This document shows positions 1-64,000 of a stretch of DNA of 64,000 nt, piece by piece. How positions within the stretch are numbered: position 1 is the first letter of the stretch; every line of letters starts with the position of its first letter. The notes beneath the pieces are model-generated. The model was not told the DNA's origin, ran no database searches, and saw nothing but the letters and a program-made list of their open reading frames with translations. The DNA comes from Massilia sp. CF038 (lineage in GTDB: Bacteria > Pseudomonadota > Gammaproteobacteria > Burkholderiales > Burkholderiaceae_D): NCBI RefSeq assembly GCF_900129765.1, contig NZ_FQWU01000002.1, positions 1,054,001 to 1,118,000 of the forward strand, read 5' to 3'. A program made the position numbers and the translations under genes.

Positions 1-188
1 TCCTTCGGCACTGCTTTTGCCGCGGCAGGCTTTGCCGTTGCAGCTGCAGTTTTGCCATGCGCTAACGCGGCTTGCCAGATGACCCAGCGGCGCTGCGTTT
101 CGAAAACGAGGTATTCATCGGGTTTGTCTTCACGGCGGCGTACGATGTGGCCATCGCGCTGGGCCCATGCTTCAAATGCATTTCGCAT
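1..188 (-). CDS. small protein of unknown function (3' end beyond the left edge)
   Basis: An open frame begins with ATG at 188 and runs off the left edge (62 codons visible). An AAAGGA Shine-Dalgarno lies 6-7 bases upstream, which supports the start. The protein begins MRNAFEAWAQRDGH, continues with an acidic/aromatic stretch ending in TQRRWVIWQAAL, and then turns into an Ala/Lys/Pro-rich tail. The pattern of a W-containing helix followed by 'tq-W-WqAA' resembles short proteins common in phages and betaproteobacteria. I know no defined function for them, so none is assigned. Confidence 0.6.
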   Translation of the reverse strand, partial: MRNAFEAWAQRDGHIVRRREDKPDEYLVFETQRRWVIWQAALAHGKTAAATAKPAAAKAVPK

Positions 189-581
189 TTCAATCCTTTA
201 TAAATGCTGTGTTCGCATTTTTATCCCTAGCGGAAAATACTTTTCCAACTAGAACCACCTATCGGGCAGAAACTGCCTTCCAGGACATGTACTACGACAC
301 TTCCAACGGGCAACTAGCGGCTGGCCTCTCCCCAACCATACCGCTATTCAACTATATATTACTCTCTCAGTTATAAGAATGCAATTTTTTATTCCCCAAA
401 GGTAACAATAGTCCAAAAACGTTGTTTTGTATTACTGTTGTTACACTTTGAAACAGTTTGCTGCGAGCCTTTAGGCACACTGCATAATGTTCCGATTGTT
501 GAGTGTAAAGAAAATATGTGTTTTTGTCAAAGATGTTATGACTGCAACTTTCTAAGCGGTTTGAGTGACAATCTGCGCTTC
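189..581. other. AT-richer intergenic gap
   Basis: About 390 bases between the small leftward gene and the xth promoter hold no convincing gene on either strand. Base composition is clearly more AT-rich than the flanking genes. No long inverted repeat or terminator with a T-run was found. Confidence 0.5.
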
Positions 582-610
582 TTGCACTAAAGCACTGATA
601 GGTTGATACT
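582..610 (+). promoter_or_regulatory. candidate sigma-70 promoter of xth
   Basis: TTGCAC (582-587), a 17-base spacer and GATACT (605-610) give a reasonable -35/-10 pair. The inferred start near 617 leaves a short leader of about 23 bases before the xth ATG at 640. Confidence 0.45.
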
Positions 611-639
611 GCCTGCTTCGCAACATTGCCCCCTCCCCC

Positions 640-1410
640 ATGAAAATTGCAACTTGGAACGTCAATTCCTTGAAAGTTCGCCTGCCGCATCTGCTGCGCT
701 GGCTGGAAGAAAATCCAGTAGACGTACTCTGCCTTCAAGAGACCAAACTCACTGACGACAAGTTCCCCATTTCTGAAATTAATTCGGCAGGCTACCAAGT
801 CGTCTTCAGCGGGCAAAAAACCTACAACGGCGTGGCCATCCTGTCGCGCCTGCCCATCAGCGACGTGGTCAAGAACAATCCGCGCTATTCCGACGAACAG
901 CAGCGCATCCTGGCCGCCACCGTCGGCGGGGTCCGTTTCATATGCGCCTATGTGCCCAACGGCCAGGCGGTCGACACTGACAAATATGTGTACAAGCTGG
1001 CGTGGCTGGCGGCCCTGCGCGAGTGGCTGGCCGAAGAAATGATCACCCATGCCGACCAGGGCCTGGCCATTCTGGGCGATTACAATATCGCCCCGGAAGA
1101 CCGCGATGTGCACGACCCGGTGGCATGGGCAGGCCAGGTTCTGTGTTCGGACAAGGAACGCGCGGCGCTGACCGGCTTGATGGATCTGGGGCTGACCGAT
1201 TCCTACCGCATGTTCGAGCAGCTCGACAAATCCTTCAGCTGGTGGGACTACCGCATGCTCGGCTTCCAGAAAAACAAGGGGCTGCGCATCGACCATATCC
1301 TGCTGTCGGCCGCGCTGGCCAAACGCTGCACCGCCTGCACCATCGACCGCGCCCCGCGCAAATGGGAACAGCCGTCGGACCACGCACCGGTGATCGCTAC
1401 CCTGTCGTAA
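640..1410 (+). CDS. xth: exodeoxyribonuclease III (AP endonuclease, EEP family)
   Basis: 256 residues, the usual length for XthA. Family signatures are in order: N-terminal MKIATWNVNSLKVRLPHLL, the metal-binding Glu in LCLQETKL (about residue 34), GDYNIAPEDRDVHDP in the middle, SWWDYR, RIDHIL and the C-terminal catalytic SDHAPV. The family removes 3'-blocking groups and incises abasic sites in cytoplasmic base-excision repair. No clear Shine-Dalgarno precedes the ATG, but the start coincides with the conserved N-terminus. The gene ends one base short of the convergent PAS-GGDEF-EAL gene, with no hairpin terminator between them. Confidence 0.95.
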   Translation: MKIATWNVNSLKVRLPHLLRWLEENPVDVLCLQETKLTDDKFPISEINSAGYQVVFSGQKTYNGVAILSRLPISDVVKNNPRYSDEQQRILAATVGGVRFICAYVPNGQAVDTDKYVYKLAWLAALREWLAEEMITHADQGLAILGDYNIAPEDRDVHDPVAWAGQVLCSDKERAALTGLMDLGLTDSYRMFEQLDKSFSWWDYRMLGFQKNKGLRIDHILLSAALAKRCTACTIDRAPRKWEQPSDHAPVIATLS

Positions 1411-1411
1411 C

Positions 1412-4400
1412 TTACGATTTCGCCGGCGCCGCGCTCAAGGCGCCAGCGGCAGCAGCAGCGGGCATCGGCTGCGAGAACAGATAGCCCTGCGCAAACTGGC
1501 AGCCCTTCTCCTTGAGCAGGGCGTACTGCCCTTCCGTTTCCACGCCCTCTGCCACCACCGACAGCTGCAAGCTGTTGGACAGAGCAATGATGGCGCTGAC
1601 AATGGCGCGGTCTTCCGAACTGTCTTCCAGGTCCTTGATAAAGGCGCGGTCAATCTTGATCTTCTTGACCGGGAACCGCTTCAGATACGCCAGGCTCGAA
1701 TATCCGGTGCCGAAGTCGTCGATCGACAAACGAATCCCCAGGCCGTTGATCTGGTCCAGAATTTCCAGTGTCTGCTCGCCGTGCTGCATCAGCGCGGTCT
1801 CGGTAATTTCAAATTCCAGCAGGGCCGGATCGATCCCGGTTTCGTCGAGCACCTTGCGGATTGACTCGATCAGACCGCGGTTCATGAACTGGCGCGGTGA
1901 CAGGTTCACGGCCAGCGGCACCGGCTGCAGGCCTTGCTGCTGCCAGGTGACGATCTGCTGGCAGGCGCGCCGCATCACCCATTCGCCAATCGGCACAATC
2001 AGGCCATTGTCTTCGATGATGGGAATGAAGTGGTCCGGCAGCACCAGCCCTTCGGGCGGGCGGCGCCAGCGCAGCAGCACCTCCATGGTGTGCAGGCGGC
2101 GCGTGCCGGTGTCGATAATAGGCTGGAAGAACAGCTCGAATTCTTCCTTGGCCAGCGCCCCGCGCAAGCTGCTTTCAAGCTCGAAATGCTGGGCCGCCGC
2201 CTGGTTCATGCGCTGCATGAAGAACTGGTAGTTATTGCGTCCGTTGGCCTTGGCGTGGTACATGGCCGCGTCGGCGTGGCGCATCAGCGTTTCGACATCG
2301 CCCCCGTCATCCGGATACATGCTGATCCCGATCGAGGGCGTGATGTGCAGCAGGCGCTCTTCGAACGGAAAGGCCGAGGCCAGCGCTTCGATAATCTTCT
2401 CGGCCACGTTGCTGCACTCTTCCGGCAGGCGGATGCCCGGCACCAGGACCACGAATTCGTCACCGCCCAGCCTCGCCACGGTGTCGCTCGCGCGCACCGC
2501 GCGGCACAGACGGCTGGCCACTTCCTTGAGCAAAAAATCGCCTGTCAGGTGGCCCAGCGAATCATTGATGGTCTTGAAGCGGTCCAGGTCAATGAACATG
2601 ACTGCCAGCTTGCGGTCGGTACGCTGCACGGCCAGCATGGCACGGTCAAGCCGGTCGGCCAGCAAGGCGCGATTGGGCAAACCGGTCAGGCTGTCGTGAT
2701 AGGCCATGTGGTGCACGCGTGCCTCGGCCTGGCGCCGCTCGACGATCTCGCCTTGCAGCAGCGCGTTGGCACCCGCCAGTTCGGCGGTGCGTTCCAGCAC
2801 CCGTACTTCCAGCTCGTCGCGCGCGCGGCGCACGGATTCGGCCGCCTCGCGGCGCGCCGTCACGTCATCGACTACCCAAACCGAGCGGCCGGTGGCCTGA
2901 GCCAGATCGAAGGGACGGCCCGACAGGCGCGCCCAGAACAGGCTGCCGTCCTTGCGCACCAGCTGGAACTCGGACATGCTGACGCGGCCAGCACGGAAGT
3001 CGCGCGCCGTCTCCGTGCGCGCCTGCTCCCAACTGGTTTTGTCGGGGTACAGCACTTGCACCGACAAGCCATTGATTTCGCCCGGTGCATAGCCGAACAG
3101 CTCTTCCATCTTGGTATTGCAGCGCAGGTTGAAGCCATTTTCAACGACCGCAATGCCCAGCACCGCACTGTCGAGAATCGCCTGATTTTCCAGCAGCGCG
3201 TTGCGCAGGGATTCTTCCGCGCGTTTGGCATCGGTGCGGTCTTCGATGATCCAGATCGTGCCCTGGTTCGGTTCATTCGGATTGACCACGTAGCCGATCA
3301 GCTGGGACCACATCAGCGTGCCATCCTTGCGCGCCATCTCGACTTCGGTCTGGAACGGTTTGCCGACCGACAGCAAGGGCGCTGCCATCGCACCCACGCG
3401 CGCGTACACCGCGTCGCTTGGATACAGTGCCCGTCCGGGCAGGCCCATGGCTTCCTCGGCGGTGTAGCCGAACATATCGGCAAAGCCGCGGTTGTAGCGC
3501 GTGATCATCCGGTTCTTGGTGTACAGGATGCTGATCGAGGCATTCGTCATCAGCGCCTGCACTTCGATCAGGGTCTGGCGCGCCTCGGTCACGTCTTCGA
3601 GGATCCAGATGGTGCCTTCTTCGCTGCGGTCGGTGTCGACTGCCTTGGCGCGCACGCGGCACCAGAACAGCGAGCCATCGCGCTTCTTGAACTGGAACTC
3701 GGATTGTTCGAACGGCAGACCATTGCCAAGCAGAGGGCCGGCGGCCTGGCCAAAGGCCTGGTACACCTCGGGCGAAGGGAACACTTCGACGGCGCGCATG
3801 CCCGTCATCTGATCTTGCGTATAGCCGAACATTTCGGCGAAGCGGGGATTACACGACATCATGATCCCGCCTTCGCTGAACAGGATGCCGACAGAAGCAT
3901 TGTCCAAAATGGCCTTTTGCTCCAGCAGGACCTGGCGCGTGGCTTCCTCGGCCGCCTTTTGCGCGGTCCTGTCATCCAGAATCCAGATGGCGTCGATCCG
4001 TTCGCGGCCGCTGTTGATCGCATACAGGAAGGCATGGGCCCAGAAGCCGGAACCATCGTGGCGCTGCATGCGCACGTCGCTTTGATACGGGCGGCCGGCG
4101 CGCAGCAGCGGTACTGCTTCGGCCAGCACCGCATCGTAGCCGGCATCGGGCGCGTACAACCGGCGCGCGTCGACACCGATGCCACTGTCTTCGCTCAGAC
4201 CGAACATGTTGGCAAACTGGCGGTTGTAGCGCATCACCTTGTGATCGCGCAGGAAGGCGATCGCCAGCGGCGCGTTGTCCATGATGGCCTGCATTTCCAG
4301 TACCGCGCGGCGCAACTTCGATTCGTTGTGATGAGGCTCGTCGATATCCTCGATGATCCAGATGGTACCGTGCGCGCTGTTATGCGGATCGACGGCACGT

Positions 4401-5047
4401 CCGTACAGGCGGCACCACAGCAAGCGGCCATCCTTGCAGCGCAATTGCAGTTCGCTGGTGTAGGCCTCGCCGCGCGCCAGCGCCGGGCTGGCATCGCGCC
4501 CCATCTCTTCGTATGCCAGCACCGACGGGAAGATGCTCACGCTGCTCATGCCGATCAGTTCATGGTCGGCATAGCCGAACATTTCCGCCGCGCGTATATT
4601 GCACTCCTTGATGGTGCGGTCACCGCTAAGCATGATGCCCACTGCCGCATTTTCCAGGATCGCTTTTTGCTCAAGCAGCGTTGTGCGCAAAGCCGCCTGA
4701 TCGCCCTCGAAGCGGCGCAGATCCGTAAACACGAAGGTGGCCCCGTTCCCGCCTGGCAGCGGCTTGGCCGTCACCTGGACGGCGATAGCGTGTTCGTCAT
4801 CCAGCAGCACGCTTTCCCAGCGCTGCATGGACAGGTTTGCCGCATCGAAAAGGTCTTCGGCGGCAGGTCGTTGAGATGGATTGAGCAGGTCGATCAGACG
4901 CGCGCCATTGGGGTCGGTACCGAGCAGCGCAAGCAGTTCGGCGTTGGCGGCGAAGACAATACCGGCTGCATCGCAGGCACAGGCCGGCGCGGCGATCAGC
5001 TGTAATGCGTCAGCGAGGAAATCGAGGTTGGTTGGTACGCGATCCAT
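1412..5047 (-). CDS. multi-PAS diguanylate cyclase/phosphodiesterase (GGDEF-EAL)
   Basis: 1211 residues with no transmembrane segment, so probably a cytoplasmic sensor. Six PAS-type modules fill residues 10-735. Each of the later five repeats a phrase like 'AILdNAsvGI...CNprfaEmFGYt', with W-containing PAC tails of the form 'GTIWIIEDxT'. A short coiled coil (about 740-785) leads into GGDEF, with an intact RLGGDEF motif near residue 861 and an inhibitory-site RASD exactly five residues before it. The EAL domain follows, with EVL in place of EAL near 989, NLSPRQF and DDFGTGYSSL. Both activities look possible: synthesis of cyclic di-GMP and its hydrolysis. Which dominates cannot be read from sequence. 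Confidence 0.93.
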   Translation of the reverse strand: MDRVPTNLDFLADALQLIAAPACACDAAGIVFAANAELLALLGTDPNGARLIDLLNPSQRPAAEDLFDAANLSMQRWESVLLDDEHAIAVQVTAKPLPGGNGATFVFTDLRRFEGDQAALRTTLLEQKAILENAAVGIMLSGDRTIKECNIRAAEMFGYADHELIGMSSVSIFPSVLAYEEMGRDASPALARGEAYTSELQLRCKDGRLLWCRLYGRAVDPHNSAHGTIWIIEDIDEPHHNESKLRRAVLEMQAIMDNAPLAIAFLRDHKVMRYNRQFANMFGLSEDSGIGVDARRLYAPDAGYDAVLAEAVPLLRAGRPYQSDVRMQRHDGSGFWAHAFLYAINSGRERIDAIWILDDRTAQKAAEEATRQVLLEQKAILDNASVGILFSEGGIMMSCNPRFAEMFGYTQDQMTGMRAVEVFPSPEVYQAFGQAAGPLLGNGLPFEQSEFQFKKRDGSLFWCRVRAKAVDTDRSEEGTIWILEDVTEARQTLIEVQALMTNASISILYTKNRMITRYNRGFADMFGYTAEEAMGLPGRALYPSDAVYARVGAMAAPLLSVGKPFQTEVEMARKDGTLMWSQLIGYVVNPNEPNQGTIWIIEDRTDAKRAEESLRNALLENQAILDSAVLGIAVVENGFNLRCNTKMEELFGYAPGEINGLSVQVLYPDKTSWEQARTETARDFRAGRVSMSEFQLVRKDGSLFWARLSGRPFDLAQATGRSVWVVDDVTARREAAESVRRARDELEVRVLERTAELAGANALLQGEIVERRQAEARVHHMAYHDSLTGLPNRALLADRLDRAMLAVQRTDRKLAVMFIDLDRFKTINDSLGHLTGDFLLKEVASRLCRAVRASDTVARLGGDEFVVLVPGIRLPEECSNVAEKIIEALASAFPFEERLLHITPSIGISMYPDDGGDVETLMRHADAAMYHAKANGRNNYQFFMQRMNQAAAQHFELESSLRGALAKEEFELFFQPIIDTGTRRLHTMEVLLRWRRPPEGLVLPDHFIPIIEDNGLIVPIGEWVMRRACQQIVTWQQQGLQPVPLAVNLSPRQFMNRGLIESIRKVLDETGIDPALLEFEITETALMQHGEQTLEILDQINGLGIRLSIDDFGTGYSSLAYLKRFPVKKIKIDRAFIKDLEDSSEDRAIVSAIIALSNSLQLSVVAEGVETEGQYALLKEKGCQFAQGYLFSQPMPAAAAAGALSAAPAKS

Positions 5048-5136
5048 GTCCCACTACGACAGATAACCGCCTTGGGGGCGGAAGCCAGGTGAGCTTCGAT
5101 CATAAACCACAATTGCATGGAATCCATATAAATAGA

Positions 5137-5183
5137 CAAAAAAACAAATGCCCGGCGCGCGCACGTGGCACGGACCGGGCATT
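5137..5183 (-). terminator. Rho-independent terminator downstream of the prp operon
   Basis: On the minus strand a 9-bp stem (AATGCCCGG at 5147-5155 pairing with CCGGGCATT at 5175-5183) is followed by a run of T (the A-run at 5137-5144). It lies about 310 bases beyond prpF and just upstream of the PAS-GGDEF-EAL gene, so it probably ends prp transcription. It could instead act as a leader attenuator of that downstream gene. Confidence 0.7.
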
Positions 5184-5197
5184 CTTACCACACTAAA

Positions 5198-5226
5198 CAT
5201 CGCCCTCGCGAAGGCGGGGGCGATGG
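5198..5226. repeat. half palindromic (REP-like) unit
   Basis: A single arm, CATCGCCCTCGCGAAGG followed by CGGGGGCGATGG, lacks the central spacer and the second arm of the complete elements. It is probably a remnant of the tandem duplication described for this region. Confidence 0.7.
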
Positions 5227-5270
5227 AGCTAATGTAAAACGCGTCGTCGGGTACTCATACCACCCATGGA

Positions 5271-5351
5271 CATCGCCCTCGCGAAGGCGGGGGCCTATGC
5301 CACGTGTCCGATCCGGAAACGTGGTATGGGCCCCCGCCTGCGCGAGGGCGA
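5271..5351. repeat. palindromic intergenic element (REPIN-like), copy 1
   Basis: An inverted pair of REP-like arms: CATCGCCCTCGCGAAGGCGG on the left and the inverse GCCTGCGCGAGGGCGATG on the right. The spacer carries a second inverted match (CCACGT/ACGTGG). Each arm can itself form a small hairpin around CTCGCGAA. Confidence 0.85.
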
Positions 5352-5398
5352 TGGAGCCAATGTAAAACGCGTCGTCAGTTACTCATATCGCCCATGGA

Positions 5399-5482
5399 CA
5401 TCGCCCTCGCGAAGGCGGGGGCCTATGCCACGTGTCGGAATTCGGTAACGTGGTATGGGCCCCCGCCTGCGCGAGGGCGATG
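5399..5482. repeat. palindromic intergenic element (REPIN-like), copy 2
   Basis: Nearly identical to copy 1 in arms and spacer, including the CCACGT/ACGTGG inner match, with a few spacer substitutions. It abuts the prpF stop codon region. Confidence 0.85.
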
Positions 5483-5491
5483 ATGGTGATT

Positions 5492-6685
5492 TTAAAACGC
5501 GTCGCCGGGCACCCGCACCCAGCCTTCCATCAACACGCGCGCACTGCGGCTCATGATGGCTTTCTTCACACGCCATTCGCCGTCCTCGAAACTGGCCTGG
5601 GCGCCAACCCGCAACGTTCCAGATGGATGACCGAAGCGCACGGCACTGCGCTCACCGCCGCCGGCAGCCAGGTTCACCAGCGTGCCCGGAATGGCGGCGG
5701 CGGTGCCGATTGCGACCGCCGCCGTTCCCATCATCGCGTGGTGCAGCTTGCCCATCGACAGAGCGCGCACATTCAGATCAATATCGCCTGCCTTGACCTG
5801 CTTGCCGCTGGAGGAGGTATAGTCCGCTGGCGCCGCCACGATCGCCACCTTCGGCGTGTGCTGGCGCTTGGCCGCTTCGGCCACGTGAGCGATCAAGCCC
5901 ATGCGCACCGCGCCGTGGGCGCGAATGGTCTCGAAGCGCGCCAGCGCCTCCGGGTCATTGTTGATCGCGTCCTGCAGCTCGGTGCCGCTGTAGCCTGCTG
6001 CTGCCGCATCGATAAAGATGGTCGGAATGCCGGCATTGATCATGGTCGCCTTGAAGGTGCCGATGCCGGGCACCTCCAGCTCATCGACCAGATTCCCGGT
6101 CGGGAACATGGAGCCGCCCGCGCCCTCCTCTTCCGCCGCCGGATCAAGGAATTCAAGCTGCACTTCGGCGGCCGGGAAGGTGACGCCATCGAGTTCGAAG
6201 TCGCCCGTTTCCTGCACCTGGCCGCCCCTGATCGGCACATGCGCAATGATGCTCTTGCCGATGTTGGCCTGCCAGATGCGGACCACGGCGACGCCATCCT
6301 GCGGAATGCGGGCCGGATCGACCATGCCGGCCGAAATCGCGAACGACCCCACTGCCGCCGACAGGTTGCCGCAGTTGCCGCTCCAGTCAACGAAAGCCTT
6401 GTCGATGGCGACCTGGCCAAACAGATAGTCGACGTCATGTCCTTCACGGGTACTGGCCGACAGGATGACAGCCTTGCTGGTGGACGAGGTGGCCCCGCCC
6501 ATGCCGTCGATCTGTTTACCGTACGGGTCCGGACTGCCAATCACGCGCAGCAGCAGACGGTCGCGCGCAGCGCCCGGCAGTTGCGCGGTGGCAGGCAAAT
6601 CCTGCAGCCGGAAAAACACACCCTTGCTGGTCCCGCCACGCATGTAGGTGGCAGCGATCTTTACTTGTGCCTGGTGGACCATCAT
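5492..6685 (-). CDS. prpF: 2-methylaconitate cis-trans isomerase PrpF
   Basis: 397 residues, typical of PrpF (DUF453 fold). The N-terminal YMRGGTSKGVFF is the family hallmark, followed by IDGMGGATSSTSKAV and CGNLSAAVG motifs of the diaminopimelate-epimerase-like fold. PrpF isomerises the AcnD product so that aconitase can finish the 2-methylcitrate cycle. The ATG at 6685 overlaps the acnD stop as ATGA, which indicates translational coupling. A second ATG follows at once (6682) and is an equally possible start. Its last codons lie inside a tandem duplication with palindromic repeats. Confidence 0.95.
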   Translation of the reverse strand: MMVHQAQVKIAATYMRGGTSKGVFFRLQDLPATAQLPGAARDRLLLRVIGSPDPYGKQIDGMGGATSSTSKAVILSASTREGHDVDYLFGQVAIDKAFVDWSGNCGNLSAAVGSFAISAGMVDPARIPQDGVAVVRIWQANIGKSIIAHVPIRGGQVQETGDFELDGVTFPAAEVQLEFLDPAAEEEGAGGSMFPTGNLVDELEVPGIGTFKATMINAGIPTIFIDAAAAGYSGTELQDAINNDPEALARFETIRAHGAVRMGLIAHVAEAAKRQHTPKVAIVAAPADYTSSSGKQVKAGDIDLNVRALSMGKLHHAMMGTAAVAIGTAAAIPGTLVNLAAGGGERSAVRFGHPSGTLRVGAQASFEDGEWRVKKAIMSRSARVLMEGWVRVPGDAF

Positions 6686-9276
6686 GCCGCCTTTGCCGAT
6701 TCAAGGAAGTCCTGCGCGAAGCGCTGCAGCACGCCGCCGGCTTCATAGATCGACAGTTCTTCAGCTGTATCGAGACGGCAGGTCACCGGCACGTCCACCC
6801 GTTCGCCGTTTTTGCGATGGATGACCAGCGTCAGCGTGGCACGCGGGGTGCGCTCGCCAATCACGTCAAAGGTTTCAGTGCCGTCGATGCCCAGCGTCAG
6901 GCGGTTGACGCCCGGCTTGAACTCGAGCGGCAGCACGCCCATGCCGACCAGATTGGTGCGGTGAATGCGCTCGAAGCCTTCGGCCACGATGACTTCCACG
7001 CCGGCCAGACGCACACCCTTGGCGGCCCAGTCGCGCGAGGAACCCTGGCCGTAGTCGGCCCCGGCAATCACGATCAAGGGCTGCTTGCGCTCCATGTAGG
7101 TTTCGATGGCTTCCCACATACGTGTGACTTTGCCTTCCGGCTCGATGCGCGCCAGCGAACCTGCCTTGACCTTGCCGTCGACAAGCACCATCTCGTTCTT
7201 GAGGGTGGGATTGGCAAAGGTGGCCCGTTGCGCCGTCAGGTGGTCACCGCGGTGGGTAGCGTAGGAATTGAAGTCCTCTTCCGGCAAACCCATTTTGGCC
7301 AGGTACTCGCCGGCGGCGCTGTCAAGCATGATCGCATTCGACGGCGACAGGTGGTCGGTGGTGATGTTGTCGCCCAAAACGGCCAGCGCGCGCATGCCCT
7401 TCATGGTGCGCTCGCCTGCCAGTGCGCCTTCCCAGTACGGCGGACGGCGAATATAGGTAGTCTGCGGACGCCAGTCGTACAGAGGGCTCACTTTCAGGCC
7501 GTCGTCGGCCTGCTTGGCGAACATCGGAATGTAGACCTTGCGGAACTGCTCCGGCTTGACGCTGGCGGCGACGATCGCATCGATCTCTTCGTCGCTAGGC
7601 CAGATATCCTTGAGCGTGACTGGCTGGCCGCTGGCGTCAGTGCCCAGCACATCCTTTTCGATATCGAAGCGGATGGTGCCGGCAATCGCATACGCCACCA
7701 CCAGTGGCGGCGAGGCCAGGAAGGCCTGGTTGGCGTACGGGTGAATACGGCCATCGAAGTTGCGGTTGCCGGACAAAACCGCGGTGGCATACAGCTTGCG
7801 GTCAACCACTTCCTTCTGGATCACGGGATCGAGCGCGCCCGACATGCCATTGCACGAGGTACAGGCGTAAGCGACCACGCCAAAGCCAAGCTGCTCCAGC
7901 TCGGGCATCAGGCCAGCTTCTTCCAGGTACAGCGTCACGGTTTTGGAGCCTGGGGCAAGCGAGCTTTTCACCCATGGCTTGCGGGTCAGGCCACGTGCGT
8001 TGGCGTTACGCGCCAGCAGGCCCGCCGCAATCATGTTACGCGGGTTGTTGGTGTTGGTGCAGCTGGTGATGGCAGCGATGATGACGGCGCCGTCGGGCAT
8101 CAGACCTGGCTCGTTTTCGACCACGCCGCTGATGCCGCGCGCGGCCAGTTCCGACGTCGGCACCCTGCTATGCGGATTGGACGGACCGGCGATATTGCGC
8201 ACCACCGAAGACAGATCGAAACTGAGAACGCGCTCGTACTCGGCGGTTTTCAGGCTTTCGCCCCACAGGCCGGTGTGCTTGGCATAAGTCTCCACCAGCT
8301 TGACGGTATCGTCGTCGCGGCCCGTCAGCTTCAGATACTTGATGGTTTGCTCGTCAATGTAGAACATGGCGGCAGTCGAACCGTATTCCGGCGCCATGTT
8401 GGAAATCGTGGCGCGGTCGCCCAGTGTGAGGTGATTGGCGCCTTCGCCAAAGAACTCCAGGTAGGACGACACCACCTTCTGCTTGCGCAAAAATTCGGTC
8501 AGCGCCAGCACGGTATCGGTGGCGGTAATGCCAGGTTGCGGTTTGCCCGTCAGTTCGACGCCAATAATGTCCGGCAGGCGCATCCACGAGGCGCGGCCCA
8601 GCATCACGCTTTCCGCTTCCAGGCCGCCCACGCCGATGGCGATGACGCCCAAGGCGTCCACCATCGGGGTGTGCGAGTCGGTGCCGACCAGCGTATCCGG
8701 GAAGGCCACGCCGTCCTGCGCCTGGATCACGGGCGACATGCGTTCCAGATTGATCTGGTGCAGGATGCCGTTCCCGGGCGGGATCACATCCACGTTCTTG
8801 AAGGCTTTCTTGGTCCAGTTGATGAAGTCGAAGCGGTCTTCGTTGCGGCGGTCTTCGATGGCGCGGTTCTTGTCAAAGGCGTCAGGGTCAAAGCCCCCGC
8901 ATTCAACAGCCAGCGAATGGTCAACCACAAGCTGGGTCGGCACCACCGGATTGACGGCAGCCGGATCGCCGCCTTGCAGGGCAATGGCGTCGCGCAGACC
9001 GGCCAGATCGACCAGCGCGGTCTGGCCCAGAATGTCGTGGCACACCACGCGTGCCGGGAACCATGGGAAGTCCAGATCGCGGCGGCGCTCGATCAATTGC
9101 GTGAGCGACGCGTCGAGCGTGGCCGGGTCGCAGCGGCGCACCAGGTTTTCTGCCAGCACGCGCGAGGTATAAGGCAGCTTGGCATACGCGCCAGGCGCAA
9201 TGGCGTCGACAGCGGCGCGCGCATCAAAGTAATCGAGCTGCGTGCCGGGTAAAGGTTTGCGGTGAAGGGTATTCAT
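6682..9276 (-). CDS. acnD: Fe/S-dependent 2-methylcitrate dehydratase AcnD
   Basis: 864 residues, an aconitase-A-like enzyme. The three iron-sulfur ligands are visible: Cys in SCTNTNNPRN (about residue 405) and two in YACTSCNGMSG (about 470 and 473). The C-terminal swivel domain carries GADYGQGSSRDWAAKG. Location between prpC and prpF, rather than near general aconitase genes, identifies it as AcnD. AcnD replaces the cofactor-free dehydratase PrpD and needs PrpF. It starts 10 bases after the prpC stop, with AAGG in the prpC tail as ribosome site. No prpD was seen in the window. Confidence 0.95.
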   Translation of the reverse strand: MNTLHRKPLPGTQLDYFDARAAVDAIAPGAYAKLPYTSRVLAENLVRRCDPATLDASLTQLIERRRDLDFPWFPARVVCHDILGQTALVDLAGLRDAIALQGGDPAAVNPVVPTQLVVDHSLAVECGGFDPDAFDKNRAIEDRRNEDRFDFINWTKKAFKNVDVIPPGNGILHQINLERMSPVIQAQDGVAFPDTLVGTDSHTPMVDALGVIAIGVGGLEAESVMLGRASWMRLPDIIGVELTGKPQPGITATDTVLALTEFLRKQKVVSSYLEFFGEGANHLTLGDRATISNMAPEYGSTAAMFYIDEQTIKYLKLTGRDDDTVKLVETYAKHTGLWGESLKTAEYERVLSFDLSSVVRNIAGPSNPHSRVPTSELAARGISGVVENEPGLMPDGAVIIAAITSCTNTNNPRNMIAAGLLARNANARGLTRKPWVKSSLAPGSKTVTLYLEEAGLMPELEQLGFGVVAYACTSCNGMSGALDPVIQKEVVDRKLYATAVLSGNRNFDGRIHPYANQAFLASPPLVVAYAIAGTIRFDIEKDVLGTDASGQPVTLKDIWPSDEEIDAIVAASVKPEQFRKVYIPMFAKQADDGLKVSPLYDWRPQTTYIRRPPYWEGALAGERTMKGMRALAVLGDNITTDHLSPSNAIMLDSAAGEYLAKMGLPEEDFNSYATHRGDHLTAQRATFANPTLKNEMVLVDGKVKAGSLARIEPEGKVTRMWEAIETYMERKQPLIVIAGADYGQGSSRDWAAKGVRLAGVEVIVAEGFERIHRTNLVGMGVLPLEFKPGVNRLTLGIDGTETFDVIGERTPRATLTLVIHRKNGERVDVPVTCRLDTAEELSIYEAGGVLQRFAQDFLESAKAA

Positions 9277-9285
9277 GCGTTAGCC

Positions 9286-10440
9286 TTATTTGCGTTCGGA
9301 GATCGGCAGGAACTTGAGGTCGTCCGGACCAACATAGTTTGCGCTTGGGCGAATGATCTTGTTGTCGATGCGCTGCTCCACCACGTGGGCAGCCCAGCCG
9401 GATGTGCGTGAAATGACGAACAGCGGTGTGAACATCGCAGTTGGCACCCCCATCATGTGGTACGACACGGCCGAGAACCAGTCCAGATTGGGGAACATCT
9501 TTTTGACTTCCCACATGACCGATTCAAGACGCTCGGCGATATCAAACATCTTCATCGAGCCCGCTTCCTGCGACAGCGAACGCGCCACTTCCTTGATGAC
9601 CTTGTTGCGCGGGTCGGACACGGTGTACACCGGATGACCGAAGCCGATCACCACTTCCTTGTTGGCCACACGGTTGCGGATATCGGCTTCGGCTTCGTCG
9701 GCGTTCTCGTAGCGTTCCTGAATTTCAAGCGCGACTTCGTTGGCGCCGCCATGCTTGGGTCCGCGCAGCGCGCCAATCGCACCGGTGATGGCCGAATGAA
9801 TGTCGGAACCGGTACCGGCGATCACACGGGCGGTGAAGGTGGAGGCGTTGAATTCATGTTCCGCATACAGGATCAGCGAAGTGTGCATCGCCTTGACCCA
9901 CGAGTCGGACGGCTTTTCGCCATGCAGCAGGTGCAGGAAGTGGCCACCGATCGAGTCGTCATCGGTTTCGGTTTCGATGCGCTTGCCATTGTGGCTGAAG
10001 TGGTACCAGTACAGCAGCATCGAACCAAATGACGCCATCAGGCGGTCGGCAATGGCGCGCGCACCGGGAATATTGTGGTCGTCCTTTTCTGGCAGCACGC
10101 AGCCCAGCGTGGACACGCCCGTGCGCATCACGTCCATCGGGTGGGCCGACGCGGGCAGCGCTTCCAGCGCGGACTTGACCGCCTGCGGCAGACCGCGCAT
10201 CGACTTCAGGTGCGCCTTGTAGCCTTTCAGTTCAGCCGCATTGGGCAGTTTGCCATGCACCAGCAGGAAGGCGATTTCTTCGAACTCGCAGCTGTCGGCC
10301 ACGTCGAGAATGTCGTAGCCGCGATAGTGCAGATCGTTGCCGGTCTTGCCGACCGAGCACAGGGCAGTGTTACCTGCGGTGACGCCGGACAGGGCAACGG
10401 ATTTTTTTGGCTTGAATGCCGGGGCTTGTACTTCACTCAT
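9286..10440 (-). CDS. prpC: 2-methylcitrate synthase
   Basis: 384 residues from the ATG at 10440, which has AGGAG about 10 bases upstream. The open frame continues further upstream but through a palindromic repeat, so longer starts are rejected. Citrate-synthase motifs are present: [11 protein letters not shown] near the N-terminus, [30 protein letters not shown] and the catalytic GFGHPVY region. It condenses propionyl-CoA with oxaloacetate. Operon position between prpB and acnD distinguishes it from the TCA-cycle citrate synthase. Confidence 0.95.
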
Positions 10441-10500
10441 TTGTGGGTCTCCTGGGATGATGGGGATGATTGAGGCAAAGGCACCGTTTGTCGCTACGCC

Positions 10501-10600
10501 GTCGTCCTCGCGCAGGCGGGGACCCATGGCAATGCAACGCAGAGAAGACGTTCTTCTCTGCGTTGGCGCGCCATGGGTGCCCGCCTGCGCGAGCACGATG
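10501..10600. repeat. palindromic intergenic element (REPIN-like), copy 3, inside the prp operon
   Basis: Outer arms GTCCTCGCGCAGGCGGGGAC and the inverse GCCCGCCTGCGCGAGCACGA enclose an unrelated, perfect inner inverted repeat: AACGCAGAGAAGA, a CGT centre, then TCTTCTCTGCGTT. The whole 100 bases could fold into one long hairpin in the prpB-prpC intergenic mRNA. Confidence 0.85.
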
Positions 10601-10627
10601 TGGGAACGGTCACCGGTGCCACCGCCA

Positions 10628-11515
10628 TTATTTTTTCTGCGCGGCGAACAGCGCGTCGAGCTTTTGCTCGAAATCGTGATAATTGATGCGTTCGTACAGT
10701 TCCATGCGGGTCTGCATGGTGTCGACCACGTTCTTCTGGGTGCCGTCGCGGCGAATCGCCCCGTACACATTCTCGGCCGCCTTGTTCATGGCGCGGAAGG
10801 CCGACAGCGGATACAGCACCAGACCCACATCGGCGCTCTTCAATTCGTCGGTGGTAAACAGTGGCGTCGCGCCAAATTCGGTGATGTTCGCCAGTACCGG
10901 CACCTTGACGGCGTTGGCGAAGGTTTTGTACATGGCCAGATCGGTGATCGCCTCCGGGAAGATCATGTCGGCGCCAGCTTCCACGCAGGCCATGGCGCGG
11001 TCAAGCGCCGATTCCAGACCTTCCACGGCCAGCGCGTCGGTGCGGGCCATGATCACGAAGTCGTCGTCGGTGCGGGCGTCGACGGCTGCCTTGATGCGGT
11101 CAACCATCTCCTGCTTGGTGACGATCTCCTTGCCAGGACGATGGCCGCAACGCTTGGCGCCCACCTGGTCTTCGATGTGCATCGCGGCGGCGCCAAACTT
11201 GATCATCGACTTGACGGTGCGCGCCACGTTGAAGGCGGAGGCGCCAAAACCGGTATCCACATCAACCAGCAGCGGCAGATCGCACACGTCGGTGATGCGG
11301 CGCACGTCGGTCAGTACGTCGTCCAGATTCGAGATGCCCAGGTCGGGCAGGCCCAGCGAACCGGCTGCAACGCCACCGCCGGACAGGTAAATCGCCCTGA
11401 AACCTGCACGCTTGGCCAGCAAGGCGTGGTTGGCGTTGATCGCGCCCACCACCTGCAGTGGCGATTCTTCTTGGACGGCTTTGCGGAACGCGGCGCCTGG
11501 GGAGTACTTGGTCAT
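10628..11515 (-). CDS. prpB: methylisocitrate lyase
   Basis: 295 residues from the ATG at 11515, with AAGGA upstream. Frames extending further upstream cross the sigma-54 promoter and are rejected. Motifs of the isocitrate-lyase/PEP-mutase superfamily are visible: [46 protein letters not shown] with the catalytic KRCGH, and MARTDA. It cleaves 2-methylisocitrate to pyruvate and succinate. First gene of the minus-strand prp operon. A palindromic element separates it from prpC. Confidence 0.96.
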
Positions 11516-11551
11516 GAATGGTCCTTGGTGCGTGGAGGAATGCCATTCCAA

Positions 11552-11568
11552 TTGCAAGCAACGTGCCA
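11552..11568 (-). promoter_or_regulatory. sigma-54 (-24/-12) promoter of prpBC-acnD-prpF
   Basis: On the minus strand the sequence is TGGCAC, five bases, TTGCAA, a full match to the RpoN consensus (TGGCAC-N5-TTGCA). It sits 37 bases before the prpB ATG and opposite the sigma-54 activator gene prpR, so its assignment is strong. Confidence 0.92.
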
Positions 11569-11632
11569 TGGGTAACGCAACAGTAAAAGCATATGAAATC
11601 AAGCACTTGCAAAATTGCACGCCAGACCAAAT

Positions 11633-11700
11633 TGAAACGTGAAACAAAAATGAAACACTCCGATGAAACACAAGAATGGAAATCGCGCTAGAATTGAAAC
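11633..11700. promoter_or_regulatory. candidate PrpR upstream activating region: five TGAAAC repeats
   Basis: TGAAAC occurs at 11633, 11640, 11651, 11664 and 11695, all in the same orientation. They lie 65-130 bases upstream of the -24 element of the prpB promoter, and the last copy directly precedes the prpR ATG. Position is right for enhancer binding by PrpR and for autoregulation. That PrpR binds these repeats is inference. Confidence 0.5.
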
Positions 11701-13287
11701 ATGAACCTGCCCCGCAACAGCACCGACAATCCGGACACACCTGTCATCTGGACGGTGTCCGTCTCCCGGCTGTCCGACCTGTTTCGCGACATCACACTTG
11801 AATACGACCACCTGGCCTCGATCGAGCCGGTCAACCTGGGTTTTGACGACGCCGCCCGCTACATTCGCGAGCGCATGGCAACGGAACGCTGCGATGTAGT
11901 CATCGCGGCGGGATCGAACGCCGCCTATCTCAAGGGCCGCGTTTCGGTCCCGGTGGTCATTGCCAAGGCCAGCGGCTTCGACGTGATGCAGGCGCTGGCC
12001 CGCGCGCGCCGCGTGTCGAACCGGATCGGCGTGATCACCTATCAGGAACAGCTGCCGCAACTGGCAGAATTCGCCTCCACCTTCGGCGTTGACATCGCCC
12101 AGCGCACCTACGTGACGGAGGAAGACGCACGGGCGCAGATCAACGACCTGAAAGCAGCGGGAATCGAAGCCATTGTCGGCGCCGGCCTGATTACCGATCT
12201 GGCCGAGGAAGCCGGTTTGACCGGTGTCTTCGTCTATTCCGCCACGTCGATCCGCCAGGCCTTTGACGACGCGCTCGAAATGGCACGCCTGACCCAGCTC
12301 GAATCGAACCGCGGCCGCCGCACCGTGGTGGCCGACACCTTGCGCGCCAAGCATGGCCTGAACGATCTGCGCGGCGACTCGGCCGCCATGGAAACGCTGC
12401 GCCAGGCCGTGGTGCTGTACGCCCGCTCGCCGGCAACAGTACTGATCGACGGCGAAACGGGCACCGGCAAAGAGCTGGTGGCGCAGGCGATTCACCGCGA
12501 GGGGCCGCGCAGCCTGGGACCAAACCGGCCCTTCGTGGCTGTCAATTGCGGCGCCATCGCCGAATCGCTGCTCGAATCGGAACTGTTCGGTCACGAGGAA
12601 GGCGCGTTTACTGGTGCGCGCCGCGGTGGCCATGCTGGTTTGTTCGAGGCAGCCAACCGTGGCACCTTGTTCCTGGACGAGATCGGTGAAATGCCCCTGC
12701 CACTGCAAACCCGCTTGCTGCGCGTGCTGGAAGAGCGGGAAGTGGTGCGGGTGGGCGGCACGCGCCCCATTGCGGTTGACGTACGGGTGATCAGCGCCAC
12801 CCATTGCGACCTGGAGGCGCGGGTGCGCGAAGGCCGCTTCCGGGCTGACTTGTTCTATCGGCTGGCTGTATTGCGCCTGTCACTGGCGCCCCTGCGTGCG
12901 CGCACGGCCGATATTGCGCCATTGGCAGAATGGTCGCTCAAGAATGCGCTGGCAGCGCTTGGGGCGCGGCCGCATCCAAATCTGCATGCGGAAGTGATGG
13001 CGTGCGCGCCGCTGCTTGAACGCTATGACTGGCCAGGCAATGTGCGCGAACTGCGCAACCTGACCGAGCGCCTGGCGCTGTTTCTGGCGGCCGAGCCGCT
13101 GCAGGCGCTGACGCCGGCGTTTGTGATGGCGCTGGCGCCAGAATTGCAGCGAGGCGTGGCAGTCCTTTCATCTGCTGATGAAGAAAGCGTGGAGCAAGTG
13201 CTGGCCCGCTTTGGCGGACGACGTGACGAAGCCGCGCGCCATCTTGGGATTAGCCGTACTACCCTGTGGCGCAAACTCAAGAAATAG
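11701..13287 (+). CDS. prpR: sigma-54-dependent propionate catabolism activator PrpR
   Basis: 528 residues. Residues 1-200 form the PrpR sensor domain, which in the family binds 2-methylcitrate. An AAA+ domain follows with Walker A GETGTGKE (about 250) and the sigma-54 contact loop GAFTGA (about 301), intact. The C-terminal Fis-type helix-turn-helix reads [19 protein letters not shown]. The gene diverges from prpB across 185 bases containing the RpoN promoter. The Shine-Dalgarno before the ATG is poor, and TGAAAC overlaps that position, consistent with low, autoregulated expression. Confidence 0.95.
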
Positions 13288-13300
13288 CACGTGTACTCAC

Positions 13301-13395
13301 CACTACATCATCCTCGCGAAGGCGGGGATCCATTCCATGTCGCCGAAGTTGTTCAGCATGGTATGGGTCCCCGCCTTCGCGAGGACGATGTAGTG
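13301..13395. repeat. palindromic intergenic element (REPIN-like), copy 4
   Basis: Bounded by CACTAC on the left and GTAGTG on the right, with arms CCTCGCGAAGGCGGGGATCC and GGGTCCCCGCCTTCGCGAGG. It begins 13 bases after the prpR stop. The terminal GTAG tetranucleotide is a feature known from REP families mobilised by RAYT transposases, but no such gene is visible here. Confidence 0.85.
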
Positions 13396-13543
13396 GTTTT
13401 GCTTTATGTCGTTGCAAATAATGTATATACAAGCATAAAATCATTCGTTCCATTTTTATAACGGCGCGACTATGATCCGCCCTTTTCAAAAACCGGACGC
13501 GGCGCCCACGAGGTGCCACGCGCGCCGGGCCTCGGAGGCTTCC

Positions 13544-14920
13544 ATGTCAGCAGCATCGCAACCCGCACTGTTCAACCTGATCGGCAATACCCCGCTGATC
13601 GAAGTGACCCGCATTGACACCGGCCCTTGCCGGCTGTTCCTGAAACTCGAAAGCCAGAATCCCGGCGGCTCCATCAAGGACCGCATCGGCCGCGCCATGA
13701 TCGAGGCTGCCGAAAAAGACGGCCGCCTGAAACCGGGCGGCACCGTGGTCGAAGCCACGGCCGGCAATACCGGCCTTGGCCTGGCGCTGGTCGCGCGCAT
13801 CAAGGGCTACCGTGTGGTCCTGGTCGTGCCGGATAAAATGGCGATTGAAAAAGTGCTGCACCTGAAAGCCCTGGGCGCCGAAATTCACCTGACCCGCTCC
13901 GACGTGGGCAAAGGCCACCCCGAGTACTATCAGGACCTGGCCGCCAAAATCGCCAGCGAAATCCCCGGCTCCTGGTTTGCCGACCAGTTCAACAACCCAG
14001 CCAATCCACTCGCGCACGAGACCACCACCGGCCCCGAATTGTGGGAGCAGTCCGGACACGAGCTCGATGCCATCGTGGTCGGCGTGGGTTCCTCGGGCAC
14101 CCTGACCGGGCTGTCCAACTACTTTAAGAACGTGCAGCCGAATCTGGAATTCGTGCTGGCCGACCCCAAGGGGTCGATCCTGGCGGACTATATCAATACG
14201 GGTGTGCTGCGCGACGACGCCGGCTCGTGGGCAGTGGAAGGCATCGGCGAAGACTTCATTCCCGCCATCGCCGACCTGTCGCGCGTGAAAAAAGCCTACA
14301 CCATCGACGATGAAGAAAGCTTCAACACCGCACGCCTGCTCCTGAGCCAGGAAGGCATTCTGGCTGGTTCCTCGTCCGGCACGTTGCTGGCCACCGCCCT
14401 GCGCTACTGCCGCGAGCAAACCACGCCAAAGAACGTGGTCACCTTCGTGTGCGACACCGGCACGCGCTACCTGACCAAGGTCTACAGCAATGGCTGGATG
14501 GCCGACCAGGGCTTGCTGGTACGCCCTACCCTGGGCGACCTGCGCGATCTGATCGGACGCCGCTTCGACGAAGGCGACGTGGTGTCGGTCTCCCCATCGG
14601 ACACGCTGATGACGGCATTTAATCGCATGCGCAGCGCCGACCTGGCGCAGCTGCCGGTGATCGACAATGGCCAGCTGGCTGGTATCATCGACGAATCGGA
14701 CTTGCTGCTGCATGTTGCCAACGACCCGGCCCGGTTCCAGAGCCTGGTCGGCAGCACCATGACGGCGCAGCTGCAAACCCTGCTGCCGACAGCGAGCATG
14801 GAACAGCTGCGCAAGATCCTCGACCACGGTCTGACGGCAGTAATCAGCGATGGCCAGCGTTTCTATGGTCTGATCACCCGCTTCGACCTTCTTAACCATT
14901 TGCGCAGGACTGTATCGTGA
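13544..14920 (+). CDS. cbs: cystathionine beta-synthase
   Basis: 458 residues from the ATG at 13544, six bases after GGAGG. The frame is open further upstream but without a better ribosome site. Fold-type II PLP enzyme: Schiff-base Lys in GGSIKDRIG (about residue 45), AGNTGLG, and phosphate-binding GSSGTL. The C-terminal 130 residues (from about 327) form a pair of CBS domains, VVSVSPSDTLMTAFNRM and DHGLTAVISDGQ. These separate it from plain cysteine synthase. It joins serine and homocysteine. It is translationally coupled to the next gene (GTGA), so the pair forms a reverse transsulfuration unit. Confidence 0.88.
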   Translation: MSAASQPALFNLIGNTPLIEVTRIDTGPCRLFLKLESQNPGGSIKDRIGRAMIEAAEKDGRLKPGGTVVEATAGNTGLGLALVARIKGYRVVLVVPDKMAIEKVLHLKALGAEIHLTRSDVGKGHPEYYQDLAAKIASEIPGSWFADQFNNPANPLAHETTTGPELWEQSGHELDAIVVGVGSSGTLTGLSNYFKNVQPNLEFVLADPKGSILADYINTGVLRDDAGSWAVEGIGEDFIPAIADLSRVKKAYTIDDEESFNTARLLLSQEGILAGSSSGTLLATALRYCREQTTPKNVVTFVCDTGTRYLTKVYSNGWMADQGLLVRPTLGDLRDLIGRRFDEGDVVSVSPSDTLMTAFNRMRSADLAQLPVIDNGQLAGIIDESDLLLHVANDPARFQSLVGSTMTAQLQTLLPTASMEQLRKILDHGLTAVISDGQRFYGLITRFDLLNHLRRTVS

Positions 14921-16095
14921 CCGACTCCAATACCAAAAAACATATTGCCACCCGCGTCATCCACGGTGGCCAGTCGCCCGACCCGACCACCGGCGCGGTG
15001 ATGCCGCCAATTTACGCGACTTCGACCTTCGTGCAGGAGAGCCCGGGCGTGCACAAGGGCCTGGATTACGGCCGCTCGCACAATCCGACCCGCTGGGCGC
15101 TGGAGCGCTGCGTGGCCGACCTCGAAAGCGGCTCGCAGGCATTTGCCTTCGCTTCCGGCCTGGCCGCCATTTCCAGCGTGCTCGAACTGGCCGACAGCGG
15201 TTCGCACATCATCGCCGGCGACGACATGTATGGCGGCACCTACCGCCTGTTCGAACGCGTGCGCAAGCGCAGCGCCGGTCATGAATTTACCTACGTCGAC
15301 CTGACCAATCCGGAAGCACTGCTGGCGGCGATTCGCCCCGAGACCAAAATGGTCTGGATCGAAACGCCCACCAACCCGATGCTCAAGCTGGCCGATCTGG
15401 CCGCGATTGCGAAAATCTGCCGCGAGCGCGGCATCATCAGCGTGTGCGACAACACCTTCGCCAGCCCGATCGTGCAGCGCCCGCTGGAATTCGGCATCGA
15501 CATCGTGGTCCACTCGACCACCAAGTACATGAACGGCCACTCGGACATCATTGGTGGCGTGGCCGTCGCCGGCACCGCCCCGCACCAGCTGGAACTGGCC
15601 GAAAAAATCGGCTTTCTGCAAAACTCGGTGGGCGCAATCCAGGGACCGTTCGACAGCTTCCTGGTCCTGCGCGGCATCAAGACGCTGGCGCTGCGCCTGG
15701 AGCGCCATTGCGCCAGCGCGCTGGCGCTGGCGCAGTGGCTGGAACAGGAGCCCAAGGTCGGCAAGGTGTTTTACCCGGGCCTGGCGTCGCATCCACAGCA
15801 CGAACTGGCCAAGCGCCAGATGAACGGCTTTGGCGGCATCATCTCGATTCAGCTCGACACCGATCTGGCGGGCGCGCGCCGCTTCCTGGAACGCTGCGAA
15901 GTGTTCACCCTGGCCGAGAGCCTGGGTGGGGTGGAAAGTCTGATCGAGCACCCGGCGCTGATGACCCATGCCACCATCCCGCCCGCGCAGCGCGCGCTGC
16001 TGGGCATTACCGATGGCCTGATCCGGTTGTCGGTCGGCGTCGAGCACGTCGACGACCTGCGCCAGGATCTGGTCAACGCCCTGGCAGCGATTTAA
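14917..16095 (+). CDS. cystathionine gamma-lyase-like PLP enzyme
   Basis: 392 residues of the Cys/Met-metabolism PLP family: IHGGQSPDPTTGAVMPPIYA at the start, DYGRSHNPTRWALE, and the PLP lysine in HSTTKYMNGHSD (about 203). The start codon is GTG at 14917, overlapping the TGA of cbs. Pairing with cystathionine beta-synthase favours gamma-lyase (cystathionine to cysteine). Sequence alone does not exclude cystathionine gamma-synthase or methionine gamma-lyase activity. Confidence 0.88.
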   Translation: MTDSNTKKHIATRVIHGGQSPDPTTGAVMPPIYATSTFVQESPGVHKGLDYGRSHNPTRWALERCVADLESGSQAFAFASGLAAISSVLELADSGSHIIAGDDMYGGTYRLFERVRKRSAGHEFTYVDLTNPEALLAAIRPETKMVWIETPTNPMLKLADLAAIAKICRERGIISVCDNTFASPIVQRPLEFGIDIVVHSTTKYMNGHSDIIGGVAVAGTAPHQLELAEKIGFLQNSVGAIQGPFDSFLVLRGIKTLALRLERHCASALALAQWLEQEPKVGKVFYPGLASHPQHELAKRQMNGFGGIISIQLDTDLAGARRFLERCEVFTLAESLGGVESLIEHPALMTHATIPPAQRALLGITDGLIRLSVGVEHVDDLRQDLVNALAAI

Positions 16096-16101
16096 GCGAT
16101 C

Positions 16102-16129
16102 AGGCAGGCGCACAACAATGCGCCTGCCT
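16102..16129 (+). terminator. strong hairpin after the transsulfuration operon
   Basis: A perfect 11-bp stem, AGGCAGGCGCA with TGCGCCTGCCT, encloses the loop CAACAA, beginning 7 bases after the stop. No T-run follows, so it may act as an mRNA 3'-end stabiliser or a weak terminator. Confidence 0.5.
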
Positions 16130-16167
16130 CGCCGCAATATTTATTTGTGTGCAACTTTGATTTGATA

Positions 16168-16185
16168 GAATAGCATCTTCTATTC
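16168..16185. promoter_or_regulatory. candidate operator: inverted repeat upstream of the MoxR operon
   Basis: GAATAG, six bases, CTATTC lies 19-36 bases before the ATG of the MoxR gene and overlaps a TAGAAT (16166-16171) that could be a -10 element. No convincing -35 was found. Function is inferred only from position. Confidence 0.35.
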
Positions 16186-16203
16186 CTTTTTATCACTGTT
16201 GCC

Positions 16204-17325
16204 ATGCCCCAGAACATGAATGAAGCTGCCGCGCGCCTGCGCGACGCGATCCGCGCCGCCACGGCCGGTTTGATCGACCGTGAGCACCTGGCCGAATTAT
16301 TGATTCTGGCAGCAGTCGCACAGGAACACTTGCTGGTCGTCGGCCCGCCGGGCACGGCCAAAAGCGCGGTGGTGCGACGCGTGGCGCAAAGCTTGGGCGG
16401 CAATTATTTCGAGTACCTGCTGGGGCGCTTCACCGAACCATCCGAGCTGTTCGGACCGGTCAACCTGAGCAAGCTGCGCGAGGGCCTGGTCGAAACCGAC
16501 GTCAGCGGCATGCTGCCGGAAGCTGACATCGCCTTCCTCGATGAAGTCTTCCTCGGCTCCACGGCCATTCTCAACACCCTGCTTGGTGTGCTCAATGAGC
16601 GCCAGTTCCGGCGCGGCCATACGCGTATTCGCTGCCCGCTGCGCGTGTGCGTCGCCGCAGCCAATGGCTTGCCGGAAGACGAAGGCCTGGCCGCTTTTGC
16701 AGACCGCTTCCTGCTGCACGTATTTGTGGACGCGGTCCCGGACAACAAACTGGAAGACTTGCTGGCCGGTGGCTGGGCCGTTGGCCAGGCGCCGCTGACC
16801 GCGCGCGCCGATCTGGCCAGCCTGGACATGCTGAACCGCGCGGTGCCCGACGTGGACATGAGCCTGGTCCGCGCCGACCTGGCCCAGGCCATCCGCCTGC
16901 TGCGCCAGGCCAATGTGCAGCTGTCGGACCGGCGCATTGTCAAGGCCCAGCATTTGATTGCTGCGGCCACCGTGCTGGCGGGGCGCACCACGGCCAGCCG
17001 GGCCGATTTGTGGCCGCTGGTGTACGCCATCCCCACCAGCACGGGGCAGCAGAATGCCCGCGAAGCGCTGCGCGACCTGCTGGCCGAAGCGCGCCATCCG
17101 CTGCTGCACGCCGTTGTCGAGGAAGCCGTCCAGCAGCCGCTGGCACGAGTGGCACGACTGACCGAAACCGCAGCGCGCCTTTTGGCGCAAGCGATGTCGC
17201 CCGAGACTCAAGCCCAGGCAGAAGCCTTGCTGCGCGAAATCGATGCCAATTTCGACAACGCCACCATGCCGCCGGAACTGGCGGTACCACGCGCACGCCT
17301 GGTGCTCATGGCGAGCGGTGACTGA
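16204..17325 (+). CDS. MoxR-family AAA+ ATPase (MVBP ternary system)
   Basis: 373 residues. Walker A GPPGTAKS near residue 48, Walker B AFLDEVFLG near 110, preceded by the MoxR/RavA signature EYLLGRFTEPSELFGPV and followed by NTLLGVLNERQFRRG. Sensor and arginine-finger region is consistent with an active ATPase. MoxR proteins are chaperone-like ATPases that work with vWA-domain partners, and the downstream genes supply such a partner plus beta-propellers. An alternative start (MNEAAARL) lies four codons in. The stop overlaps the next ATG as TGATG. Confidence 0.9.
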   Translation: MPQNMNEAAARLRDAIRAATAGLIDREHLAELLILAAVAQEHLLVVGPPGTAKSAVVRRVAQSLGGNYFEYLLGRFTEPSELFGPVNLSKLREGLVETDVSGMLPEADIAFLDEVFLGSTAILNTLLGVLNERQFRRGHTRIRCPLRVCVAAANGLPEDEGLAAFADRFLLHVFVDAVPDNKLEDLLAGGWAVGQAPLTARADLASLDMLNRAVPDVDMSLVRADLAQAIRLLRQANVQLSDRRIVKAQHLIAAATVLAGRTTASRADLWPLVYAIPTSTGQQNAREALRDLLAEARHPLLHAVVEEAVQQPLARVARLTETAARLLAQAMSPETQAQAEALLREIDANFDNATMPPELAVPRARLVLMASGD

Positions 17326-17741
17326 TGCAGGTACTTTTGTGGAGCGAGCGTAGCGAAGCCCTGCCGCCATCGGGCATGGTGACGGCGGGCGCAGTGACGC
17401 GCCGCCTGCTCGCACGCTTGCGCAGCGTCGATGGGCAGGCGCTGTCACGCCTGTCGGTGGCTGCCACGCGCGACTTGCTGGTGCTGATAGGCCCGGCCGA
17501 CGAGCTGCCCTGGGTGGACGGCGCGCGCTACTGCGCACCGGACCCGGACGTACACAGCTTGTGGGTACCAACCAATATGCGCCCAGTGCTGCCGCCCGAC
17601 TTGATTCGCCGCAGCGCAGCCGCGCGGGCAGGCGATGGCGTCTTGCTGCTATGGCCCTCGCCAGAACAATTCGTGCCGCTGGAAAGCGCGCGCAGTCTGA
17701 CGCCGGAAGTGCTCGACTGGCTCAAGGAGCAGTGTGCATGA
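17325..17741 (+). CDS. small MVBP-associated (bpX-type) protein
   Basis: 138 residues, no signal peptide or transmembrane helix. Notable core: LPWVDGARYCAPDPD followed by LWVPTNMRPVLPPDLI. A motif of this kind recurs in the small accessory proteins of MoxR-vWA-beta-propeller systems (bpX families). I recall it as closest to bpX5 but am not certain of the number. Its one-base overlap upstream and ATGA overlap downstream place it firmly in the four-gene operon. No enzymatic motif was recognised, so it is probably a structural adaptor or substrate-binding partner. Confidence 0.72.
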   Translation: MQVLLWSERSEALPPSGMVTAGAVTRRLLARLRSVDGQALSRLSVAATRDLLVLIGPADELPWVDGARYCAPDPDVHSLWVPTNMRPVLPPDLIRRSAAARAGDGVLLLWPSPEQFVPLESARSLTPEVLDWLKEQCA

Positions 17742-19573
17742 AGCAGCTGCCTGCCCCGTTGCAGCCCTGGCATCCATGGCTGTCGTTATTCCCGCCTGAT
17801 CTGATCGAGCCTCTGGGTGCGCTGCTTCTGCGCCTGCATCCCCAGATCGGCCCTTTGCGCAGCGCGCCGGCCCGCGCCGACGCCCTGCCAGAAGGCGTGG
17901 GCAGCATCGTCCAGCGTGGACCTTACGAACGCTTGTTGATTACCGAATGGGCGTATGCAGACGCCGAACCGGATGAGTTCATTCGCCGCGCTGCCAGCGG
18001 TGAATTGATGTTTGCCGGTCCGGAGCCGGCGGCGCGCCAGCGCTCGCGCCGCTGCCTGGCCTTGTTCGACAGTGGTCCGGCGCAGCTGGGCGAGCCACGC
18101 TTGCTGCACCTGGTCCTGTTCATCCTGCTGGCGCGCCGCGCCGAGGAAGCCGGCGCCTTGTTCGAGTGGGGTGTGCTGCAGGTGCCTGGCAAGCTGCATG
18201 GCAGCAGTGACCGCGAAGCTATCAAGGCACTGCTGAACGCACGCACACTGTTTGCCGCACAAGCCCAGCACATCGAGGCCTGGAACGACGTCATTGATAG
18301 CGCCGCTGACGATGCGTGGGTGATCGGTGCGCATGGAAGCGAGCGGCCGCCCGGGGTACGCGGGCATATCGGCATTGCTCGTCACTGGCTGGAAGAGCGT
18401 CTCGACGTGCGGTTGACGATGCATCAGGCGGTGCGCCAGTTCATGCTCGATCTGCCACCGCCACCGCTGGCAACGCGGTTGCTGCGCAGTCCCTTTGAAA
18501 CCCTGGCCAGCAACGCGCAGGTGCGTCAGCCAGGGGGCCGTCCATCCCTGCTGCTGGCGCCGCGCTTTGCCGTGGCCGCATCCATGCTGGCAGTGCCGCA
18601 GCTCGATGGCGGCATCATCACGTATCCGGTCCCGAATTCGCTCAGGGCCAAGCCGGGGACGCCGCGGCGTCAGGCGGCACCGGCCACGGGCGCGATCCTG
18701 GGCGGTGGTCTGTTCGGCAAAGGGATGGGTAGTTTGATCGGTGAAGGAGACAATCTGCGCTTCAAGGGCTTTCCCATTGAAGGGTTTTCATCCAAGTACG
18801 CCGTCACCCCACGTCCGTCGAATGAGGAATTTAATCACCCGCCGCAGAGCGGCCGCTGGCTGCCAGTGTTTTTCCTGAAGTGTGAGCTTCCCGTCTCGCG
18901 TAACGCGCCGCGTATCACGCGCAGCAATGTGATCGCGCTCGACAGGAGCTTGCGTCTGGTCTGCTGGAGCAGGGAGTCTTCGACCCAGAGCAATACTGCT
19001 ACCCAATCGCCGATCAAGTTCAGCACCATCGCCAGTTGCGTCATCGGCGCTGAACAAACCTCAGACAGGATTCTGTTCGGCGTCGCCGGCAATGGAGAGA
19101 CAGAACTGAAGATTTATAAACCGGGAACAGGCACCAGCAATCTGCTGACACTGCCGCGCAGCGCAAGCAGTATCCTGTTTGGCGACCTGCGCCACTGGCC
19201 GCGATCGGGCGAGCATGGAGCGCTTGCCTTGAAGGTGGAGCCGAACGAGTGGTGGACCGGAACCAGCAAGGAGATGACCATGCTCAAGGTCGCCGAAGGT
19301 GCACGCGTGATCGGCGTGGCCAGGAGCGAAAAGCATGGCTGCGTGGGCCTGGTGGTACTGGCGCCCGGCAGGCGCATCATCGAAATGTACTCCGGCTCAG
19401 GCGTGCGCGTGCTGGTGCGCTCGTCCGGCAATATCGCGCAGGTGAGCGTGTGTCCGTTTACAGGCAACATCGCCTGGATAGGCGCCAGCAGTCTGCGCGT
19501 GTACGTGCAGGCAATCGACCAGGACAAGCCGTATCTGGAAGTACTCAATGCCGAAGGCGACAGCGATGAATAA
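17738..19573 (+). CDS. degenerate vWA / beta-propeller protein of the MVBP system
   Basis: 611 residues from ATG 17738, with AAGGAG 8 bases upstream and ATGA overlap with the previous gene. Residues 100-180 read like a vWA core, RRCLALFDSGPAQLGEPRL, where the usual metal-binding DxSxS becomes DSGPAQ. FILLARRAEEAG and FEWGVLQ follow as helix and strand. Residues about 390-600 contain repeated strand motifs ('HGALALKVEP', 'HGCVGLVVLAPGRR', 'GNIAWIG') as expected for beta-propeller blades. By analogy it is the client-binding partner of the MoxR ATPase. Domain assignment is by eye. Confidence 0.72.
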   Translation: MKQLPAPLQPWHPWLSLFPPDLIEPLGALLLRLHPQIGPLRSAPARADALPEGVGSIVQRGPYERLLITEWAYADAEPDEFIRRAASGELMFAGPEPAARQRSRRCLALFDSGPAQLGEPRLLHLVLFILLARRAEEAGALFEWGVLQVPGKLHGSSDREAIKALLNARTLFAAQAQHIEAWNDVIDSAADDAWVIGAHGSERPPGVRGHIGIARHWLEERLDVRLTMHQAVRQFMLDLPPPPLATRLLRSPFETLASNAQVRQPGGRPSLLLAPRFAVAASMLAVPQLDGGIITYPVPNSLRAKPGTPRRQAAPATGAILGGGLFGKGMGSLIGEGDNLRFKGFPIEGFSSKYAVTPRPSNEEFNHPPQSGRWLPVFFLKCELPVSRNAPRITRSNVIALDRSLRLVCWSRESSTQSNTATQSPIKFSTIASCVIGAEQTSDRILFGVAGNGETELKIYKPGTGTSNLLTLPRSASSILFGDLRHWPRSGEHGALALKVEPNEWWTGTSKEMTMLKVAEGARVIGVARSEKHGCVGLVVLAPGRRIIEMYSGSGVRVLVRSSGNIAQVSVCPFTGNIAWIGASSLRVYVQAIDQDKPYLEVLNAEGDSDE

Positions 19574-22301
19574 TATCCGGCGTCCGCTGTTCGACGGCAT
19601 GCGCGAAATCCACGCGATCTGGTTCGATGTCCCACTTATCGGCGAGCCAGCAGCACGGCGCCGCATCCTGGCCCACTGGCAGCGTGGCGCGCGACTGCAT
19701 CGTGCTGCCGAGGGCTATCTTCTGACGCTGGCACAGTCACGATTTGCCGATTGCGACGGCCTTGATGGCCTGGCGCTGTGCCGGCTGGGAACCGGCTTGT
19801 CGAGCGCCCCGCTGGCCGTTGACGAACTGGCCGCCATTCCACCCGGCGGCTGTCTGCTGGTGCGCGGTGCGCACGCCGTTGCTTGCTCACTGACCGCGGC
19901 CGAGCTGGTGGACCCGGCGCTGTGGATCGATACCAGCGCAATCGCGATTCGCGAACCAATGCGCATTCCCAGGTCGAAGGTCAAGGTCAGCATGGCCGAC
20001 CCGGAAGCCGAAAAATCCCTGCGCGAGATACTCGACAACGCGATTTTGCCGCCGAGCGAAGCGCGCGAACAATTCCTGCGCGAGCGCGCGCGCGCCGCCA
20101 AAGAAGGGACGAAGGGTGGCACCGGCGTCGCAGGCAAGGCTGTTGGCATGGCCCTTATCGCCGCAGCCGCCGGAGCGGGCTTGCTGGCGACCATGCTTAT
20201 CGGGCTGCTTGGCGCGTCGAAAACCGGCGGCGGCGGCAGCGGCAGCAGCGGCGGCGGCAGCGGCGGCAAGGCGAGCGCGGAAGCGACTGGCAGGCGCGCC
20301 CCGGACCCGATATGGAAACAAAAACTGTTCGCGGCCGCCGCCAAGCTGGCGGTCATGAGCAAGATATCCGACGTCATCGGCTGGCGCCAGGCGGCCTATC
20401 TGCGCAAAATGGTTGACATGTTCGAGCAGGGTGACATTGCCGAGGCGCTGCGCCACGCCATCCCGCTGGGCGGCGATGACGACAACATGCGCCAGCTGCT
20501 TGGCAGCTTCGGGCCGCGTTCCAGTCTGGAGATCAATGCGCCCGGCGGCACGTCAGCCACTGTCAACGTCGACATGGCGATGCAGCAGTATCTGCGCGAG
20601 AAATACCGTCATCTGTTCGCGCGCCTGGACCGCGACGGCCGCATCGATGAAGCGACCTTCGTGCTGGCGGAGCTATTGAAGTCGCCCATGGAAGCAGTCG
20701 ACTACCTCGAAAAAAACAAACGCTTCAAACAGGCAGCGCAACTGGCGGAGAAACTGCAATTGTCCGCCGAGGTCTCGCTGCGTCTGTGGTTCCTTGCGGG
20801 CGACATCGAACGCGCCGTCCGTATTGCGCGCCTGACCGGGTCATTTGCCGATGCCGTGCGCAAGCTCGAACTCAGTCAGCACAGCGGCGCGGCAGAGCTG
20901 CGCATGGCGTGGGCAAGCTACCTGGCCGCGCGCGGCGACCTGGCCGAAGCGGCCGACGCGCTGTGGCCGCTGGAGGCGCAGCACGAGCAGGCGCTGGCAT
21001 GGCTGCTGCAGGCCGAGCGCAATGGGGGCATGCCCGGTGCGCGCGCCCTGGCACGCAAACTCGCCCTGATGCCCGAAGCGCTGGCGGACAGCGTGGGCAG
21101 CATTCGCGCCATCCTCGACGCGCCAGAGGACAGCGGCGCGCGCTTGCGCGTGACCTTGTGCACCGAGCTGTGTGAATTGAATAAGCAATCGTCGGCCACC
21201 CGGCGCCTGGCCGCTGAATTGCTGCGCCCTCTGCTTGCCGAGCGCAGCGTCGGCCTCAATCAGCTGGACCGGACGACCTTGAAGCGCCTGATCACCGTTG
21301 CCGATGCAGGGACGCTGCAAAGCGACCTGCCGCCGATCGACTTCAAAGCGCCAGCCACCCCAGTGACGCTGAACAACCAGACCGCGCCGCTGCAGCTGCA
21401 CGGTGGCGACGTCGGCCTGCTGGCAATTTATGATGCGCGCCGGCTCCCGTGTGGTCAGTATCTGCTTGCACTGGGCGAAGGCGGCATGCTGCGTGTGACT
21501 GCCAAAGGCAAGCACGTGGTGCATTTCCCGCTGCCGGCCTTCCAGCTGGTGTTGTCGAAAAACGGCCAGCGTGCACTCGCACTGGCCCGGCGCGGGGACG
21601 TGGTACGGGTCAGCCGCGTGGACCTGGTCACGTGCAAGGTGAGCGACTGGATCACGCATCCAATCGACTTTTGGGCTGGCCAGTATGACGGTGTGGTCTG
21701 GAATGCCGTGATTGACAACCGGGTGGTAGCGATTGATACCACCCAGGACCACTTGGCCCTGGTGTGGCAGATTGCCGACCTGCCCGGCAGAGTCGTCGCC
21801 TTCCATGACACTGGCGCAAGCCAGACGATCCTGATCGGTACCGACAGCGCCCTTGAACAGTGGCGCTACCAGCTTCCGGACCGGCGTCTCATCCAGCGCG
21901 ACAGTTTTTCCCTGCCGGTCGACGGGCAGCTCGCACTCGCGCACCCGGCCTGCAGTACACCGCTGGTGCTGCGCCTTGATCAGAATGACGGCGTCGGGAC
22001 CCTGCACGTGCCGCGCCTGCGTGGCGGTGACCTGGAAATCCAGGTGCCGGTGGCCGCCGAAACCAGCGTGGACACCAAGGCCAGCTGGTTGATGGTGCAG
22101 TCGGTGGACAGTGACGGCCAGTTCCGCTGCATGGTGGTGGACCGCCAGCTCCATGCCGTGGTGGCGCAATTGAATCTGGCGCATGCCGAACATGCGGGGG
22201 TGGCCGCGCACGACGACCATATTCTGCTGTTCGACCGCGCTGGCCGCCTGCTCGACCTGGACACCACAGACTGCAAAGTGCACAGCCTGTCGATCAGTTG
22301 A
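19566..22301 (+). CDS. large membrane-anchored solenoid/beta-propeller protein (bpX6-like)
   Basis: 911 residues from ATG 19566, overlapping the previous gene by 8 bases (ATG 19548 is an alternative start). Order: N-terminal 110-residue module with RPLFDGMREIHAIWFDVP, bpX6-like by recall; charged helical segment; one hydrophobic helix (MALIAAAAGAGLLATMLIGL, about 195-220); a Gly/Ser linker made mostly of G and S; then a helical repeat region (about 300-600) and a C-terminal beta-propeller (about 610-905). It probably anchors the ternary system at the membrane. The low-complexity linker is unusual and would let the two halves move independently. Confidence 0.72.
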   Translation: MNNIRRPLFDGMREIHAIWFDVPLIGEPAARRRILAHWQRGARLHRAAEGYLLTLAQSRFADCDGLDGLALCRLGTGLSSAPLAVDELAAIPPGGCLLVRGAHAVACSLTAAELVDPALWIDTSAIAIREPMRIPRSKVKVSMADPEAEKSLREILDNAILPPSEAREQFLRERARAAKEGTKGGTGVAGKAVGMALIAAAAGAGLLATMLIGLLGASKTGGGGSGSSGGGSGGKASAEATGRRAPDPIWKQKLFAAAAKLAVMSKISDVIGWRQAAYLRKMVDMFEQGDIAEALRHAIPLGGDDDNMRQLLGSFGPRSSLEINAPGGTSATVNVDMAMQQYLREKYRHLFARLDRDGRIDEATFVLAELLKSPMEAVDYLEKNKRFKQAAQLAEKLQLSAEVSLRLWFLAGDIERAVRIARLTGSFADAVRKLELSQHSGAAELRMAWASYLAARGDLAEAADALWPLEAQHEQALAWLLQAERNGGMPGARALARKLALMPEALADSVGSIRAILDAPEDSGARLRVTLCTELCELNKQSSATRRLAAELLRPLLAERSVGLNQLDRTTLKRLITVADAGTLQSDLPPIDFKAPATPVTLNNQTAPLQLHGGDVGLLAIYDARRLPCGQYLLALGEGGMLRVTAKGKHVVHFPLPAFQLVLSKNGQRALALARRGDVVRVSRVDLVTCKVSDWITHPIDFWAGQYDGVVWNAVIDNRVVAIDTTQDHLALVWQIADLPGRVVAFHDTGASQTILIGTDSALEQWRYQLPDRRLIQRDSFSLPVDGQLALAHPACSTPLVLRLDQNDGVGTLHVPRLRGGDLEIQVPVAAETSVDTKASWLMVQSVDSDGQFRCMVVDRQLHAVVAQLNLAHAEHAGVAAHDDHILLFDRAGRLLDLDTTDCKVHSLSIS

Positions 22302-23478
22302 CGGCGCAGGTGGCGACAGCGCCGCGACGGGTGGAGCGTCCTGCCTGTGAAAAGACAGGCGCTGCGTGCCGCGTGTCCGGGCCCGGCTCTTGCGCGGCGG
22401 GTTGCGGGCTGTGATACGCGCCCATCGCGCCACCGTTGTCGGCGCCGCTGGCGATCTCCCAGGCGCAATCGTCCGCCAGCGTCGCGTAGTCGGCACTGCC
22501 ATACCTCATACTGCGAAAGCGCGGCAGTATGCGCTGGCGTTCCTGCCAGGATGCGCCAGCCAGACGTGCTTCGTCCGGCTGGCAATGCGCGCGTGCCGGC
22601 GTTCTTGAACCGGCAGCGAGATAGCAGTACCGGATCAGCCCCTGATCGCGCCGTCCTGCCAGCAAGGCGCCGAGAAAAATTGCGTTCTCGGCCAGAGCCA
22701 GTCGGGCAAGCTGGCTGACACCAACCACCGTGCTGCGCAGGATGGTCGCACATACGCGTGCGGCATCCTGCTGCCGGTCGGCGATGGCCAGTCCGGCCGC
22801 GTGGCCAGCATCGATGATGCTGTCGCAAACCAGCAGCGCGCCGCCCGCGCCATTCAACTGCAGGCCGCCGGTAATGCAGTGATCGAGGCACAGCGCGACG
22901 GCGTTCACGTCCGAGACCAGACTGGGTGCGCTGCCCCAGCGCGCTTCCCCCACGCCTTCGGTCTCCCAACCGGGCACCAGCGTGCAGTGGCGCAGCACAA
23001 CTTGCGCGGGTACGCCGGCACAACTGCCCCGCAGCGCCAGCGCACCGCCGGCGATCAACACACCATCAATGTGCAAGCGTGCGCCTTTGGCGCAGTCGAC
23101 GACAATCCGTTCCCGCTCGCCGCTGTGGTAGTCGAATATGCGCAAGGTGGGCCGGCACATGTCTGCCGCGCGAAGATAGAGTTCATCGTCAGGGTCCAGC
23201 CGGATTGAGGGTGCTTCGTGGTAGGTGGTACTGTCCGCAATTTCAATCACCGCCACGCGCGGTCCATTGCCGGCGCGTTTGTCGGCAGTCCACTGGGCCA
23301 GCGCCTGCGTCACGGTGGCGAACTCCCCTGGGGCGCAGCGTTTTTGTACCCGGTACACGGGCGCACCCGGCAGGGCAAGCGCTGCACGCGAGTAATGCCC
23401 GCCGCCAATGGACGTCGCACGAGCGCCGGCGGCGAATTGCTCATTAGAATTATGCAAATGGCTGGCATGCCGTCCCAT
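22294..23478 (-). CDS. parallel beta-helix protein with a contractile-injection-type C-terminal motif
   Basis: 394 residues, convergent with and overlapping the MVBP operon by 8 bases. The middle (about 95-290) has the short hydrophobic repeats of a right-handed parallel beta-helix (LHIDGVLIAGGALALRGS, VVLRHCTLVPG, ALCLDHCITGG, LLVCDSIIDAG). The tail contains RYCYLAAGSRTPARAHCQP and MRYGSADYATLADDC followed by EIASGADNGGAMGAYH. I recall this tail from large beta-helix proteins encoded beside extracellular contractile injection systems and phage-tail-like clusters. No signal peptide. No such system is in the window, so its role here is unknown. Confidence 0.7.
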   Translation of the reverse strand: MGRHASHLHNSNEQFAAGARATSIGGGHYSRAALALPGAPVYRVQKRCAPGEFATVTQALAQWTADKRAGNGPRVAVIEIADSTTYHEAPSIRLDPDDELYLRAADMCRPTLRIFDYHSGERERIVVDCAKGARLHIDGVLIAGGALALRGSCAGVPAQVVLRHCTLVPGWETEGVGEARWGSAPSLVSDVNAVALCLDHCITGGLQLNGAGGALLVCDSIIDAGHAAGLAIADRQQDAARVCATILRSTVVGVSQLARLALAENAIFLGALLAGRRDQGLIRYCYLAAGSRTPARAHCQPDEARLAGASWQERQRILPRFRSMRYGSADYATLADDCAWEIASGADNGGAMGAYHSPQPAAQEPGPDTRHAAPVFSQAGRSTRRGAVATCAVN

Positions 23479-23784
23479 GATTGATCTCGGTCAGTTGTGC
23501 CGGTCTCGTTCGTTGACGAAACCGTTGGCTACATTACAACGTAACCAACTGTTACTCACTTTGATTAAAATCAACCCGCATTGGATATGGCGCCAGATTC
23601 CTTATCCTTTCGGCTTGACAAGGCTGTCCTGCGAGATTGATCAGGACATGTCCATCCGTTCGACTGCGTCCACCAGGCGTGTCAGGTCACAGGCGTAAAA
23701 ACCGGCAGAGTGTGCCGAATTGAGCTCGATAATGTTGGGTCGGCGCTGGCCACGCCACGTGCATCAAGCGCATACGCCGCAGTT
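23479..23784. other. non-coding gap upstream of the beta-helix gene
   Basis: About 300 bases with lower GC in the left half. It contains the 26-base palindrome described separately. No gene was seen on either strand. Confidence 0.4.
23524..23549. promoter_or_regulatory. 26-base imperfect palindrome
   Basis: The outer arms GTTGG and CCAAC match exactly, with TAC/GTA and TT/AA inside. The remaining mismatches are all transitions, so the minus-strand transcript would pair throughout with G-U wobbles. It lies 46 bases upstream of the beta-helix start codon, suitable for an operator or a 5' leader hairpin. Confidence 0.45.
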
Positions 23785-23815
23785 AAAAAAAAAGCCCGCT
23801 GTGCCAGCGGGCTTT
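23785..23815 (-). terminator. Rho-independent terminator of clpS-clpA
   Basis: An 11-bp stem, AAAGCCCGCTG with CAGCGGGCTTT, has a three-base loop and, on the minus strand, continues into a run of at least nine T. It lies 17 bases beyond the clpA stop. Confidence 0.92.
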
Positions 23816-23831
23816 CGGGCAGCCGGATCGA

Positions 23832-26135
23832 TTACTCGATCTCGACGGTCTCTTGCGGTGCTGCCGGAGGACTGGTGCCGTCCGATTCCGGGAAGTCGAG
23901 CGTGACGTTCTCTTTCTCGTCCAGATCGACCGTGACCTTGCCACCGTTGACCAGGCGGCCAAACAGCAGCTCGTCGGCCAGCGCCTTGCGGATCATGTCC
24001 TGGATCAGCCGCGACATCGGGCGGGCGCCCATGAGCGGGTCGAACCCTTTTTTGGCCAGGAACTTGCGCAGCGACTCGGTGAAAATGGCCTCGACCTTCT
24101 TCTCGTGCAGCTGCTCTTCCAGCTGCATGAGGAACTTGTCGACCACGCGCAGGATGATTTCTTCGTCCAGCGCGCGGAAGCTGATGGTCGCGTCGATCCG
24201 GTTGCGGAACTCCGGCGTGAACATGCGCTTGATGTCGGCCATCTCGTCGCCCTGCGCCTTGGAGTCGGTAAAGCCCATGGAACGCTTGGTCAGGCTCTCG
24301 GCGCCGGCATTGGTCGTCATGATGATGATCACGTTGCGGAAGTCCGCCTTGCGGCCATTGTTGTCGGTCAGCGTGCCGTGGTCCATCACCTGCAGCAGGA
24401 TATTGAAGATATCCGGATGCGCTTTCTCGATCTCGTCGAGCAGCAGCACCGCATGCGGCTTCTTGGTAATGGCTTCGGTCAGCAGACCGCCCTGGTCGAA
24501 ACCAACGTAGCCCGGTGGCGCGCCAATCAGACGGCTGACCGCATGGCGCTCCATGTACTCGGACATATCGAAGCGAATCAGCTCGATGCCCAGGATGAAG
24601 GCAAGCTGCTTGGCCACCTCGGTCTTGCCCACCCCGGTCGGACCGGAGAACAGGAAGGAGCCGATCGGCTTGTCGGTTTTGCCCAGACCGGCGCGCGCCA
24701 TCTTGATGGCAGACGACAGCGCATCGATGGCAGGCTCCTGGCCAAACACCACGTTGCGCAGATCGCGGTCGATGGTTTGCAGCTTGCTGCGGTCGTCCTG
24801 GTTGACGGTTTGCGGCGGGATGCGCGCGATCTTGGCGATGATGTCCTCGATCTCGGCCTTGCCAATGGTTTTCTTCTGCTTCGACTTGGGCAGAATGCGC
24901 TGGGCGGCACCGGCTTCGTCGATGACGTCAATTGCCTTGTCGGGCAGATGGCGGTCGTTGATGAAGCGCGCAGCCAGTTCGGCAGCGGTGGACAGGGCCG
25001 ACGACGAATACTTCACGCCGTGGTGCTCTTCGAAGCGCGACTTGAGGCCACGCAGAATCTGCACCGTCTGTTCGACGGTCGGCTCGTTGACGTCCACTTT
25101 CTGGAAGCGGCGCGACAGCGCATGGTCTTTTTCGAACACGCCACGGAACTCGGTATAGGTGGTCGCACCGATGCACTTGAGCTGGCCGTTGGCCAACGCA
25201 GGTTTGAGCAGATTGGACGCGTCCAGCGTGCCACCGGAGGCCGAACCGGCACCGATGATGGTGTGGATCTCGTCGATGAACAAAATGCCGTGCGGCGTTT
25301 CCTTCAATTGCTTGAGGACTGCCTTGAGGCGTTGTTCGAAGTCGCCACGGTATTTGGTACCGGCCAGCAGCGCACCCATGTCGAGCGAATACACGACCGC
25401 GTTCTGCAGAATTTCGGGCACATCTTCTTGGGTGATGCGCCATGCCAGGCCTTCAGCGATGGCGGTTTTACCCACCCCGGCTTCGCCCACCAGCAGCGGA
25501 TTGTTTTTGCGGCGACGGCACAGAATTTGAATGACGCGGTCGACTTCGTCTTCGCGCCCGATCAGCGGATCGATCTTGCCTTCGGCTGCGGCCTTGTTCA
25601 GGTTTTGGGTGAACTGGTCGAGCGGCGATTCTTTGGCCTGGCCTTCGACCTGCGCTTCTTCCACGCCTTCGGAGGTTTTTTGCGAATCGACCTGCTGGTC
25701 TTTGCGCACCCCGTGCGAAATGAAGTTGACCACGTCCAGACGGGTCACGCCCTGCTGGTGCAGGTAGTACACCGCATGCGAATCTTTTTCGCCAAAGATG
25801 GCCACCAGCACGTTGGCGCCGGTGACTTCCTTCTTGCCGTTCGAGGCCGACTGCACGTGCATGATGGCACGTTGAATCACACGCTGGAATCCGAGCGTGG
25901 GCTGGGTATCGACCTCGCCCGTGCCGGGCACGGTGGGGGTGTTGTCGCCAATGAAGTTGGTCAGCGTTTTGCGCAGATCTTCAATGTTGACAGCACAGGC
26001 GCGCAGGACTTCCGCGGCCGATGGATTGTCCAGAAGCGCTAGCAGCAAATGCTCAACGGTGATGAATTCATGCCGTGCTTGCCGGGCTTCGACAAAGGCC
26101 ATGTGTAAGGAGACTTCCAGTTCCTGCGCAATCAT
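23832..26135 (-). CDS. clpA: ATP-dependent Clp protease ATP-binding subunit ClpA
   Basis: 767 residues from ATG 26135, with GGAGG just upstream. Double Clp N-domain ([28 protein letters not shown]), first AAA+ module with GEAGVGKTA (about 221), second with GPTGVGKTE (about 498), and a ClpP-docking region late in the second module. The acidic tail is slightly extended. ClpA unfolds substrates for the ClpP peptidase and is redirected by ClpS to N-end-rule substrates. The start overlaps the clpS stop as ATGA, so the two are translationally coupled. Confidence 0.97.
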
Positions 26136-26434
26136 ACTTCCTCCATCACGCACTGCAGGGGATGCCCCGCCTTGCGCGCATGCGTTAATACAAACTCCAC
26201 TTTGGTACACGCTATATCTTTAGAAAACACGCCACACACTCCTTTGCCGTGGCGATGAACGGAAAGCATGATCTGCGTCGCCGTCTCGCGATCCTTGTTG
26301 AAGTACTCCTGGATGACTGCCACCACAAACTCCATCGGCGTGTAGTCATCATTGAGTAGTGCCACCTGGTATAGCGGCGGGGGCTTGACCACCTGCCGCT
26401 CCAGCAATTGCTCTGTGTCTTGCTTGGTTGCCAT
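26132..26434 (-). CDS. clpS: Clp protease adaptor ClpS
   Basis: 100 residues. The ClpS core is complete: [17 protein letters not shown] with the ligand-binding NDDYTPME, then [21 protein letters not shown] and the final helical strand. ClpS delivers proteins with N-terminal Leu, Phe, Tyr or Trp to ClpAP. The Shine-Dalgarno is weak. The ATGA overlap with clpA fixes a 1:1 operon. Confidence 0.96.
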
Positions 26435-26644
26435 ACGCTTATTCTAATGCTTTCAATGTTGATGCATTACGTAAATATCAGGGCATTTACATTTGTTTTC
26501 CATCTTACGCGTTTTCGTTCAGATGCGCAGATGGCGTCCCGAAGCGGGAAATCAAGAGTTGCTTTTTCGCAGAGTCCGCACATTTTCCCAATTCCCGTAT
26601 AAAACCGCTTGACTTGGATATTTTTTCAACCAACAATGCGGATA
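26435..26644. other. AT-rich divergent intergenic region between clpS and the cold-shock gene
   Basis: About 210 bases of low GC with no gene seen. A second TTGACT at 26609 has no good -10 partner. The region presumably holds the clpS promoter on the minus strand, but I could not pick one out with confidence. Confidence 0.4.
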
Positions 26645-26672
26645 TTGACTTGTACTTATGTACATTGTTAAT
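26645..26672 (+). promoter_or_regulatory. candidate promoter of the cold-shock gene
   Basis: TTGACT (26645-26650), 16 bases, GTTAAT (26667-26672). The inferred transcript has a leader of about 75-80 bases before the ATG at 26756, as is usual for cspA-type genes whose leaders respond to temperature. Confidence 0.5.
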
Positions 26673-26755
26673 GAAGAAGTGAGCAGGCTGAGGAGGGGGC
26701 AAAAGCTTCTTGCTTTTATAGCTCGTGTGATTGGTTCTATTTTGAAAGTTCTTTT

Positions 26756-26959
26756 ATGGCAACAGGTACAGTTAAGTGGTTCAATGATTCCAAAGGCTTT
26801 GGCTTCATCACTCCAGATGACGGCGGCGAGGATCTGTTCGCGCACTTCTCCGCAATCAACATGAACGGTTTCAAGACCCTCAAAGAAGGTCAAAAAGTTC
26901 AATTCGAAGTCACGCAAGGCCCTAAAGGCAAGCAAGCTTCCAACATCCAGGCTGCTTAA
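26756..26959 (+). CDS. cold-shock protein (CspA family)
   Basis: 67 residues forming one cold-shock domain. RNP1 is KGFGFITP and RNP2 DLFAHFSAI, with the usual start [11 protein letters not shown]. It binds single-stranded RNA and DNA. It stands alone, with its own leader and a strong terminator directly after it. Which csp paralogue it is cannot be told from this window. Confidence 0.96.
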
Positions 26960-26972
26960 GCTACCCGAATGT

Positions 26973-27003
26973 GAAAAACCCCGCTGCAAAGCGGGGTTTT
27001 TTT
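26973..27003 (+). terminator. Rho-independent terminator of the cold-shock gene
   Basis: AAAAACCCCGCT, a short loop (GCAA), and AGCGGGGTTTTTTT: a GC-rich stem with a T-run, 14 bases after the stop codon. The A-run on the left would also allow use from the other strand. Confidence 0.93.
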
Positions 27004-27062
27004 ACGCCCCGTGAATCGTCGCCTTGCATTGCGCGTGCGACAATGCCCCCCTTAGCGTCTGG

Positions 27063-28283
27063 ATGGAATACCCCGTGACAGCAAGCGCCCTTGCCTCCGA
27101 CATCGCCTCGATCCAATCGATCTCGTCAGTGTCGACGATCCTTGAAGCCGTGTCCGCCCTTACCGGCCTGCGCTTCGTGTGCATTGCGCGCGTCACCGAT
27201 AACAGCTGGAACACCTGCGCCGTGCTGGACCAGCTCGGCTTTGGCCTCAAGGTGGGCGATGAGCTTGATGTGGCCACCACGCTGTGCGAAGAAGTGCGCG
27301 ACACCCGCTTACCGGTGGTAATCGATCACGTCAGCGAAGACCCCAAGTACCGCGACCATCACACGCCCCGCATCTATGGCTTCCAGAGCTATATTTCAAT
27401 CCCCGTGTTCCGGCCCGACGGCAGCTATTTCGGCACCCTGTGCGGCCTCGATCCCAAGCCGGCGCAATTGTCGAACACAGCCACCATTGCCAGCATGACC
27501 TTGTTTGCCCAGCTGATCACCAAGCACCTGGAAACCGAACGCAAACTGAGCGAATCGCAAACGGCCCTGTTCGGCGAACGCGAAACCTCGGAACTGCGCG
27601 AGCAATTCATCGCTGTGCTTGGCCATGATCTGCGTACGCCGCTGGGCTCGGTATTACTGGGCATCGAATTGCTGCGCAACGAAGGCTTGTCGGCGCGTGC
27701 ACTGAGCGTACTCGAGCGCATGCAGCGCAGCGCCCAGCGCATGTCCGGCCTGGTCAATGACGTGGTCGACTTCACACGCGGCAAAATGGGCGGCGGCATC
27801 GCCCTCAATCTGACGCTGGAGCCGTCGCTGCGCCTGCCCCTCATGCAAGTGGTCGACGAGCTGCGCGCGGCCCATCCGGAGCGCGACATCGAGGTCGACC
27901 TGCAGTACGACCAGGCCGTCCTGTGCGACGTGCAGCGCATCCAGCAGATGCTGTCAAACCTGCTCAAGAACGCCCTGGTGTATGGCGACCCGACGCAGCC
28001 GGTGCGGGTGCGCTGCAGCGTCACCAATGGCATCTTCGAGCTGGCCATCATCAACCACGGCCCGGCCATCGCGCAAAGCACCATTGACCAGTTGTTCAAG
28101 CCCTTCTGGCGCGCGTCCGCCCATGCGGCCAACGAAGGACTGGGGCTGGGCTTGTTCATCGTTTCGGAAATCGCTCGCTCGCACGGCGGCGAGATGGCGG
28201 TGGCGTCCAGCGCTGGCACCACGCGCTTCGTGTTCCGGCTGAAGGGCGCGCAGTTTGTCGAGCGGCGCAAGATCGCGCGCTGA
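27063..28283 (+). CDS. GAF-domain sensor histidine kinase
   Basis: 406 residues from ATG 27063. A GTG four codons later, with GGA upstream, is also possible. GAF domain at residues 10-160 (FRPDGSYFGTLCGLDP), then a coiled linker and HisKA with H-box VLGHDLRTPLGSV (His about 188). HATPase_c follows with N-box LLKNALVYG and G-box EGLGLGLFIVSEIARSHGG. No transmembrane segment, so a soluble kinase that may sense a small molecule or redox state. No response regulator gene lies beside it, so its partner is unknown. Confidence 0.92.
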   Translation: MEYPVTASALASDIASIQSISSVSTILEAVSALTGLRFVCIARVTDNSWNTCAVLDQLGFGLKVGDELDVATTLCEEVRDTRLPVVIDHVSEDPKYRDHHTPRIYGFQSYISIPVFRPDGSYFGTLCGLDPKPAQLSNTATIASMTLFAQLITKHLETERKLSESQTALFGERETSELREQFIAVLGHDLRTPLGSVLLGIELLRNEGLSARALSVLERMQRSAQRMSGLVNDVVDFTRGKMGGGIALNLTLEPSLRLPLMQVVDELRAAHPERDIEVDLQYDQAVLCDVQRIQQMLSNLLKNALVYGDPTQPVRVRCSVTNGIFELAIINHGPAIAQSTIDQLFKPFWRASAHAANEGLGLGLFIVSEIARSHGGEMAVASSAGTTRFVFRLKGAQFVERRKIAR

Positions 28284-28358
28284 TCGCACAAATATCCTCG
28301 TTGCATGTTCGCTAATCGGTACAATCGGGCAAACGATCGCACTGCAGCGGGGAAATCC

Positions 28359-29039
28359 ATGTTCAACAGTCTGTTCTCTCTATTCAAGCGCACACTGCCT
28401 GCCCTGGCGCTGGCAGCCGGCCTGAGCGCATGCGCCACCCAGGCGCCGGCGCCGATGGCAACGGCGCCCTTGGTGGCCCCGCCCTCTTCCTGCATTACCT
28501 CGGACGACGGCAAGGGCGTGGCATGCGGCGCACAGGCAAGCCAGTGCCAGCAATCAAACGATGGCAGCGCCATGGCCTGCGGCGGCCAGGCGGCGCACTG
28601 CCAGACTGGCTCTTCAGGCAAGGCGGTTGCCTGCGGCGGCCTGGCCGCCTATTGCGAACACTCGTATGACGGCAGCGCCATCGCTTGCGGCGGACGCGCC
28701 GAGTTGTGCCAGAGCTCGCCGGACGGCAAGGCAGTCGCTTGCGGCAGCGGCGCCAGCTATTGCGTGCGCTCGAACGATGGCAAGGCCGTGGCCTGCGGCG
28801 GCGCCGCTGCGTATTGCCAGGAAGCGGAAGCGGGCGGCGCGGTTGCCTGCGGTGGCAAGGCCAACCGGTGCCAGGCATCGAAAGATGGCACGGCAGTCGC
28901 ATGCGGCCCCACGGCCGGCACCTGCGCCCGTTCTGGCGACGGCGACGCCGTGGCCTGCGGCGGCGCCGCCGACCATTGCGAACGGTCCAAAGACGGCAAG
29001 CGCAAAGCCTGCGGCGGCAAGGCCCAGGCGCAGGGCTGA
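28359..29039 (+). CDS. lipoprotein of ten 18-residue Cys-rich tandem repeats
   Basis: 226 residues from ATG 28359, preceded by GGGGAAA. A signal peptide with lipobox LSAC (Cys25) indicates a lipoprotein. From Cys45 to the end the protein is ten tandem repeats, nine exactly 18 residues long and the last two residues longer. Consensus: C-x-x-S-x-D-G-K-A-V-A-C-G-G-x-A-x-x, e.g. CVRSNDGKAVACGGAAAY. Each repeat has Cys at positions 1 and 12, twenty in all. I do not recognise the family. A repeat this regular suggests a disulfide-laced solenoid on the cell surface or in the periplasm. It follows the GAF kinase by 75 bases. Confidence 0.85.
   Translation: MFNSLFSLFKRTLPALALAAGLSACATQAPAPMATAPLVAPPSSCITSDDGKGVACGAQASQCQQSNDGSAMACGGQAAHCQTGSSGKAVACGGLAAYCEHSYDGSAIACGGRAELCQSSPDGKAVACGSGASYCVRSNDGKAVACGGAAAYCQEAEAGGAVACGGKANRCQASKDGTAVACGPTAGTCARSGDGDAVACGGAADHCERSKDGKRKACGGKAQAQG
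28491..29036 (+). repeat. 54-bp coding tandem repeat (ten copies)
   Basis: In-frame repeat units of 54 bases encode the Cys-rich motif. The units differ by many substitutions but have no length changes until the last, so the length, not the DNA sequence, appears to be under selection. Confidence 0.85.
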
Positions 29040-29052
29040 GCCCGTGCACCAA

Positions 29053-29085
29053 TAAAAAAGCCCTGCGCGCTGGATGCGGCAGGGC
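29053..29085 (-). terminator. Rho-independent terminator of icd
   Basis: Stem GCCCTGC (29060-29066) with GCAGGGC (29079-29085), followed on the minus strand by a T-run (A-run 29054-29059). It lies 25 bases beyond the icd stop. Confidence 0.85.
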
Positions 29086-29109
29086 CTTGTGGATGACGCG
29101 CAGCGCGTC

Positions 29110-30363
29110 TTACATCTGTTCGATCATCACATCGCCAAAGCCCGAGCACGATACTTGCGTCGCGCCTTCCATCAGGCGCGCGAAGTCGTAGGTGACTTTC
29201 TTGCTGGCGATCGATTTCTGCATCGAGCTGATGATCAGGTCGGCTGCTTCCACCCAGCCCATGTGGCGCAACATCATTTCAGCGGACAGGATCAGCGAAC
29301 CCGGATTCACGTAATCCTTGCCGGCGTACTTCGGCGCGGTGCCGTGGGTCGCTTCAAACATGGCTACCGAGTCCGACAGGTTGGCGCCTGGTGCAATGCC
29401 GATGCCGCCCACTTGCGCGGCCAGCGCGTCGGAAATGTAATCGCCGTTCAGGTTCAGGGTGGCAATCACGCTGTATTCTGCCGGACGCAGCAGGATCTGC
29501 TGCAGGAAGGCGTCGGCAATCGAATCCTTGATGACGATGTCGCGGCCGGTCTTGGGATTCTTGAACTTGCACCATGGGCCGCCATCGATCAGCTGGGCGC
29601 CGAATTCCTTCTGCGCCAGCGCGTACGCCCAGTCGCGGAAGCCGCCTTCGGTGTACTTCATGATATTGCCCTTGTGGACGATCGTCACCGATGGCTTGTC
29701 ATTGTCGATCGCGTACTGGATCGCCTTGCGCACCAGGCGCTCGGTGCCTTCGATCGATACCGGCTTGATGCCCAGGCCCGAGGTGTTCGGGAAGCGGATC
29801 TTGGACACGCCCATTTCCTTGATCAGGAAGTCCATCAGCTTCTTGGCGCCGTCGGAACCTTGCTGGTATTCGATACCGGCGTAGATGTCTTCCGAGTTCT
29901 CGCGGAAAATGACCATGTCGGTTTTTTCAGGCTCTTTGACTGGCGAAGGCACGCCCGTGAAGTAGCGCACCGGGCGCAGGCACACGTACAGGTCGAGCTG
30001 CTGGCGCAGGGCCACGTTGAGCGAACGGATGCCGCCGCCCACCGGCGTGGTCAAAGGACCCTTGATCGACACCACGTAGTCCTTCAGCACGGTCAGCGTT
30101 TCTTCCGGCAGCCACACGTCCGGGCCGTACACGGTGGTCGACTTTTCGCCCGCGAAAATTTCCATCCAGCTGATCTTGCGCTTGCCGCCGTAGGCCTTGG
30201 CCACGGCCGCATCGACCACCTTGATCATGACCGGGCTGATGTCAACACCGGTGCCATCGCCTTCGATATAGGGAATGACAGGATTATCTGGTACATTCAG
30301 CGAAAAATCGGCGTTGACGGCGATTTTTTGGCCGTCTGCAGGTACTTTGATATGTTGATACAT
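29110..30363 (-). CDS. icd: NADP-dependent isocitrate dehydrogenase
   Basis: 417 residues from ATG 30363, with GGAG upstream. The frame is open further upstream but without a ribosome site. Length and motifs match the Escherichia coli-type dimeric enzyme: [13 protein letters not shown], the regulatory/substrate Ser in [11 protein letters not shown] (about 113-114), [30 protein letters not shown], and [13 protein letters not shown] for NADP binding. It converts isocitrate to 2-oxoglutarate in the TCA cycle. Monocistronic between its own terminator and the divergent rluE. Confidence 0.97.
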
Positions 30364-30565
30364 CGTGATCTCCGAAGTGGACGTTGCGTCTGCCAGGCAT
30401 GGTCTGCAAACTGAAATTGGATCAAAAAACTCAGGCGAACATTGAAGTCTTCTATAAGACACAAGACGCGTGTTTCTTATTATGCACCAGTATCTTACTA
30501 GGCGCCATGGCCGTGCGACAGCAGCCATTGGCCCGCAAGCTTAACATTTTCCCACTCGTGTCATT

Positions 30566-31129
30566 ATGCCCCTCATTTTGTTTAACAAGCCGTTCCAGGT
30601 GCTGTGCCAGTTCTCCCCGCAGGAGGGACGCGCCTGCCTGGCCGACTATGTGAAGACGCCCAATGTGTATCCGGCCGGACGCCTGGACGCCGACTCCGAA
30701 GGCTTGATGCTGCTCACCGACGACGGCAAACTGCAGCACGCCATTGCCCATCCCGACCACAAGGAAGCCAAGACCTATCTGGTGCAGGTCGATGGTGTGC
30801 CCGACGGCGCCACGCTGGCGCGCCTGCAGGCACCGCTGGACCTGGGCGACTTCATCACCAAGCCCTGCCAGGCCGTGCGCATTGCCGAGCCGCTCTGGCT
30901 GTGGCCGCGCAACCCGCCCATTCGCGCGCGCGCGGACAAGCCGACCGCCTGGATCGCGATCACTCTGCAAGAAGGCAAGAATCGCCAGGTCAGGCGCATG
31001 ACGGCCGCAGTGGGTTTGCCCACGCTGCGCCTGGTGCGCAGCAGTATCGGGCCGTTTTCGCTGGCCACCCATCCATTGATGCCAGGCGAATCGATGGAAG
31101 TGCCGGCCGACGGCGTGCGCCGCGGCTGA
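30566..31129 (+). CDS. rluE: 23S rRNA pseudouridine synthase RluE-like
   Basis: 187 residues, a short RsuA-family synthase without an S4 RNA-binding domain, as in RluE. N-terminal LILFNKPFQVLCQFS, the catalytic Asp in AGRLDADSEGLMLLT (about residue 40) and the C-terminal EGKNRQVRRMTAAVGLPTLRL are all present. RluE modifies U2457 of 23S rRNA in E. coli, and the same target is presumed here. No clear Shine-Dalgarno. Confidence 0.9.
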   Translation: MPLILFNKPFQVLCQFSPQEGRACLADYVKTPNVYPAGRLDADSEGLMLLTDDGKLQHAIAHPDHKEAKTYLVQVDGVPDGATLARLQAPLDLGDFITKPCQAVRIAEPLWLWPRNPPIRARADKPTAWIAITLQEGKNRQVRRMTAAVGLPTLRLVRSSIGPFSLATHPLMPGESMEVPADGVRRG

Positions 31130-31201
31130 GGCGGTCAACGGCGCCAGGGCGCGCCGCGTTAGAATGGCAGTTTCCGCCACCCCAACATCAATTGCAAACC
31201 A

Positions 31202-31642
31202 ATGAATAAATTTCTGGCAACGACCTCATCCGCCCTGCTCCTGCTTGCTGCCGGCAGCGCCATGGCCCAGACCGCCTTTGGCAGCGCCAAGCTGTCCGCC
31301 GGCATGCACATGATCAAGGCCGAAGTGGCCGCCAACGATCCACAGCGCCAGCAAGGGCTGATGTTCCGTGAAAAAATGGAGCCCAACCATGGCATGGTGT
31401 TTGTGTTCGAAGGGGTGAACGGCCAGTGCATGTGGATGAAGAACACCCTGCTGCCGCTGTCGGTGGCGTTTATCGACGAAGCTGGCAAGATCGTCAATAT
31501 CGAAGACATGCAGCCGCAGACGCTCGACAGCCACTGCTCGACCAAGCCGGTGCGCTACGCGCTGGAGATGAACCTGGGCTGGTTCAAGCAAAAGAATATC
31601 AAGCCAGGCATGACCATTGGCGGCCTGCCCGCCGCGAAGTAA
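31202..31642 (+). CDS. secreted DUF192 protein
   Basis: 146 residues with a clear signal peptide (SSALLLLAAGSAMA, cleavage about residue 22). The DUF192 core contains RQQGLMFREKMEPNHGMVFVF, CMWMKNTLLPLSVAFID and DMQPQT. Periplasmic. The biochemical role of DUF192 proteins is not established. It follows rluE by 72 bases and may be co-transcribed. Confidence 0.9.
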   Translation: MNKFLATTSSALLLLAAGSAMAQTAFGSAKLSAGMHMIKAEVAANDPQRQQGLMFREKMEPNHGMVFVFEGVNGQCMWMKNTLLPLSVAFIDEAGKIVNIEDMQPQTLDSHCSTKPVRYALEMNLGWFKQKNIKPGMTIGGLPAAK

Positions 31643-31649
31643 GCACCTA

Positions 31650-31744
31650 GTTACATCGCCCTCGCGCAGGCGGGGGCCTATTCCATGTCACCGAATTCGG
31701 CGAAGTGGAATAGGCCCCCGCCTGCGCGAGGGCGATGTAGTAAC
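31650..31744. repeat. palindromic intergenic element (REPIN-like), copy 5
   Basis: Arms ATCGCCCTCGCGCAGGCGGG and the inverse CCCGCCTGCGCGAGGGCGAT, with an inner pair CTATTCCA/TGGAATAG around CCGAATTCGG. The right edge ends GATGTAG, as in copy 4. It begins 8 bases after the DUF192 stop. Confidence 0.87.
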
Positions 31745-31756
31745 TGCAGCACAAGC

Positions 31757-31794
31757 GAAAAAACCCGCCATGACCAGGTCAGGCGGGTTTTTTA
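31757..31794. terminator. bidirectional terminator between the DUF192 gene and rpsT
   Basis: AAACCCGCC at 31761-31769 pairs with GGCGGGTTT at 31782-31790. A/T runs flank both sides, so the hairpin can end the plus-strand rluE-DUF192 transcript and the minus-strand rpsT transcript. Confidence 0.88.
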
Positions 31795-31842
31795 CCAATC
31801 ACAAGCTGCTCGGCGGAACCAGTCCGCCTTTACACCGGGCTA

Positions 31843-32109
31843 TTAAGCAGCCAGTGCTTTCAGAGCTGCAGCCAGACGGCTCTTATGGCGAGCTGCCTTG
31901 TTCTTGTGAATGATTTTCTTGTCAGCGATGCTGTCGATCTTCGACACGGAGGTCTGGAAGATCGTGGTTGCAGCCGCCTTGTCGCCAGCCTGGATGGCCT
32001 TGCGAACAGCTTTGATTGCGGTACGCAGGGTCGAACGCTGCGACGAATTGTGAGCGTTTTGCTTAACTGCTTGACGAGCGCGTTTGCGCGCTTGTGCGGT
32101 ATTTGCCAT
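31843..32109 (-). CDS. rpsT: 30S ribosomal protein S20
   Basis: 88 residues, highly basic, starting [18 protein letters not shown], with a conserved C-terminal [17 protein letters not shown]. Binds 16S rRNA early in 30S assembly. AGGAAAT precedes the ATG. Promoter and terminator are both visible, so the gene is monocistronic. Confidence 0.97.
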
Positions 32110-32141
32110 GGAATTTCCTAGATCGGGTCAAGTTGCGTTTG

Positions 32142-32175
32142 CAAACATTAGCGTCTGCTAAACATTAGTGTCTGC
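32142..32175. repeat. 17-base tandem duplication in the rpsT leader
   Basis: AAACATTAGCGTCTGC and AAACATTAGTGTCTGC stand side by side as 17-base units with a single internal difference. They lie 33-66 bases before the rpsT start, within its transcribed leader. Confidence 0.75.
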
Positions 32176-32200
32176 GTAACAGAATTCTGTACAGCCTTCG

Positions 32201-32229
32201 ATTATAGCGAATTATTCCGTCAAGGGCAA
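32201..32229 (-). promoter_or_regulatory. sigma-70 promoter of rpsT
   Basis: On the minus strand, TTGCCC, 17 bases, TATAAT. The start near 32194 gives an 85-base leader. Confidence 0.7.
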
Positions 32230-32269
32230 TTCCTAAATCAACAATCCATCTGCCGCGCCCTTGCCGGGC

Positions 32270-32275
32270 TATAAT
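32270..32275 (+). promoter_or_regulatory. -10 element of murJ, implying a leaderless transcript
   Basis: TATAAT ends nine bases before the murJ ATG (32284), inside the hairpin-like GCCGGG-CTATAAT-CCCGGC. No Shine-Dalgarno is present, and no clear -35 was found. If used, transcription would begin at or next to the ATG. Confidence 0.4.
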
Positions 32276-32283
32276 CCCGGCCC

Positions 32284-33834
32284 ATGAACTTGCTCAAGAC
32301 CCTCGCCGCTATTTCCAGCATGACCATGCTGTCCCGAGTCACCGGTTTGCTGCGCGAGAGCCTGATGGCGCGGGCCTTCGGTTCAGGCATTTATACCGAC
32401 GCCTTCATCGTCGCCTTCCGCCTGCCCAATCTGCTGCGCCGCCTGTTTGCCGAAGGCGCCTTCTCGCAAGCCTTTGTGCCCTTGTTGTCAGAATACAAAA
32501 ACAAGAACGGCGAGGCTGAAACCAAGGAGCTGATCGACCAGGCCGCCACTTTCCTGCTGTGGAGCACGGTACTGATCAGCCTGGCCGGCATCCTGGCCGC
32601 CCCGCTCCTGATTTACTGGATTGTCGACCCAGCCAGCCAGACCCCGGACAGCACCCGCGCCGCCGTGTGGATGACGCGCTTCATGTTCCCTTATATTGCC
32701 TGCATGTCCTTTGTGGCACTGGCAGGCGGCGTGCTCAATACCTGGCGGCAGTTCAAAATCCCGGCCTTCACGCCAGTGATGCTGAACATGTCCTTCATTC
32801 TGGCTTCGCTGTTCCTGCCCAAGTACCTGGAAACGCCGATCTACGCGATGGCCATTGCCGTCATGGTGGGCGGCCTGCTCCAGGTGGGGCTGCAGATTCC
32901 GTCGCTGGTCAAGATCGGCATGCTGCCGCGCATCCACATCAATCCCCTGCGCGCGCTGCGCGACCCGGGCGTGCGCCGCATCCTGCAAAAGATGGGCCCG
33001 GCCCTGCTGGGTGTGTCTGCCGCGCAGATCAGCCTGTTGATCAACACCACCATTGCCGGCCACCTGGGCCCAGGCAGCGTCTCGGCCCTGAGCTGGGCCG
33101 ACCGCCTGATGGAATTTCCCACCGCCATGCTGGGTGTGGCACTGGGCACCATTTTGCTGCCGGGCTTGTCCAAGGCCATCGCCAGCGATGACAGCCAGGA
33201 ATACTCGGGCCTGCTCAACTGGGGCTTGCGCCTGACCTTCCTGCTCTCGCTGCCGGCCGCAGTCGGCCTGGCCATGCTGGCTGAACCGCTTATTGCCACC
33301 CTCTTCAACTACGGCCAGTTTGATGCTGCTGCCACCCGCGCCTCGGCGGCGCCACTGGTGGCCTACAGTGCCGGTCTGCTGGGCATCATCGTGGTCAAGA
33401 TTCTCACGCCGGCGTTTTATGCGCGCCAGGATTTCCGTACGCCGGTCCGGATTGCCATCGGTACCGTCATCGCCGTGCAGCTGTTGAATGCCGCGCTGGT
33501 GCCGCTGCTGGGTGTGTCCGGTCTGGCGCTGTCCATCGGCCTGGGCGCTTGCATCAACGCCGGCTGCATGTTCTTCCTGCTGCGCAAACGCGACATCTTC
33601 ATGCCCCTGCCAGGCTGGCCGCTGTTCTTCGCCAAACTCGGCGTGGCGGTGGTGGCCATGGGCGGCCTGGCCTGGTATGCACGCGGACTGTTCACCTGGA
33701 CCGGTCCTGGCGTGCACGGGTTGATGCGCGCGCTCGAACTGGGCGCCATCGTGTCGCTGTGCGTGGTCTTGTATTTCGCCGTGCTGTTCGCGCTTGGCTT
33801 CCGGCTTGGCGACTTCCGCCGCACGGGCCGCTAA
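32284..33834 (+). CDS. murJ: lipid II flippase MurJ
   Basis: 516 residues with 14 predicted membrane helices by hydrophobicity. The start MNLLKTLAAISSMTMLSRVTGLLRE is the MurJ/MviN signature, followed by DAFIVAFRLPNLLRRLFAEGAFSQAFVP with its essential Arg residues. It flips lipid II across the inner membrane for peptidoglycan synthesis. The stop overlaps, on the opposite strand, that of the convergent pseudopilin gene (shared CTAA). Confidence 0.96.
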   Translation: MNLLKTLAAISSMTMLSRVTGLLRESLMARAFGSGIYTDAFIVAFRLPNLLRRLFAEGAFSQAFVPLLSEYKNKNGEAETKELIDQAATFLLWSTVLISLAGILAAPLLIYWIVDPASQTPDSTRAAVWMTRFMFPYIACMSFVALAGGVLNTWRQFKIPAFTPVMLNMSFILASLFLPKYLETPIYAMAIAVMVGGLLQVGLQIPSLVKIGMLPRIHINPLRALRDPGVRRILQKMGPALLGVSAAQISLLINTTIAGHLGPGSVSALSWADRLMEFPTAMLGVALGTILLPGLSKAIASDDSQEYSGLLNWGLRLTFLLSLPAAVGLAMLAEPLIATLFNYGQFDAAATRASAAPLVAYSAGLLGIIVVKILTPAFYARQDFRTPVRIAIGTVIAVQLLNAALVPLLGVSGLALSIGLGACINAGCMFFLLRKRDIFMPLPGWPLFFAKLGVAVVAMGGLAWYARGLFTWTGPGVHGLMRALELGAIVSLCVVLYFAVLFALGFRLGDFRRTGR

Positions 33835-34649
33835 CGTTTTTCGGACGGCGGCAGGACAAACGGGTCGGCCGCCGAGGCCGCGCCGCTACTGCCGGCAGCA
33901 TTCTCTTCAGCCTGGCGCTGCGCTTCTTCGGTGCGCCGCTCCATCTCCTCGGCCATCTGGCGCTGTGCTTCGACCATGGCTTCAGCGGTGCGTTCCTGGG
34001 CGGCGGCATTCTCGGCCTCCACCTCGTCGCGCGAGGGCCCTGGCGCCACGGGCACCGCTGGCGGCGCGGACGCCACGCTGGCAGCGCCAGTGGGGCTGGC
34101 AGCCTGACCCGGGTTGGCAAACAAGGACGGCGCCGCTGGCGCCAGCGGCGAATTCGGTGGTGTAAACAGCGTGCCCGGCATGCCCTCGCCGCCTGCCACC
34201 AAAAACTTCCAGTCCGAGATGCGCTCGCGGTTTTCCATGTTGGCGAAACGGATGTCGAAATTGGCGATCTTCAAGGGGCGCCGGTCCGACAAGCTGTACA
34301 CGCCCACAATGCCCACCTTGTCATGCAAGTAGATGATGCCCCACTCCGCCTTGCCGGTAATGGGATCGACAAAAATTTTGCGCAGGTGCCGGCGCGGGTT
34401 GGGAAAGCGCGGGTCGCGCAGCAGGTCCTGCAAGGTGGGCGGCTGTTTCGGCTGGCCTTGCGGGGTGGCGGCGGCGTAGCTGCGCAAGGCTTCACTGAAC
34501 TGGGCGCCGATTTCCAGCAATTCCTCTTCGGCTGCGGCGCGTTCGAACAGCGTGCCCATTTTCAGGCCGGCCGCCCCCACCAGACCCAGGATCGCCAGCA
34601 GGATGATCAGGCCCAGATAGGTAAATCCCTGTTGGCGTGCCCTCGTCAT
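33831..34649 (-). CDS. type II secretion pseudopilin lacking Glu5, with charged coiled-coil tail
   Basis: 272 residues from ATG 34649. The prepilin motif is QQG/FTYLGLIILLAIL: cleavage would leave Phe at +1, but +5 is Gly, not the usual Glu. A globular part follows (DPITGKAEWGIIYLHDKVGIVGVYS), then a Pro/Ala linker and, from about residue 210, an Ala/Glu/Arg/Gln-rich helix likely to be a coiled coil. Missing Glu5 is typical of a minor tip pseudopilin (GspK-like). Last gene of the eleven-gene secretion operon, four bases after the preceding stop. Confidence 0.8.
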   Translation of the reverse strand: MTRARQQGFTYLGLIILLAILGLVGAAGLKMGTLFERAAAEEELLEIGAQFSEALRSYAAATPQGQPKQPPTLQDLLRDPRFPNPRRHLRKIFVDPITGKAEWGIIYLHDKVGIVGVYSLSDRRPLKIANFDIRFANMENRERISDWKFLVAGGEGMPGTLFTPPNSPLAPAAPSLFANPGQAASPTGAASVASAPPAVPVAPGPSRDEVEAENAAAQERTAEAMVEAQRQMAEEMERRTEEAQRQAEENAAGSSGAASAADPFVLPPSEKR

Positions 34650-34653
34650 CGCC

Positions 34654-35034
34654 CTACCAGTCGGCAAACGGCTTGCCGTGCTTGTCATTGCCCGGTGCAC
34701 CGCTCTTAATGCCGGCCACACTCCCCTTGCTCGCATCTTCCGGTGCGATGAGCACCCAGGTGTCGGTGCTTTCGGTGATCGGGTCCACCGGGAGCGCGCG
34801 CAGGTAGCGCTTGTCCACCAGCTGCTGCAGCGAATCGGGATAGCGGCCCCGGTCCGAATAGTACTGGTCAATCACGTCGCGCGTGTTGCGCAGGTTTTCG
34901 TGCAGGATGGTTTCCTTGGCACTGTCGATACTGGGGAAGTAACGCGGCACGGCCAGCGTCAGCAGCAGCGCCACGATGGCCAGCACCACCAGCAGTTCGA
35001 TCAGCGTGAAGCCGCGTCGGTTCATGGTTACCAT
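34654..35034 (-). CDS. GspG-like pseudopilin
   Basis: 126 residues (or 123 from the ATG at 35025). N-terminus [22 protein letters not shown] carries a standard prepilin peptidase site with Glu5. The pseudopilin helix is followed by the GspG-type [21 protein letters not shown] and DPITES. The 35034 start overlaps the upstream stop, while 35025 begins directly at MNRRGF. Neither has a strong ribosome site, so coupling to the upstream gene is likely. Confidence 0.88.
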
Positions 35035-35513
35035 TTTTTGTAGGGGATCTCGTTCAGGCCAACACGCTCGGAGGTGGAATAAACGTCGTACACGTCTTCG
35101 CCTTCCCGCGGTTCATTGGCCTCGCTGGCGTAGCTGCGCTTGCCCCAGGTCTGGGCGTCCGTCAGCTGGGCGTCGCCATTGAATGGGTCACGCGGCACCC
35201 GGCGCAGGAAAAACACTTTCGAGCGCTTGGGATTGCGCAGGTCGGGCGCACCTTCCACCAGCTCCTCGAGCGACTTGGGGTAGCCGTTGCTGTTCAGGGA
35301 GCGGGCGATTCGCCCTTCGTCGTAGGCTTTTTTGTACGCGTCGATACCGGTGCGGATGTCGCGCAAGGCGCGCCGTAATTCCTGCTCCTGCTTGCGCTGC
35401 ACACTCACCTGGGTCACGGGGACCACCAGCGTGGCAAGCAGGGCCAGGATCGACAGCGTGACCAGCAGTTCGATCAGCGTGAATCCGCGTCGCATGGCCC
35501 GGCCTTGCATCAT
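35028..35513 (-). CDS. GspG-like pseudopilin
   Basis: 161 residues starting [26 protein letters not shown], with Glu5 present. Downstream are the conserved [29 protein letters not shown] and [11 protein letters not shown] features of major-pseudopilin globular domains, longer than in the neighbouring paralogue. ATGA overlap with gspD. Probably a second pilin subunit rather than a duplicate of the gspG at the operon head. Confidence 0.88.
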
Positions 35514-37597
35514 TGCTGTTCTTTGACGGGCGCAGTGTCGGGCGCCGGGATGGGCGTGACCTGGGGCTGCGGCTGCGGCTGCGGCAGCGGCTGCGGCTGC
35601 GGCTGCGCCTGACCGGGGAACGGTTCCGCAGCCGCAGGCTGGCCGGACGCAGGCGACGACAGTGGCAGCGGCTGCGCTGGCGGCGCCACATTCACCGGCG
35701 TGGCGGCAGGCAGCGGCGCATTCAAGGGCGCGGCCGCCGGCAGCGGCGGCATGGGGGCGCGCATGGCCGGGCTGGATGGCATCACTGCCGGCTGGCGTAC
35801 GGCCGTGTCGGGACGGCGCCGGAAGCTGCTCTCGGTACCGGCCGAGAACTCGGCGGCACCGGCAGCCGGACGCTGGATGTTGCGCACCAGGTGCGGCGTG
35901 ATCGACAGCACGATCTCGGTCTTGTCGCTGCTGTCGCCCTGGGAGCCGAACAGACGGCCCAGGATCGGGATGCTGCCAAAGCCAGGGACCTTGCTGCCGC
36001 TGCTGCGGTCTTCATTGCTGATCAGGCCAGCGAGCACCTGGTTTTCGCCATCTTTCAGTTGCAGCATCGTGGTCGCTTCGCGCGTGCCGATCTGATACGC
36101 CTTGGTGCCCGACTTGGTGGTCGTCGAGCTGACCAGGTTACTGACCTGCATGGCGATCCGGATCGCGATCTCGTTATTCAGATAAATGGTCGGTTCCACG
36201 TTCAAGGTCAGGCCCACGTCCAGGTAGGTCACCGATTCCGAGGCAAAGCCGTTCGCGCCAGGGGAAATCGTGGTGGTGATGTTGGGGACCTTGTCGCCAA
36301 TGACCACTTTCGCTTTTTCCTTGTTGCGCACGCGGATGCGCGGATTGGCCAGGGTATTCGAATCGATGTCGGTCTTGTTGGCGTTGAGCGAAGCCGACAC
36401 GCCGGTCACCCCGATATTGCGCTTGTTAAGCCCTTTCAGATTGGCCAGCGTGACCGGTTCCGGCACGCCGTCGGCATCCAGGAAGGTCAGGGGCGCGAAG
36501 CCCAGCTTTTCGGGCCAGGCGATACCCAGCTCGAGCAGGCGGTTGCGCTTGATTTCAAGGATTTCCACTTCCAGCATCACTTCCGGTTCCGAGACATCCT
36601 GCAGCGCCACCAGCTTGGTGGCCAGCTTGATCGCTTCCGGGCTGTCACGCACGATCAGCAAGTTGAGCTTTTCATCGACCACCACATCGCGTGTTTTCAG
36701 AATCGTCTTGAGGGTGTTGGCCACCGACTTGGCTTCGGCATTGGACAGGTAGAAGGTCTTGATCGTCATCTCCTGGTATTCCTTGAGCTTGGCCGCCACG
36801 TTGGGGAACACCAGGATGGTATTGCCGTCCATGACCTGCTGCTCGAGCTGGTTAGTCACCAGCAGGAAGTGGATGGCCGCTTCGACAGTGCTGTTTTTCA
36901 GGAAGATGGAGGCACGCTGGTCCGACTTGACGTCCTTGTCGAACACGAAGTTCAGGCCCGAGCGGCGCGAGATTACCTCGAAGACCTGTTTCAGCGGCGC
37001 TTCGCGGAACTCGATGCTGATCGGCTGGCGATAGGCCGCCGACAAGGCCGTTTCGGCCACCGGTGCGGCGTCAATCTTGTCAGTGGCGCGATTGGCCAGA
37101 AGGCGCGCCTGCTCGTGGTTGGGACGCTCGCTCAAAATCGCGCTGGCCTTGCTGCGCGCCGCTTCAAACTCACCTTTCTGGAACAAGGCCTCGGCTTCGT
37201 CCAGCAAACGCACATGGCGCGCGTCCGATTCCACCGCGCGCATGCCCAGACGTGCGCGTTCGTTGGCCGGATCGATGGCCAGCACGCGCTGGTAATCCTG
37301 GGCCGCCAGTTCCACTTTGCCCAGCGCCAGGGTGCGGTCGGCCTGATCCAGCAAACGCAGGGCGCTGCGGTCGCGCGCTGAAATGAAGGCACTGCGGTAC
37401 TGCGGATTGCGCGGGTCGGCAGCCATGGCCTGCTGGTACTTGACCAGGCCAGCTTCGACCTGATCTTTCTCAACCAGCGAGCGGCCTTCAAGGTAAGCCA
37501 TCTGGCCGCTGCAGCTGGCCAGCAGCAGCGCCGCCAACGGAACGGCAAGGCGGCGCGACAGGTGCAGGCAACGGGTGCCGAACAGGTGACTAGGCAT
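35510..37597 (-). CDS. gspD: secretin (GspD/PilQ family) lipoprotein with TPR N-terminus
   Basis: 695 residues. Signal peptide with lipobox LLASC (Cys29), then TPR-like helices (about 40-175). An STN/N0 domain follows ([20 protein letters not shown]), then N-domains and the secretin core ending near 575 ([32 protein letters not shown]). A 120-residue tail rich in Pro, Ala and Gln is unusual for GspD. The lipid anchor means it can reach the outer membrane without a pilotin. It forms the outer-membrane channel of the operon-encoded machine. Confidence 0.93.
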
Positions 37598-38169
37598 CAG
37601 TCGAGTACTCCAATGTTGAGCTGTTGAACCTGGTTCAACGGCAGATAGGTCAAGGTCAGGTTGGGCGGGGTGATGGCATCGACACGGTAGGTCCCTTCGA
37701 TCACCATCTTGTCGCGCACGATATAGGTTTTGTCGCCGCGCGCCAGGAACACTTCCCAGTTGCCGTCGGCGACGGCCTTGCCCAGGAAAGTGAACGGCAG
37801 CGGCGGCGCCATGGGGGCCGGTGGCGGTGGCGCGGCCGCGGCGGCGGCGGCCAGTGCCCGCGCGTCAGGTGCAGGCGGGGGCGGGTTCCAGTCGCGCCGG
37901 CCGAACAGATCGCCCGGTGCCCCCATTGCCTCATCCTCGCTGCCGATCAGACGCTCGCGCGGCTGCAAGCGCAAAATGGCCGGTTCGGTACTGGCAGGGG
38001 TAACTGTCCTGGCCGCTGCCGGCGCGGCGGCTTTGACTGCCGCTGGCGCTGGCGCCGGCGCGCGTTCGACCGCTTCCACCACGCCGGTGGCGGGACGGTT
38101 GTCGCCGAACAGGACCAGCGCGGCCGCCGCCGTCAGCGCCACGCCGAGCGCAATGTGGCGCGGATTCAT
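37597..38169 (-). CDS. PilP/GspC-like inner-membrane periplasmic linker
   Basis: 190 residues. One N-terminal membrane anchor (HIALGVALTAAAALVLFG), an Ala/Pro-rich periplasmic linker, and a C-terminal beta domain (from about 128: LPFTFLGKAVADGNWEVFLA, YRVDAITPPNLTLTYLPL) that fits the HR/PilP domain contacting the secretin. Overlaps pilO-like upstream (ATGA) and gspD downstream (TGATG). The family call rests on position and domain outline. Confidence 0.75.
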   Translation of the reverse strand: MNPRHIALGVALTAAAALVLFGDNRPATGVVEAVERAPAPAPAAVKAAAPAAARTVTPASTEPAILRLQPRERLIGSEDEAMGAPGDLFGRRDWNPPPPAPDARALAAAAAAAPPPPAPMAPPLPFTFLGKAVADGNWEVFLARGDKTYIVRDKMVIEGTYRVDAITPPNLTLTYLPLNQVQQLNIGVLD

Positions 38170-38738
38170 GGTGCACCGCCAGTGCTGCCAGCGGCCAGGA
38201 ACAGGGTCAGGCGCACGCGTGCCTCGACCTGCGTTTCGCCAATGTTCTCGCGCTTGAAACTGAGTTCGTCAAGCGACGCAAATGGGATCGTGCGCAGCAC
38301 CATCAGGCTGAATTTGGACACATCGTTGTAACTACCCTTCACTGGCAGCGTCACCTGGTAGGTGTACACGCGCGCGTTGCGGTCAAAGCCTGCCTTGTAT
38401 TCGCCCTGATTGAGCACCACGCCCGCCTTGCCAGCGAGCGCGAACAAGGTCTTGACCTGCTGTTCGGCATAGCGCTTTTCGCCGAGCGCAGCGTAAAACA
38501 GGGCCAGGTTGTCGCTGGCTGTCACGGGTGCCGCGTGCACCACATCGGTATTGCCCTGCTTGATCAGGCGCAGCGCCACTTGCTGCTCGCGCGCATGCAG
38601 CGCGCGTTGCGGCAGCAGCCAGGCCAGCGCAGCCCCGGCCGCAAGCGCGAGCACGCAGGCGCCGCACAGGACTGGCCCGCGCGCCATCAGGAACAGGCGC
38701 GCCCGCAGTGCCATCGCCGACAAAGTCATGCTGCTCAT
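38166..38738 (-). CDS. PilO/GspM-like alignment protein
   Basis: 190 residues from the ATG at 38738, whose ATGA overlap with the upstream gene argues against the ATG at 38750. One N-terminal membrane helix (VLCGACVLALAAGAALAWLL), then a periplasmic ferredoxin-like domain (VYTYQVTLPVKGSYNDVSKF, DELSFKRENIGETQVEARV). Works with the PilN-like protein encoded directly upstream as the inner-membrane platform. Confidence 0.78.
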   Translation of the reverse strand: MSSMTLSAMALRARLFLMARGPVLCGACVLALAAGAALAWLLPQRALHAREQQVALRLIKQGNTDVVHAAPVTASDNLALFYAALGEKRYAEQQVKTLFALAGKAGVVLNQGEYKAGFDRNARVYTYQVTLPVKGSYNDVSKFSLMVLRTIPFASLDELSFKRENIGETQVEARVRLTLFLAAGSTGGAP

Positions 38739-39280
38739 GGCGCCACCCATTCTGCTTCGATCTGGAAGCGGATCGGGCGCGCCGGATCCTGTTCGTTCAC
38801 TTCATGGCGGGTCAGGGACACGCTGCCGAACAACTCCTGCTTCTTGAGCTCTTCCACGTAACCGATCATGGCGTCGCTGGACTTGGCTTCGGCGGTGATC
38901 TTCATGCTGCGTTTGCGCGCATCCGGCTCCAGCGCCAGCATGGCGATTTCGGCAGGGGTGGCATCGGCAATGGCGTCATGCAGCGCGCGCCATGGCAAAT
39001 TGAGCTGCAGGATGGCGGCATTGACGGCGCTGGCCTGCACTTCCGTGACAGGGGGCGTGGCCTTGCCGACCGGCGCCGGCGCCGGCACCGCAGCGCGCAG
39101 GCGTGCCGCCGCCAGGGTGGCCTGGTCTGCCTGCTGCTGTTGCAGCAGGCGCCAGCCGGTCCAGCCGGCAGCAGCGCACAGCAACAGCGCCACGGCCACC
39201 ACGGCCCAGCTCAGGGCGCCAGTGCGATGCAGCGTGCGCTGCAAGCTGGGCGAAGAAAAATCGATGTGCAGTTGCTTCAT
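38735..39280 (-). CDS. PilN/GspL-periplasmic-like protein
   Basis: 181 residues from ATG 39280, overlapping the PilM-like stop (ATGA). N-terminal LHIDFSSPSLQRTL recalls the PilN motif that binds PilM. One membrane helix (ALSWAVVAVALLLCAAAGW) and a small periplasmic domain follow. Part of the alignment complex. Confidence 0.78.
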   Translation of the reverse strand: MKQLHIDFSSPSLQRTLHRTGALSWAVVAVALLLCAAAGWTGWRLLQQQQADQATLAAARLRAAVPAPAPVGKATPPVTEVQASAVNAAILQLNLPWRALHDAIADATPAEIAMLALEPDARKRSMKITAEAKSSDAMIGYVEELKKQELFGSVSLTRHEVNEQDPARPIRFQIEAEWVAP

Positions 39281-40086
39281 GCGCCAATTCCAGTCAGAGC
39301 CAGGCGGGCCGCGTCCGACAGCTTGGCATCGTGCCCGTGCGCGGCGTCCAGCAAGGTGCACGCGAGCGCGCCGGCGCTGTTGTGCCAGGCGGTGGGCGCG
39401 GGACCCGCCAGTTGCAGGCGGGCTGGCTGGGCCAGATTCAAACGCAGCGCTTCGCGCGCCACATGGCCGGCCAGCCAGTCGGCACTGGCGCCTTCGGGCA
39501 GCGCGACCGCGCGCACGGCCTGCAGGCGCTGGCCGTCACTGGCGCCGAGCGTGAGCACACCCGCATGGACCTGGCCGAACCAGGCATCGCTCTTGAGCGC
39601 AGCGCGCCAGCGGTTGTAGCTGGCCACAAACTGCGGCGTGATACCCACCAGTGTCAGTTGCTGCGCCCTGGCGCCCTCTTCCAGCGCCGTCAGCAGCGGC
39701 AGCGGCAGCGCCGCCGCCAGGAACGGGTGCACGGCATCCCAGCCGGCTGCCATCTTCCAGCCACTGGCCGGCTCGCCATACAGTGCCTGAAAGCGCAGCG
39801 CAGCGGCGCCTTCCAGATCCGACAGACGCGCCGCGCCGGCCGGCGGCTGCACTTGCCACAGGCGTGCCAGCTCGTCGCCCACGATCACGCTGGCAGGCCA
39901 GTTGCGCACGCCCGTGTCGGCCAGCAGCTGGCGCAGGCTGGCGCCAAGCGCACCGGCGCCGGCGGCGCTGTCAATGGCCAGTTCGGCCAGCACGGTGGGC
40001 GCAGCGCCCCAGCGCGCGCAGGCAGCCAGTGCCAGCGCGCCGGGCGCCACGCCAATGCGCAAGGTTTGTCCGAAGCGTCTACGCAT
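39277..40086 (-). CDS. PilM-like (actin-fold) cytoplasmic protein, degenerate
   Basis: 269 residues, no membrane segment. Starts MRRRFGQTLRIGVAPG and continues with strand-rich segments including VLAELAIDS, SVIVGDELARLWQV and VGITPQFVASYNRW, which echo PilM or the cytoplasmic part of GspL. The clear nucleotide-binding motifs of active PilM are not seen, so it may not bind ATP. Alanine content is very high. It overlaps gspE by 8 bases. Confidence 0.7.
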   Translation of the reverse strand: MRRRFGQTLRIGVAPGALALAACARWGAAPTVLAELAIDSAAGAGALGASLRQLLADTGVRNWPASVIVGDELARLWQVQPPAGAARLSDLEGAAALRFQALYGEPASGWKMAAGWDAVHPFLAAALPLPLLTALEEGARAQQLTLVGITPQFVASYNRWRAALKSDAWFGQVHAGVLTLGASDGQRLQAVRAVALPEGASADWLAGHVAREALRLNLAQPARLQLAGPAPTAWHNSAGALACTLLDAAHGHDAKLSDAARLALTGIGA

Positions 40087-41764
40087 GCAAGGTCACCCGT
40101 TTGATTTCCGTGAGCGTGGTGGCGCCACGGCGCACCAGTTCCAGCGCAGCCAGGCGCAGACTACGGGTGCCGTTGTCGTAGGCGGCCTGCTTGATCTGCC
40201 GGATCGGGCGCTTGTCGACGATCAGTTCGCGGATCTCGTCGTTGAGCGTGAGGATTTCGGCGATCGAGCGCCGCCCCTTGTAGCCGGTACCGCGGCAATC
40301 ACCGCAGCCCTTGCCCTGCATGAACAGGTAGCCAATCACGTCCTTGCGCTCCAGGTTGGCCGAGGCCAGCTCGGCGTCGGACGGGTCGTACTGGGCCGCG
40401 CAGTGGGGGCAATTCATCCGCACCAGGCGCTGGGCCCAGATGCCGTTCAGTGCCGACACAAATGCATAAGGGTCAATCCCCATGTGGGTAAAGCGGCCAA
40501 ACACGTCAAACACATTGTTGGCGTGCACCGTGGTCAGCACCAGGTGGCCCGTCAGCGCTGACTGGACCGCGATTTCCGCCGTCTCGCGGTCGCGAATTTC
40601 ACCGACCATGATCTTGTCGGGGTCGTGGCGCAAAATCGAGCGCAAGCCCTTGGCAAAGGTCAGCCCCTTTTTTTCGTTGACCGGAATTTGCAGAATGCCG
40701 GGCAGCTGGTATTCCACCGGGTCTTCGATGGTGATGATTTTTTCGCGGCCGTTATGAATTTCGGTCAGCGCCGCGTACAAGGTGGTGGTTTTGCCGGAAC
40801 CGGTGGGGCCGGTCACCAGCAGCATGCCATACGCTTCCTGCGCCAGCGCGCGCAGCGACACCAGCGAGGCGGCGTCAAAGCCGAGCGCTTCAAGCGTGAG
40901 CGAGCCGTAAGCTTCGATCATGGCACGCTTGTCGAGAATCCGGATCACCGCGTCTTCGCCATGAATGCTGGGCATGATCGACACCCGCAAGTCGATCTCG
41001 CGGCCGCCCGACTCGACCCGGAACGAGCCGTCTTGCGGCACGCGCCGTTCGGCGATATCGAGTTCGGCCAGTACCTTCAGGCGCGAGATAATGTGCTCGG
41101 CCACTTCGATGCCATTGACCGAGGTGGCATGATCGAGCACGCCGTCAACCCGGTACTTCACGGCCAGCCCGCCGGCCGTGCTTTCCAGGTGAATGTCGGA
41201 AGCCCCTGCCTTGAGCGCGTCGTACAAGGTCGAGTTGACCAGCTTGACGGCAGGACTGGCCGCTTCCGATACCGAAGCGAATGACAGTACCGCCGCGGTT
41301 TTGCCGTCACGGCGGCCTTCACTGCTGCCGGCCACCAGCGAATCGACGGCACGCGCCGACTCTTCCTGCTTGGACAGGTAAGCCTGAATGTCGGACGCCA
41401 GCGCCAGGCGCAGCAGCAAGGGCGCGCCTGGCCGGGCGCGGGCCCGCGTTTCCACCCAGGTTTGCAGGTCCAGGTCGAACGGATCGGCAATCACGCCGGT
41501 CAGTCCGCCTGCCTCGTCGCGCAGCAGCACGCAGTGACGGGCCAGGGCCTGGGCCAGCGGCAGCAGGTCGAAGGCAGGCGACTGGGTCAGCATTTCGGCT
41601 GTTTCCATCACGGTCAGGCCAAACGGGCGCGCGATCTCGCGCACGATCACGCGCGCATCCAGGCCCGACATGGCTTCCAGTTCGGCCAGCAGCGGTCGCT
41701 GCGATTGCACGCTCTGGGCGCGGGCGCGTGCCAGCAAGGCAGCATCGATCATGACGGTACTCAA
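40079..41764 (-). CDS. gspE: secretion ATPase GspE/PilB family
   Basis: 561 residues if the TTG at 41764 is used (TTGA overlap with gspF); 557 from the ATG at 41752. Includes an N1E-like domain, Walker A GPTGSGKTTT (about 321), Asp box ITIEDPVEYQ, His box GHLVLTTVHAN, and a tetracysteine zinc site in two CxxC pairs (CPHC and CGDC, about 452 and 490). Drives pseudopilus assembly from the cytoplasmic face. Confidence 0.95.
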   Translation of the reverse strand: MSTVMIDAALLARARAQSVQSQRPLLAELEAMSGLDARVIVREIARPFGLTVMETAEMLTQSPAFDLLPLAQALARHCVLLRDEAGGLTGVIADPFDLDLQTWVETRARARPGAPLLLRLALASDIQAYLSKQEESARAVDSLVAGSSEGRRDGKTAAVLSFASVSEAASPAVKLVNSTLYDALKAGASDIHLESTAGGLAVKYRVDGVLDHATSVNGIEVAEHIISRLKVLAELDIAERRVPQDGSFRVESGGREIDLRVSIMPSIHGEDAVIRILDKRAMIEAYGSLTLEALGFDAASLVSLRALAQEAYGMLLVTGPTGSGKTTTLYAALTEIHNGREKIITIEDPVEYQLPGILQIPVNEKKGLTFAKGLRSILRHDPDKIMVGEIRDRETAEIAVQSALTGHLVLTTVHANNVFDVFGRFTHMGIDPYAFVSALNGIWAQRLVRMNCPHCAAQYDPSDAELASANLERKDVIGYLFMQGKGCGDCRGTGYKGRRSIAEILTLNDEIRELIVDKRPIRQIKQAAYDNGTRSLRLAALELVRRGATTLTEIKRVTLHA

Positions 41765-42942
41765 GACATGTCTCCGGCAAGGTCGAAAATAGGCATATAC
41801 AGCAGCACCACGATGGCGCCCACCACCAGGCCGATGGCGGCCATCAGGAGCGGCTCGAAGGTGCGCGTGAAACGGTCAATCCAGCGGCTGATTTCACCGT
41901 CGTAGAAGGCGGCCGACTGGGTCAGCATGGGTCCCATGTCGCCCGTGCGTTCCCCCACGCGCAGCATGCGCAGTGAAATCGGGGTGGTCAGCTGGTGCGC
42001 TTCAAAGGCGCTCGACAGCGGCAAGCCCGATTCGATGTCGGCGCGGGCGGCCAGCAGCGAGCTGCGCACCGAGGCCGAGACCATGGTCTGCACCGTGTCG
42101 ATCGCATGCAAGATGGTGATGCCGCCTTCGCTGAGCATGCCCAGCGTCAGGTACAGGCGCGACAGTTCATAAATGCGCACCCGCTCGCCAATGCCCGGCA
42201 GGCGCGCCAGCAGGCGGCCCAGGCCACCGTCGCGCGTCAGGTGGCGCCAGGCCAGCACGCCGCCCACGGCCGCCAAAGCCAGGGCCGCGGCCAGCAGCTT
42301 GCCATGGGCGCCGGCAAACTGGCCCCAGTTCAGCATCAGGCGCGACATCCACGGCAGATCCCGCCCGGCCCCCTGGTAGACCTCGGCAAAACGCGGCACC
42401 ACATACGTAATCAGAAACAGCGAGACCCCGGCGCCCACGGTCAGCAGAATGACCGGATAGATGGCAGCACTGACGATCTTGCTGCGCACGATATCGATGC
42501 GCTGCTGGTAGTCAATGAAGCGCGAGAGCGAACGCGGCAGGTCGCTGGTGCCTTCGGCCGCGCGCACGATACCGATGTACAAAGGGGGAAACAGGTCAGG
42601 CTGCTCAGCTAGCACGCTGGAAAAGCGCTTGCCTTCGCGCAAACCGCCCAGCAAGCGTTCCAGCACGGCGCGGGTGGCCGGATTGGCTTCCTTTTCCAGC
42701 AGTGCTTCCAGGCCTTCGACAATGCCCAGCCCCGCTGTCAGCAAGGCCAGCAATTCCTGACTGAACAGCACCAGCGAAAGCTTGCCACCGCGTGCGCGCC
42801 GCCCTGCCCGCACCGGCTCGACCGCGCTGACAAACAGGCCGCGCGCCTCCACCTGGCGGCGGGCATCGGCCGCGTCAAGTGCGTCCACTGTCAGGCTGGT
42901 AATGGACAAGTCCGGCGCAAGGGTGCGCACTGCGAACTGCAT
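41761..42942 (-). CDS. gspF: secretion platform protein GspF/PilC family
   Basis: 393 residues with two GspF domains (FSQELLALLTAGLGIVEGLEAL and ELSRLYLTLGMLSEGGITIL) and three membrane helices, the last near the C-terminus (LLMAAIGLVVGAIVVLLYM). Signature EGTSDLPRSLSRFIDYQ between them. Inner-membrane platform partner of GspE. Confidence 0.95.
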   Translation of the reverse strand: MQFAVRTLAPDLSITSLTVDALDAADARRQVEARGLFVSAVEPVRAGRRARGGKLSLVLFSQELLALLTAGLGIVEGLEALLEKEANPATRAVLERLLGGLREGKRFSSVLAEQPDLFPPLYIGIVRAAEGTSDLPRSLSRFIDYQQRIDIVRSKIVSAAIYPVILLTVGAGVSLFLITYVVPRFAEVYQGAGRDLPWMSRLMLNWGQFAGAHGKLLAAALALAAVGGVLAWRHLTRDGGLGRLLARLPGIGERVRIYELSRLYLTLGMLSEGGITILHAIDTVQTMVSASVRSSLLAARADIESGLPLSSAFEAHQLTTPISLRMLRVGERTGDMGPMLTQSAAFYDGEISRWIDRFTRTFEPLLMAAIGLVVGAIVVLLYMPIFDLAGDMS

Positions 42943-42969
42943 GGAGAGGGCCGTTTCTGGAGAGACTGT

Positions 42970-43410
42970 TTACTGGGTGACGAGATCGGCGTTGTCGCCG
43001 CTGCCGCCCGGCTGGCCGTCTTTGCCGGTCGAGATGATTTCGTATTCGCTTTTGGCGCCAGGCGCGCGGTACTGATACGGGTGGCCCCAGGGGTCAGCCG
43101 GCACGCTTTTTTTCAGGTACGGACCGTTCCACTTGGTGGCCACTGCCGGCGGGGCCGTCATCAGCGCGCCCAGGCCCTCTTCCGTGGTCGGATAGCGTCC
43201 CACGTCCAGGCGGTAGGTATCGAGCGACTTTTCGAAGGACTCCATTTGCGCCTTGGCGATCGTCACTTCCGATTTGTTCAGTTGACCAAAATACTTCGGT
43301 CCCACGTAGGCGGCCAGCAGGCCGATGATGACGATCACCACCAGCAGCTCGAGCAGTGTGAATCCGGCCTGGCGCCTGCGCTGACAATGCATAGTTTGTG
43401 CTGCAAACAT
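42970..43410 (-). CDS. gspG: major pseudopilin GspG
   Basis: 146 residues from the ATG at 43410, preceded by GAGGAG. Prepilin site RQAG/FTLLELLVVIVIIGLLA with Glu5, followed by the classic GspG signature YRLDVGRYPTTEEGLGAL, WNGPYLKK, DPWGHPYQYR. First gene of the secretion operon, 27 bases ahead of gspF. Confidence 0.95.
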   Translation of the reverse strand: MFAAQTMHCQRRRQAGFTLLELLVVIVIIGLLAAYVGPKYFGQLNKSEVTIAKAQMESFEKSLDTYRLDVGRYPTTEEGLGALMTAPPAVATKWNGPYLKKSVPADPWGHPYQYRAPGAKSEYEIISTGKDGQPGGSGDNADLVTQ

Positions 43411-43548
43411 CCGACCGACTCCTCAATATCCAATTTGGCGTGCAAGGCTACCATAACGGATGCAATAACTTCAACTTTTGTTTCAGACTTGCGCCTCAGT
43501 TTCGCACACGCGATTATGCCGCGAAACCGGCCTTGGCGAGCGCATCTG

Positions 43549-44304
43549 TTACATGCGCCGCAACAGTTGCAATGCGTGACTGCGCGCCACCGCCGCGGTC
43601 CGGTTGCGCGCCCCCAGAACCGGGTAAATGCGCTGCAGATGGTTTTTCACGGTCAGGGCGCTGATGCCCAGCAGACTAGCGATTTCGGCATTTTTCTTAC
43701 CGTCATGCAAATAGTTGAGTATTTGCAACTCACGCTCGCTCAGGGACCGCGCCAGTCGCGCCTGCACCGGCATGGGGGCGGGACGCGCCAGGGCCAGCCG
43801 GCCGAGCGCCAGATGAAAATACGGCAACAACAAGTGCAGACAATGGCGCGCACGCGCACTGGCGGTGCCGGCCGGGCCGAACAACAGGACGGCGCTGGCG
43901 CCACCCGCGGCCGGGCCACTGCCGTGCAGCAGCATTTCTGCGCACCCGCTGGCGGCGAGGGCGGCATCCAGCGCGGGCCCATGGGCCGCCCCGCTGCCTG
44001 CGTCAAACGCCAGCGGCGCGCCATGCCACTGCCGCGCAAGTGCCGGCACCAGAGCCTGCTGCGGATCGGACCAGCGCGCCAGCCAGTCCGCCGGCAGCGC
44101 GGCGGGGTGGACCGTTTCCAGCACCCGCAAGGCGCCACTGGCATCGAACTGCAGGCCGATCAGCAGCGTGTGCGGCAACAGGGCTTGCAAGTGGCCCTGG
44201 CACCACAAAAAGAAATCCTCGCTGCTGTGGATCGCCACCGCCGTTTCCACAATGCCCAGCAGGTATTCCTGCTCGCGCGCATTCAGGCCGGGAAAGGCGC
44301 TCAT
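43549..44304 (-). CDS. epsA: LuxR-type regulator, EpsA-like
   Basis: 251 residues. N-terminal domain (about 1-175) with an 'HSSEDFFLWCQGHLQALLPH' segment like the EpsA regulators of exosortase/exopolysaccharide clusters. C-terminal LuxR helix-turn-helix LSERELQILNYLHDGKKNAE and ISALTVKNHLQRIY. It overlaps the upstream response regulator by ATGA. The exopolysaccharide genes 4 kb away and the exosortase-type protease support the EpsA assignment, though it sits next to the secretion operon. Confidence 0.8.
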   Translation of the reverse strand: MSAFPGLNAREQEYLLGIVETAVAIHSSEDFFLWCQGHLQALLPHTLLIGLQFDASGALRVLETVHPAALPADWLARWSDPQQALVPALARQWHGAPLAFDAGSGAAHGPALDAALAASGCAEMLLHGSGPAAGGASAVLLFGPAGTASARARHCLHLLLPYFHLALGRLALARPAPMPVQARLARSLSERELQILNYLHDGKKNAEIASLLGISALTVKNHLQRIYPVLGARNRTAAVARSHALQLLRRM

Positions 44305-45026
44305 GCCGCTGCGGCGCCGGCGCCGCGCTCGCGCATGCTTTCGCCGCTGGTAAAACGGTAGCCGCTCCCGCGCACCGTTTCAATATGGTCCTGGTGGCCG
44401 CTGGCCTGGAGCGCGCTGCGCAGGCGCCCGACATGGGCATCGACAGTACGCTCATCGAGAAACGCATCGCGGCCCCAGACGCGGTCCAGCAGTTGCGAGC
44501 GGCTGTGCACGCGCTCGGGATGGTGCATCAAAAAATGCAGCAGGCGAAATTCGACCCGTCCCAACACCAGTTGGTGGAGTCCGGCCGTGACCCGGTGCGT
44601 GTCAGGGTCGAGCCGCAGTGCGCCCATCTGCAGTGCGGCGCCGCCCAGGTGCGGGGCGCGCCGGCGCAGCAACGCATGCACGCGCGCGATCATTTCGCGC
44701 GGCCCGAAAGGCTTGGTAATGTAATCGTCAGCGCCTGCTTCGAGCGCCATGATCTTGTCAGGTTCGCCGCAGCGGGCACTGACCACAATCAGCGGCAAGT
44801 CGCGCGTACCTGCCTGCGCACGCAGCGAGCGCAGCAGCGCCATGCCGGACTGGCCCGGCAAATCCCACTCCAGCAACAGCAAATCGGGCACGCCGGTGTG
44901 CAGGCGCGACCAGGCCGTTTCAGCGTCGGCGCACACGCTCACGGCGTAGCCTGCCCGGCTCAGGTTCAGGCACATCAGATCTTGGGCAGCGCGGTCGGGA
45001 TCGACCAGCAGGAGTTGGGCGGACAT
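44301..45026 (-). CDS. PhoB/OmpR-family response regulator with Glu at the phosphoacceptor site
   Basis: 241 residues: receiver (1-120) and winged-helix DNA-binding domain (135-225, with SQLLDRVWGRDAFLDERTVD and VRGSGYRF). The receiver keeps the acidic pair (VDPD, Asp9/Asp11), the Ser of VVSAR and the Lys of TKPFG. At the phosphorylation position the sequence reads LLLLEWDLPG, where PhoB has LLDWMLPG, so Glu53 replaces the Asp. It may be locked in an active-like state. Co-transcribed with the EpsA-like regulator. No sensor kinase is adjacent. Confidence 0.88.
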   Translation of the reverse strand: MSAQLLLVDPDRAAQDLMCLNLSRAGYAVSVCADAETAWSRLHTGVPDLLLLEWDLPGQSGMALLRSLRAQAGTRDLPLIVVSARCGEPDKIMALEAGADDYITKPFGPREMIARVHALLRRRAPHLGGAALQMGALRLDPDTHRVTAGLHQLVLGRVEFRLLHFLMHHPERVHSRSQLLDRVWGRDAFLDERTVDAHVGRLRSALQASGHQDHIETVRGSGYRFTSGESMRERGAGAAAA

Positions 45027-45146
45027 GGCAGCGCATCCTCAGGGCAAACAATTGCATCGGAATAAACTATGCCCCAGGGGTGGAAGTGCTGGCTAATACA
45101 ATTTTTTTGCGAAATTGATTCATTCGGCGACTAATTCTGCCAGGCA

Positions 45147-45188
45147 TAAAAAAAGACACATCTGTCGTCGCCGGACAGATGTGTCTTT
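45147..45188 (-). terminator. Rho-independent terminator of the extracellular nuclease gene
   Basis: A 15-base stem of AAAGACACATCTGTC with GACAGATGTGTCTTT, with a T-run on the minus strand. It lies 27 bases beyond the nuclease stop. Confidence 0.93.
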
Positions 45189-45214
45189 GCAGGCGGGCGC
45201 TGGGCGCCCTGGAT

Positions 45215-48200
45215 TTAGAACTCGCCGCTGTAGACTTTGTTGCTGTAGAACATGGTCGTTGCGGCTGGCTTGGTGAAGACCAGTGGCACCGTCACCCGCG
45301 CACCAGGGGCGACCGGGCCATTGATGGTGATGTAAGGCGCACCGGCATGGCTGCCGGTGGCGTTGTCCAGCACCACGCCGGCAGGCAAACCGTCAAACTG
45401 CAGTTGCAGCGGGCCGCTCTGCGCCACGCCGCTGGTGTTCGTCACCAGGATCGAACTGCTGTACTTGCCAGTGGTTTTGTTCAGCAACAGCGGTGTACGC
45501 AGCAGACCAAAGCCGGCGCTGACGTCGGCAAAGGTCGGCGTCAGGTTCAGGCTGATGACCACCGGATCGTGGTCGGACGAGCGGTAAGGATGGTCGGCAA
45601 TGAGGGCGATGCCGGCCGGGCTCTTGTCGTCGAGGTTGTAATCGATCACCACCGGTTCGTCGGCATTCACATGCCACTCGGCTGCGCCCGCCACCTGCGG
45701 ATCGAGCGAGCTGCTCGCCAGCGCATGGTCCAGATAGCCTGCTTCGCCATCAAACACGTACGAGTACGGAATCTCGTTCGGACGCACAAAGCGCTCGAGC
45801 TCGTTGACCAGGCCGGCCTGGTTCATGATGTAGATCGGGTCTTCGAAGCCGTGGGCATTCATGTCGCCGATGACCAGCACGTCGCTGTCATTGGCGGCAC
45901 TCTTGACTTGCGGGATGAAGTACTCGACCAGACGCGTGGCTTGCTGTTTGCGGCTCAGGTTGTTGCAACCCTGGCCATCGCCCAGGTCGCCATTGCCGCC
46001 GCTGCCGCAGCCAGCTTTCGACTTCAAGTGATTGACCACCAGCGAGAACTTGGCGCCATTGGCCGCCTTGAAGGTTTGCGCCATGGGTGGGCGGTTATTG
46101 ACCGCGTCGCCATCGGACAGCGCGCCGCCCACCAGCGTGACCTTGGCCGGCTTGTAGATCATGGCCACGCGAATGGCGTCGGTGCCCGTGGTGGCCGGTG
46201 CCGGTACGTACGCGTAGGCATTGCTGCCGATGGACGCATTGATTTGCTTGACCAGATAGTCCACTGCAATGTCGCCATTGTTCTGAATTTCCATCAGGCC
46301 GACCACATCGGCATCAATGGCCTTGAGCTCATTGACGATCTTGGTCGACTGGCGCTGGAATTCGGCCAGGTTGTCGGCGCCGCGGCAGTTACCCTTGGTG
46401 GTGGTGTTGCCCAGCTTGCAGCCCTGTCCGGTCTGGCCCAGCACGTCGGTGCCGTTGGTGAAGGTGGTGAAGTAGTTGAGCACGTTGGCACTGGCCACGC
46501 GCAGATTGCCCGCCGCTACCGCTGGCGCGGCCGTGCGCGGATTGGTGGCCGAGAAGTTGGGCTCGACCGTGTACTGCAGCTTGAAGCCGGCGCCGCCACC
46601 GCCAATCGAACCATAATCGATCACGCCGGTCAGACCGCTGACGGTGTCGCCTGCGCGCACCACGCGGTTGCCGCCATCGACATACGGAATCACGGTCGGC
46701 ACCGAGAACAGGCTGTCGTCCAGCACCAGGGCATTGCCGGCATTGGCCGCAGCCAGGGCAATGGCTTCCGGCGTGCCCGGACGGTAGCGGTTGGTTGGCG
46801 TTTCACGGCGGCCATTGGCCAGGGTCAGTTCGCCACGGTCGCCCAGGTAGGTGGTCTGGTTGATGGTCAGTGCATTGTTAATATTAACCAGCATCGCTTC
46901 GTAACGGGCCAGATCGGTGCCGCCTTCAAAGTTGATGTTGGTCGGCGTTACGCTATTGCCGCTCGACAGAACCAGGGTCGACACCACGTCCTTCATTTCG
47001 GTGTAGGTGCGCGGCGCGCCCGTTGGACGGTACTCGGTGATGGTGCCGCGCACACGCACGCGGTCACCCACATTCACCGCACCCGGGGTGAACACGAACA
47101 GCGCGTCCGAGGTGGCCGGGTCGCCGTCACCAGCCGGGTCTTGCAGGAAGTAGCCGTTCGAGACCTTGTGGGTGACCACGCCTTCGGTCAGCACCACGCT
47201 GTTGTTGAACGGGCTGGTCGGCCCGGCGCCCTGGATTTGAGGAATGGTGGCGGCGCCCGACACGGCCACGGTGACGCTGCAGCTTTCCTGCTGTTGAGCA
47301 TTGTTGGTAAAGCGGATCACCACGGGGTAGCTGCCGGCAGCCACTGCGCTGCTCGCTTGCAGCTGGACCGTGGCGACGCCGCCATTGGCCAGCGCGGGCA
47401 CGAAATTGGCCAGGCTGATGCCGCTCACGGCGGCGCTGGTGATGGTGGCGCCGTCAACGATGCTGTCGCTGTCGGTGGCGGACAGGCCGATCAGGCCGCC
47501 CACGCCCTGCTCGACGGCCAGCGCTGCCGGGCAGGACAGCACGATCGGCTGCGGCTGCGGATCGACGCCGCCGCAGCTGTGACGGGCCGAGGCGCTGGTG
47601 CGCGGCGCCGGCGCACCGGTGGCAAAGTCGCTGCTGTTGTTGTCGCTATCGGTGCAGCCCTCGGCCGCGCGGAACAGCGCCAGCGTGTTCGACGGCGCCG
47701 GCGCCGCCGTGCCCTCGGCCCCATTGGCGGTGCCAAAGCCGACCAGATCGACGATATTCGCGCCTGTCGGGCTGGCGCCGCTCAGGGTCACATTGTCGCG
47801 CACCAGGGCGACCTTGCCGTTGGTGCCGGACATATTAAAGGCGCCGCTGAGCGGCACGATGACCGGGCCAGGCAAGTCAGGCTGGGTGGTGCCGCCGCCG
47901 CTTTGCTGCTGGATCAGCACATATTGGCCAGGCTCGACGGTAAATGTCGGCAAGGGCGACTTGCCGCTCCAGGCCCCCGTGCTGGTGGCCGAGCCGTACT
48001 GCACGCTCCAGCCCGTGGCCGTGACGGCGCTGCTGCCGCGGTTGAAGATTTCGATGTAGTCGTTTTTATACAGCGTGGTGCCGGTATTGCCGCCGGCGCC
48101 GTAGAGCTGGCTGATCACCAGGTCCGGCGAGGCTGCCATCAGCGGTGCACACAGGCTGGCCAGCAGCGCGGCGAGCACGGTGCGCTTGCCGGGCGCTTGA

Positions 48201-48223
48201 TTCATGGCTACGAGCTTTTTCAT
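45215..48223 (-). CDS. extracellular endonuclease, ExeM/NucH type
   Basis: 1002 residues from ATG 48223, with AGGA upstream; the frame is open further upstream without a ribosome site. Signal peptide ends about residue 36 (LCAPLMAA). Lamin-tail domain at 37-170 (LVISQLYGAGG, YIEIFNRGS), an Ig-like segment, an OB-fold domain (about 350-490: GVVTHKVSNGYFLQDPAGDG). The endonuclease/exonuclease/phosphatase domain (about 574-890) has ASANVLNYF, MEIQNNGD, NHLKSKAGC, VIGDMNAHG and SDHDPVV. Secreted nuclease, likely scavenging DNA or shaping biofilm. Possibly a client of the nearby secretion system. Confidence 0.93.
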   Translation of the reverse strand: MKKLVAMNQAPGKRTVLAALLASLCAPLMAASPDLVISQLYGAGGNTGTTLYKNDYIEIFNRGSSAVTATGWSVQYGSATSTGAWSGKSPLPTFTVEPGQYVLIQQQSGGGTTQPDLPGPVIVPLSGAFNMSGTNGKVALVRDNVTLSGASPTGANIVDLVGFGTANGAEGTAAPAPSNTLALFRAAEGCTDSDNNSSDFATGAPAPRTSASARHSCGGVDPQPQPIVLSCPAALAVEQGVGGLIGLSATDSDSIVDGATITSAAVSGISLANFVPALANGGVATVQLQASSAVAAGSYPVVIRFTNNAQQQESCSVTVAVSGAATIPQIQGAGPTSPFNNSVVLTEGVVTHKVSNGYFLQDPAGDGDPATSDALFVFTPGAVNVGDRVRVRGTITEYRPTGAPRTYTEMKDVVSTLVLSSGNSVTPTNINFEGGTDLARYEAMLVNINNALTINQTTYLGDRGELTLANGRRETPTNRYRPGTPEAIALAAANAGNALVLDDSLFSVPTVIPYVDGGNRVVRAGDTVSGLTGVIDYGSIGGGGAGFKLQYTVEPNFSATNPRTAAPAVAAGNLRVASANVLNYFTTFTNGTDVLGQTGQGCKLGNTTTKGNCRGADNLAEFQRQSTKIVNELKAIDADVVGLMEIQNNGDIAVDYLVKQINASIGSNAYAYVPAPATTGTDAIRVAMIYKPAKVTLVGGALSDGDAVNNRPPMAQTFKAANGAKFSLVVNHLKSKAGCGSGGNGDLGDGQGCNNLSRKQQATRLVEYFIPQVKSAANDSDVLVIGDMNAHGFEDPIYIMNQAGLVNELERFVRPNEIPYSYVFDGEAGYLDHALASSSLDPQVAGAAEWHVNADEPVVIDYNLDDKSPAGIALIADHPYRSSDHDPVVISLNLTPTFADVSAGFGLLRTPLLLNKTTGKYSSSILVTNTSGVAQSGPLQLQFDGLPAGVVLDNATGSHAGAPYITINGPVAPGARVTVPLVFTKPAATTMFYSNKVYSGEF

Positions 48224-48402
48224 CGAAAATCCTGGAGTGAGAGGAAAAGGGAAAACGGTATTGTACGGATGACCACGCAAAACGTCAGCCAGGATTATCA
48301 AAATGTATTGGTAATCGGCAAAAAGACGAGTCTAAATGGAACAAGTGACAATATGATGACGTGCGATTGGTCCGAACGGACTAATCGAGCGTGGGCTTGA
48401 AC

Positions 48403-48432
48403 AAAAAAAAGAGAGCCGCAGCTCTCTTTTTT
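48403..48432 (-). terminator. Rho-independent terminator of the manC operon
   Basis: AAGAGAGC, loop CGCA, GCTCTCTT, with runs of A and T on either side. It lies 15 bases past the manC stop and is symmetric enough to work in both directions. Confidence 0.9.
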
Positions 48433-48446
48433 GGGGACCGGGGCGA

Positions 48447-49874
48447 TCAGGCGCGCTTGTAGATATCCTCGAAACGCACGATGTCGTCTTCGCCAAGGTA
48501 GCTGCCGGACTGCACTTCGATGATGTGCAGCGGCACCTTGCCTGGATTTTCCAGGCGGTGGTTCATGCCGATCGGAATATACGTCGACTCGTTTTCCGAC
48601 AGCAGGCTCACTTTTTCGCCACAGGTCACGCGCGCGGTGCCGCTGACCACGACCCAGTGCTCGGCACGGTGATGGTGCATCTGCAGGGACAGTTTTTCGC
48701 CCGGCTTGACCGTGATGCGCTTGACCTGGAAACGGTCGCCGGCGTCAATGCCTTCATAGTGGCCCCACGGACGGTAGACCTTGGTGTGGTGCAGGTGTTC
48801 GGTGCGTTCTTTGTGCTTGAGGTGGTCAACGATCTGCTTGACGCGCTGGACCTGGCCCTTGTGGGCCACCAGCACGGCATCATTGGTTTCCACCACGATC
48901 AGGTCGTCCACACCGACCAGCGCCACGATACGGCTTTCCGCCCGCACCAGCGAGTTGGTCACGCCGTCCAGATAGACGTCGCCACGCTGCACGTTGCCGT
49001 GGGCGTCGCCAGTGCTGGCTTGCTGCACTTGCCACAGGGCCGACCAGGAACCGACGTCGCTCCAGCCGATGTCCGACGGCACCACCACGGCGTGGCTGGT
49101 GTGTTCCATCACGGCATAGTCGATCGAATCGGACGGGCAAGCAGCAAACGACGCTTCATCCAGGCGGCAGAAGTCCAGGTCGGAATAACCCAGGCGCACG
49201 GCCGCTTCGGAAGCAGCGGCAATGGCGGGCGCAAAGGTCGCCAGTTCCTGCAGGTAGTTCTCTGCGCGGAACAGGAACATGCCACTGTTCCAGTAATACT
49301 TGCCATCGGCGACGAATTGTTCGGCCGTCTCGCGGTTCGGCTTTTCGACGAAACGGTCTACCTGGTAGCCGCCTTCGGCGCCTTCGGCAACGGGGCCGCG
49401 GTGGATATAGCCGTAGCCGGTTTCCGGCGCGGTCGGCACGATGCCGAAGGTGGCCAGCGAACCGCCTTCGACCAGGCGCGCTGCCGTGGCCACGGCCTGC
49501 GCAAAGGCGGCGTTGTTTTCAATCACGTGATCGGCTGGCAGCACCAGCATCACCGCTTCCGGGTCGAGCTTTTTCAGGAAGTGGGCTGCGGCAGCAACCG
49601 CTGGCGCAGTGTTGCGGCCGACATGCTCCAGCATGATGCCCAGCGGCTTGACGCCGATTTCACGCAGCTGTTCGGCCACCAGGAAACGGTGTTCATTACC
49701 ACAGACCACCAAGGGTGCCATCAGCTCCGGCCAGCCCGCCACGCGCAGGACGGTATCCTGCAACATGGTCTTGTCCGTAACAAGCGGCAACAGCTGCTTC
49801 GGCATGACCGCACGCGACAGCGGCCAGAGCCGGGTGCCGGCGCCGCCGGACAGGATGACTGGGTAAATTTTCAT
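48447..49874 (-). CDS. manC: mannose-1-phosphate guanylyltransferase / mannose-6-phosphate isomerase
   Basis: 475 residues, a two-domain enzyme. N-terminal nucleotidyltransferase: PVILSGGAGTRLWPLSR, MPKQLLPL, VEKPNRETAEQFV, YYWNSGMFLF. C-terminal cupin isomerase (from about 350): YRPWGHYEGID, KRITVKPGEKLSLQMHHHRAEH with metal-binding His, and NHRLENPGKVPL. Makes GDP-mannose for exopolysaccharide. AGAAGG precedes the ATG. Last gene of the minus-strand precursor cluster. Confidence 0.95.
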   Translation of the reverse strand: MKIYPVILSGGAGTRLWPLSRAVMPKQLLPLVTDKTMLQDTVLRVAGWPELMAPLVVCGNEHRFLVAEQLREIGVKPLGIMLEHVGRNTAPAVAAAAHFLKKLDPEAVMLVLPADHVIENNAAFAQAVATAARLVEGGSLATFGIVPTAPETGYGYIHRGPVAEGAEGGYQVDRFVEKPNRETAEQFVADGKYYWNSGMFLFRAENYLQELATFAPAIAAASEAAVRLGYSDLDFCRLDEASFAACPSDSIDYAVMEHTSHAVVVPSDIGWSDVGSWSALWQVQQASTGDAHGNVQRGDVYLDGVTNSLVRAESRIVALVGVDDLIVVETNDAVLVAHKGQVQRVKQIVDHLKHKERTEHLHHTKVYRPWGHYEGIDAGDRFQVKRITVKPGEKLSLQMHHHRAEHWVVVSGTARVTCGEKVSLLSENESTYIPIGMNHRLENPGKVPLHIIEVQSGSYLGEDDIVRFEDIYKRA

Positions 49875-49893
49875 ATCGGCCTTCTAAATTTTT

Positions 49894-51039
49894 TTAACGA
49901 CTCGGTTCAGGTAGTAATTCGGTGCGACGGCTCTGGCGCCGGTCGCGGGCATTGGCCCAGGACTCGGCCGCGACTTCGGAGATGTGCTTCATCACACCGT
50001 CGCGGCCGACATTATAATCTTTATAAACTATCATTTCATGTAAGCTTACATCGTGCAACACACGTGTATACTCGAATAATACGCTACGCACGATGGTGGC
50101 CCCCGAAAGGATGTGGCTGCCATGGCCAATCCAGGTCGGCCCCACAATGTGCACACCGGCCTCGATTTTGGCGCCGGAACCGATATACACCGGTCCTTCA
50201 ATGGTGGTGCCCTCCCAGTCGATGCGCGTGTTCAGGCCCACCCACAAGCCGTCTTCCACCTGAATGCCCGGCACATTGAGCTGCGACACTTCGCCCTGCA
50301 GCACGCTTTGCAGCACTTGCCAGTAATCGGACACGGTACCGATGTCGATCCAGTTGAAGGCGCGCTGCTGGGCATAGAACGGCAAGCCCTTGCGCGCCAG
50401 CAGCGGGAACAGCTCGGAGCCAATGTCGAACGGCACCCCGCTTGGGATCAGGTCGATCACCTCGGGCTCGAAAATGTAAATACCGGTACTGATGAAATTC
50501 GACTTGGCCGCGGCCTGATCGGGTTTTTCCTGGAACTCGGTAATGCGCCCGTCGGCGTCGGCCACCACCACCCCATAGCTCGACACCTTGTCCCACGGGA
50601 CTTCGCGCGTGATGACCGAGGCCAGCGCACCCTTGCGGCGGTGCTCGAACAGGGCCGACTTGAGGTCCAGGTCGATCAGGGCGTCGCCGCACAGGACGAT
50701 GGTGGTCTCGTCGAAGAAGTTGCCGAACTCCTGAATTTTCTTCAAGCCGCCGGCCGAGCCGATCGGCTGCGGCACCACCTCGCCCTGGTCGTTGGTATAG
50801 CCTTCAAACGAGTAGCCGATCTGGACCCCGAACTGGTGCCCTTCGCCAAAGTATTCCTCGATCTTTTCGTGCAGGTAGCTGACGTTGACCATGATTTCGG
50901 TGACGCCGTAGCGGGCCAGGTGCTCCACCAGGTAAGCCATCACGGGCTTGCCCAGGATCGGAATCATGGGCTTGGGGAGATCGTACGTCAGGGGCCGTAC
51001 ACGGGTGCCTTTGCCGGCAGCCAGAATCATCGCTTTCAT
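49894..51039 (-). CDS. sugar-1-phosphate nucleotidyltransferase with left-handed beta-helix tail
   Basis: 381 residues from ATG 51039 (a TTG one codon earlier is rejected). N-terminal MKAMILAAGKGTRVRPLTY and DLPKPMIPILGKPVM are the nucleotidyltransferase signature. The C-terminal part has hexapeptide repeats (GPVYIGSGAKIEAGVHIVGP, HILSGATIV), as in mannose-1-phosphate guanylyltransferases of the GMP-pyrophosphorylase type. The tail is basic. The exact sugar (mannose or glucose) is not certain, and manC next to it already makes GDP-mannose. AAGGA precedes the start. Confidence 0.85.
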   Translation of the reverse strand: MKAMILAAGKGTRVRPLTYDLPKPMIPILGKPVMAYLVEHLARYGVTEIMVNVSYLHEKIEEYFGEGHQFGVQIGYSFEGYTNDQGEVVPQPIGSAGGLKKIQEFGNFFDETTIVLCGDALIDLDLKSALFEHRRKGALASVITREVPWDKVSSYGVVVADADGRITEFQEKPDQAAAKSNFISTGIYIFEPEVIDLIPSGVPFDIGSELFPLLARKGLPFYAQQRAFNWIDIGTVSDYWQVLQSVLQGEVSQLNVPGIQVEDGLWVGLNTRIDWEGTTIEGPVYIGSGAKIEAGVHIVGPTWIGHGSHILSGATIVRSVLFEYTRVLHDVSLHEMIVYKDYNVGRDGVMKHISEVAAESWANARDRRQSRRTELLPEPSR

Positions 51040-51057
51040 CAACGCAGTCCTTTCGGT

Positions 51058-52056
51058 TTACTTTGGCATGGTTTGCCATCGCCAGGAATCGGCACACATT
51101 TGCGCGACATCACGCTCGGCCTTCCAGCCCAGCTCGGATTGAGCGAGGGCCGGGTCGGCATAGCACGAGGCAATGTCGCCGGGACGGCGTGCCACGATCT
51201 GGAACGGCACAGCCTTGCCGCTGGCGCTTTCGAAAGCTCGCACCATTTCCAGAACACTATTGCCACGCCCGGTACCCAAATTGTACGTAACTACGCCTGG
51301 GCCTGTCGCCAGCTTGGTGAGCGTTTTGACATGACCAATGGCCAGGTCAACCACGTGGATATAATCGCGTACGCCGGTCCCGTCCGGGGTCGGATAATCG
51401 CCGCCAAACACGGACAGATTGGCGCGCCGGCCTTCGGCCACCTGGGCGATGTAAGGCAGCAGATTGTTGGGAATGCCGTTCGGTTCTTCCCCGATCAGGC
51501 CGCTTTCGTGGGCGCCCACCGGGTTGAAGTAGCGCAGCAGCGCGATGCGCCAGCTGGGGTCGGCCACGGCCAGGTCGCGCAGGATTTCTTCGATGAACAG
51601 CTTGCTGCGGCCGTAAGCATTGGTCGCCGAGAGTGGGAAGTTTTCGCGGATCGGCACCGAGGCCGGGTCGCCATACACCGTGGCCGAGGACGAAAACACC
51701 AGCGTCTTGACGTTGGCGGCCGCCATGGCCTCGAACAGCTGCACGCTGCCGGTGACGTTGTTGTCGTAGTAGCGCAGCGGCTGGCTGACGGATTCGCCGA
51801 CCGCCTTCAGACCGGCGAAATGAATCACCGCATCAAACTTGTGCGCGGCAAAGGCGGCGTCCAGCGCGGCGCGGTCGCGGATGTCCGCTTCAATGAACGG
51901 CAAGGTCTTGCCGCTGATTTGTTCGACCCGCTGCTGTACGGCGCGCGTGGTGTTCGACAAATTATCGAGCGCGATCGGCTCGTGGCCTGCGGCCAGCAAT
52001 TCAACGCAGGTATGCGAACCGATATAACCCAAACCACCGGTAACCAGGATTTTCAT
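51058..52056 (-). CDS. galE: UDP-glucose 4-epimerase
   Basis: 332 residues, extended SDR fold. NAD site TGGLGYIGSH at the N-terminus, LDNLSNT, catalytic Tyr/Lys in TNAYGRSKLFIEEIL, Ser in VFSSSATVYG, and the GalE-specific RYFNPVGAHESG and DYIHVVDLA. Interconverts UDP-glucose and UDP-galactose, and in some members the N-acetyl forms. Starts 77 bases after the dehydrogenase stop and ends 18 before the nucleotidyltransferase. Confidence 0.95.
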   Translation of the reverse strand: MKILVTGGLGYIGSHTCVELLAAGHEPIALDNLSNTTRAVQQRVEQISGKTLPFIEADIRDRAALDAAFAAHKFDAVIHFAGLKAVGESVSQPLRYYDNNVTGSVQLFEAMAAANVKTLVFSSSATVYGDPASVPIRENFPLSATNAYGRSKLFIEEILRDLAVADPSWRIALLRYFNPVGAHESGLIGEEPNGIPNNLLPYIAQVAEGRRANLSVFGGDYPTPDGTGVRDYIHVVDLAIGHVKTLTKLATGPGVVTYNLGTGRGNSVLEMVRAFESASGKAVPFQIVARRPGDIASCYADPALAQSELGWKAERDVAQMCADSWRWQTMPK

Positions 52057-52133
52057 GGAGAGTCTCGCTTAGGGAATGAAGCAGAAGAAAAAAGGCAGGC
52101 CGGGCGCCAGGCTGGCGCCGGCCGGAATGCAGA

Positions 52134-53414
52134 TTATAAGCGCCAGACCTGGATGCCCGCTTCGGTCAGCGCGGCAGCGTCAAAGCAGGCCTTGACGTCG
52201 ATGAAGCAGCCACCCTTGATCAGTTTTTTCTGGAAGTCTTCCGGCGCCAGCGCGCACAATTGGTTGTGCGACACCGCTGCCACGATGGCATCGGCACGCG
52301 GCAATTCTTCCCACGACGACAGGGTCACGCCATATTCGTGCAGTGCTTCGGCTGCATCGGCAAACGGGTCGTGCACGAACACTTCAACCCCGAACGACTT
52401 CAGTTCGGTGATCACGTCGGCCACCTTGGAATTGCGCAGGTCGGCGCAGTTTTCCTTGAAGGTCAGGCCCAGCACGTTCACGCGGGCGCCCTTAACGTAG
52501 CTGCCGGCCGCGATCATGTTCTTGATCGTGGTTTCGGCAATGAATTTGGCCATGCCATCGTTGATACGGCGACCAGCCAGAATCACTTGCGGGTGGTAAC
52601 CCAGCATGCCGGCCTTGTGGGTCAGGTAATACGGGTCCACGCCAATGCAGTGCCCGCCAACCAGGCCCGGCGAAAACTTGAGGAAGTTCCATTTGGTGCC
52701 GGCCGCCTTGAGCACTTCGGTGGTGTCAATGCCGATCTTGTCGAAGATGATGGCCAGCTCGTTCATCAGGGCGATGTTCAAGTCGCGCTGGGTGTTTTCA
52801 ATGACTTTGCACGCTTCGGCCGCCTTGATGCTGGAGGTGCGGTGCACGCCCGGCTTGACGATTTTTTCGTACATGACCGCCACTTTTTCCAGCGTCTCGG
52901 CCGTGTCGCCGGCCACCACTTTGAGAATGGTGGTCAGGGTGTGGTCGCGGTCGCCCGGGTTGATGCGCTCGGGCGAATAGCCGACAAAGAAGTCTTCCTT
53001 CCACTTCAGGCCGGATGCTTTTTCCAGTTCGGGAATGCACACTTCTTCGGTGGCGCCTGGGTACACGGTGGACTCGTAGACCACGGTGGCGCCCTTCTTC
53101 ATGAATTTGCCGACGCTGCGCGAGGCGCCGATCAGCGGGCCGAAATCCGGGTTGTGGGCAATGTCGACCGGGGTCGGCACGGCCACGATGATCATGTCGC
53201 ACTCGCCCAGCAGCGTGCCGTCGCTGGTGTAGACAGCGTGCACGGCCTCGGCCATCTGGGCGTCGGACAGTTCGCGCGACGGGTCCACCCCGCGCAGGCA
53301 GGCATCGACCTTGTTTTGCGCGATATCGAAACCGATCGTGCGGCCCAGCTTGCCGAATTCGATGACCAGGGGAAGTCCGACATAGCCGAGACCAATGACG
53401 CCGATTGTGCTCAT
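52134..53414 (-). CDS. UDP-N-acetylhexosamine 6-dehydrogenase (TviB/WbpO type)
   Basis: 426 residues from ATG 53414, preceded by AAGG at a longer spacing. Rossmann GVIGLGYVGLPLVIEFG, then YESTVYPGATEEVCIPELE, FFVGYSPERINPGD and the catalytic GLVGGHCIGVDPYYL with its Cys. Overall it reads closer to TviB/WbpO (UDP-GlcNAc or UDP-GalNAc 6-dehydrogenases) than to WecC. Oxidises C6 of a UDP-HexNAc to the uronic acid. With wecB upstream, UDP-ManNAc is also a possible substrate. Confidence 0.9.
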   Translation of the reverse strand: MSTIGVIGLGYVGLPLVIEFGKLGRTIGFDIAQNKVDACLRGVDPSRELSDAQMAEAVHAVYTSDGTLLGECDMIIVAVPTPVDIAHNPDFGPLIGASRSVGKFMKKGATVVYESTVYPGATEEVCIPELEKASGLKWKEDFFVGYSPERINPGDRDHTLTTILKVVAGDTAETLEKVAVMYEKIVKPGVHRTSSIKAAEACKVIENTQRDLNIALMNELAIIFDKIGIDTTEVLKAAGTKWNFLKFSPGLVGGHCIGVDPYYLTHKAGMLGYHPQVILAGRRINDGMAKFIAETTIKNMIAAGSYVKGARVNVLGLTFKENCADLRNSKVADVITELKSFGVEVFVHDPFADAAEALHEYGVTLSSWEELPRADAIVAAVSHNQLCALAPEDFQKKLIKGGCFIDVKACFDAAALTEAGIQVWRL

Positions 53415-53497
53415 GTTCACATTACCTTTTTTTTGTTGTTGCGCCACGCGCTGCCTTTCGACAGCGCGCTGGCATGACCGGTTTGCAGTGCTTGAAA

Positions 53498-54607
53498 TTA
53501 GCGCAGTTCTTGGGTCAGCACGGCGACGATGCGCTCGGCTGCCTTGCCGTCCCACAGATGCGGACGGCGGCCCTGCTTGCCCTCGCCGCGCAACACCTTG
53601 CGCGCTTCCAGCACGATGCGAGCAGGGTCGGTACCGACCAGCACGTTCGAGCCTTCGTCGACAGTGACGGGACGCTCGGTGTTTTCGCGAATGGTGATGC
53701 AAGGCACGCCCAGGGCGGTGGTTTCTTCCTGCAAGCCGCCGCTGTCGGTCAGTACCACGGCTGCGTCTTTCCACAGATTCAGGAAGGACATATATGCTTG
53801 CGGGCCGAGCAAGGTGATGTTCGGACCCAGGTCGATGCCGAAGGACGCCAGGTTGGCGCGGGTACGCGGATGCACCGGGAATACCAGCGGCAGCTCGGCG
53901 GCGATTTCTTTGAGGGCGCCGGCAATGCGGGTCATCATGGCGGCATCGTCCACATTGCTTGGACGGTGCAGGGTGACCACGCCATAGCGCCCGCCCTTTT
54001 CCGCCTGCGCCGCCTTGAAGGGTGCGCTGTCAAAGGCCGAGGTATCTGTGGCGCTCAGCTTGTCTGCCTGGAACAAAACGTTGTCGACCATGACGTGGCC
54101 GACATAATGAATGGCCGAGGCAGCCTTGCCTTCTTTTTCCAGATGCTGGACGGCCGACGGTTCGGTGACAAAGAACCAGTCGGTGATGCTGTCGGTAACC
54201 AGACGGTTGATTTCTTCGGGCATGGACAGGTCGCCGCTGCGCAGCCCTGCTTCCACGTGCGCCACCGGAATATTGAGTTTTTTGGCAGAGATCGAGCAGG
54301 CCAGGGTCGAATTCACGTCGCCCACGACCAGCACCGCGGCGGGACGCTCGGCAATGCACAGTTCTTCGAAGGCGACCATGATCTTGGCCGTTTGCTGAGC
54401 GTGGCTGCCGCCGCCGGCGCCCATGAAGATGTCGGGCTGGGGAATGCCCAGTTCTTCGAAGAACACCTCGTTCATGTCGCGGTCATAGTGCTGACCGGTG
54501 TGAATGATCTTGAATGTCAGGGCGCTTTGCGCCTGCAGGGCACGCACGATCGGCGCGATTTTCATGAAATTCGGGCGAGCGCCGGCGACGAGGTAGATCA
54601 GGGACAT
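53498..54607 (-). CDS. wecB: UDP-N-acetylglucosamine 2-epimerase (non-hydrolysing)
   Basis: 369 residues. N-terminal YLVAGARPNFMKIAPIVRAL, TGQHYDRDMNEVFFEELG, VEAGLRSGDLSMPEEINR and the conserved TDSGGLQEE and ITIRENTERPVT. Converts UDP-GlcNAc to UDP-ManNAc for surface polysaccharide. The upstream 96 bases are AT-rich and carry a minus-strand TATAAT (54636-54641), a possible cluster promoter without a clear -35. Confidence 0.95.
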   Translation of the reverse strand: MSLIYLVAGARPNFMKIAPIVRALQAQSALTFKIIHTGQHYDRDMNEVFFEELGIPQPDIFMGAGGGSHAQQTAKIMVAFEELCIAERPAAVLVVGDVNSTLACSISAKKLNIPVAHVEAGLRSGDLSMPEEINRLVTDSITDWFFVTEPSAVQHLEKEGKAASAIHYVGHVMVDNVLFQADKLSATDTSAFDSAPFKAAQAEKGGRYGVVTLHRPSNVDDAAMMTRIAGALKEIAAELPLVFPVHPRTRANLASFGIDLGPNITLLGPQAYMSFLNLWKDAAVVLTDSGGLQEETTALGVPCITIRENTERPVTVDEGSNVLVGTDPARIVLEARKVLRGEGKQGRRPHLWDGKAAERIVAVLTQELR

Positions 54608-54703
54608 GGCGAGAAGAAATTTATCAAAAGGATAATTATAATGCCAAAAAGTTCTTTAGTGCTTTGCTAAATGCTAGCGTGCGCCGACTTTATGACCTGC
54701 TAA

Positions 54704-55396
54704 TTACCAAAATGACCAATTTGACGTCATGACAACCCAAATCCCCAGTACGCCGTTGGTGACGGCATGGGCAATGACGGCCGTCCAGAGGGAACGCGAG
54801 CGCATGTAGAGCCAGCTGTAAGCCAGACCCGCCACGATGCCGGCCAGCCAGAGATTGTGTTCAAAACCAAACAGAACGGCGGCAATGGCCACGCTGCGCA
54901 GACTGATGCGAGCCGGTTCCACTGCCTGAAAATCGAGCTGATCTAGCCAGCGCAGCAGGAAAGAGCGCCAGAATAATTCTTCCATGACGGGCACCACCAG
55001 CGCCGCGCCGGCAATGCGCACCACCACCAGCAAGGCCTCGAGCTGGCCATTGCTGCGCGGGTCGTAGCCGCCCGGCGTGCCGATCAGCATCCAGCTGGCC
55101 GTTAAATTGATCCACAGGAAAAATACCAGCAGCCCGACTGCCACGGAGCATGCGGCCCAGGCAGCGCTTGGGCGCGGCCAGTGCAGCTCGGTATAGTGAC
55201 GCCAGAACAGCGCCAGCGTCGCCAGCACCGCGACGGTCTTGACGGGGTACAGCCAGCGCAGCGATTCGGCTGCCATGCCTGCCCTGCCCAGCACTTCGGC
55301 CAGCAGCAGAAAACCCAGATACACCAGGAACGGCGCCACCCGCACCCAGCCAGCGTGGCTGAGCAAAGGCGCGCTGGCCCGTTCCTGACCGGCCAT
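54704..55396 (-). CDS. CPBP-family protease, exosortase/EPS-associated
   Basis: 230 residues, seven to eight hydrophobic helices. CPBP (CAAX-protease and bacteriocin-processing) motifs are intact: EELFWRSFLLRWL (EExxxR), FGFEHNLWLAG and HAVTNG. This compact form is known next to exosortase/exopolysaccharide clusters as 'CAAX prenyl protease-related protein'. No exosortase gene lies in the window. It starts six bases after the uup stop, so it is probably co-transcribed with uup. Confidence 0.87.
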   Translation of the reverse strand: MAGQERASAPLLSHAGWVRVAPFLVYLGFLLLAEVLGRAGMAAESLRWLYPVKTVAVLATLALFWRHYTELHWPRPSAAWAACSVAVGLLVFFLWINLTASWMLIGTPGGYDPRSNGQLEALLVVVRIAGAALVVPVMEELFWRSFLLRWLDQLDFQAVEPARISLRSVAIAAVLFGFEHNLWLAGIVAGLAYSWLYMRSRSLWTAVIAHAVTNGVLGIWVVMTSNWSFW

Positions 55397-55402
55397 GGCG
55401 GC

Positions 55403-57298
55403 TTAGGCTTTCGAGCGCGCTTCGATCAATTCCCACTTCTCGAGTGCCTCGAGCAGGAGCTGATCAATTTCTTCGTAGCGCGTATTCATGCGCTTGGCGT
55501 CGGCCGGGTTGGTCTTGTAGAAGTCCGGCGCGTTCAGCTGGGCAGTGATGGCCGACTGTTCATCTTCCAGGCTGGCGATCAGCAGTGGCAGTTCTTCCAG
55601 TTCACGCTGCTCCTTGTAGGACAGCTTGGCCTTCTTTGCTGCCGGGGCCGGGGCCGCTGCTGCAGCAGGCTTGGCGGCCGCTTTTGGCGCGGCCACTGGC
55701 GCCAGCGCCTTGACGCGCTCCCAGTCCGTGTAGCCGCCCACGAATTCGCGCCAGCGGCCCTCCCCTTCGGCGACGATCACTTCGGTGACCACGTTGTCGA
55801 GGAAGGTACGGTCGTGGCTGACCAGGAAGACGGTGCCTTCATAGTTTTCCAGCAATTCCTCCAGCAGCTCCAGGGTATCGATGTCCAGATCGTTGGTGGG
55901 TTCATCAAGCACCAGGCAATTGGCTGGCTTGGCAAACAGACGCGCCAGCAGCAGGCGGTTGCGTTCGCCGCCGGAGAGCGATTTGACCGGCGAGCGCGCG
56001 CGCTCCGGCGCAAACAGGAAGTCGCTCAGGTAGCTCATCACGTGCTTGCGCTGGCCATTGACTTCCACGAAATCGCTGCCGGGCGCGATGGTGTCCATCA
56101 GGCTGGCTTCTTCGTTGAGCTGGGAGCGCATCTGGTCAAAGTAGGCCACTTCCAGCTTGGTGCCGAGCTTGACCTTGCCGCTGTCGGCCGTTTCTTCGCC
56201 CAGGATAATTTTCAGCAAAGTGGTCTTGCCGGCGCCGTTGGCACCGATCAGGCCGACCTTGTCGCCACGCAGTACGGTACCGCTGAAGTTGTCGATGATG
56301 ACCTTGTCGCCGTAGGCCTTGCTGACGTTTTCCAGGTCCGCCACGATCTTGCCTGAACGCTCGCCGCCGCCCACTTCCAGCTTGACCTGGCCTTGCTGAT
56401 CACGGCGTGCCACGCGCTGCAGACGCAGGTTTTCCAGGCGCTTGACGCGGCCCTCGTCGCGCACGCGGCGTGCCTTGACGCCCTTGCGGATCCACACTTC
56501 TTCCTGCGCGAGGAATTTATCGAACTTGGCGTTTTCGACTTCTTCGTTTTCCAGCAGCTCGGCCTTGCGGCTCTGGTAAGTGGTGAAGTTGCCCGGGAAG
56601 GACAGCAGCTTGCCACGGTCCAGTTCGATAATGCGAGTGGCAACGTTGTCGAGGAAGGAGCGGTCGTGGGTGATGAACAGGACCGAGCCCTTGAAGTCGC
56701 GCAGCAAGCCTTCCAGCCACATAATCGAGCGGAAGTCCAGGTGGTTGGTCGGTTCGTCGAGCAGCAGCACGTCAGGGGCCGAGACCAGCGCCACAGCCAG
56801 GGCCACGCGCTTTTGCATCCCGCCCGACAATGTACCCATCAGCATCTCGCCCGTCAGATTCAGGCGATCAAGCGTGGTGTCAACCTTGTTTTGCATGCTC
56901 CAGCCATCGGTGGCGTCGAGCTTGACCTGCAGATCGTGCATGCGGTCCATCAAGGCTTCATCGTCGCCCTGGCCGAACTGGCCGGTCAGCGCTTCGTATT
57001 CCGCCAGCATGGCGGCCTGCTCGCCCATCCCGGCTGCCACCGCGTCAAACACGGACATGGCCGGATCGAAAGTCGGTTCCTGCTCGACGTAGGCGATTTT
57101 CAAGCCTTGCTGCTGGACCAGCAGGCCATCATCGAGCTTGAAGCGGCCCGAAATGACCTTCAGCAGCGACGATTTGCCGGTGCCGTTGCGGCCGATCAGA
57201 CCGACGCGCTCGCCGGTTTCCAGGGAAAATTCCGCGTGATCGAGCAGCGCGACGTGGCCGAACGCGAGTTGCGCCGACGAAAGTGAGATGACAGCCAT
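55403..57298 (-). CDS. uup: ABC-F ATPase Uup
   Basis: 631 residues from ATG 57298. Two ABC modules: Walker A GRNGTGKSS (about 38) and GANGAGKTT (about 350), signatures LSGGMQKR and LSGGERNR, with the ABC-F linker between them. The C-terminus is an Ala/Lys linker and a coiled coil (AAPAPAAKKAKLSYKEQREL onward) typical of Uup. No membrane domain. Acts on ribosomes or DNA structures (branched DNA binding is known for E. coli Uup). It is read leftward, away from the tRNA gene. Confidence 0.93.
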   Translation of the reverse strand: MAVISLSSAQLAFGHVALLDHAEFSLETGERVGLIGRNGTGKSSLLKVISGRFKLDDGLLVQQQGLKIAYVEQEPTFDPAMSVFDAVAAGMGEQAAMLAEYEALTGQFGQGDDEALMDRMHDLQVKLDATDGWSMQNKVDTTLDRLNLTGEMLMGTLSGGMQKRVALAVALVSAPDVLLLDEPTNHLDFRSIMWLEGLLRDFKGSVLFITHDRSFLDNVATRIIELDRGKLLSFPGNFTTYQSRKAELLENEEVENAKFDKFLAQEEVWIRKGVKARRVRDEGRVKRLENLRLQRVARRDQQGQVKLEVGGGERSGKIVADLENVSKAYGDKVIIDNFSGTVLRGDKVGLIGANGAGKTTLLKIILGEETADSGKVKLGTKLEVAYFDQMRSQLNEEASLMDTIAPGSDFVEVNGQRKHVMSYLSDFLFAPERARSPVKSLSGGERNRLLLARLFAKPANCLVLDEPTNDLDIDTLELLEELLENYEGTVFLVSHDRTFLDNVVTEVIVAEGEGRWREFVGGYTDWERVKALAPVAAPKAAAKPAAAAAPAPAAKKAKLSYKEQRELEELPLLIASLEDEQSAITAQLNAPDFYKTNPADAKRMNTRYEEIDQLLLEALEKWELIEARSKA

Positions 57299-57473
57299 AG
57301 TGAATTCGAGTTGCGTCGGCCCGTTGCGAGCGGCCAAATTGATGAAAGAAGGCGGTATTGTACCGATACTGGGCGGGGAGCATCCATTTTCCGCCCGGAG
57401 GTCGGCTATAATTGCGCTCGATTCACGACACCGGGTCTGGTTTGACCAACGCCGATCGCCGAATCACAGCGTC

Positions 57474-57548
57474 CTCTCCGTAGCACAATGGATAGTGCAC
57501 ATGCCTCCTAAGCGTGGGATACAGGTTCGATTCCTGTCGGAGGGACCA
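57474..57548 (+). tRNA. tRNA-Arg (anticodon CCU)
   Basis: 75 bases with an encoded CCA. Acceptor CTCTCCG pairs with CGGAGGG (one U-G), D-stem GCAC/GTGC, anticodon stem CATGC/GCGTG around loop CTCCTAA (anticodon CCT), variable loop GGAT, T-arm ACAGG-TTCGATT-CCTGT. A TATAAT at 57407-57412 is the likely promoter -10. The first base would be C, rare outside initiator tRNA. Processing could begin elsewhere. Confidence 0.93.
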
Positions 57549-57571
57549 GTCTGCTGCCTCCCGCGCTCTCC

Positions 57572-58000
57572 CTATAAATTCGCCTGTGCAAGAGGACGGT
57601 TTTCGCAAGTCTCCTGGAACTGCGCGACACGCTGCTTGTTTTCGCTTGCCATTGCATCAAGCACAGCGCCCATCTGTGTATGCTTCTCGACCAGCGCATT
57701 GTTCTTGACGATCATTGCGTTGAGAGCCTGCATGGCTGCGCTGTCGCGGCGATCGACCGCCGCCTTTTCCTTGTCCAGTTCGGCGTTGCGTCGATCAATC
57801 TCGGCCGCCAGCGCTTGAATCTCGTCCACCTTTGCGTTGAAGACGCGCGCCTGCTGGTTGATTTCGGCGAGCTGGGCCTCGCACTTCGCCTTTTGCGCCG
57901 AGTTCGGCGGATTCTTTGCCAACCTGGCATCGGCACATAGCGCATGTTGGGTGAGCATGAGCGAGAATGCAAAAACGGCGGAAAGTTTGAATCGCTTCAT
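57572..58000 (-). CDS. small periplasmic coiled-coil protein
   Basis: 142 residues from ATG 58000, with GGAGG upstream; the frame is open further upstream without a ribosome site. Signal peptide MKRFKLSAVFAFSLMLTQHA, cleaved near LCA-D. The mature part is a continuous charged helix (QLAEINQQARVFNAKVDEI, RRNAELDKEKAAVDRRD), i.e. coiled coil, with Cys residues near both ends (KCEAQ and ETCEN) that could form a disulfide. No function recognised. Sits immediately after the tRNA on the opposite strand. Confidence 0.8.
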   Translation of the reverse strand: MKRFKLSAVFAFSLMLTQHALCADARLAKNPPNSAQKAKCEAQLAEINQQARVFNAKVDEIQALAAEIDRRNAELDKEKAAVDRRDSAAMQALNAMIVKNNALVEKHTQMGAVLDAMASENKQRVAQFQETCENRPLAQANL

Positions 58001-58280
58001 CTTGTTTTTCCTCCAGCGCGAAGCAGCATAAACGATGAGCCTGACCAGCACCTGTTTTCTCCACCAAGCACTTCCATTGCGCTGGTCACACACTTCCATT
58101 GTACTTGACCAACAACAGGCACCGCCGCGACCGCTGCGCGCTTGCAGTACGATGGCGGGACCCAGACGAACCAGGAACGCCGCCATGATGATGACGGCGC
58201 TAGATCCAGGCAACCCTGTTGAAGTTGCCAAAGAGGCTCTTTATCCCTCGGCTGTTGTCGACTTGAAAAACAAGTACGCT

Positions 58281-58637
58281 TCAACTCTGCGCCAGCAAGA
58301 CCAGCGGCGCAATTACGCCCCCTACCAGGACAAAAATGATCAGGAAAATGGAAGCGTACCAACGCAATGCTGACTGTGCGATTGGCGGCAAGCGTCCGAT
58401 AAAACGGTTACTGGACTGAAGCGTCCCGCGGGTCGGATGGAACCAGAAGCATAGACATAAAATCGCCCACGGAACGACCAAAGTCGGGCCCACGAACGTC
58501 ATAGCGAGCTGGCTCGCATTTGCTGAAACGTAGATGCTCCCGACCATTCCGAAAAATCCAGCGGCAGATAGAAGAAAAAACCACCAGCGATAGGGATACA
58601 ACTTCGCAGCGAGGCGGGTAAAAAAAGATGGCAACAT
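58281..58637 (-). CDS. small inner-membrane protein of unknown function
   Basis: 118 residues with three hydrophobic helices (WWFFLLSAAGFFGMVGSIYV, AMTFVGPTLVVPWAILCLC, FLIIFVLVGGVIAPLVLL). AAGGG stands upstream of the ATG. No family recognised. The bases between it and the coiled-coil gene (58001-58280) hold no gene. Confidence 0.65.
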   Translation of the reverse strand: MLPSFFTRLAAKLYPYRWWFFLLSAAGFFGMVGSIYVSANASQLAMTFVGPTLVVPWAILCLCFWFHPTRGTLQSSNRFIGRLPPIAQSALRWYASIFLIIFVLVGGVIAPLVLLAQS

Positions 58638-58806
58638 GGGTGAATCCCTTACGTGAGATGGGGCTGAACTGACGGCAGTGATTTCAAGGCGGCGTCGGAC
58701 AAAACCTACCGCTTAGTCCTAGCCAAACAGCGAAAGGTTTGAACTGATTCATTTCTCATTCCACGCACAACGCCTTCCCATTATTGAACACCCATCACGA
58801 AATCGA

Positions 58807-59214
58807 TCAGGCGTGATCACGCCAAAAAGAAGCATCGCGGCTGAGGACGGCGAGTAAGCACACCACGCCGCCAGTGTCGGAGAAGAGCACAAGCAAACTG
58901 GCGCACGTGATCCAGATTTGGCCCCAGGCCAGCATCACCGCTAAGGTCACGAAAATGGATGCAACAACGGGCAATCCCGAGACGCGTGCATACCCCTGCA
59001 GCGATCCGCCATGGCGCCTCGCATACAAGGCAGGTCGAACAAATGCGACGTAAAGGTTCAGACCCACAATCACCAACGCCAAGGCAACCAGGACCCAGGC
59101 TACAACGGCCGATTTGACCAGGCCAGGATTCGCCAGCGCAGAGTACAGCGAACCCAGTGAAAGCGCGATTGGAGAGGCGAGAAAAGCGACGATGGCCAGA
59201 TTCCTGATAATCAC
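58807..59214 (-). CDS. small inner-membrane protein of unknown function
   Basis: 135 residues, four hydrophobic helices (IVAFLASPIALSLGSLYSAL, AVVAWVLVALALVIVGLNLY, VASIFVTLAVMLAWGQIW, CASLLVLFSDTGGVVCLLAV). Not recognisably related to the neighbouring membrane protein. Function unknown. Confidence 0.65.
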   Translation of the reverse strand: MIIRNLAIVAFLASPIALSLGSLYSALANPGLVKSAVVAWVLVALALVIVGLNLYVAFVRPALYARRHGGSLQGYARVSGLPVVASIFVTLAVMLAWGQIWITCASLLVLFSDTGGVVCLLAVLSRDASFWRDHA

Positions 59215-59268
59215 TGCGTCACCCTACAGGAATTGTCAACGCGCTTCGCAGCGATGCTAGCCTCAAAA

Positions 59269-61071
59269 TCAATCCCAGCCATTCTGCTGCTCCGCTTCCA
59301 GTGCGGCCGCATCCTGGGCAAACATATCCTCCAGCTCGTCGCGCGCCTGCTTGGCAGCGGACATGAACTGCTCCTGGTCTTTATAGAAGGGATAGATCTT
59401 TTCCAGGCCGTTCAAATTGCGCTCTCTGAACAGCATGGCGGCCTGGCGCGCGCGATAGGCGCCAAAGCCCAGCTCGCGCAGCACCTGTCGCCCCAGCATC
59501 AGGGCAGCTTCGAAGGTTTCGCGCTCGATGATGGTCACGCCACGGTCCTTCAAGTCGAACAGGTGGCTCACATTGCGCGCCCGCGCCATGATGGGCAGGT
59601 CAGGGAAGGTACGGCGCACCGCGTCCACCAGTTTCAAACTGTCGTCAATGTCATCGATTGCCACCACCAGCGCGCGCGCGCTGGCCGCGCCTGAGGCATG
59701 CAGCAGGTCGATGCGCGTCACATCGCCATAAAACACCTTGTTGCCGAACTTGCGCAGCAGGTCGATCTGGTCGGGATCGTGATCGAGCACGGTCAGCTTG
59801 ATGCCGTTGGCCTTGAGCAGACGGCCAACGATCTGGCCAAAGCGCCCGAAGCCGGCAATGATCACGTGACCGTCGTTCTGTTCGATCTGATCGGCCTCGC
59901 GCCGTTTGTCGGCGCGGTGCAGCGGGGCGATGAAGCGGTCATGCGCAATCAGCAGCAGCGGCGTGCAGACCATTGACAGCGCCACCACCACGATCAGAAT
60001 CGCGCCCACGCTGTCGGTGAACACGCGCGCTGCCTGCGCCGCGCCGAACACCACGAAGGCAAACTCGCCCCCTTGCGACAGCAAAAACGCAAACAGCGCC
60101 TGCTGGCTGCGCGGGATGCCAATCAGCTTGGCCAAGCCATACAGCACCGCTGTCTTGATCACCAAAAAGGCGGCAACCAGTCCCAGAATCAGCCAGGGCT
60201 GGGCCATGAAAACCCCAAAATCAATCGACATGCCCACGGCGATGAAGAACAGCCCAAGCAGCAGCCCTTTAAACGGCTCCAGATCGGTCTCCAGCGCATG
60301 GCGGTACTCAGAGTCGGCCAGCAGCACGCCGGCGATAAACGCGCCCAGCGCCATCGACAATCCCACCCACTGCATCAGGAGCGCGATGCTGATTACCAGC
60401 AGCAGCGAGAACGCGGTAAAAATTTCGCGCAGGCCGCTTTTGGCGATGGCGCGCAGCGCCGGACGGATCAGATAGCGGCCACTGAGCAGCAGCGTGGCAA
60501 TCACGGCGACGATCTTGAGCGCGTCGACCATGTCCATGCCGTCGCCCCGCTCCGAAGCTGCACCCAGCAGCGGGACAATGGCGATCATGGGAATGGCGGC
60601 AATGTCCTGGAACAGCAGGATGGCAAACGAGGCATCCCCGGTGGCTGTGCCCTTCAAATTGCGCTCCTCCAGCGTGGCCAGGGCAATTGCGGTGGACGAC
60701 AGCGACAGGCCGAGCGCGGCGATGATCGCCACTTTCCAGCCTATGCCAGCGAGCATGGCAGCCAGCGTCAATGCGGTAGCCACGCCCAGCACCTGGGCTG
60801 CGCCGCTGCCAAAAATAGGCCGGCGCATCGCCCACAAGCGCTTCGGCTCCAGTTCCAGTCCGATCAGGAACAGCAGCAGCACCACGCCAAATTCGGAGAA
60901 GTGCAAAATATCTTCCACTTCGCCGATAAAGCGCAGGCCCCACGGGCCAATCGCAATGCCGGCGATCAGGTAGCCGAGCACGGCGCCGAGTCCCAGCCGT
61001 TTCGCCACCGGTACGGCCACCACGGCCGCCGCCAGATAGACCAGGGCGTTGAGCAGCAGGTTATGTTCCAT
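59269..61071 (-). CDS. kefC: glutathione-regulated potassium/proton antiporter KefC-type
   Basis: 600 residues. Cation:proton antiporter-2 membrane domain with about 12 helices (1-385), including HFSEFGVVLLLFLIGLELEP and GDASFAILLFQDIAAIP. Then a TrkA-N (RCK) Rossmann domain (about 405-520: HVIIAGFGRFGQIVGRLLKA) with ligand-sensing region, and a charged C-terminal tail. Potassium efflux protecting against electrophiles. It overlaps the kefF-like gene by 11 bases, so the pair is co-expressed. Confidence 0.92.
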   Translation of the reverse strand: MEHNLLLNALVYLAAAVVAVPVAKRLGLGAVLGYLIAGIAIGPWGLRFIGEVEDILHFSEFGVVLLLFLIGLELEPKRLWAMRRPIFGSGAAQVLGVATALTLAAMLAGIGWKVAIIAALGLSLSSTAIALATLEERNLKGTATGDASFAILLFQDIAAIPMIAIVPLLGAASERGDGMDMVDALKIVAVIATLLLSGRYLIRPALRAIAKSGLREIFTAFSLLLVISIALLMQWVGLSMALGAFIAGVLLADSEYRHALETDLEPFKGLLLGLFFIAVGMSIDFGVFMAQPWLILGLVAAFLVIKTAVLYGLAKLIGIPRSQQALFAFLLSQGGEFAFVVFGAAQAARVFTDSVGAILIVVVALSMVCTPLLLIAHDRFIAPLHRADKRREADQIEQNDGHVIIAGFGRFGQIVGRLLKANGIKLTVLDHDPDQIDLLRKFGNKVFYGDVTRIDLLHASGAASARALVVAIDDIDDSLKLVDAVRRTFPDLPIMARARNVSHLFDLKDRGVTIIERETFEAALMLGRQVLRELGFGAYRARQAAMLFRERNLNGLEKIYPFYKDQEQFMSAAKQARDELEDMFAQDAAALEAEQQNGWD

Positions 61072-61636
61072 CGCGATTCAAATCCGATTCAGTGTAAGGG
61101 GTCGCGTGCGCCAGGGCGCTCAGGCGTTGGCGGAACGCGTCAATGTGGGCGTCGACCGCGCTATTGTCGATCTTGTGGGCGCCGTACAAAATGAGCGGGT
61201 TTTCCCACACCATGTGGCACAGTGCGACGGTCTGGCGAAATGGCGGCAGATAGTCTTCCAGCGGCCGGCCGTGGGCGCCATCGGCGCTGTAGTCGGACTC
61301 GCTGCTGCCGCAGCTAAGCACCAGCCAGTAACGCTTGCCAGCCAGGGCACTGGCGCCAGCGCCATAGGCCCAGCCGGCCTGCAGGACGCAATCGACCCAT
61401 TCCTTGAGCAGCGCGGGCATGCTGTACCACTGGAAGGGATGCACGAACACGATCACGTCGGCGTCCGCCAACAGTGCCTGCTCGGCCGCCACGTCGATAT
61501 GAAAATCGGGATAGGTTTCGTACAGGTCGTGCACGCGCACGCCTGGGATCGTGCGCGCCGCCTGGGCCAGGCGGCGGTTCACGCGCGACTTGTGGGTCGT
61601 GGCGTGAGCATAAATAACGAGGATTTTTTCTGACAT
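61061..61636 (-). CDS. kefF: KefF-like NAD(P)H oxidoreductase
   Basis: 191 residues, flavodoxin-like quinone oxidoreductase. ILVIYAHATTHKSRVNRRL gives the phosphate-binding loop, with VFVHPFQWYSMPALLKEWVD and YWLVLSCGSSESDY for FMN. KefF activates KefC in E. coli. Overlap with the antiporter gene makes this role very likely. Confidence 0.9.
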   Translation of the reverse strand: MSEKILVIYAHATTHKSRVNRRLAQAARTIPGVRVHDLYETYPDFHIDVAAEQALLADADVIVFVHPFQWYSMPALLKEWVDCVLQAGWAYGAGASALAGKRYWLVLSCGSSESDYSADGAHGRPLEDYLPPFRQTVALCHMVWENPLILYGAHKIDNSAVDAHIDAFRQRLSALAHATPYTESDLNRDGT

Positions 61637-61693
61637 TCCCGGGTTATAACATAGAAACTTTCAATGTTGGCCCCCGGGAATAACTTGCGGCCG

Positions 61694-62266
61694 TCAGAAA
61701 CGCAGTACGGGATTCGGACTGTCGCTCGGCAATTCGTCGAGGAAGGCGCTGCAGCACCCTTTCAGGCGGGTTTCCACTTTCGTGATCTGGGTGGCATGCA
61801 GTACACGCGAGCCGATCACGCCGACAATGATGGCAAGTAGCAGCAGGCCGCCGCCGGAGGCGCCGAACAGGCCGGCGTTGTCATTGTCGGTCATGCCAAT
61901 TGCCGTGCCAACCAACAGCATTCCGAGGACGAAGATGACCCAAGCGACGATCTGAAAATTGCGCCGCTTCGCACGATGTTCCTCACACAAGGCAAACGCG
62001 ACTTTGGCCTTCTTTTGCACCAGCATGGCAATGACTGCGTACAGAATCAAATTGGCCAGGATGAAAAGGTACCAGCCCGGGTGATGCCAGGCAAATTTGC
62101 GCGGCTTTTCCATCTCGGCCGAGGCATTGCATTTGACGCAGCGTGCGGGCAGATCATGGCCGTGGGGGACAACGACGACTTTGCCTTTGCGCCAGCAGTT
62201 GCTGAGCGCCTTGTCGAAGGAAACGGCCTTGGGCGCGGCGTAGGGATTGAAGGGGGCAGGATTCAA
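61694..62266 (-). CDS. membrane protein with a CxxC metal-site-like motif, unknown function
   Basis: 190 residues. The start is a TTG (62266) with GGAG seven bases upstream, because the nearby ATG is out of frame. Residues 41-49 read ARCVKCNAS, a CxxC that with other Cys/His (FALCEEH, KGCC) could bind a metal. Helices YLFILANLILYAVIAML, FQIVAWVIFVLGMLLVGTAI and LLLLAIIVGVIG are clearly hydrophobic. No family recognised. Confidence 0.72.
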   Translation of the reverse strand: MNPAPFNPYAAPKAVSFDKALSNCWRKGKVVVVPHGHDLPARCVKCNASAEMEKPRKFAWHHPGWYLFILANLILYAVIAMLVQKKAKVAFALCEEHRAKRRNFQIVAWVIFVLGMLLVGTAIGMTDNDNAGLFGASGGGLLLLAIIVGVIGSRVLHATQITKVETRLKGCCSAFLDELPSDSPNPVLRF

Positions 62267-62353
62267 GCGATGGCTCCATGAATTGATCTGGCCATCTTAT
62301 TCAAAAATAATTACGAATAACAATTTATCTATTGCAACTGTTGTTTTCCATTC

Positions 62354-62740
62354 TCATTGGCGTTGTTGTCGATGACTGTCGGGAACGGATACGGCAGGGG
62401 CAGGAGGTGCGTTCGTGAGCGCTGACGCAGACAGGAGCCGCATCGCGTTCAGCATCGAGTAATGCATGCCAAACAGACCGATGACGAGCGTGATGAACAT
62501 GGCGATCATCCATTTTAATTGGTGATGGATTGCCTTGTGTAACTCCACCCGCAAGCGTTCCATCTCGGCGCGCATTTCCGCGCGCAACATGTCAACATCG
62601 TGCTTCGTCGCGAGGGTGGGCAAGATGGTATCGAAGCGCGTTTCCAGAATGGTGAGCTGCCTGTCCATGTCCGCATCATAGGACGGGCCTGCTCCTCCAG
62701 CAAGCAGGCTCGGGTCATTGGGCAAAGGACTTGGACTCAT
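62354..62740 (-). CDS. small coiled-coil, tail-anchored membrane protein
   Basis: 128 residues from ATG 62740, with GGAG. A helix with heptads (TKHDVDMLRAEMRAEMERL) is followed by a membrane segment (WMIAMFITLVIGLFGMHYSM). Resembles DUF1640/CCDC90-type proteins in outline, but the match is by pattern only. Confidence 0.7.
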   Translation of the reverse strand: MSPSPLPNDPSLLAGGAGPSYDADMDRQLTILETRFDTILPTLATKHDVDMLRAEMRAEMERLRVELHKAIHHQLKWMIAMFITLVIGLFGMHYSMLNAMRLLSASALTNAPPAPAVSVPDSHRQQRQ

Positions 62741-62822
62741 CGTTTCTCCACCAGGAACAGTCACTTTACGCCAATGCAGACATGCGCACGTTTGGCGCGC
62801 ATCAAATTTCGAGGCCCCTGGA

Positions 62823-63218
62823 TTATTCCGTTTCCACAACCGCAGTCACTTCGATTTCAACCCGGGCCCGGTCTTCGATCAAGGCGGCAACCTGCACCGC
62901 GGTCATGGCCGGGTAATGGCGGCCGATCACATCGCGGTAGGCCTGCCCGACTTCCTTGCTGGCGCCCAGATACTCCTTTTTGTCGACCACGTACCAGGTC
63001 ATGCGCACGATGTGTTCCGGTCTGGCGCCGGCTTCGGCCAGCACGTCGACCACGTTCTGCAGTGCCTGGCGGACCTGGCCGGCAAAGTCATCCGTGTGGA
63101 ACTGGCACTGGCCATCCCAGCCGATCATGCCACTGACGTGGATGCTGCGGCCACTGGCCGCTATGCCGTTCGAATAGCCGCGGGCGCGCGCCCACCCTGG
63201 CGGTTGAAGAAAATCCAT
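62823..63218 (-). CDS. RidA-family protein
   Basis: 131 residues, YjgF/RidA fold: YSNGIAASGRSIHVSGMIGW, ALQNVVDVLAEAGARPEHIV, PAMTAVQVAALIEDRARVEI, including the conserved Arg of the active-site region. Members deaminate reactive enamines/imines. Starts one base after the acyl-CoA dehydrogenase stop, so it is probably co-transcribed with a catabolic operon that extends beyond the right edge. Confidence 0.88.
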   Translation of the reverse strand: MDFLQPPGWARARGYSNGIAASGRSIHVSGMIGWDGQCQFHTDDFAGQVRQALQNVVDVLAEAGARPEHIVRMTWYVVDKKEYLGASKEVGQAYRDVIGRHYPAMTAVQVAALIEDRARVEIEVTAVVETE

Positions 63219-63219
63219 G

Positions 63220-64000
63220 TCAGCCTTTCTGTGATGCCGGCGCTGTCTCGCGCAGCAGTTCGCGCGCGATGATCAGCTGTTGTACTTCGGTCGCGCCCTC
63301 GTAGATGCGCAGCGAGCGGATCTCGCGGTACAGGCGTTCCACCGGATGCTCGCTGACGACACCCAGGCCGCCGAACATCTGCACAGCGGCGTCGATGACC
63401 TTTTGCGCCGTTTCGGTCGCCGTCATTTTTGCCATCGCCGCTTCCTTGGTCACCTTGTGGCCCTGGTCGCGCTGCCATGCAGCGCGGTAAGTGAGGAGTG
63501 CGGCCGCGTCGATCCCGGTCGCCATCTCGGCCAGCTTGGCCTGGGTGAGCTGGAAGTCGGCCAGGGTCTGGCCAAACATCTTGCGCGTGGTCGCATGGGC
63601 CAGCGCTTCGTCCATGGCGCGCCGGGCGAAACCAAGCGCCGCCGCGGCGACCGAGGTGCGAAACACGTCCAGCGTGGCCATCGCCACCTTGAAGCCCTGC
63701 CCTGCTTCGCCCAACCGTGCACTGGCGCTGACGCGGCAATCGTTGAACGACAGGCGCGCCAGCGGGTGCGGCGCAATCACATCAATCCGCTCGGCGATGG
63801 AAAAGCCGGGCGTGTCGGCATCGACCACAAAAGCACTGATGCCGCGCGCACCGGGCAACTCGCCGGTGCGGGCAAACACGACGTAGAAATCGGCGATGCC
63901 GCCGTTCGAGATCCAGGTTTTTTCGCCGTTCAGGATATAGCTGTCGCCATCCTGCACTGCCGCGCACTGCATGGCCGCCACATCCGAACCGGCCTGTGGT
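63220..64000 (-). CDS. acyl-CoA dehydrogenase (5' end beyond the right edge)
   Basis: About 260 C-terminal residues. Starts within the family motif [10 protein letters not shown], continues with [21 protein letters not shown] (FAD/substrate contact), [17 protein letters not shown], and the C-terminal [20 protein letters not shown] with [13 protein letters not shown]. This is the FAD-dependent enzyme class that makes the enoyl-CoA. The substrate cannot be given. Partial. Confidence 0.92.

Follow-up and report, generated by a model that had tools for sequence, protein, structure and literature searches.

A bpX5/bpX6-type beta-propeller MoxR-vWA ternary system in Massilia and the uneven variation of its V protein

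The beta-propeller MoxR-vWA ternary system was described by Kaur et al. (2020; PMC7159879), and the Pfam models bpMoxR, bpX5, and bpX6 are named for it; according to the accessible parts of that paper, a GXXXTAKS P-loop is frequent in such systems. A similar set of genes is found in Pseudomonas syringae clade 2b-a, in which the region RGP_32 is listed with the clade-unique groups ravA, bpX5, 6ND4-like, and bpX6 in that order (PMC9677677, in the part available), and the VMAP ternary systems, as presented in the accessible text of PMC10907252, possess DGR-diversified vWA-CLec sensors. No experiment on the bpX5/bpX6 subtype, including its role in biological conflict, was found among the open-licence PMC papers listed. 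We analyzed a window of 64,000 nucleotides from Massilia sp. CF038 and found at 16204-22301 a locus resembling the system of Kaur et al. in having, in one operon, a MoxR with a GXXXTAKS P-loop, a second protein with a C-terminal propeller (here called V), and a third protein consisting of an N-terminal globular domain, a hydrophobic segment, helical repeats, and a propeller. Compared with the system as set out in the available text of that paper, V has about seven predicted blades instead of about four, and the bpX6 domain is not where the strong variation falls; this is found in the propeller of V and, within the bpX6 protein, in the linker and part of the propeller. Furthermore, the locus belongs to a four-gene bpX5/bpX6 subtype: bpX0, bpX1, bpX2, and bpX4 were matched in 0 of the 11 subtype-carrying genomes searched, with control genomes also lacking matches and bpX3 lying outside the search. 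The order of groups is the same as in RGP_32, and 6nd4 was among the Foldseek matches of V, although RGP_32 belongs to another genus and is listed in a region of genome plasticity. As in Escherichia coli RavA-ViaA, the ATPase is RavA-like, in that the solved structures nearest to the MoxR by sequence profile were RavA (E about 5e-48), whereas its score of 154.6 bits was below the RavA equivalog cut-off of 681 and its partners are V, bpX5, and bpX6. A point in common with the VMAP systems is diversification: there, a diversified domain linked to a vWA is proposed to be the sensor that feeds a MoxR ATPase; the diversified part here is instead the propeller, and duplication and recombination are what the gene comparison showed.

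The four plus-strand genes, which overlap by 1, 4, and 8 bases in turn, encode a bpMoxR AAA+ ATPase of 373 aa (16204-17325; PF20030, E = 3e-90), bpX5 of 138 aa (17325-17741; PF19921, E = 1.1e-47), whose start overlaps the MoxR stop in TGATG, V of 611 aa (17738-19573), which shares ATGA with bpX5, and the bpX6 protein of 911 aa, read from the ATG at 19566 (19566-22301; PF19922, E = 3.3e-61). These coordinates bear out the overlapping cluster read in an earlier note on this DNA, and the name given there, MoxR-vWA-beta-propeller (MVBP), was right because the bpMoxR, bpX5, and bpX6 models matched three of the four proteins; V had no Pfam match. The bpX5 and bpX6 proteins scored 161.6 and 206.5 bits against cut-offs of 27, so the absence of bpX matches envisaged in that note did not occur, and neither model matched in any of 14 control genomes. 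The bpMoxR model gave 301 bits (cut-off 27) but was not specific by itself, exceeding the cut-off in 12 of the 14 control genomes and at three other places in the source genome, the next best with 54.8 bits. The Walker motifs of the MoxR had been called intact, and indeed Walker B reads FLDEVF and Walker A (residues 47-54; 16342-16365, plus strand) reads GPPGTAKS, a GXXXTAKS variant. Residues T51, A52, K53, and S54 were invariant in 10 MoxR sequences, and GPPGTAKS occurred in 77 and GPPGTGKS in 4 of 81 MoxR sequences.

The relatives used for comparison were the best 80 among 242 candidates, all picked up through MoxR sequences like that of the window, so that distant subtypes lie outside the sample. 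All 77 loci uncut by a contig end kept the order MoxR-bpX5-V-bpX6, which excludes a chance association; the MoxR neighbourhood was thus conserved in 77 of these 80 relatives, contrary to the other failure that had been envisaged. One gene of each was present in 73 of the 80, the other seven comprising three contig-end cuts, two broken frames, and two loci with extra V copies. The idea of a "minimal" copy was therefore wrong and was rejected, this being the usual form. In the flanks, clustering of ORFs of at least 100 aa gave no family in more than 7 of the 80 loci. No fifth operon partner was found, the minus-strand gene at 22294-23478 being matched in 2 of 95 compared loci, both in genome G314. 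This gene was also matched in pieces in G313, where the operon is absent. The distribution was patchy: with the source genome included in each count, bpX5 was present in 4 of 300 genomes of the order, bpX6 in 3 of 398 genomes of the phylum, and of the 17 genomes belonging to the genus, 8 were over the cut-off. Two genomes with weak bpX5 matches (G300 and G670) were counted as negative because their loci (L029 and L036) hold none of the four genes, and the locus of G316 (L035) stops inside V. In sum, this is an ordinary and complete proteobacterial copy of a known kind of system, the beta-propeller MoxR-vWA ternary system in its bpX5/bpX6 subtype.

The V protein had been described as a degenerate vWA with a propeller and an altered metal site. 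Support for the propeller came from an AlphaFold2 model (mean pLDDT 89.1), in which residues 258-605 (18509-19552, plus strand) form 28 predicted strands in about seven blades, and from fold matches, which among the matches listed fell within residues 256-611; the propeller filled this list and the head was barely covered. Among the matches listed from a viral fold library, none went beyond the propeller, and searching solved structures with the V sequence profile yielded a single match at chance level (E = 0.5). The vWA label, in contrast, was not confirmed by profile comparison: hhalign aligned V to two vWA sets, and to both combined, with probabilities of 0.2-1.2%, compared with controls of 97.7% for vWA to vWA and 0.1% for unrelated profiles (control locus L149, which has no open frame, was left out), and D111 of V was placed on the vWA aspartate in the three best of these low-probability alignments. 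The DSGPAQ motif (residues 111-116; 18068-18085, plus strand) lies in the conserved head core, residues 1-150 (17738-18187, plus strand), which has the lowest mean column entropy of V. It is not peculiar to this copy, because across 81 V sequences D was found in 79, G113 in 81, P114 in 74, and Q116 in 81; the proposed unusual metal site was accordingly rejected as a family-wide, near-invariant motif.

The bpX6 protein (AlphaFold2 pLDDT 86.2) consists of the Pfam-matched bpX6 domain (residues 4-172; 19575-20081), a hydrophobic segment that is probably a membrane span (residues 197-215; 20154-20210; Kyte-Doolittle mean 2.24), a helical repeat region by DSSP of the model (residues 249-590; 20310-21335), and a second propeller (residues 604-911; 21375-22298), all on the plus strand. 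The earlier reading of a 911-residue membrane protein thus held for its length, and its membrane part came down to this one strong hydrophobic segment. Of 74 relatives (from the best 80 of 242), 53 had a segment of at least 1.6 within residues 150-330 (median 2.19), by a threshold that is loose: the MoxR (1.74) exceeds it, and so do 29 of 80 V proteins. The segment was missing in the other 21, which counts against the mechanism proposed below.

Constraint differed along the operon. Between the window and G314, dN/dS was 0.126 for metC, 0.128 for MoxR, 0.344 for bpX5, 0.432 for V, and 0.421 for bpX6, and within V, pN/pS was 0.16-0.20 over residues 1-151 and 0.68-0.95 over residues 302-601 with similar pS. 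Mean entropy, calculated from 80 V and 74 bpX6 sequences kept after length and score limits (some loci give several V), was 2.3-3.2 across the V propeller, compared with 1.7-2.1 for the moderately conserved residues 1-125 of the bpX6 domain. The very variable bpX6 linker (residues 176-250, mean entropy 2.8-3.1), which holds the hydrophobic segment, and residues 776-875 of the bpX6 propeller were as variable as the V propeller, again a point against the proposal below. A survey of 73 loci that have MoxR as well as V and bpX6 (L056 and L057 left out) gave 19 close pairs, some sharing loci, with MoxR identity of at least 86% and pS of at most 0.40, and propeller pN exceeded head pN in 18 of them. 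These sequence comparisons suggest that V behaves as a constant head with a fast-changing propeller, which is new in this comparison.

Tandem V genes, two to five per copy, were carried by 5 of 8 copies in the genus. Heads were more alike than propellers in all 10 head-bearing paralogue pairs within one operon, the contrast being strong (heads 81-92%, propellers 33-37% identical) in only five of them. Between the second V genes of two Massilia genomes (G301 and G305, not among the 19 pairs), DNA identity was mostly 85-98% along the upstream flank and operon, fell to 53-67% across most of the propeller, and returned to 95% at the start of bpX6. There, pS rose from 0.12-0.27 in residues 1-245 to 0.41-0.64 in residues 246-545, and four-fold sites differed at 20 of 138 versus 39 of 94 positions (Fisher p = 6e-6, the segment having been picked after the dip was seen). 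Likewise, in the Lysobacter pair L098/L103, pS was 0.16 in MoxR, 0.13 in the V head, and 0.50 in the propeller (p = 5.5e-4, uncorrected). In these two pairs a diverged version has taken the place of mainly the propeller, and the divergence extends to synonymous sites. Points against the mechanism proposed below are that the bpX6 linker of the Massilia pair also falls to 57% identity, that bpX6 of the Lysobacter pair likewise has elevated pS (0.23-0.35), with the low block reaching the V end, and that propeller pS exceeded 1.5 times MoxR pS in only 2 of the 19 close pairs, one of them the marginal L109/L116 (0.46 versus 0.30). Concerted evolution of heads, tested with trees, left no clear sign. 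The head sequences did not reject a clade of three Massilia rubra paralogues, named after the identities had been seen (p-AU 0.165), but the propeller sequences did (p-AU 0.00043). Since both trees still placed M. rubra V5 beside the orthologue from M. mucilaginosa, only local conversion is suggested, at residues 1-75 of V4/V5 (pS 0.02).

The analysis shows the gene content and order, the domain layout, the constrained head and variable propeller, the tandem V arrays, and the replacement of mainly the propeller in two pairs. From these we infer, tentatively and as somewhat short of probable, a mechanism in which target recognition would fall to the V propeller, docking on a RavA-like MoxR ring would fall to the conserved head, which bears the D-x-G-P-x-Q motif and invariant aromatic residues, and ATP hydrolysis would drive remodelling or recruitment of the bpX6 protein, which is probably membrane-anchored in this lineage; bpX5 may be a small adaptor, and the course of the signal and any role in defence are likewise presumed. 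The Pfam family matches, scarce flanking families, paralogue contrast, and patchy presence support it together with the gene order, the constraint contrast, and the replacements. Against it, sequence does not show a vWA fold for the V head, searches found neither a phage match to bpX6 nor a close plasmid copy of MoxR, and PADLOC-DB gave no system-specific match, returning weak P-loop matches of MoxR alone (best E = 2.9e-4) and nothing for the other four proteins submitted beside it. In addition, the window propeller pN/pS never exceeded 1, which relaxed constraint would fit.

This last point, together with the nearness of RavA structures, the 17 of 19 close pairs without a propeller pS rise, and the lack of a widely recurring flanking family, would suit a housekeeping or stress chaperone of RavA-ViaA style, in which MoxR and two propeller partners would assemble or repair a membrane complex, and the propeller would vary because, as a scaffold, it is under loose constraint. 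We regard this as rather unlikely, because a fixed scaffold would not be expected to show tandem V copies whose heads resemble one another more than their propellers do, or replacement of mainly the propeller with raised synonymous divergence, because the RavA equivalog cut-off was missed, and because presence is patchy in both genus and order. It is unlikely, a little more so, that the arrays and replacements mean nothing for function and are by-products of ordinary homologous recombination and of rapid drift in a fold that tolerates change: swaps were rare in the examined pairs, head trees were without clear concerted evolution, and there are other recombination signs, such as L068/L084, in which bpX6 propeller pS was 0.07 versus 0.36 in MoxR, but a propeller-centred block occurred in pairs from two separate families, and between the window and G314 pS stays similar along V, with pN rising only past residue 151. 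The least likely reading is that published by Kaur et al., in the available part of PMC7159879, whereby the N-terminal region of the third component, here the bpX6 protein, is a variable effector and the propellers only join two proteins. The bpX6 linker is indeed among the most variable parts, and in many of the 19 close pairs no other part has a higher pN; the bpX6 domain proper, however, has lower entropy than the V propeller, and the clearest replacement block sits in that propeller.

Under the mechanism of propeller recognition and head coupling, V might further be receptor-like, a possibility that we consider doubtful: a constant MoxR-coupling head would carry an exchangeable propeller, several being kept in tandem, as in M. 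rubra, and one ATPase and one bpX6 protein would serve a small propeller repertoire diversified by duplication and recombination and not by a retroelement. Comparison of the sequences points to the V propeller as the likely recognition module, and the natural paralogue sets with alike heads and unlike propellers lend themselves to direct domain-swap experiments.

The four plus-strand genes at 16204-22301, each starting within the end of the gene before it, are present as the earlier note had claimed, and the family name given there was borne out by Pfam, in which three of the four proteins matched bpMoxR, bpX5 and bpX6. V, the 611-aa product of the third gene, had no Pfam match; the operon proteins matched NCBIfam models below cut-off only, and PADLOC gave only weak matches, to MoxR. 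Because the bpMoxR model matches widely, being over cut-off in 12 of 14 control genomes (it also matches four further places in this genome, with scores far under that of the operon MoxR), the family assignment rests on the bpX5 and bpX6 models, which were over cut-off in none of the 14 controls. Kaur et al. (2020; PMC7159879) described beta-propeller-containing MoxR-vWA systems in which the MoxR frequently has a GXXXTAKS P-loop, the second component combines a vWA domain, which may miss one or both aspartates, with a C-terminal propeller, and the third, variable in its N-terminal region, bears a membrane segment as well as TPRs and a propeller. The window copy is like these in its MoxR, P-loop, V propeller and third component; the name bpX, which originates in Pfam, does not occur in the accessible text of that article. 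A Pseudomonas syringae study (PMC9677677) lists the identical four genes in identical order, as clade-unique groups within one region of genome plasticity. We found no experimental study of the bpX5/bpX6 subtype in the open-licence literature searched, outside which most subscription journals lie. The window copy is an ordinary member of a known system type.

A scan with a MoxR alignment yielded 242 candidate loci, of which the best 80 were compared; they come from Massilia, Duganella, Janthinobacterium, Rugamonas, Pseudomonas, Lysobacter, Xanthomonas, Variovorax, Chromobacterium, Proteus, Gilliamella and other genera. The copy had been regarded as minimal, but single MoxR, bpX5, V and bpX6 genes in that order are the form of 73 of these 80 relatives (in one, L117, bpX6 runs off the contig), the others having extra V copies (2), a contig-end cut (3) or broken frames (2). 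A search for other bpX genes covered bpX0, bpX1, bpX2 and bpX4, which matched in 0 of 11 subtype genomes, a weak negative since the control genomes gave no match either. No flanking family was shared by more than 7 of the 80 loci. At a Xanthomonas phaseoli locus (L115:10966-16061), bpX5, V and bpX6 are each split over several frames, unlike the unbroken copies at other Xanthomonas loci. The 8.5-kb contig of L052, which is labelled Candidatus Eremiobacteraeota, bears a complete operon of all four genes that was placed among Oxalobacteraceae copies; this may reflect a wrong bin label or operon transfer.

With this genome counted, bpX5 was over cut-off in 8 of 17 genomes of the genus (one more had a weak match, without the other genes), 4 of 300 of the order and 4 of 369 of the class (plus one weak), and bpX6 was found in 3 of 398 of the phylum. 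The metC-like gene adjoining the operon upstream (neighbour genes were named by eye) has a close orthologue in 13 relatives of the genus, and is followed by clpA/clpS in all 12 with enough contig, the clpA matches being weaker in G304 and in pieces in G313. Only the window and the compared genome G314 hold the operon in this metC-like to clpA slot; other relatives hold different cargo there, and by coordinates four carry the operon about 113-132 kb off on the same contig. The bpX6 tree groups the window copy with that of G314 (support 100) and next with Rugamonas, Duganella and Janthinobacterium copies (85 only), separate from those of M. mucilaginosa and M. aquatica; the V tree concurs (98). 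Gain, loss or movement of the operon between sites would each fit this distribution. bpX6 had no match among phages, and MoxR matched only two plasmid records at E below 1e-60, both at <60% identity. The slot in two relatives contains a phage-tail-sheath-like gene (L038:1207-2913 and L040:1203-2789, both minus strand; PF04984 just under cut-off at E about 1e-6, PF17482 just over it in L040). Tail-to-tail with bpX6, overlapping it by 8 bases, lies a minus-strand gene (22294-23478) for a 394-aa protein, beta-helix-like by eye, with no match in Pfam, NCBIfam, PADLOC, PHROGs or solved structures; it also adjoins the operon in G314 and is in pieces in the operon-less G313.

In profile comparisons against vWA sets, CoxE-type and other, the V head reached probabilities of only 0.2-1.2%; the match between the two vWA sets themselves reached 97.7%, and two unrelated controls 0.1%. 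D111 falls on the vWA metal aspartate in the top three alignments, made with two sets and with their union and lying within these same probabilities. As no match was significant, the vWA name rests on the published assignment and the D111 register. The earlier note took the altered DSGPAQ site as a feature of this copy; instead, the motif is near-invariant among 81 V sequences (F110 81, D111 79, G113 81, Q116 81, R121 81).

The V genes of the window and G314 differ at synonymous sites (pS) by 0.47-0.64 along their whole length, the last 10-codon block excepted, whereas nonsynonymous divergence (pN) is 0.08-0.09 at residues 1-151 and 0.29-0.50 beyond. The dN/dS of MoxR (0.128) about equals that of a neighbouring metabolic gene (0.126), and those of bpX5, V and bpX6 are 0.34-0.43. 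Of 19 close pairs elsewhere, 18 had a higher pN in the propeller than in the head. Five of eight genus members have tandem V genes: two copies each in four, and five in M. rubra (L056:11544-19747), where bpX5 and bpX6 flank the array and the second copy (389 aa) is headless. Among 10 pairs of head-bearing paralogues within one operon, five have heads 81-92% identical and propellers 33-37%; for M. rubra V3/V4 the values are 87% and 71%, and for the four pairs involving the divergent V1 of M. rubra or M. mucilaginosa they are 53-55% and 31-39%. Variation is also seen in the bpX6 linker and in a part of the bpX6 propeller.

In one genome pair, G301 and G305, DNA identity is mostly 85-98% over the upstream flank and operon, falls to 53-67% over most of the propeller of the second V copy (V2), and is 95% again where bpX6 starts, with a further, shorter dip to 57% in the bpX6 linker. 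V2 pS rises from 0.12-0.27 at residues 1-245 to 0.41-0.64 at 246-545, where G305 and G315 differ by 0.11-0.18; at four-fold sites, 20 of 138 differ before the propeller and 39 of 94 inside it (p 6e-6, for a segment picked after the dip was seen). This jump in the synonymous rate itself points to recombination with a diverged allele; that the exchanged propeller clusters with V2 propellers makes a V2-type allele the probable donor. The Lysobacter pair L098/L103 is similar (pS 0.16 in MoxR, 0.13 in the head, 0.50 in the propeller; p 5.5e-4, uncorrected), with the low block extending to the V end and bpX6 pS also raised (0.23-0.35). Against generality, a propeller pS rise at a 1.5-fold threshold was seen in only 2 of 19 close pairs, of which one was marginal, and no propeller effect appeared in a Xanthomonas control pair (p 0.13). 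In the pair L068/L084, pS of 0.07 in the C-terminal, propeller part of bpX6 and 0.36 in MoxR is a sign of recent exchange there.

MoxR ATPases typically act with a partner protein, as in NorQ/NorD and RavA/ViaA. The system is most economically read as one in which the V head would couple to MoxR, the V propeller would pick the target, and bpX6, probably membrane-anchored in this lineage, would be the acted-upon or executing partner. Such a target-selecting propeller would parallel the sensor role that PMC10907252 proposes for the diversified lectin which the vWA protein carries in VMAP systems. The value of the present analysis lies in the comparative pattern, which renders the sensor hypothesis testable.
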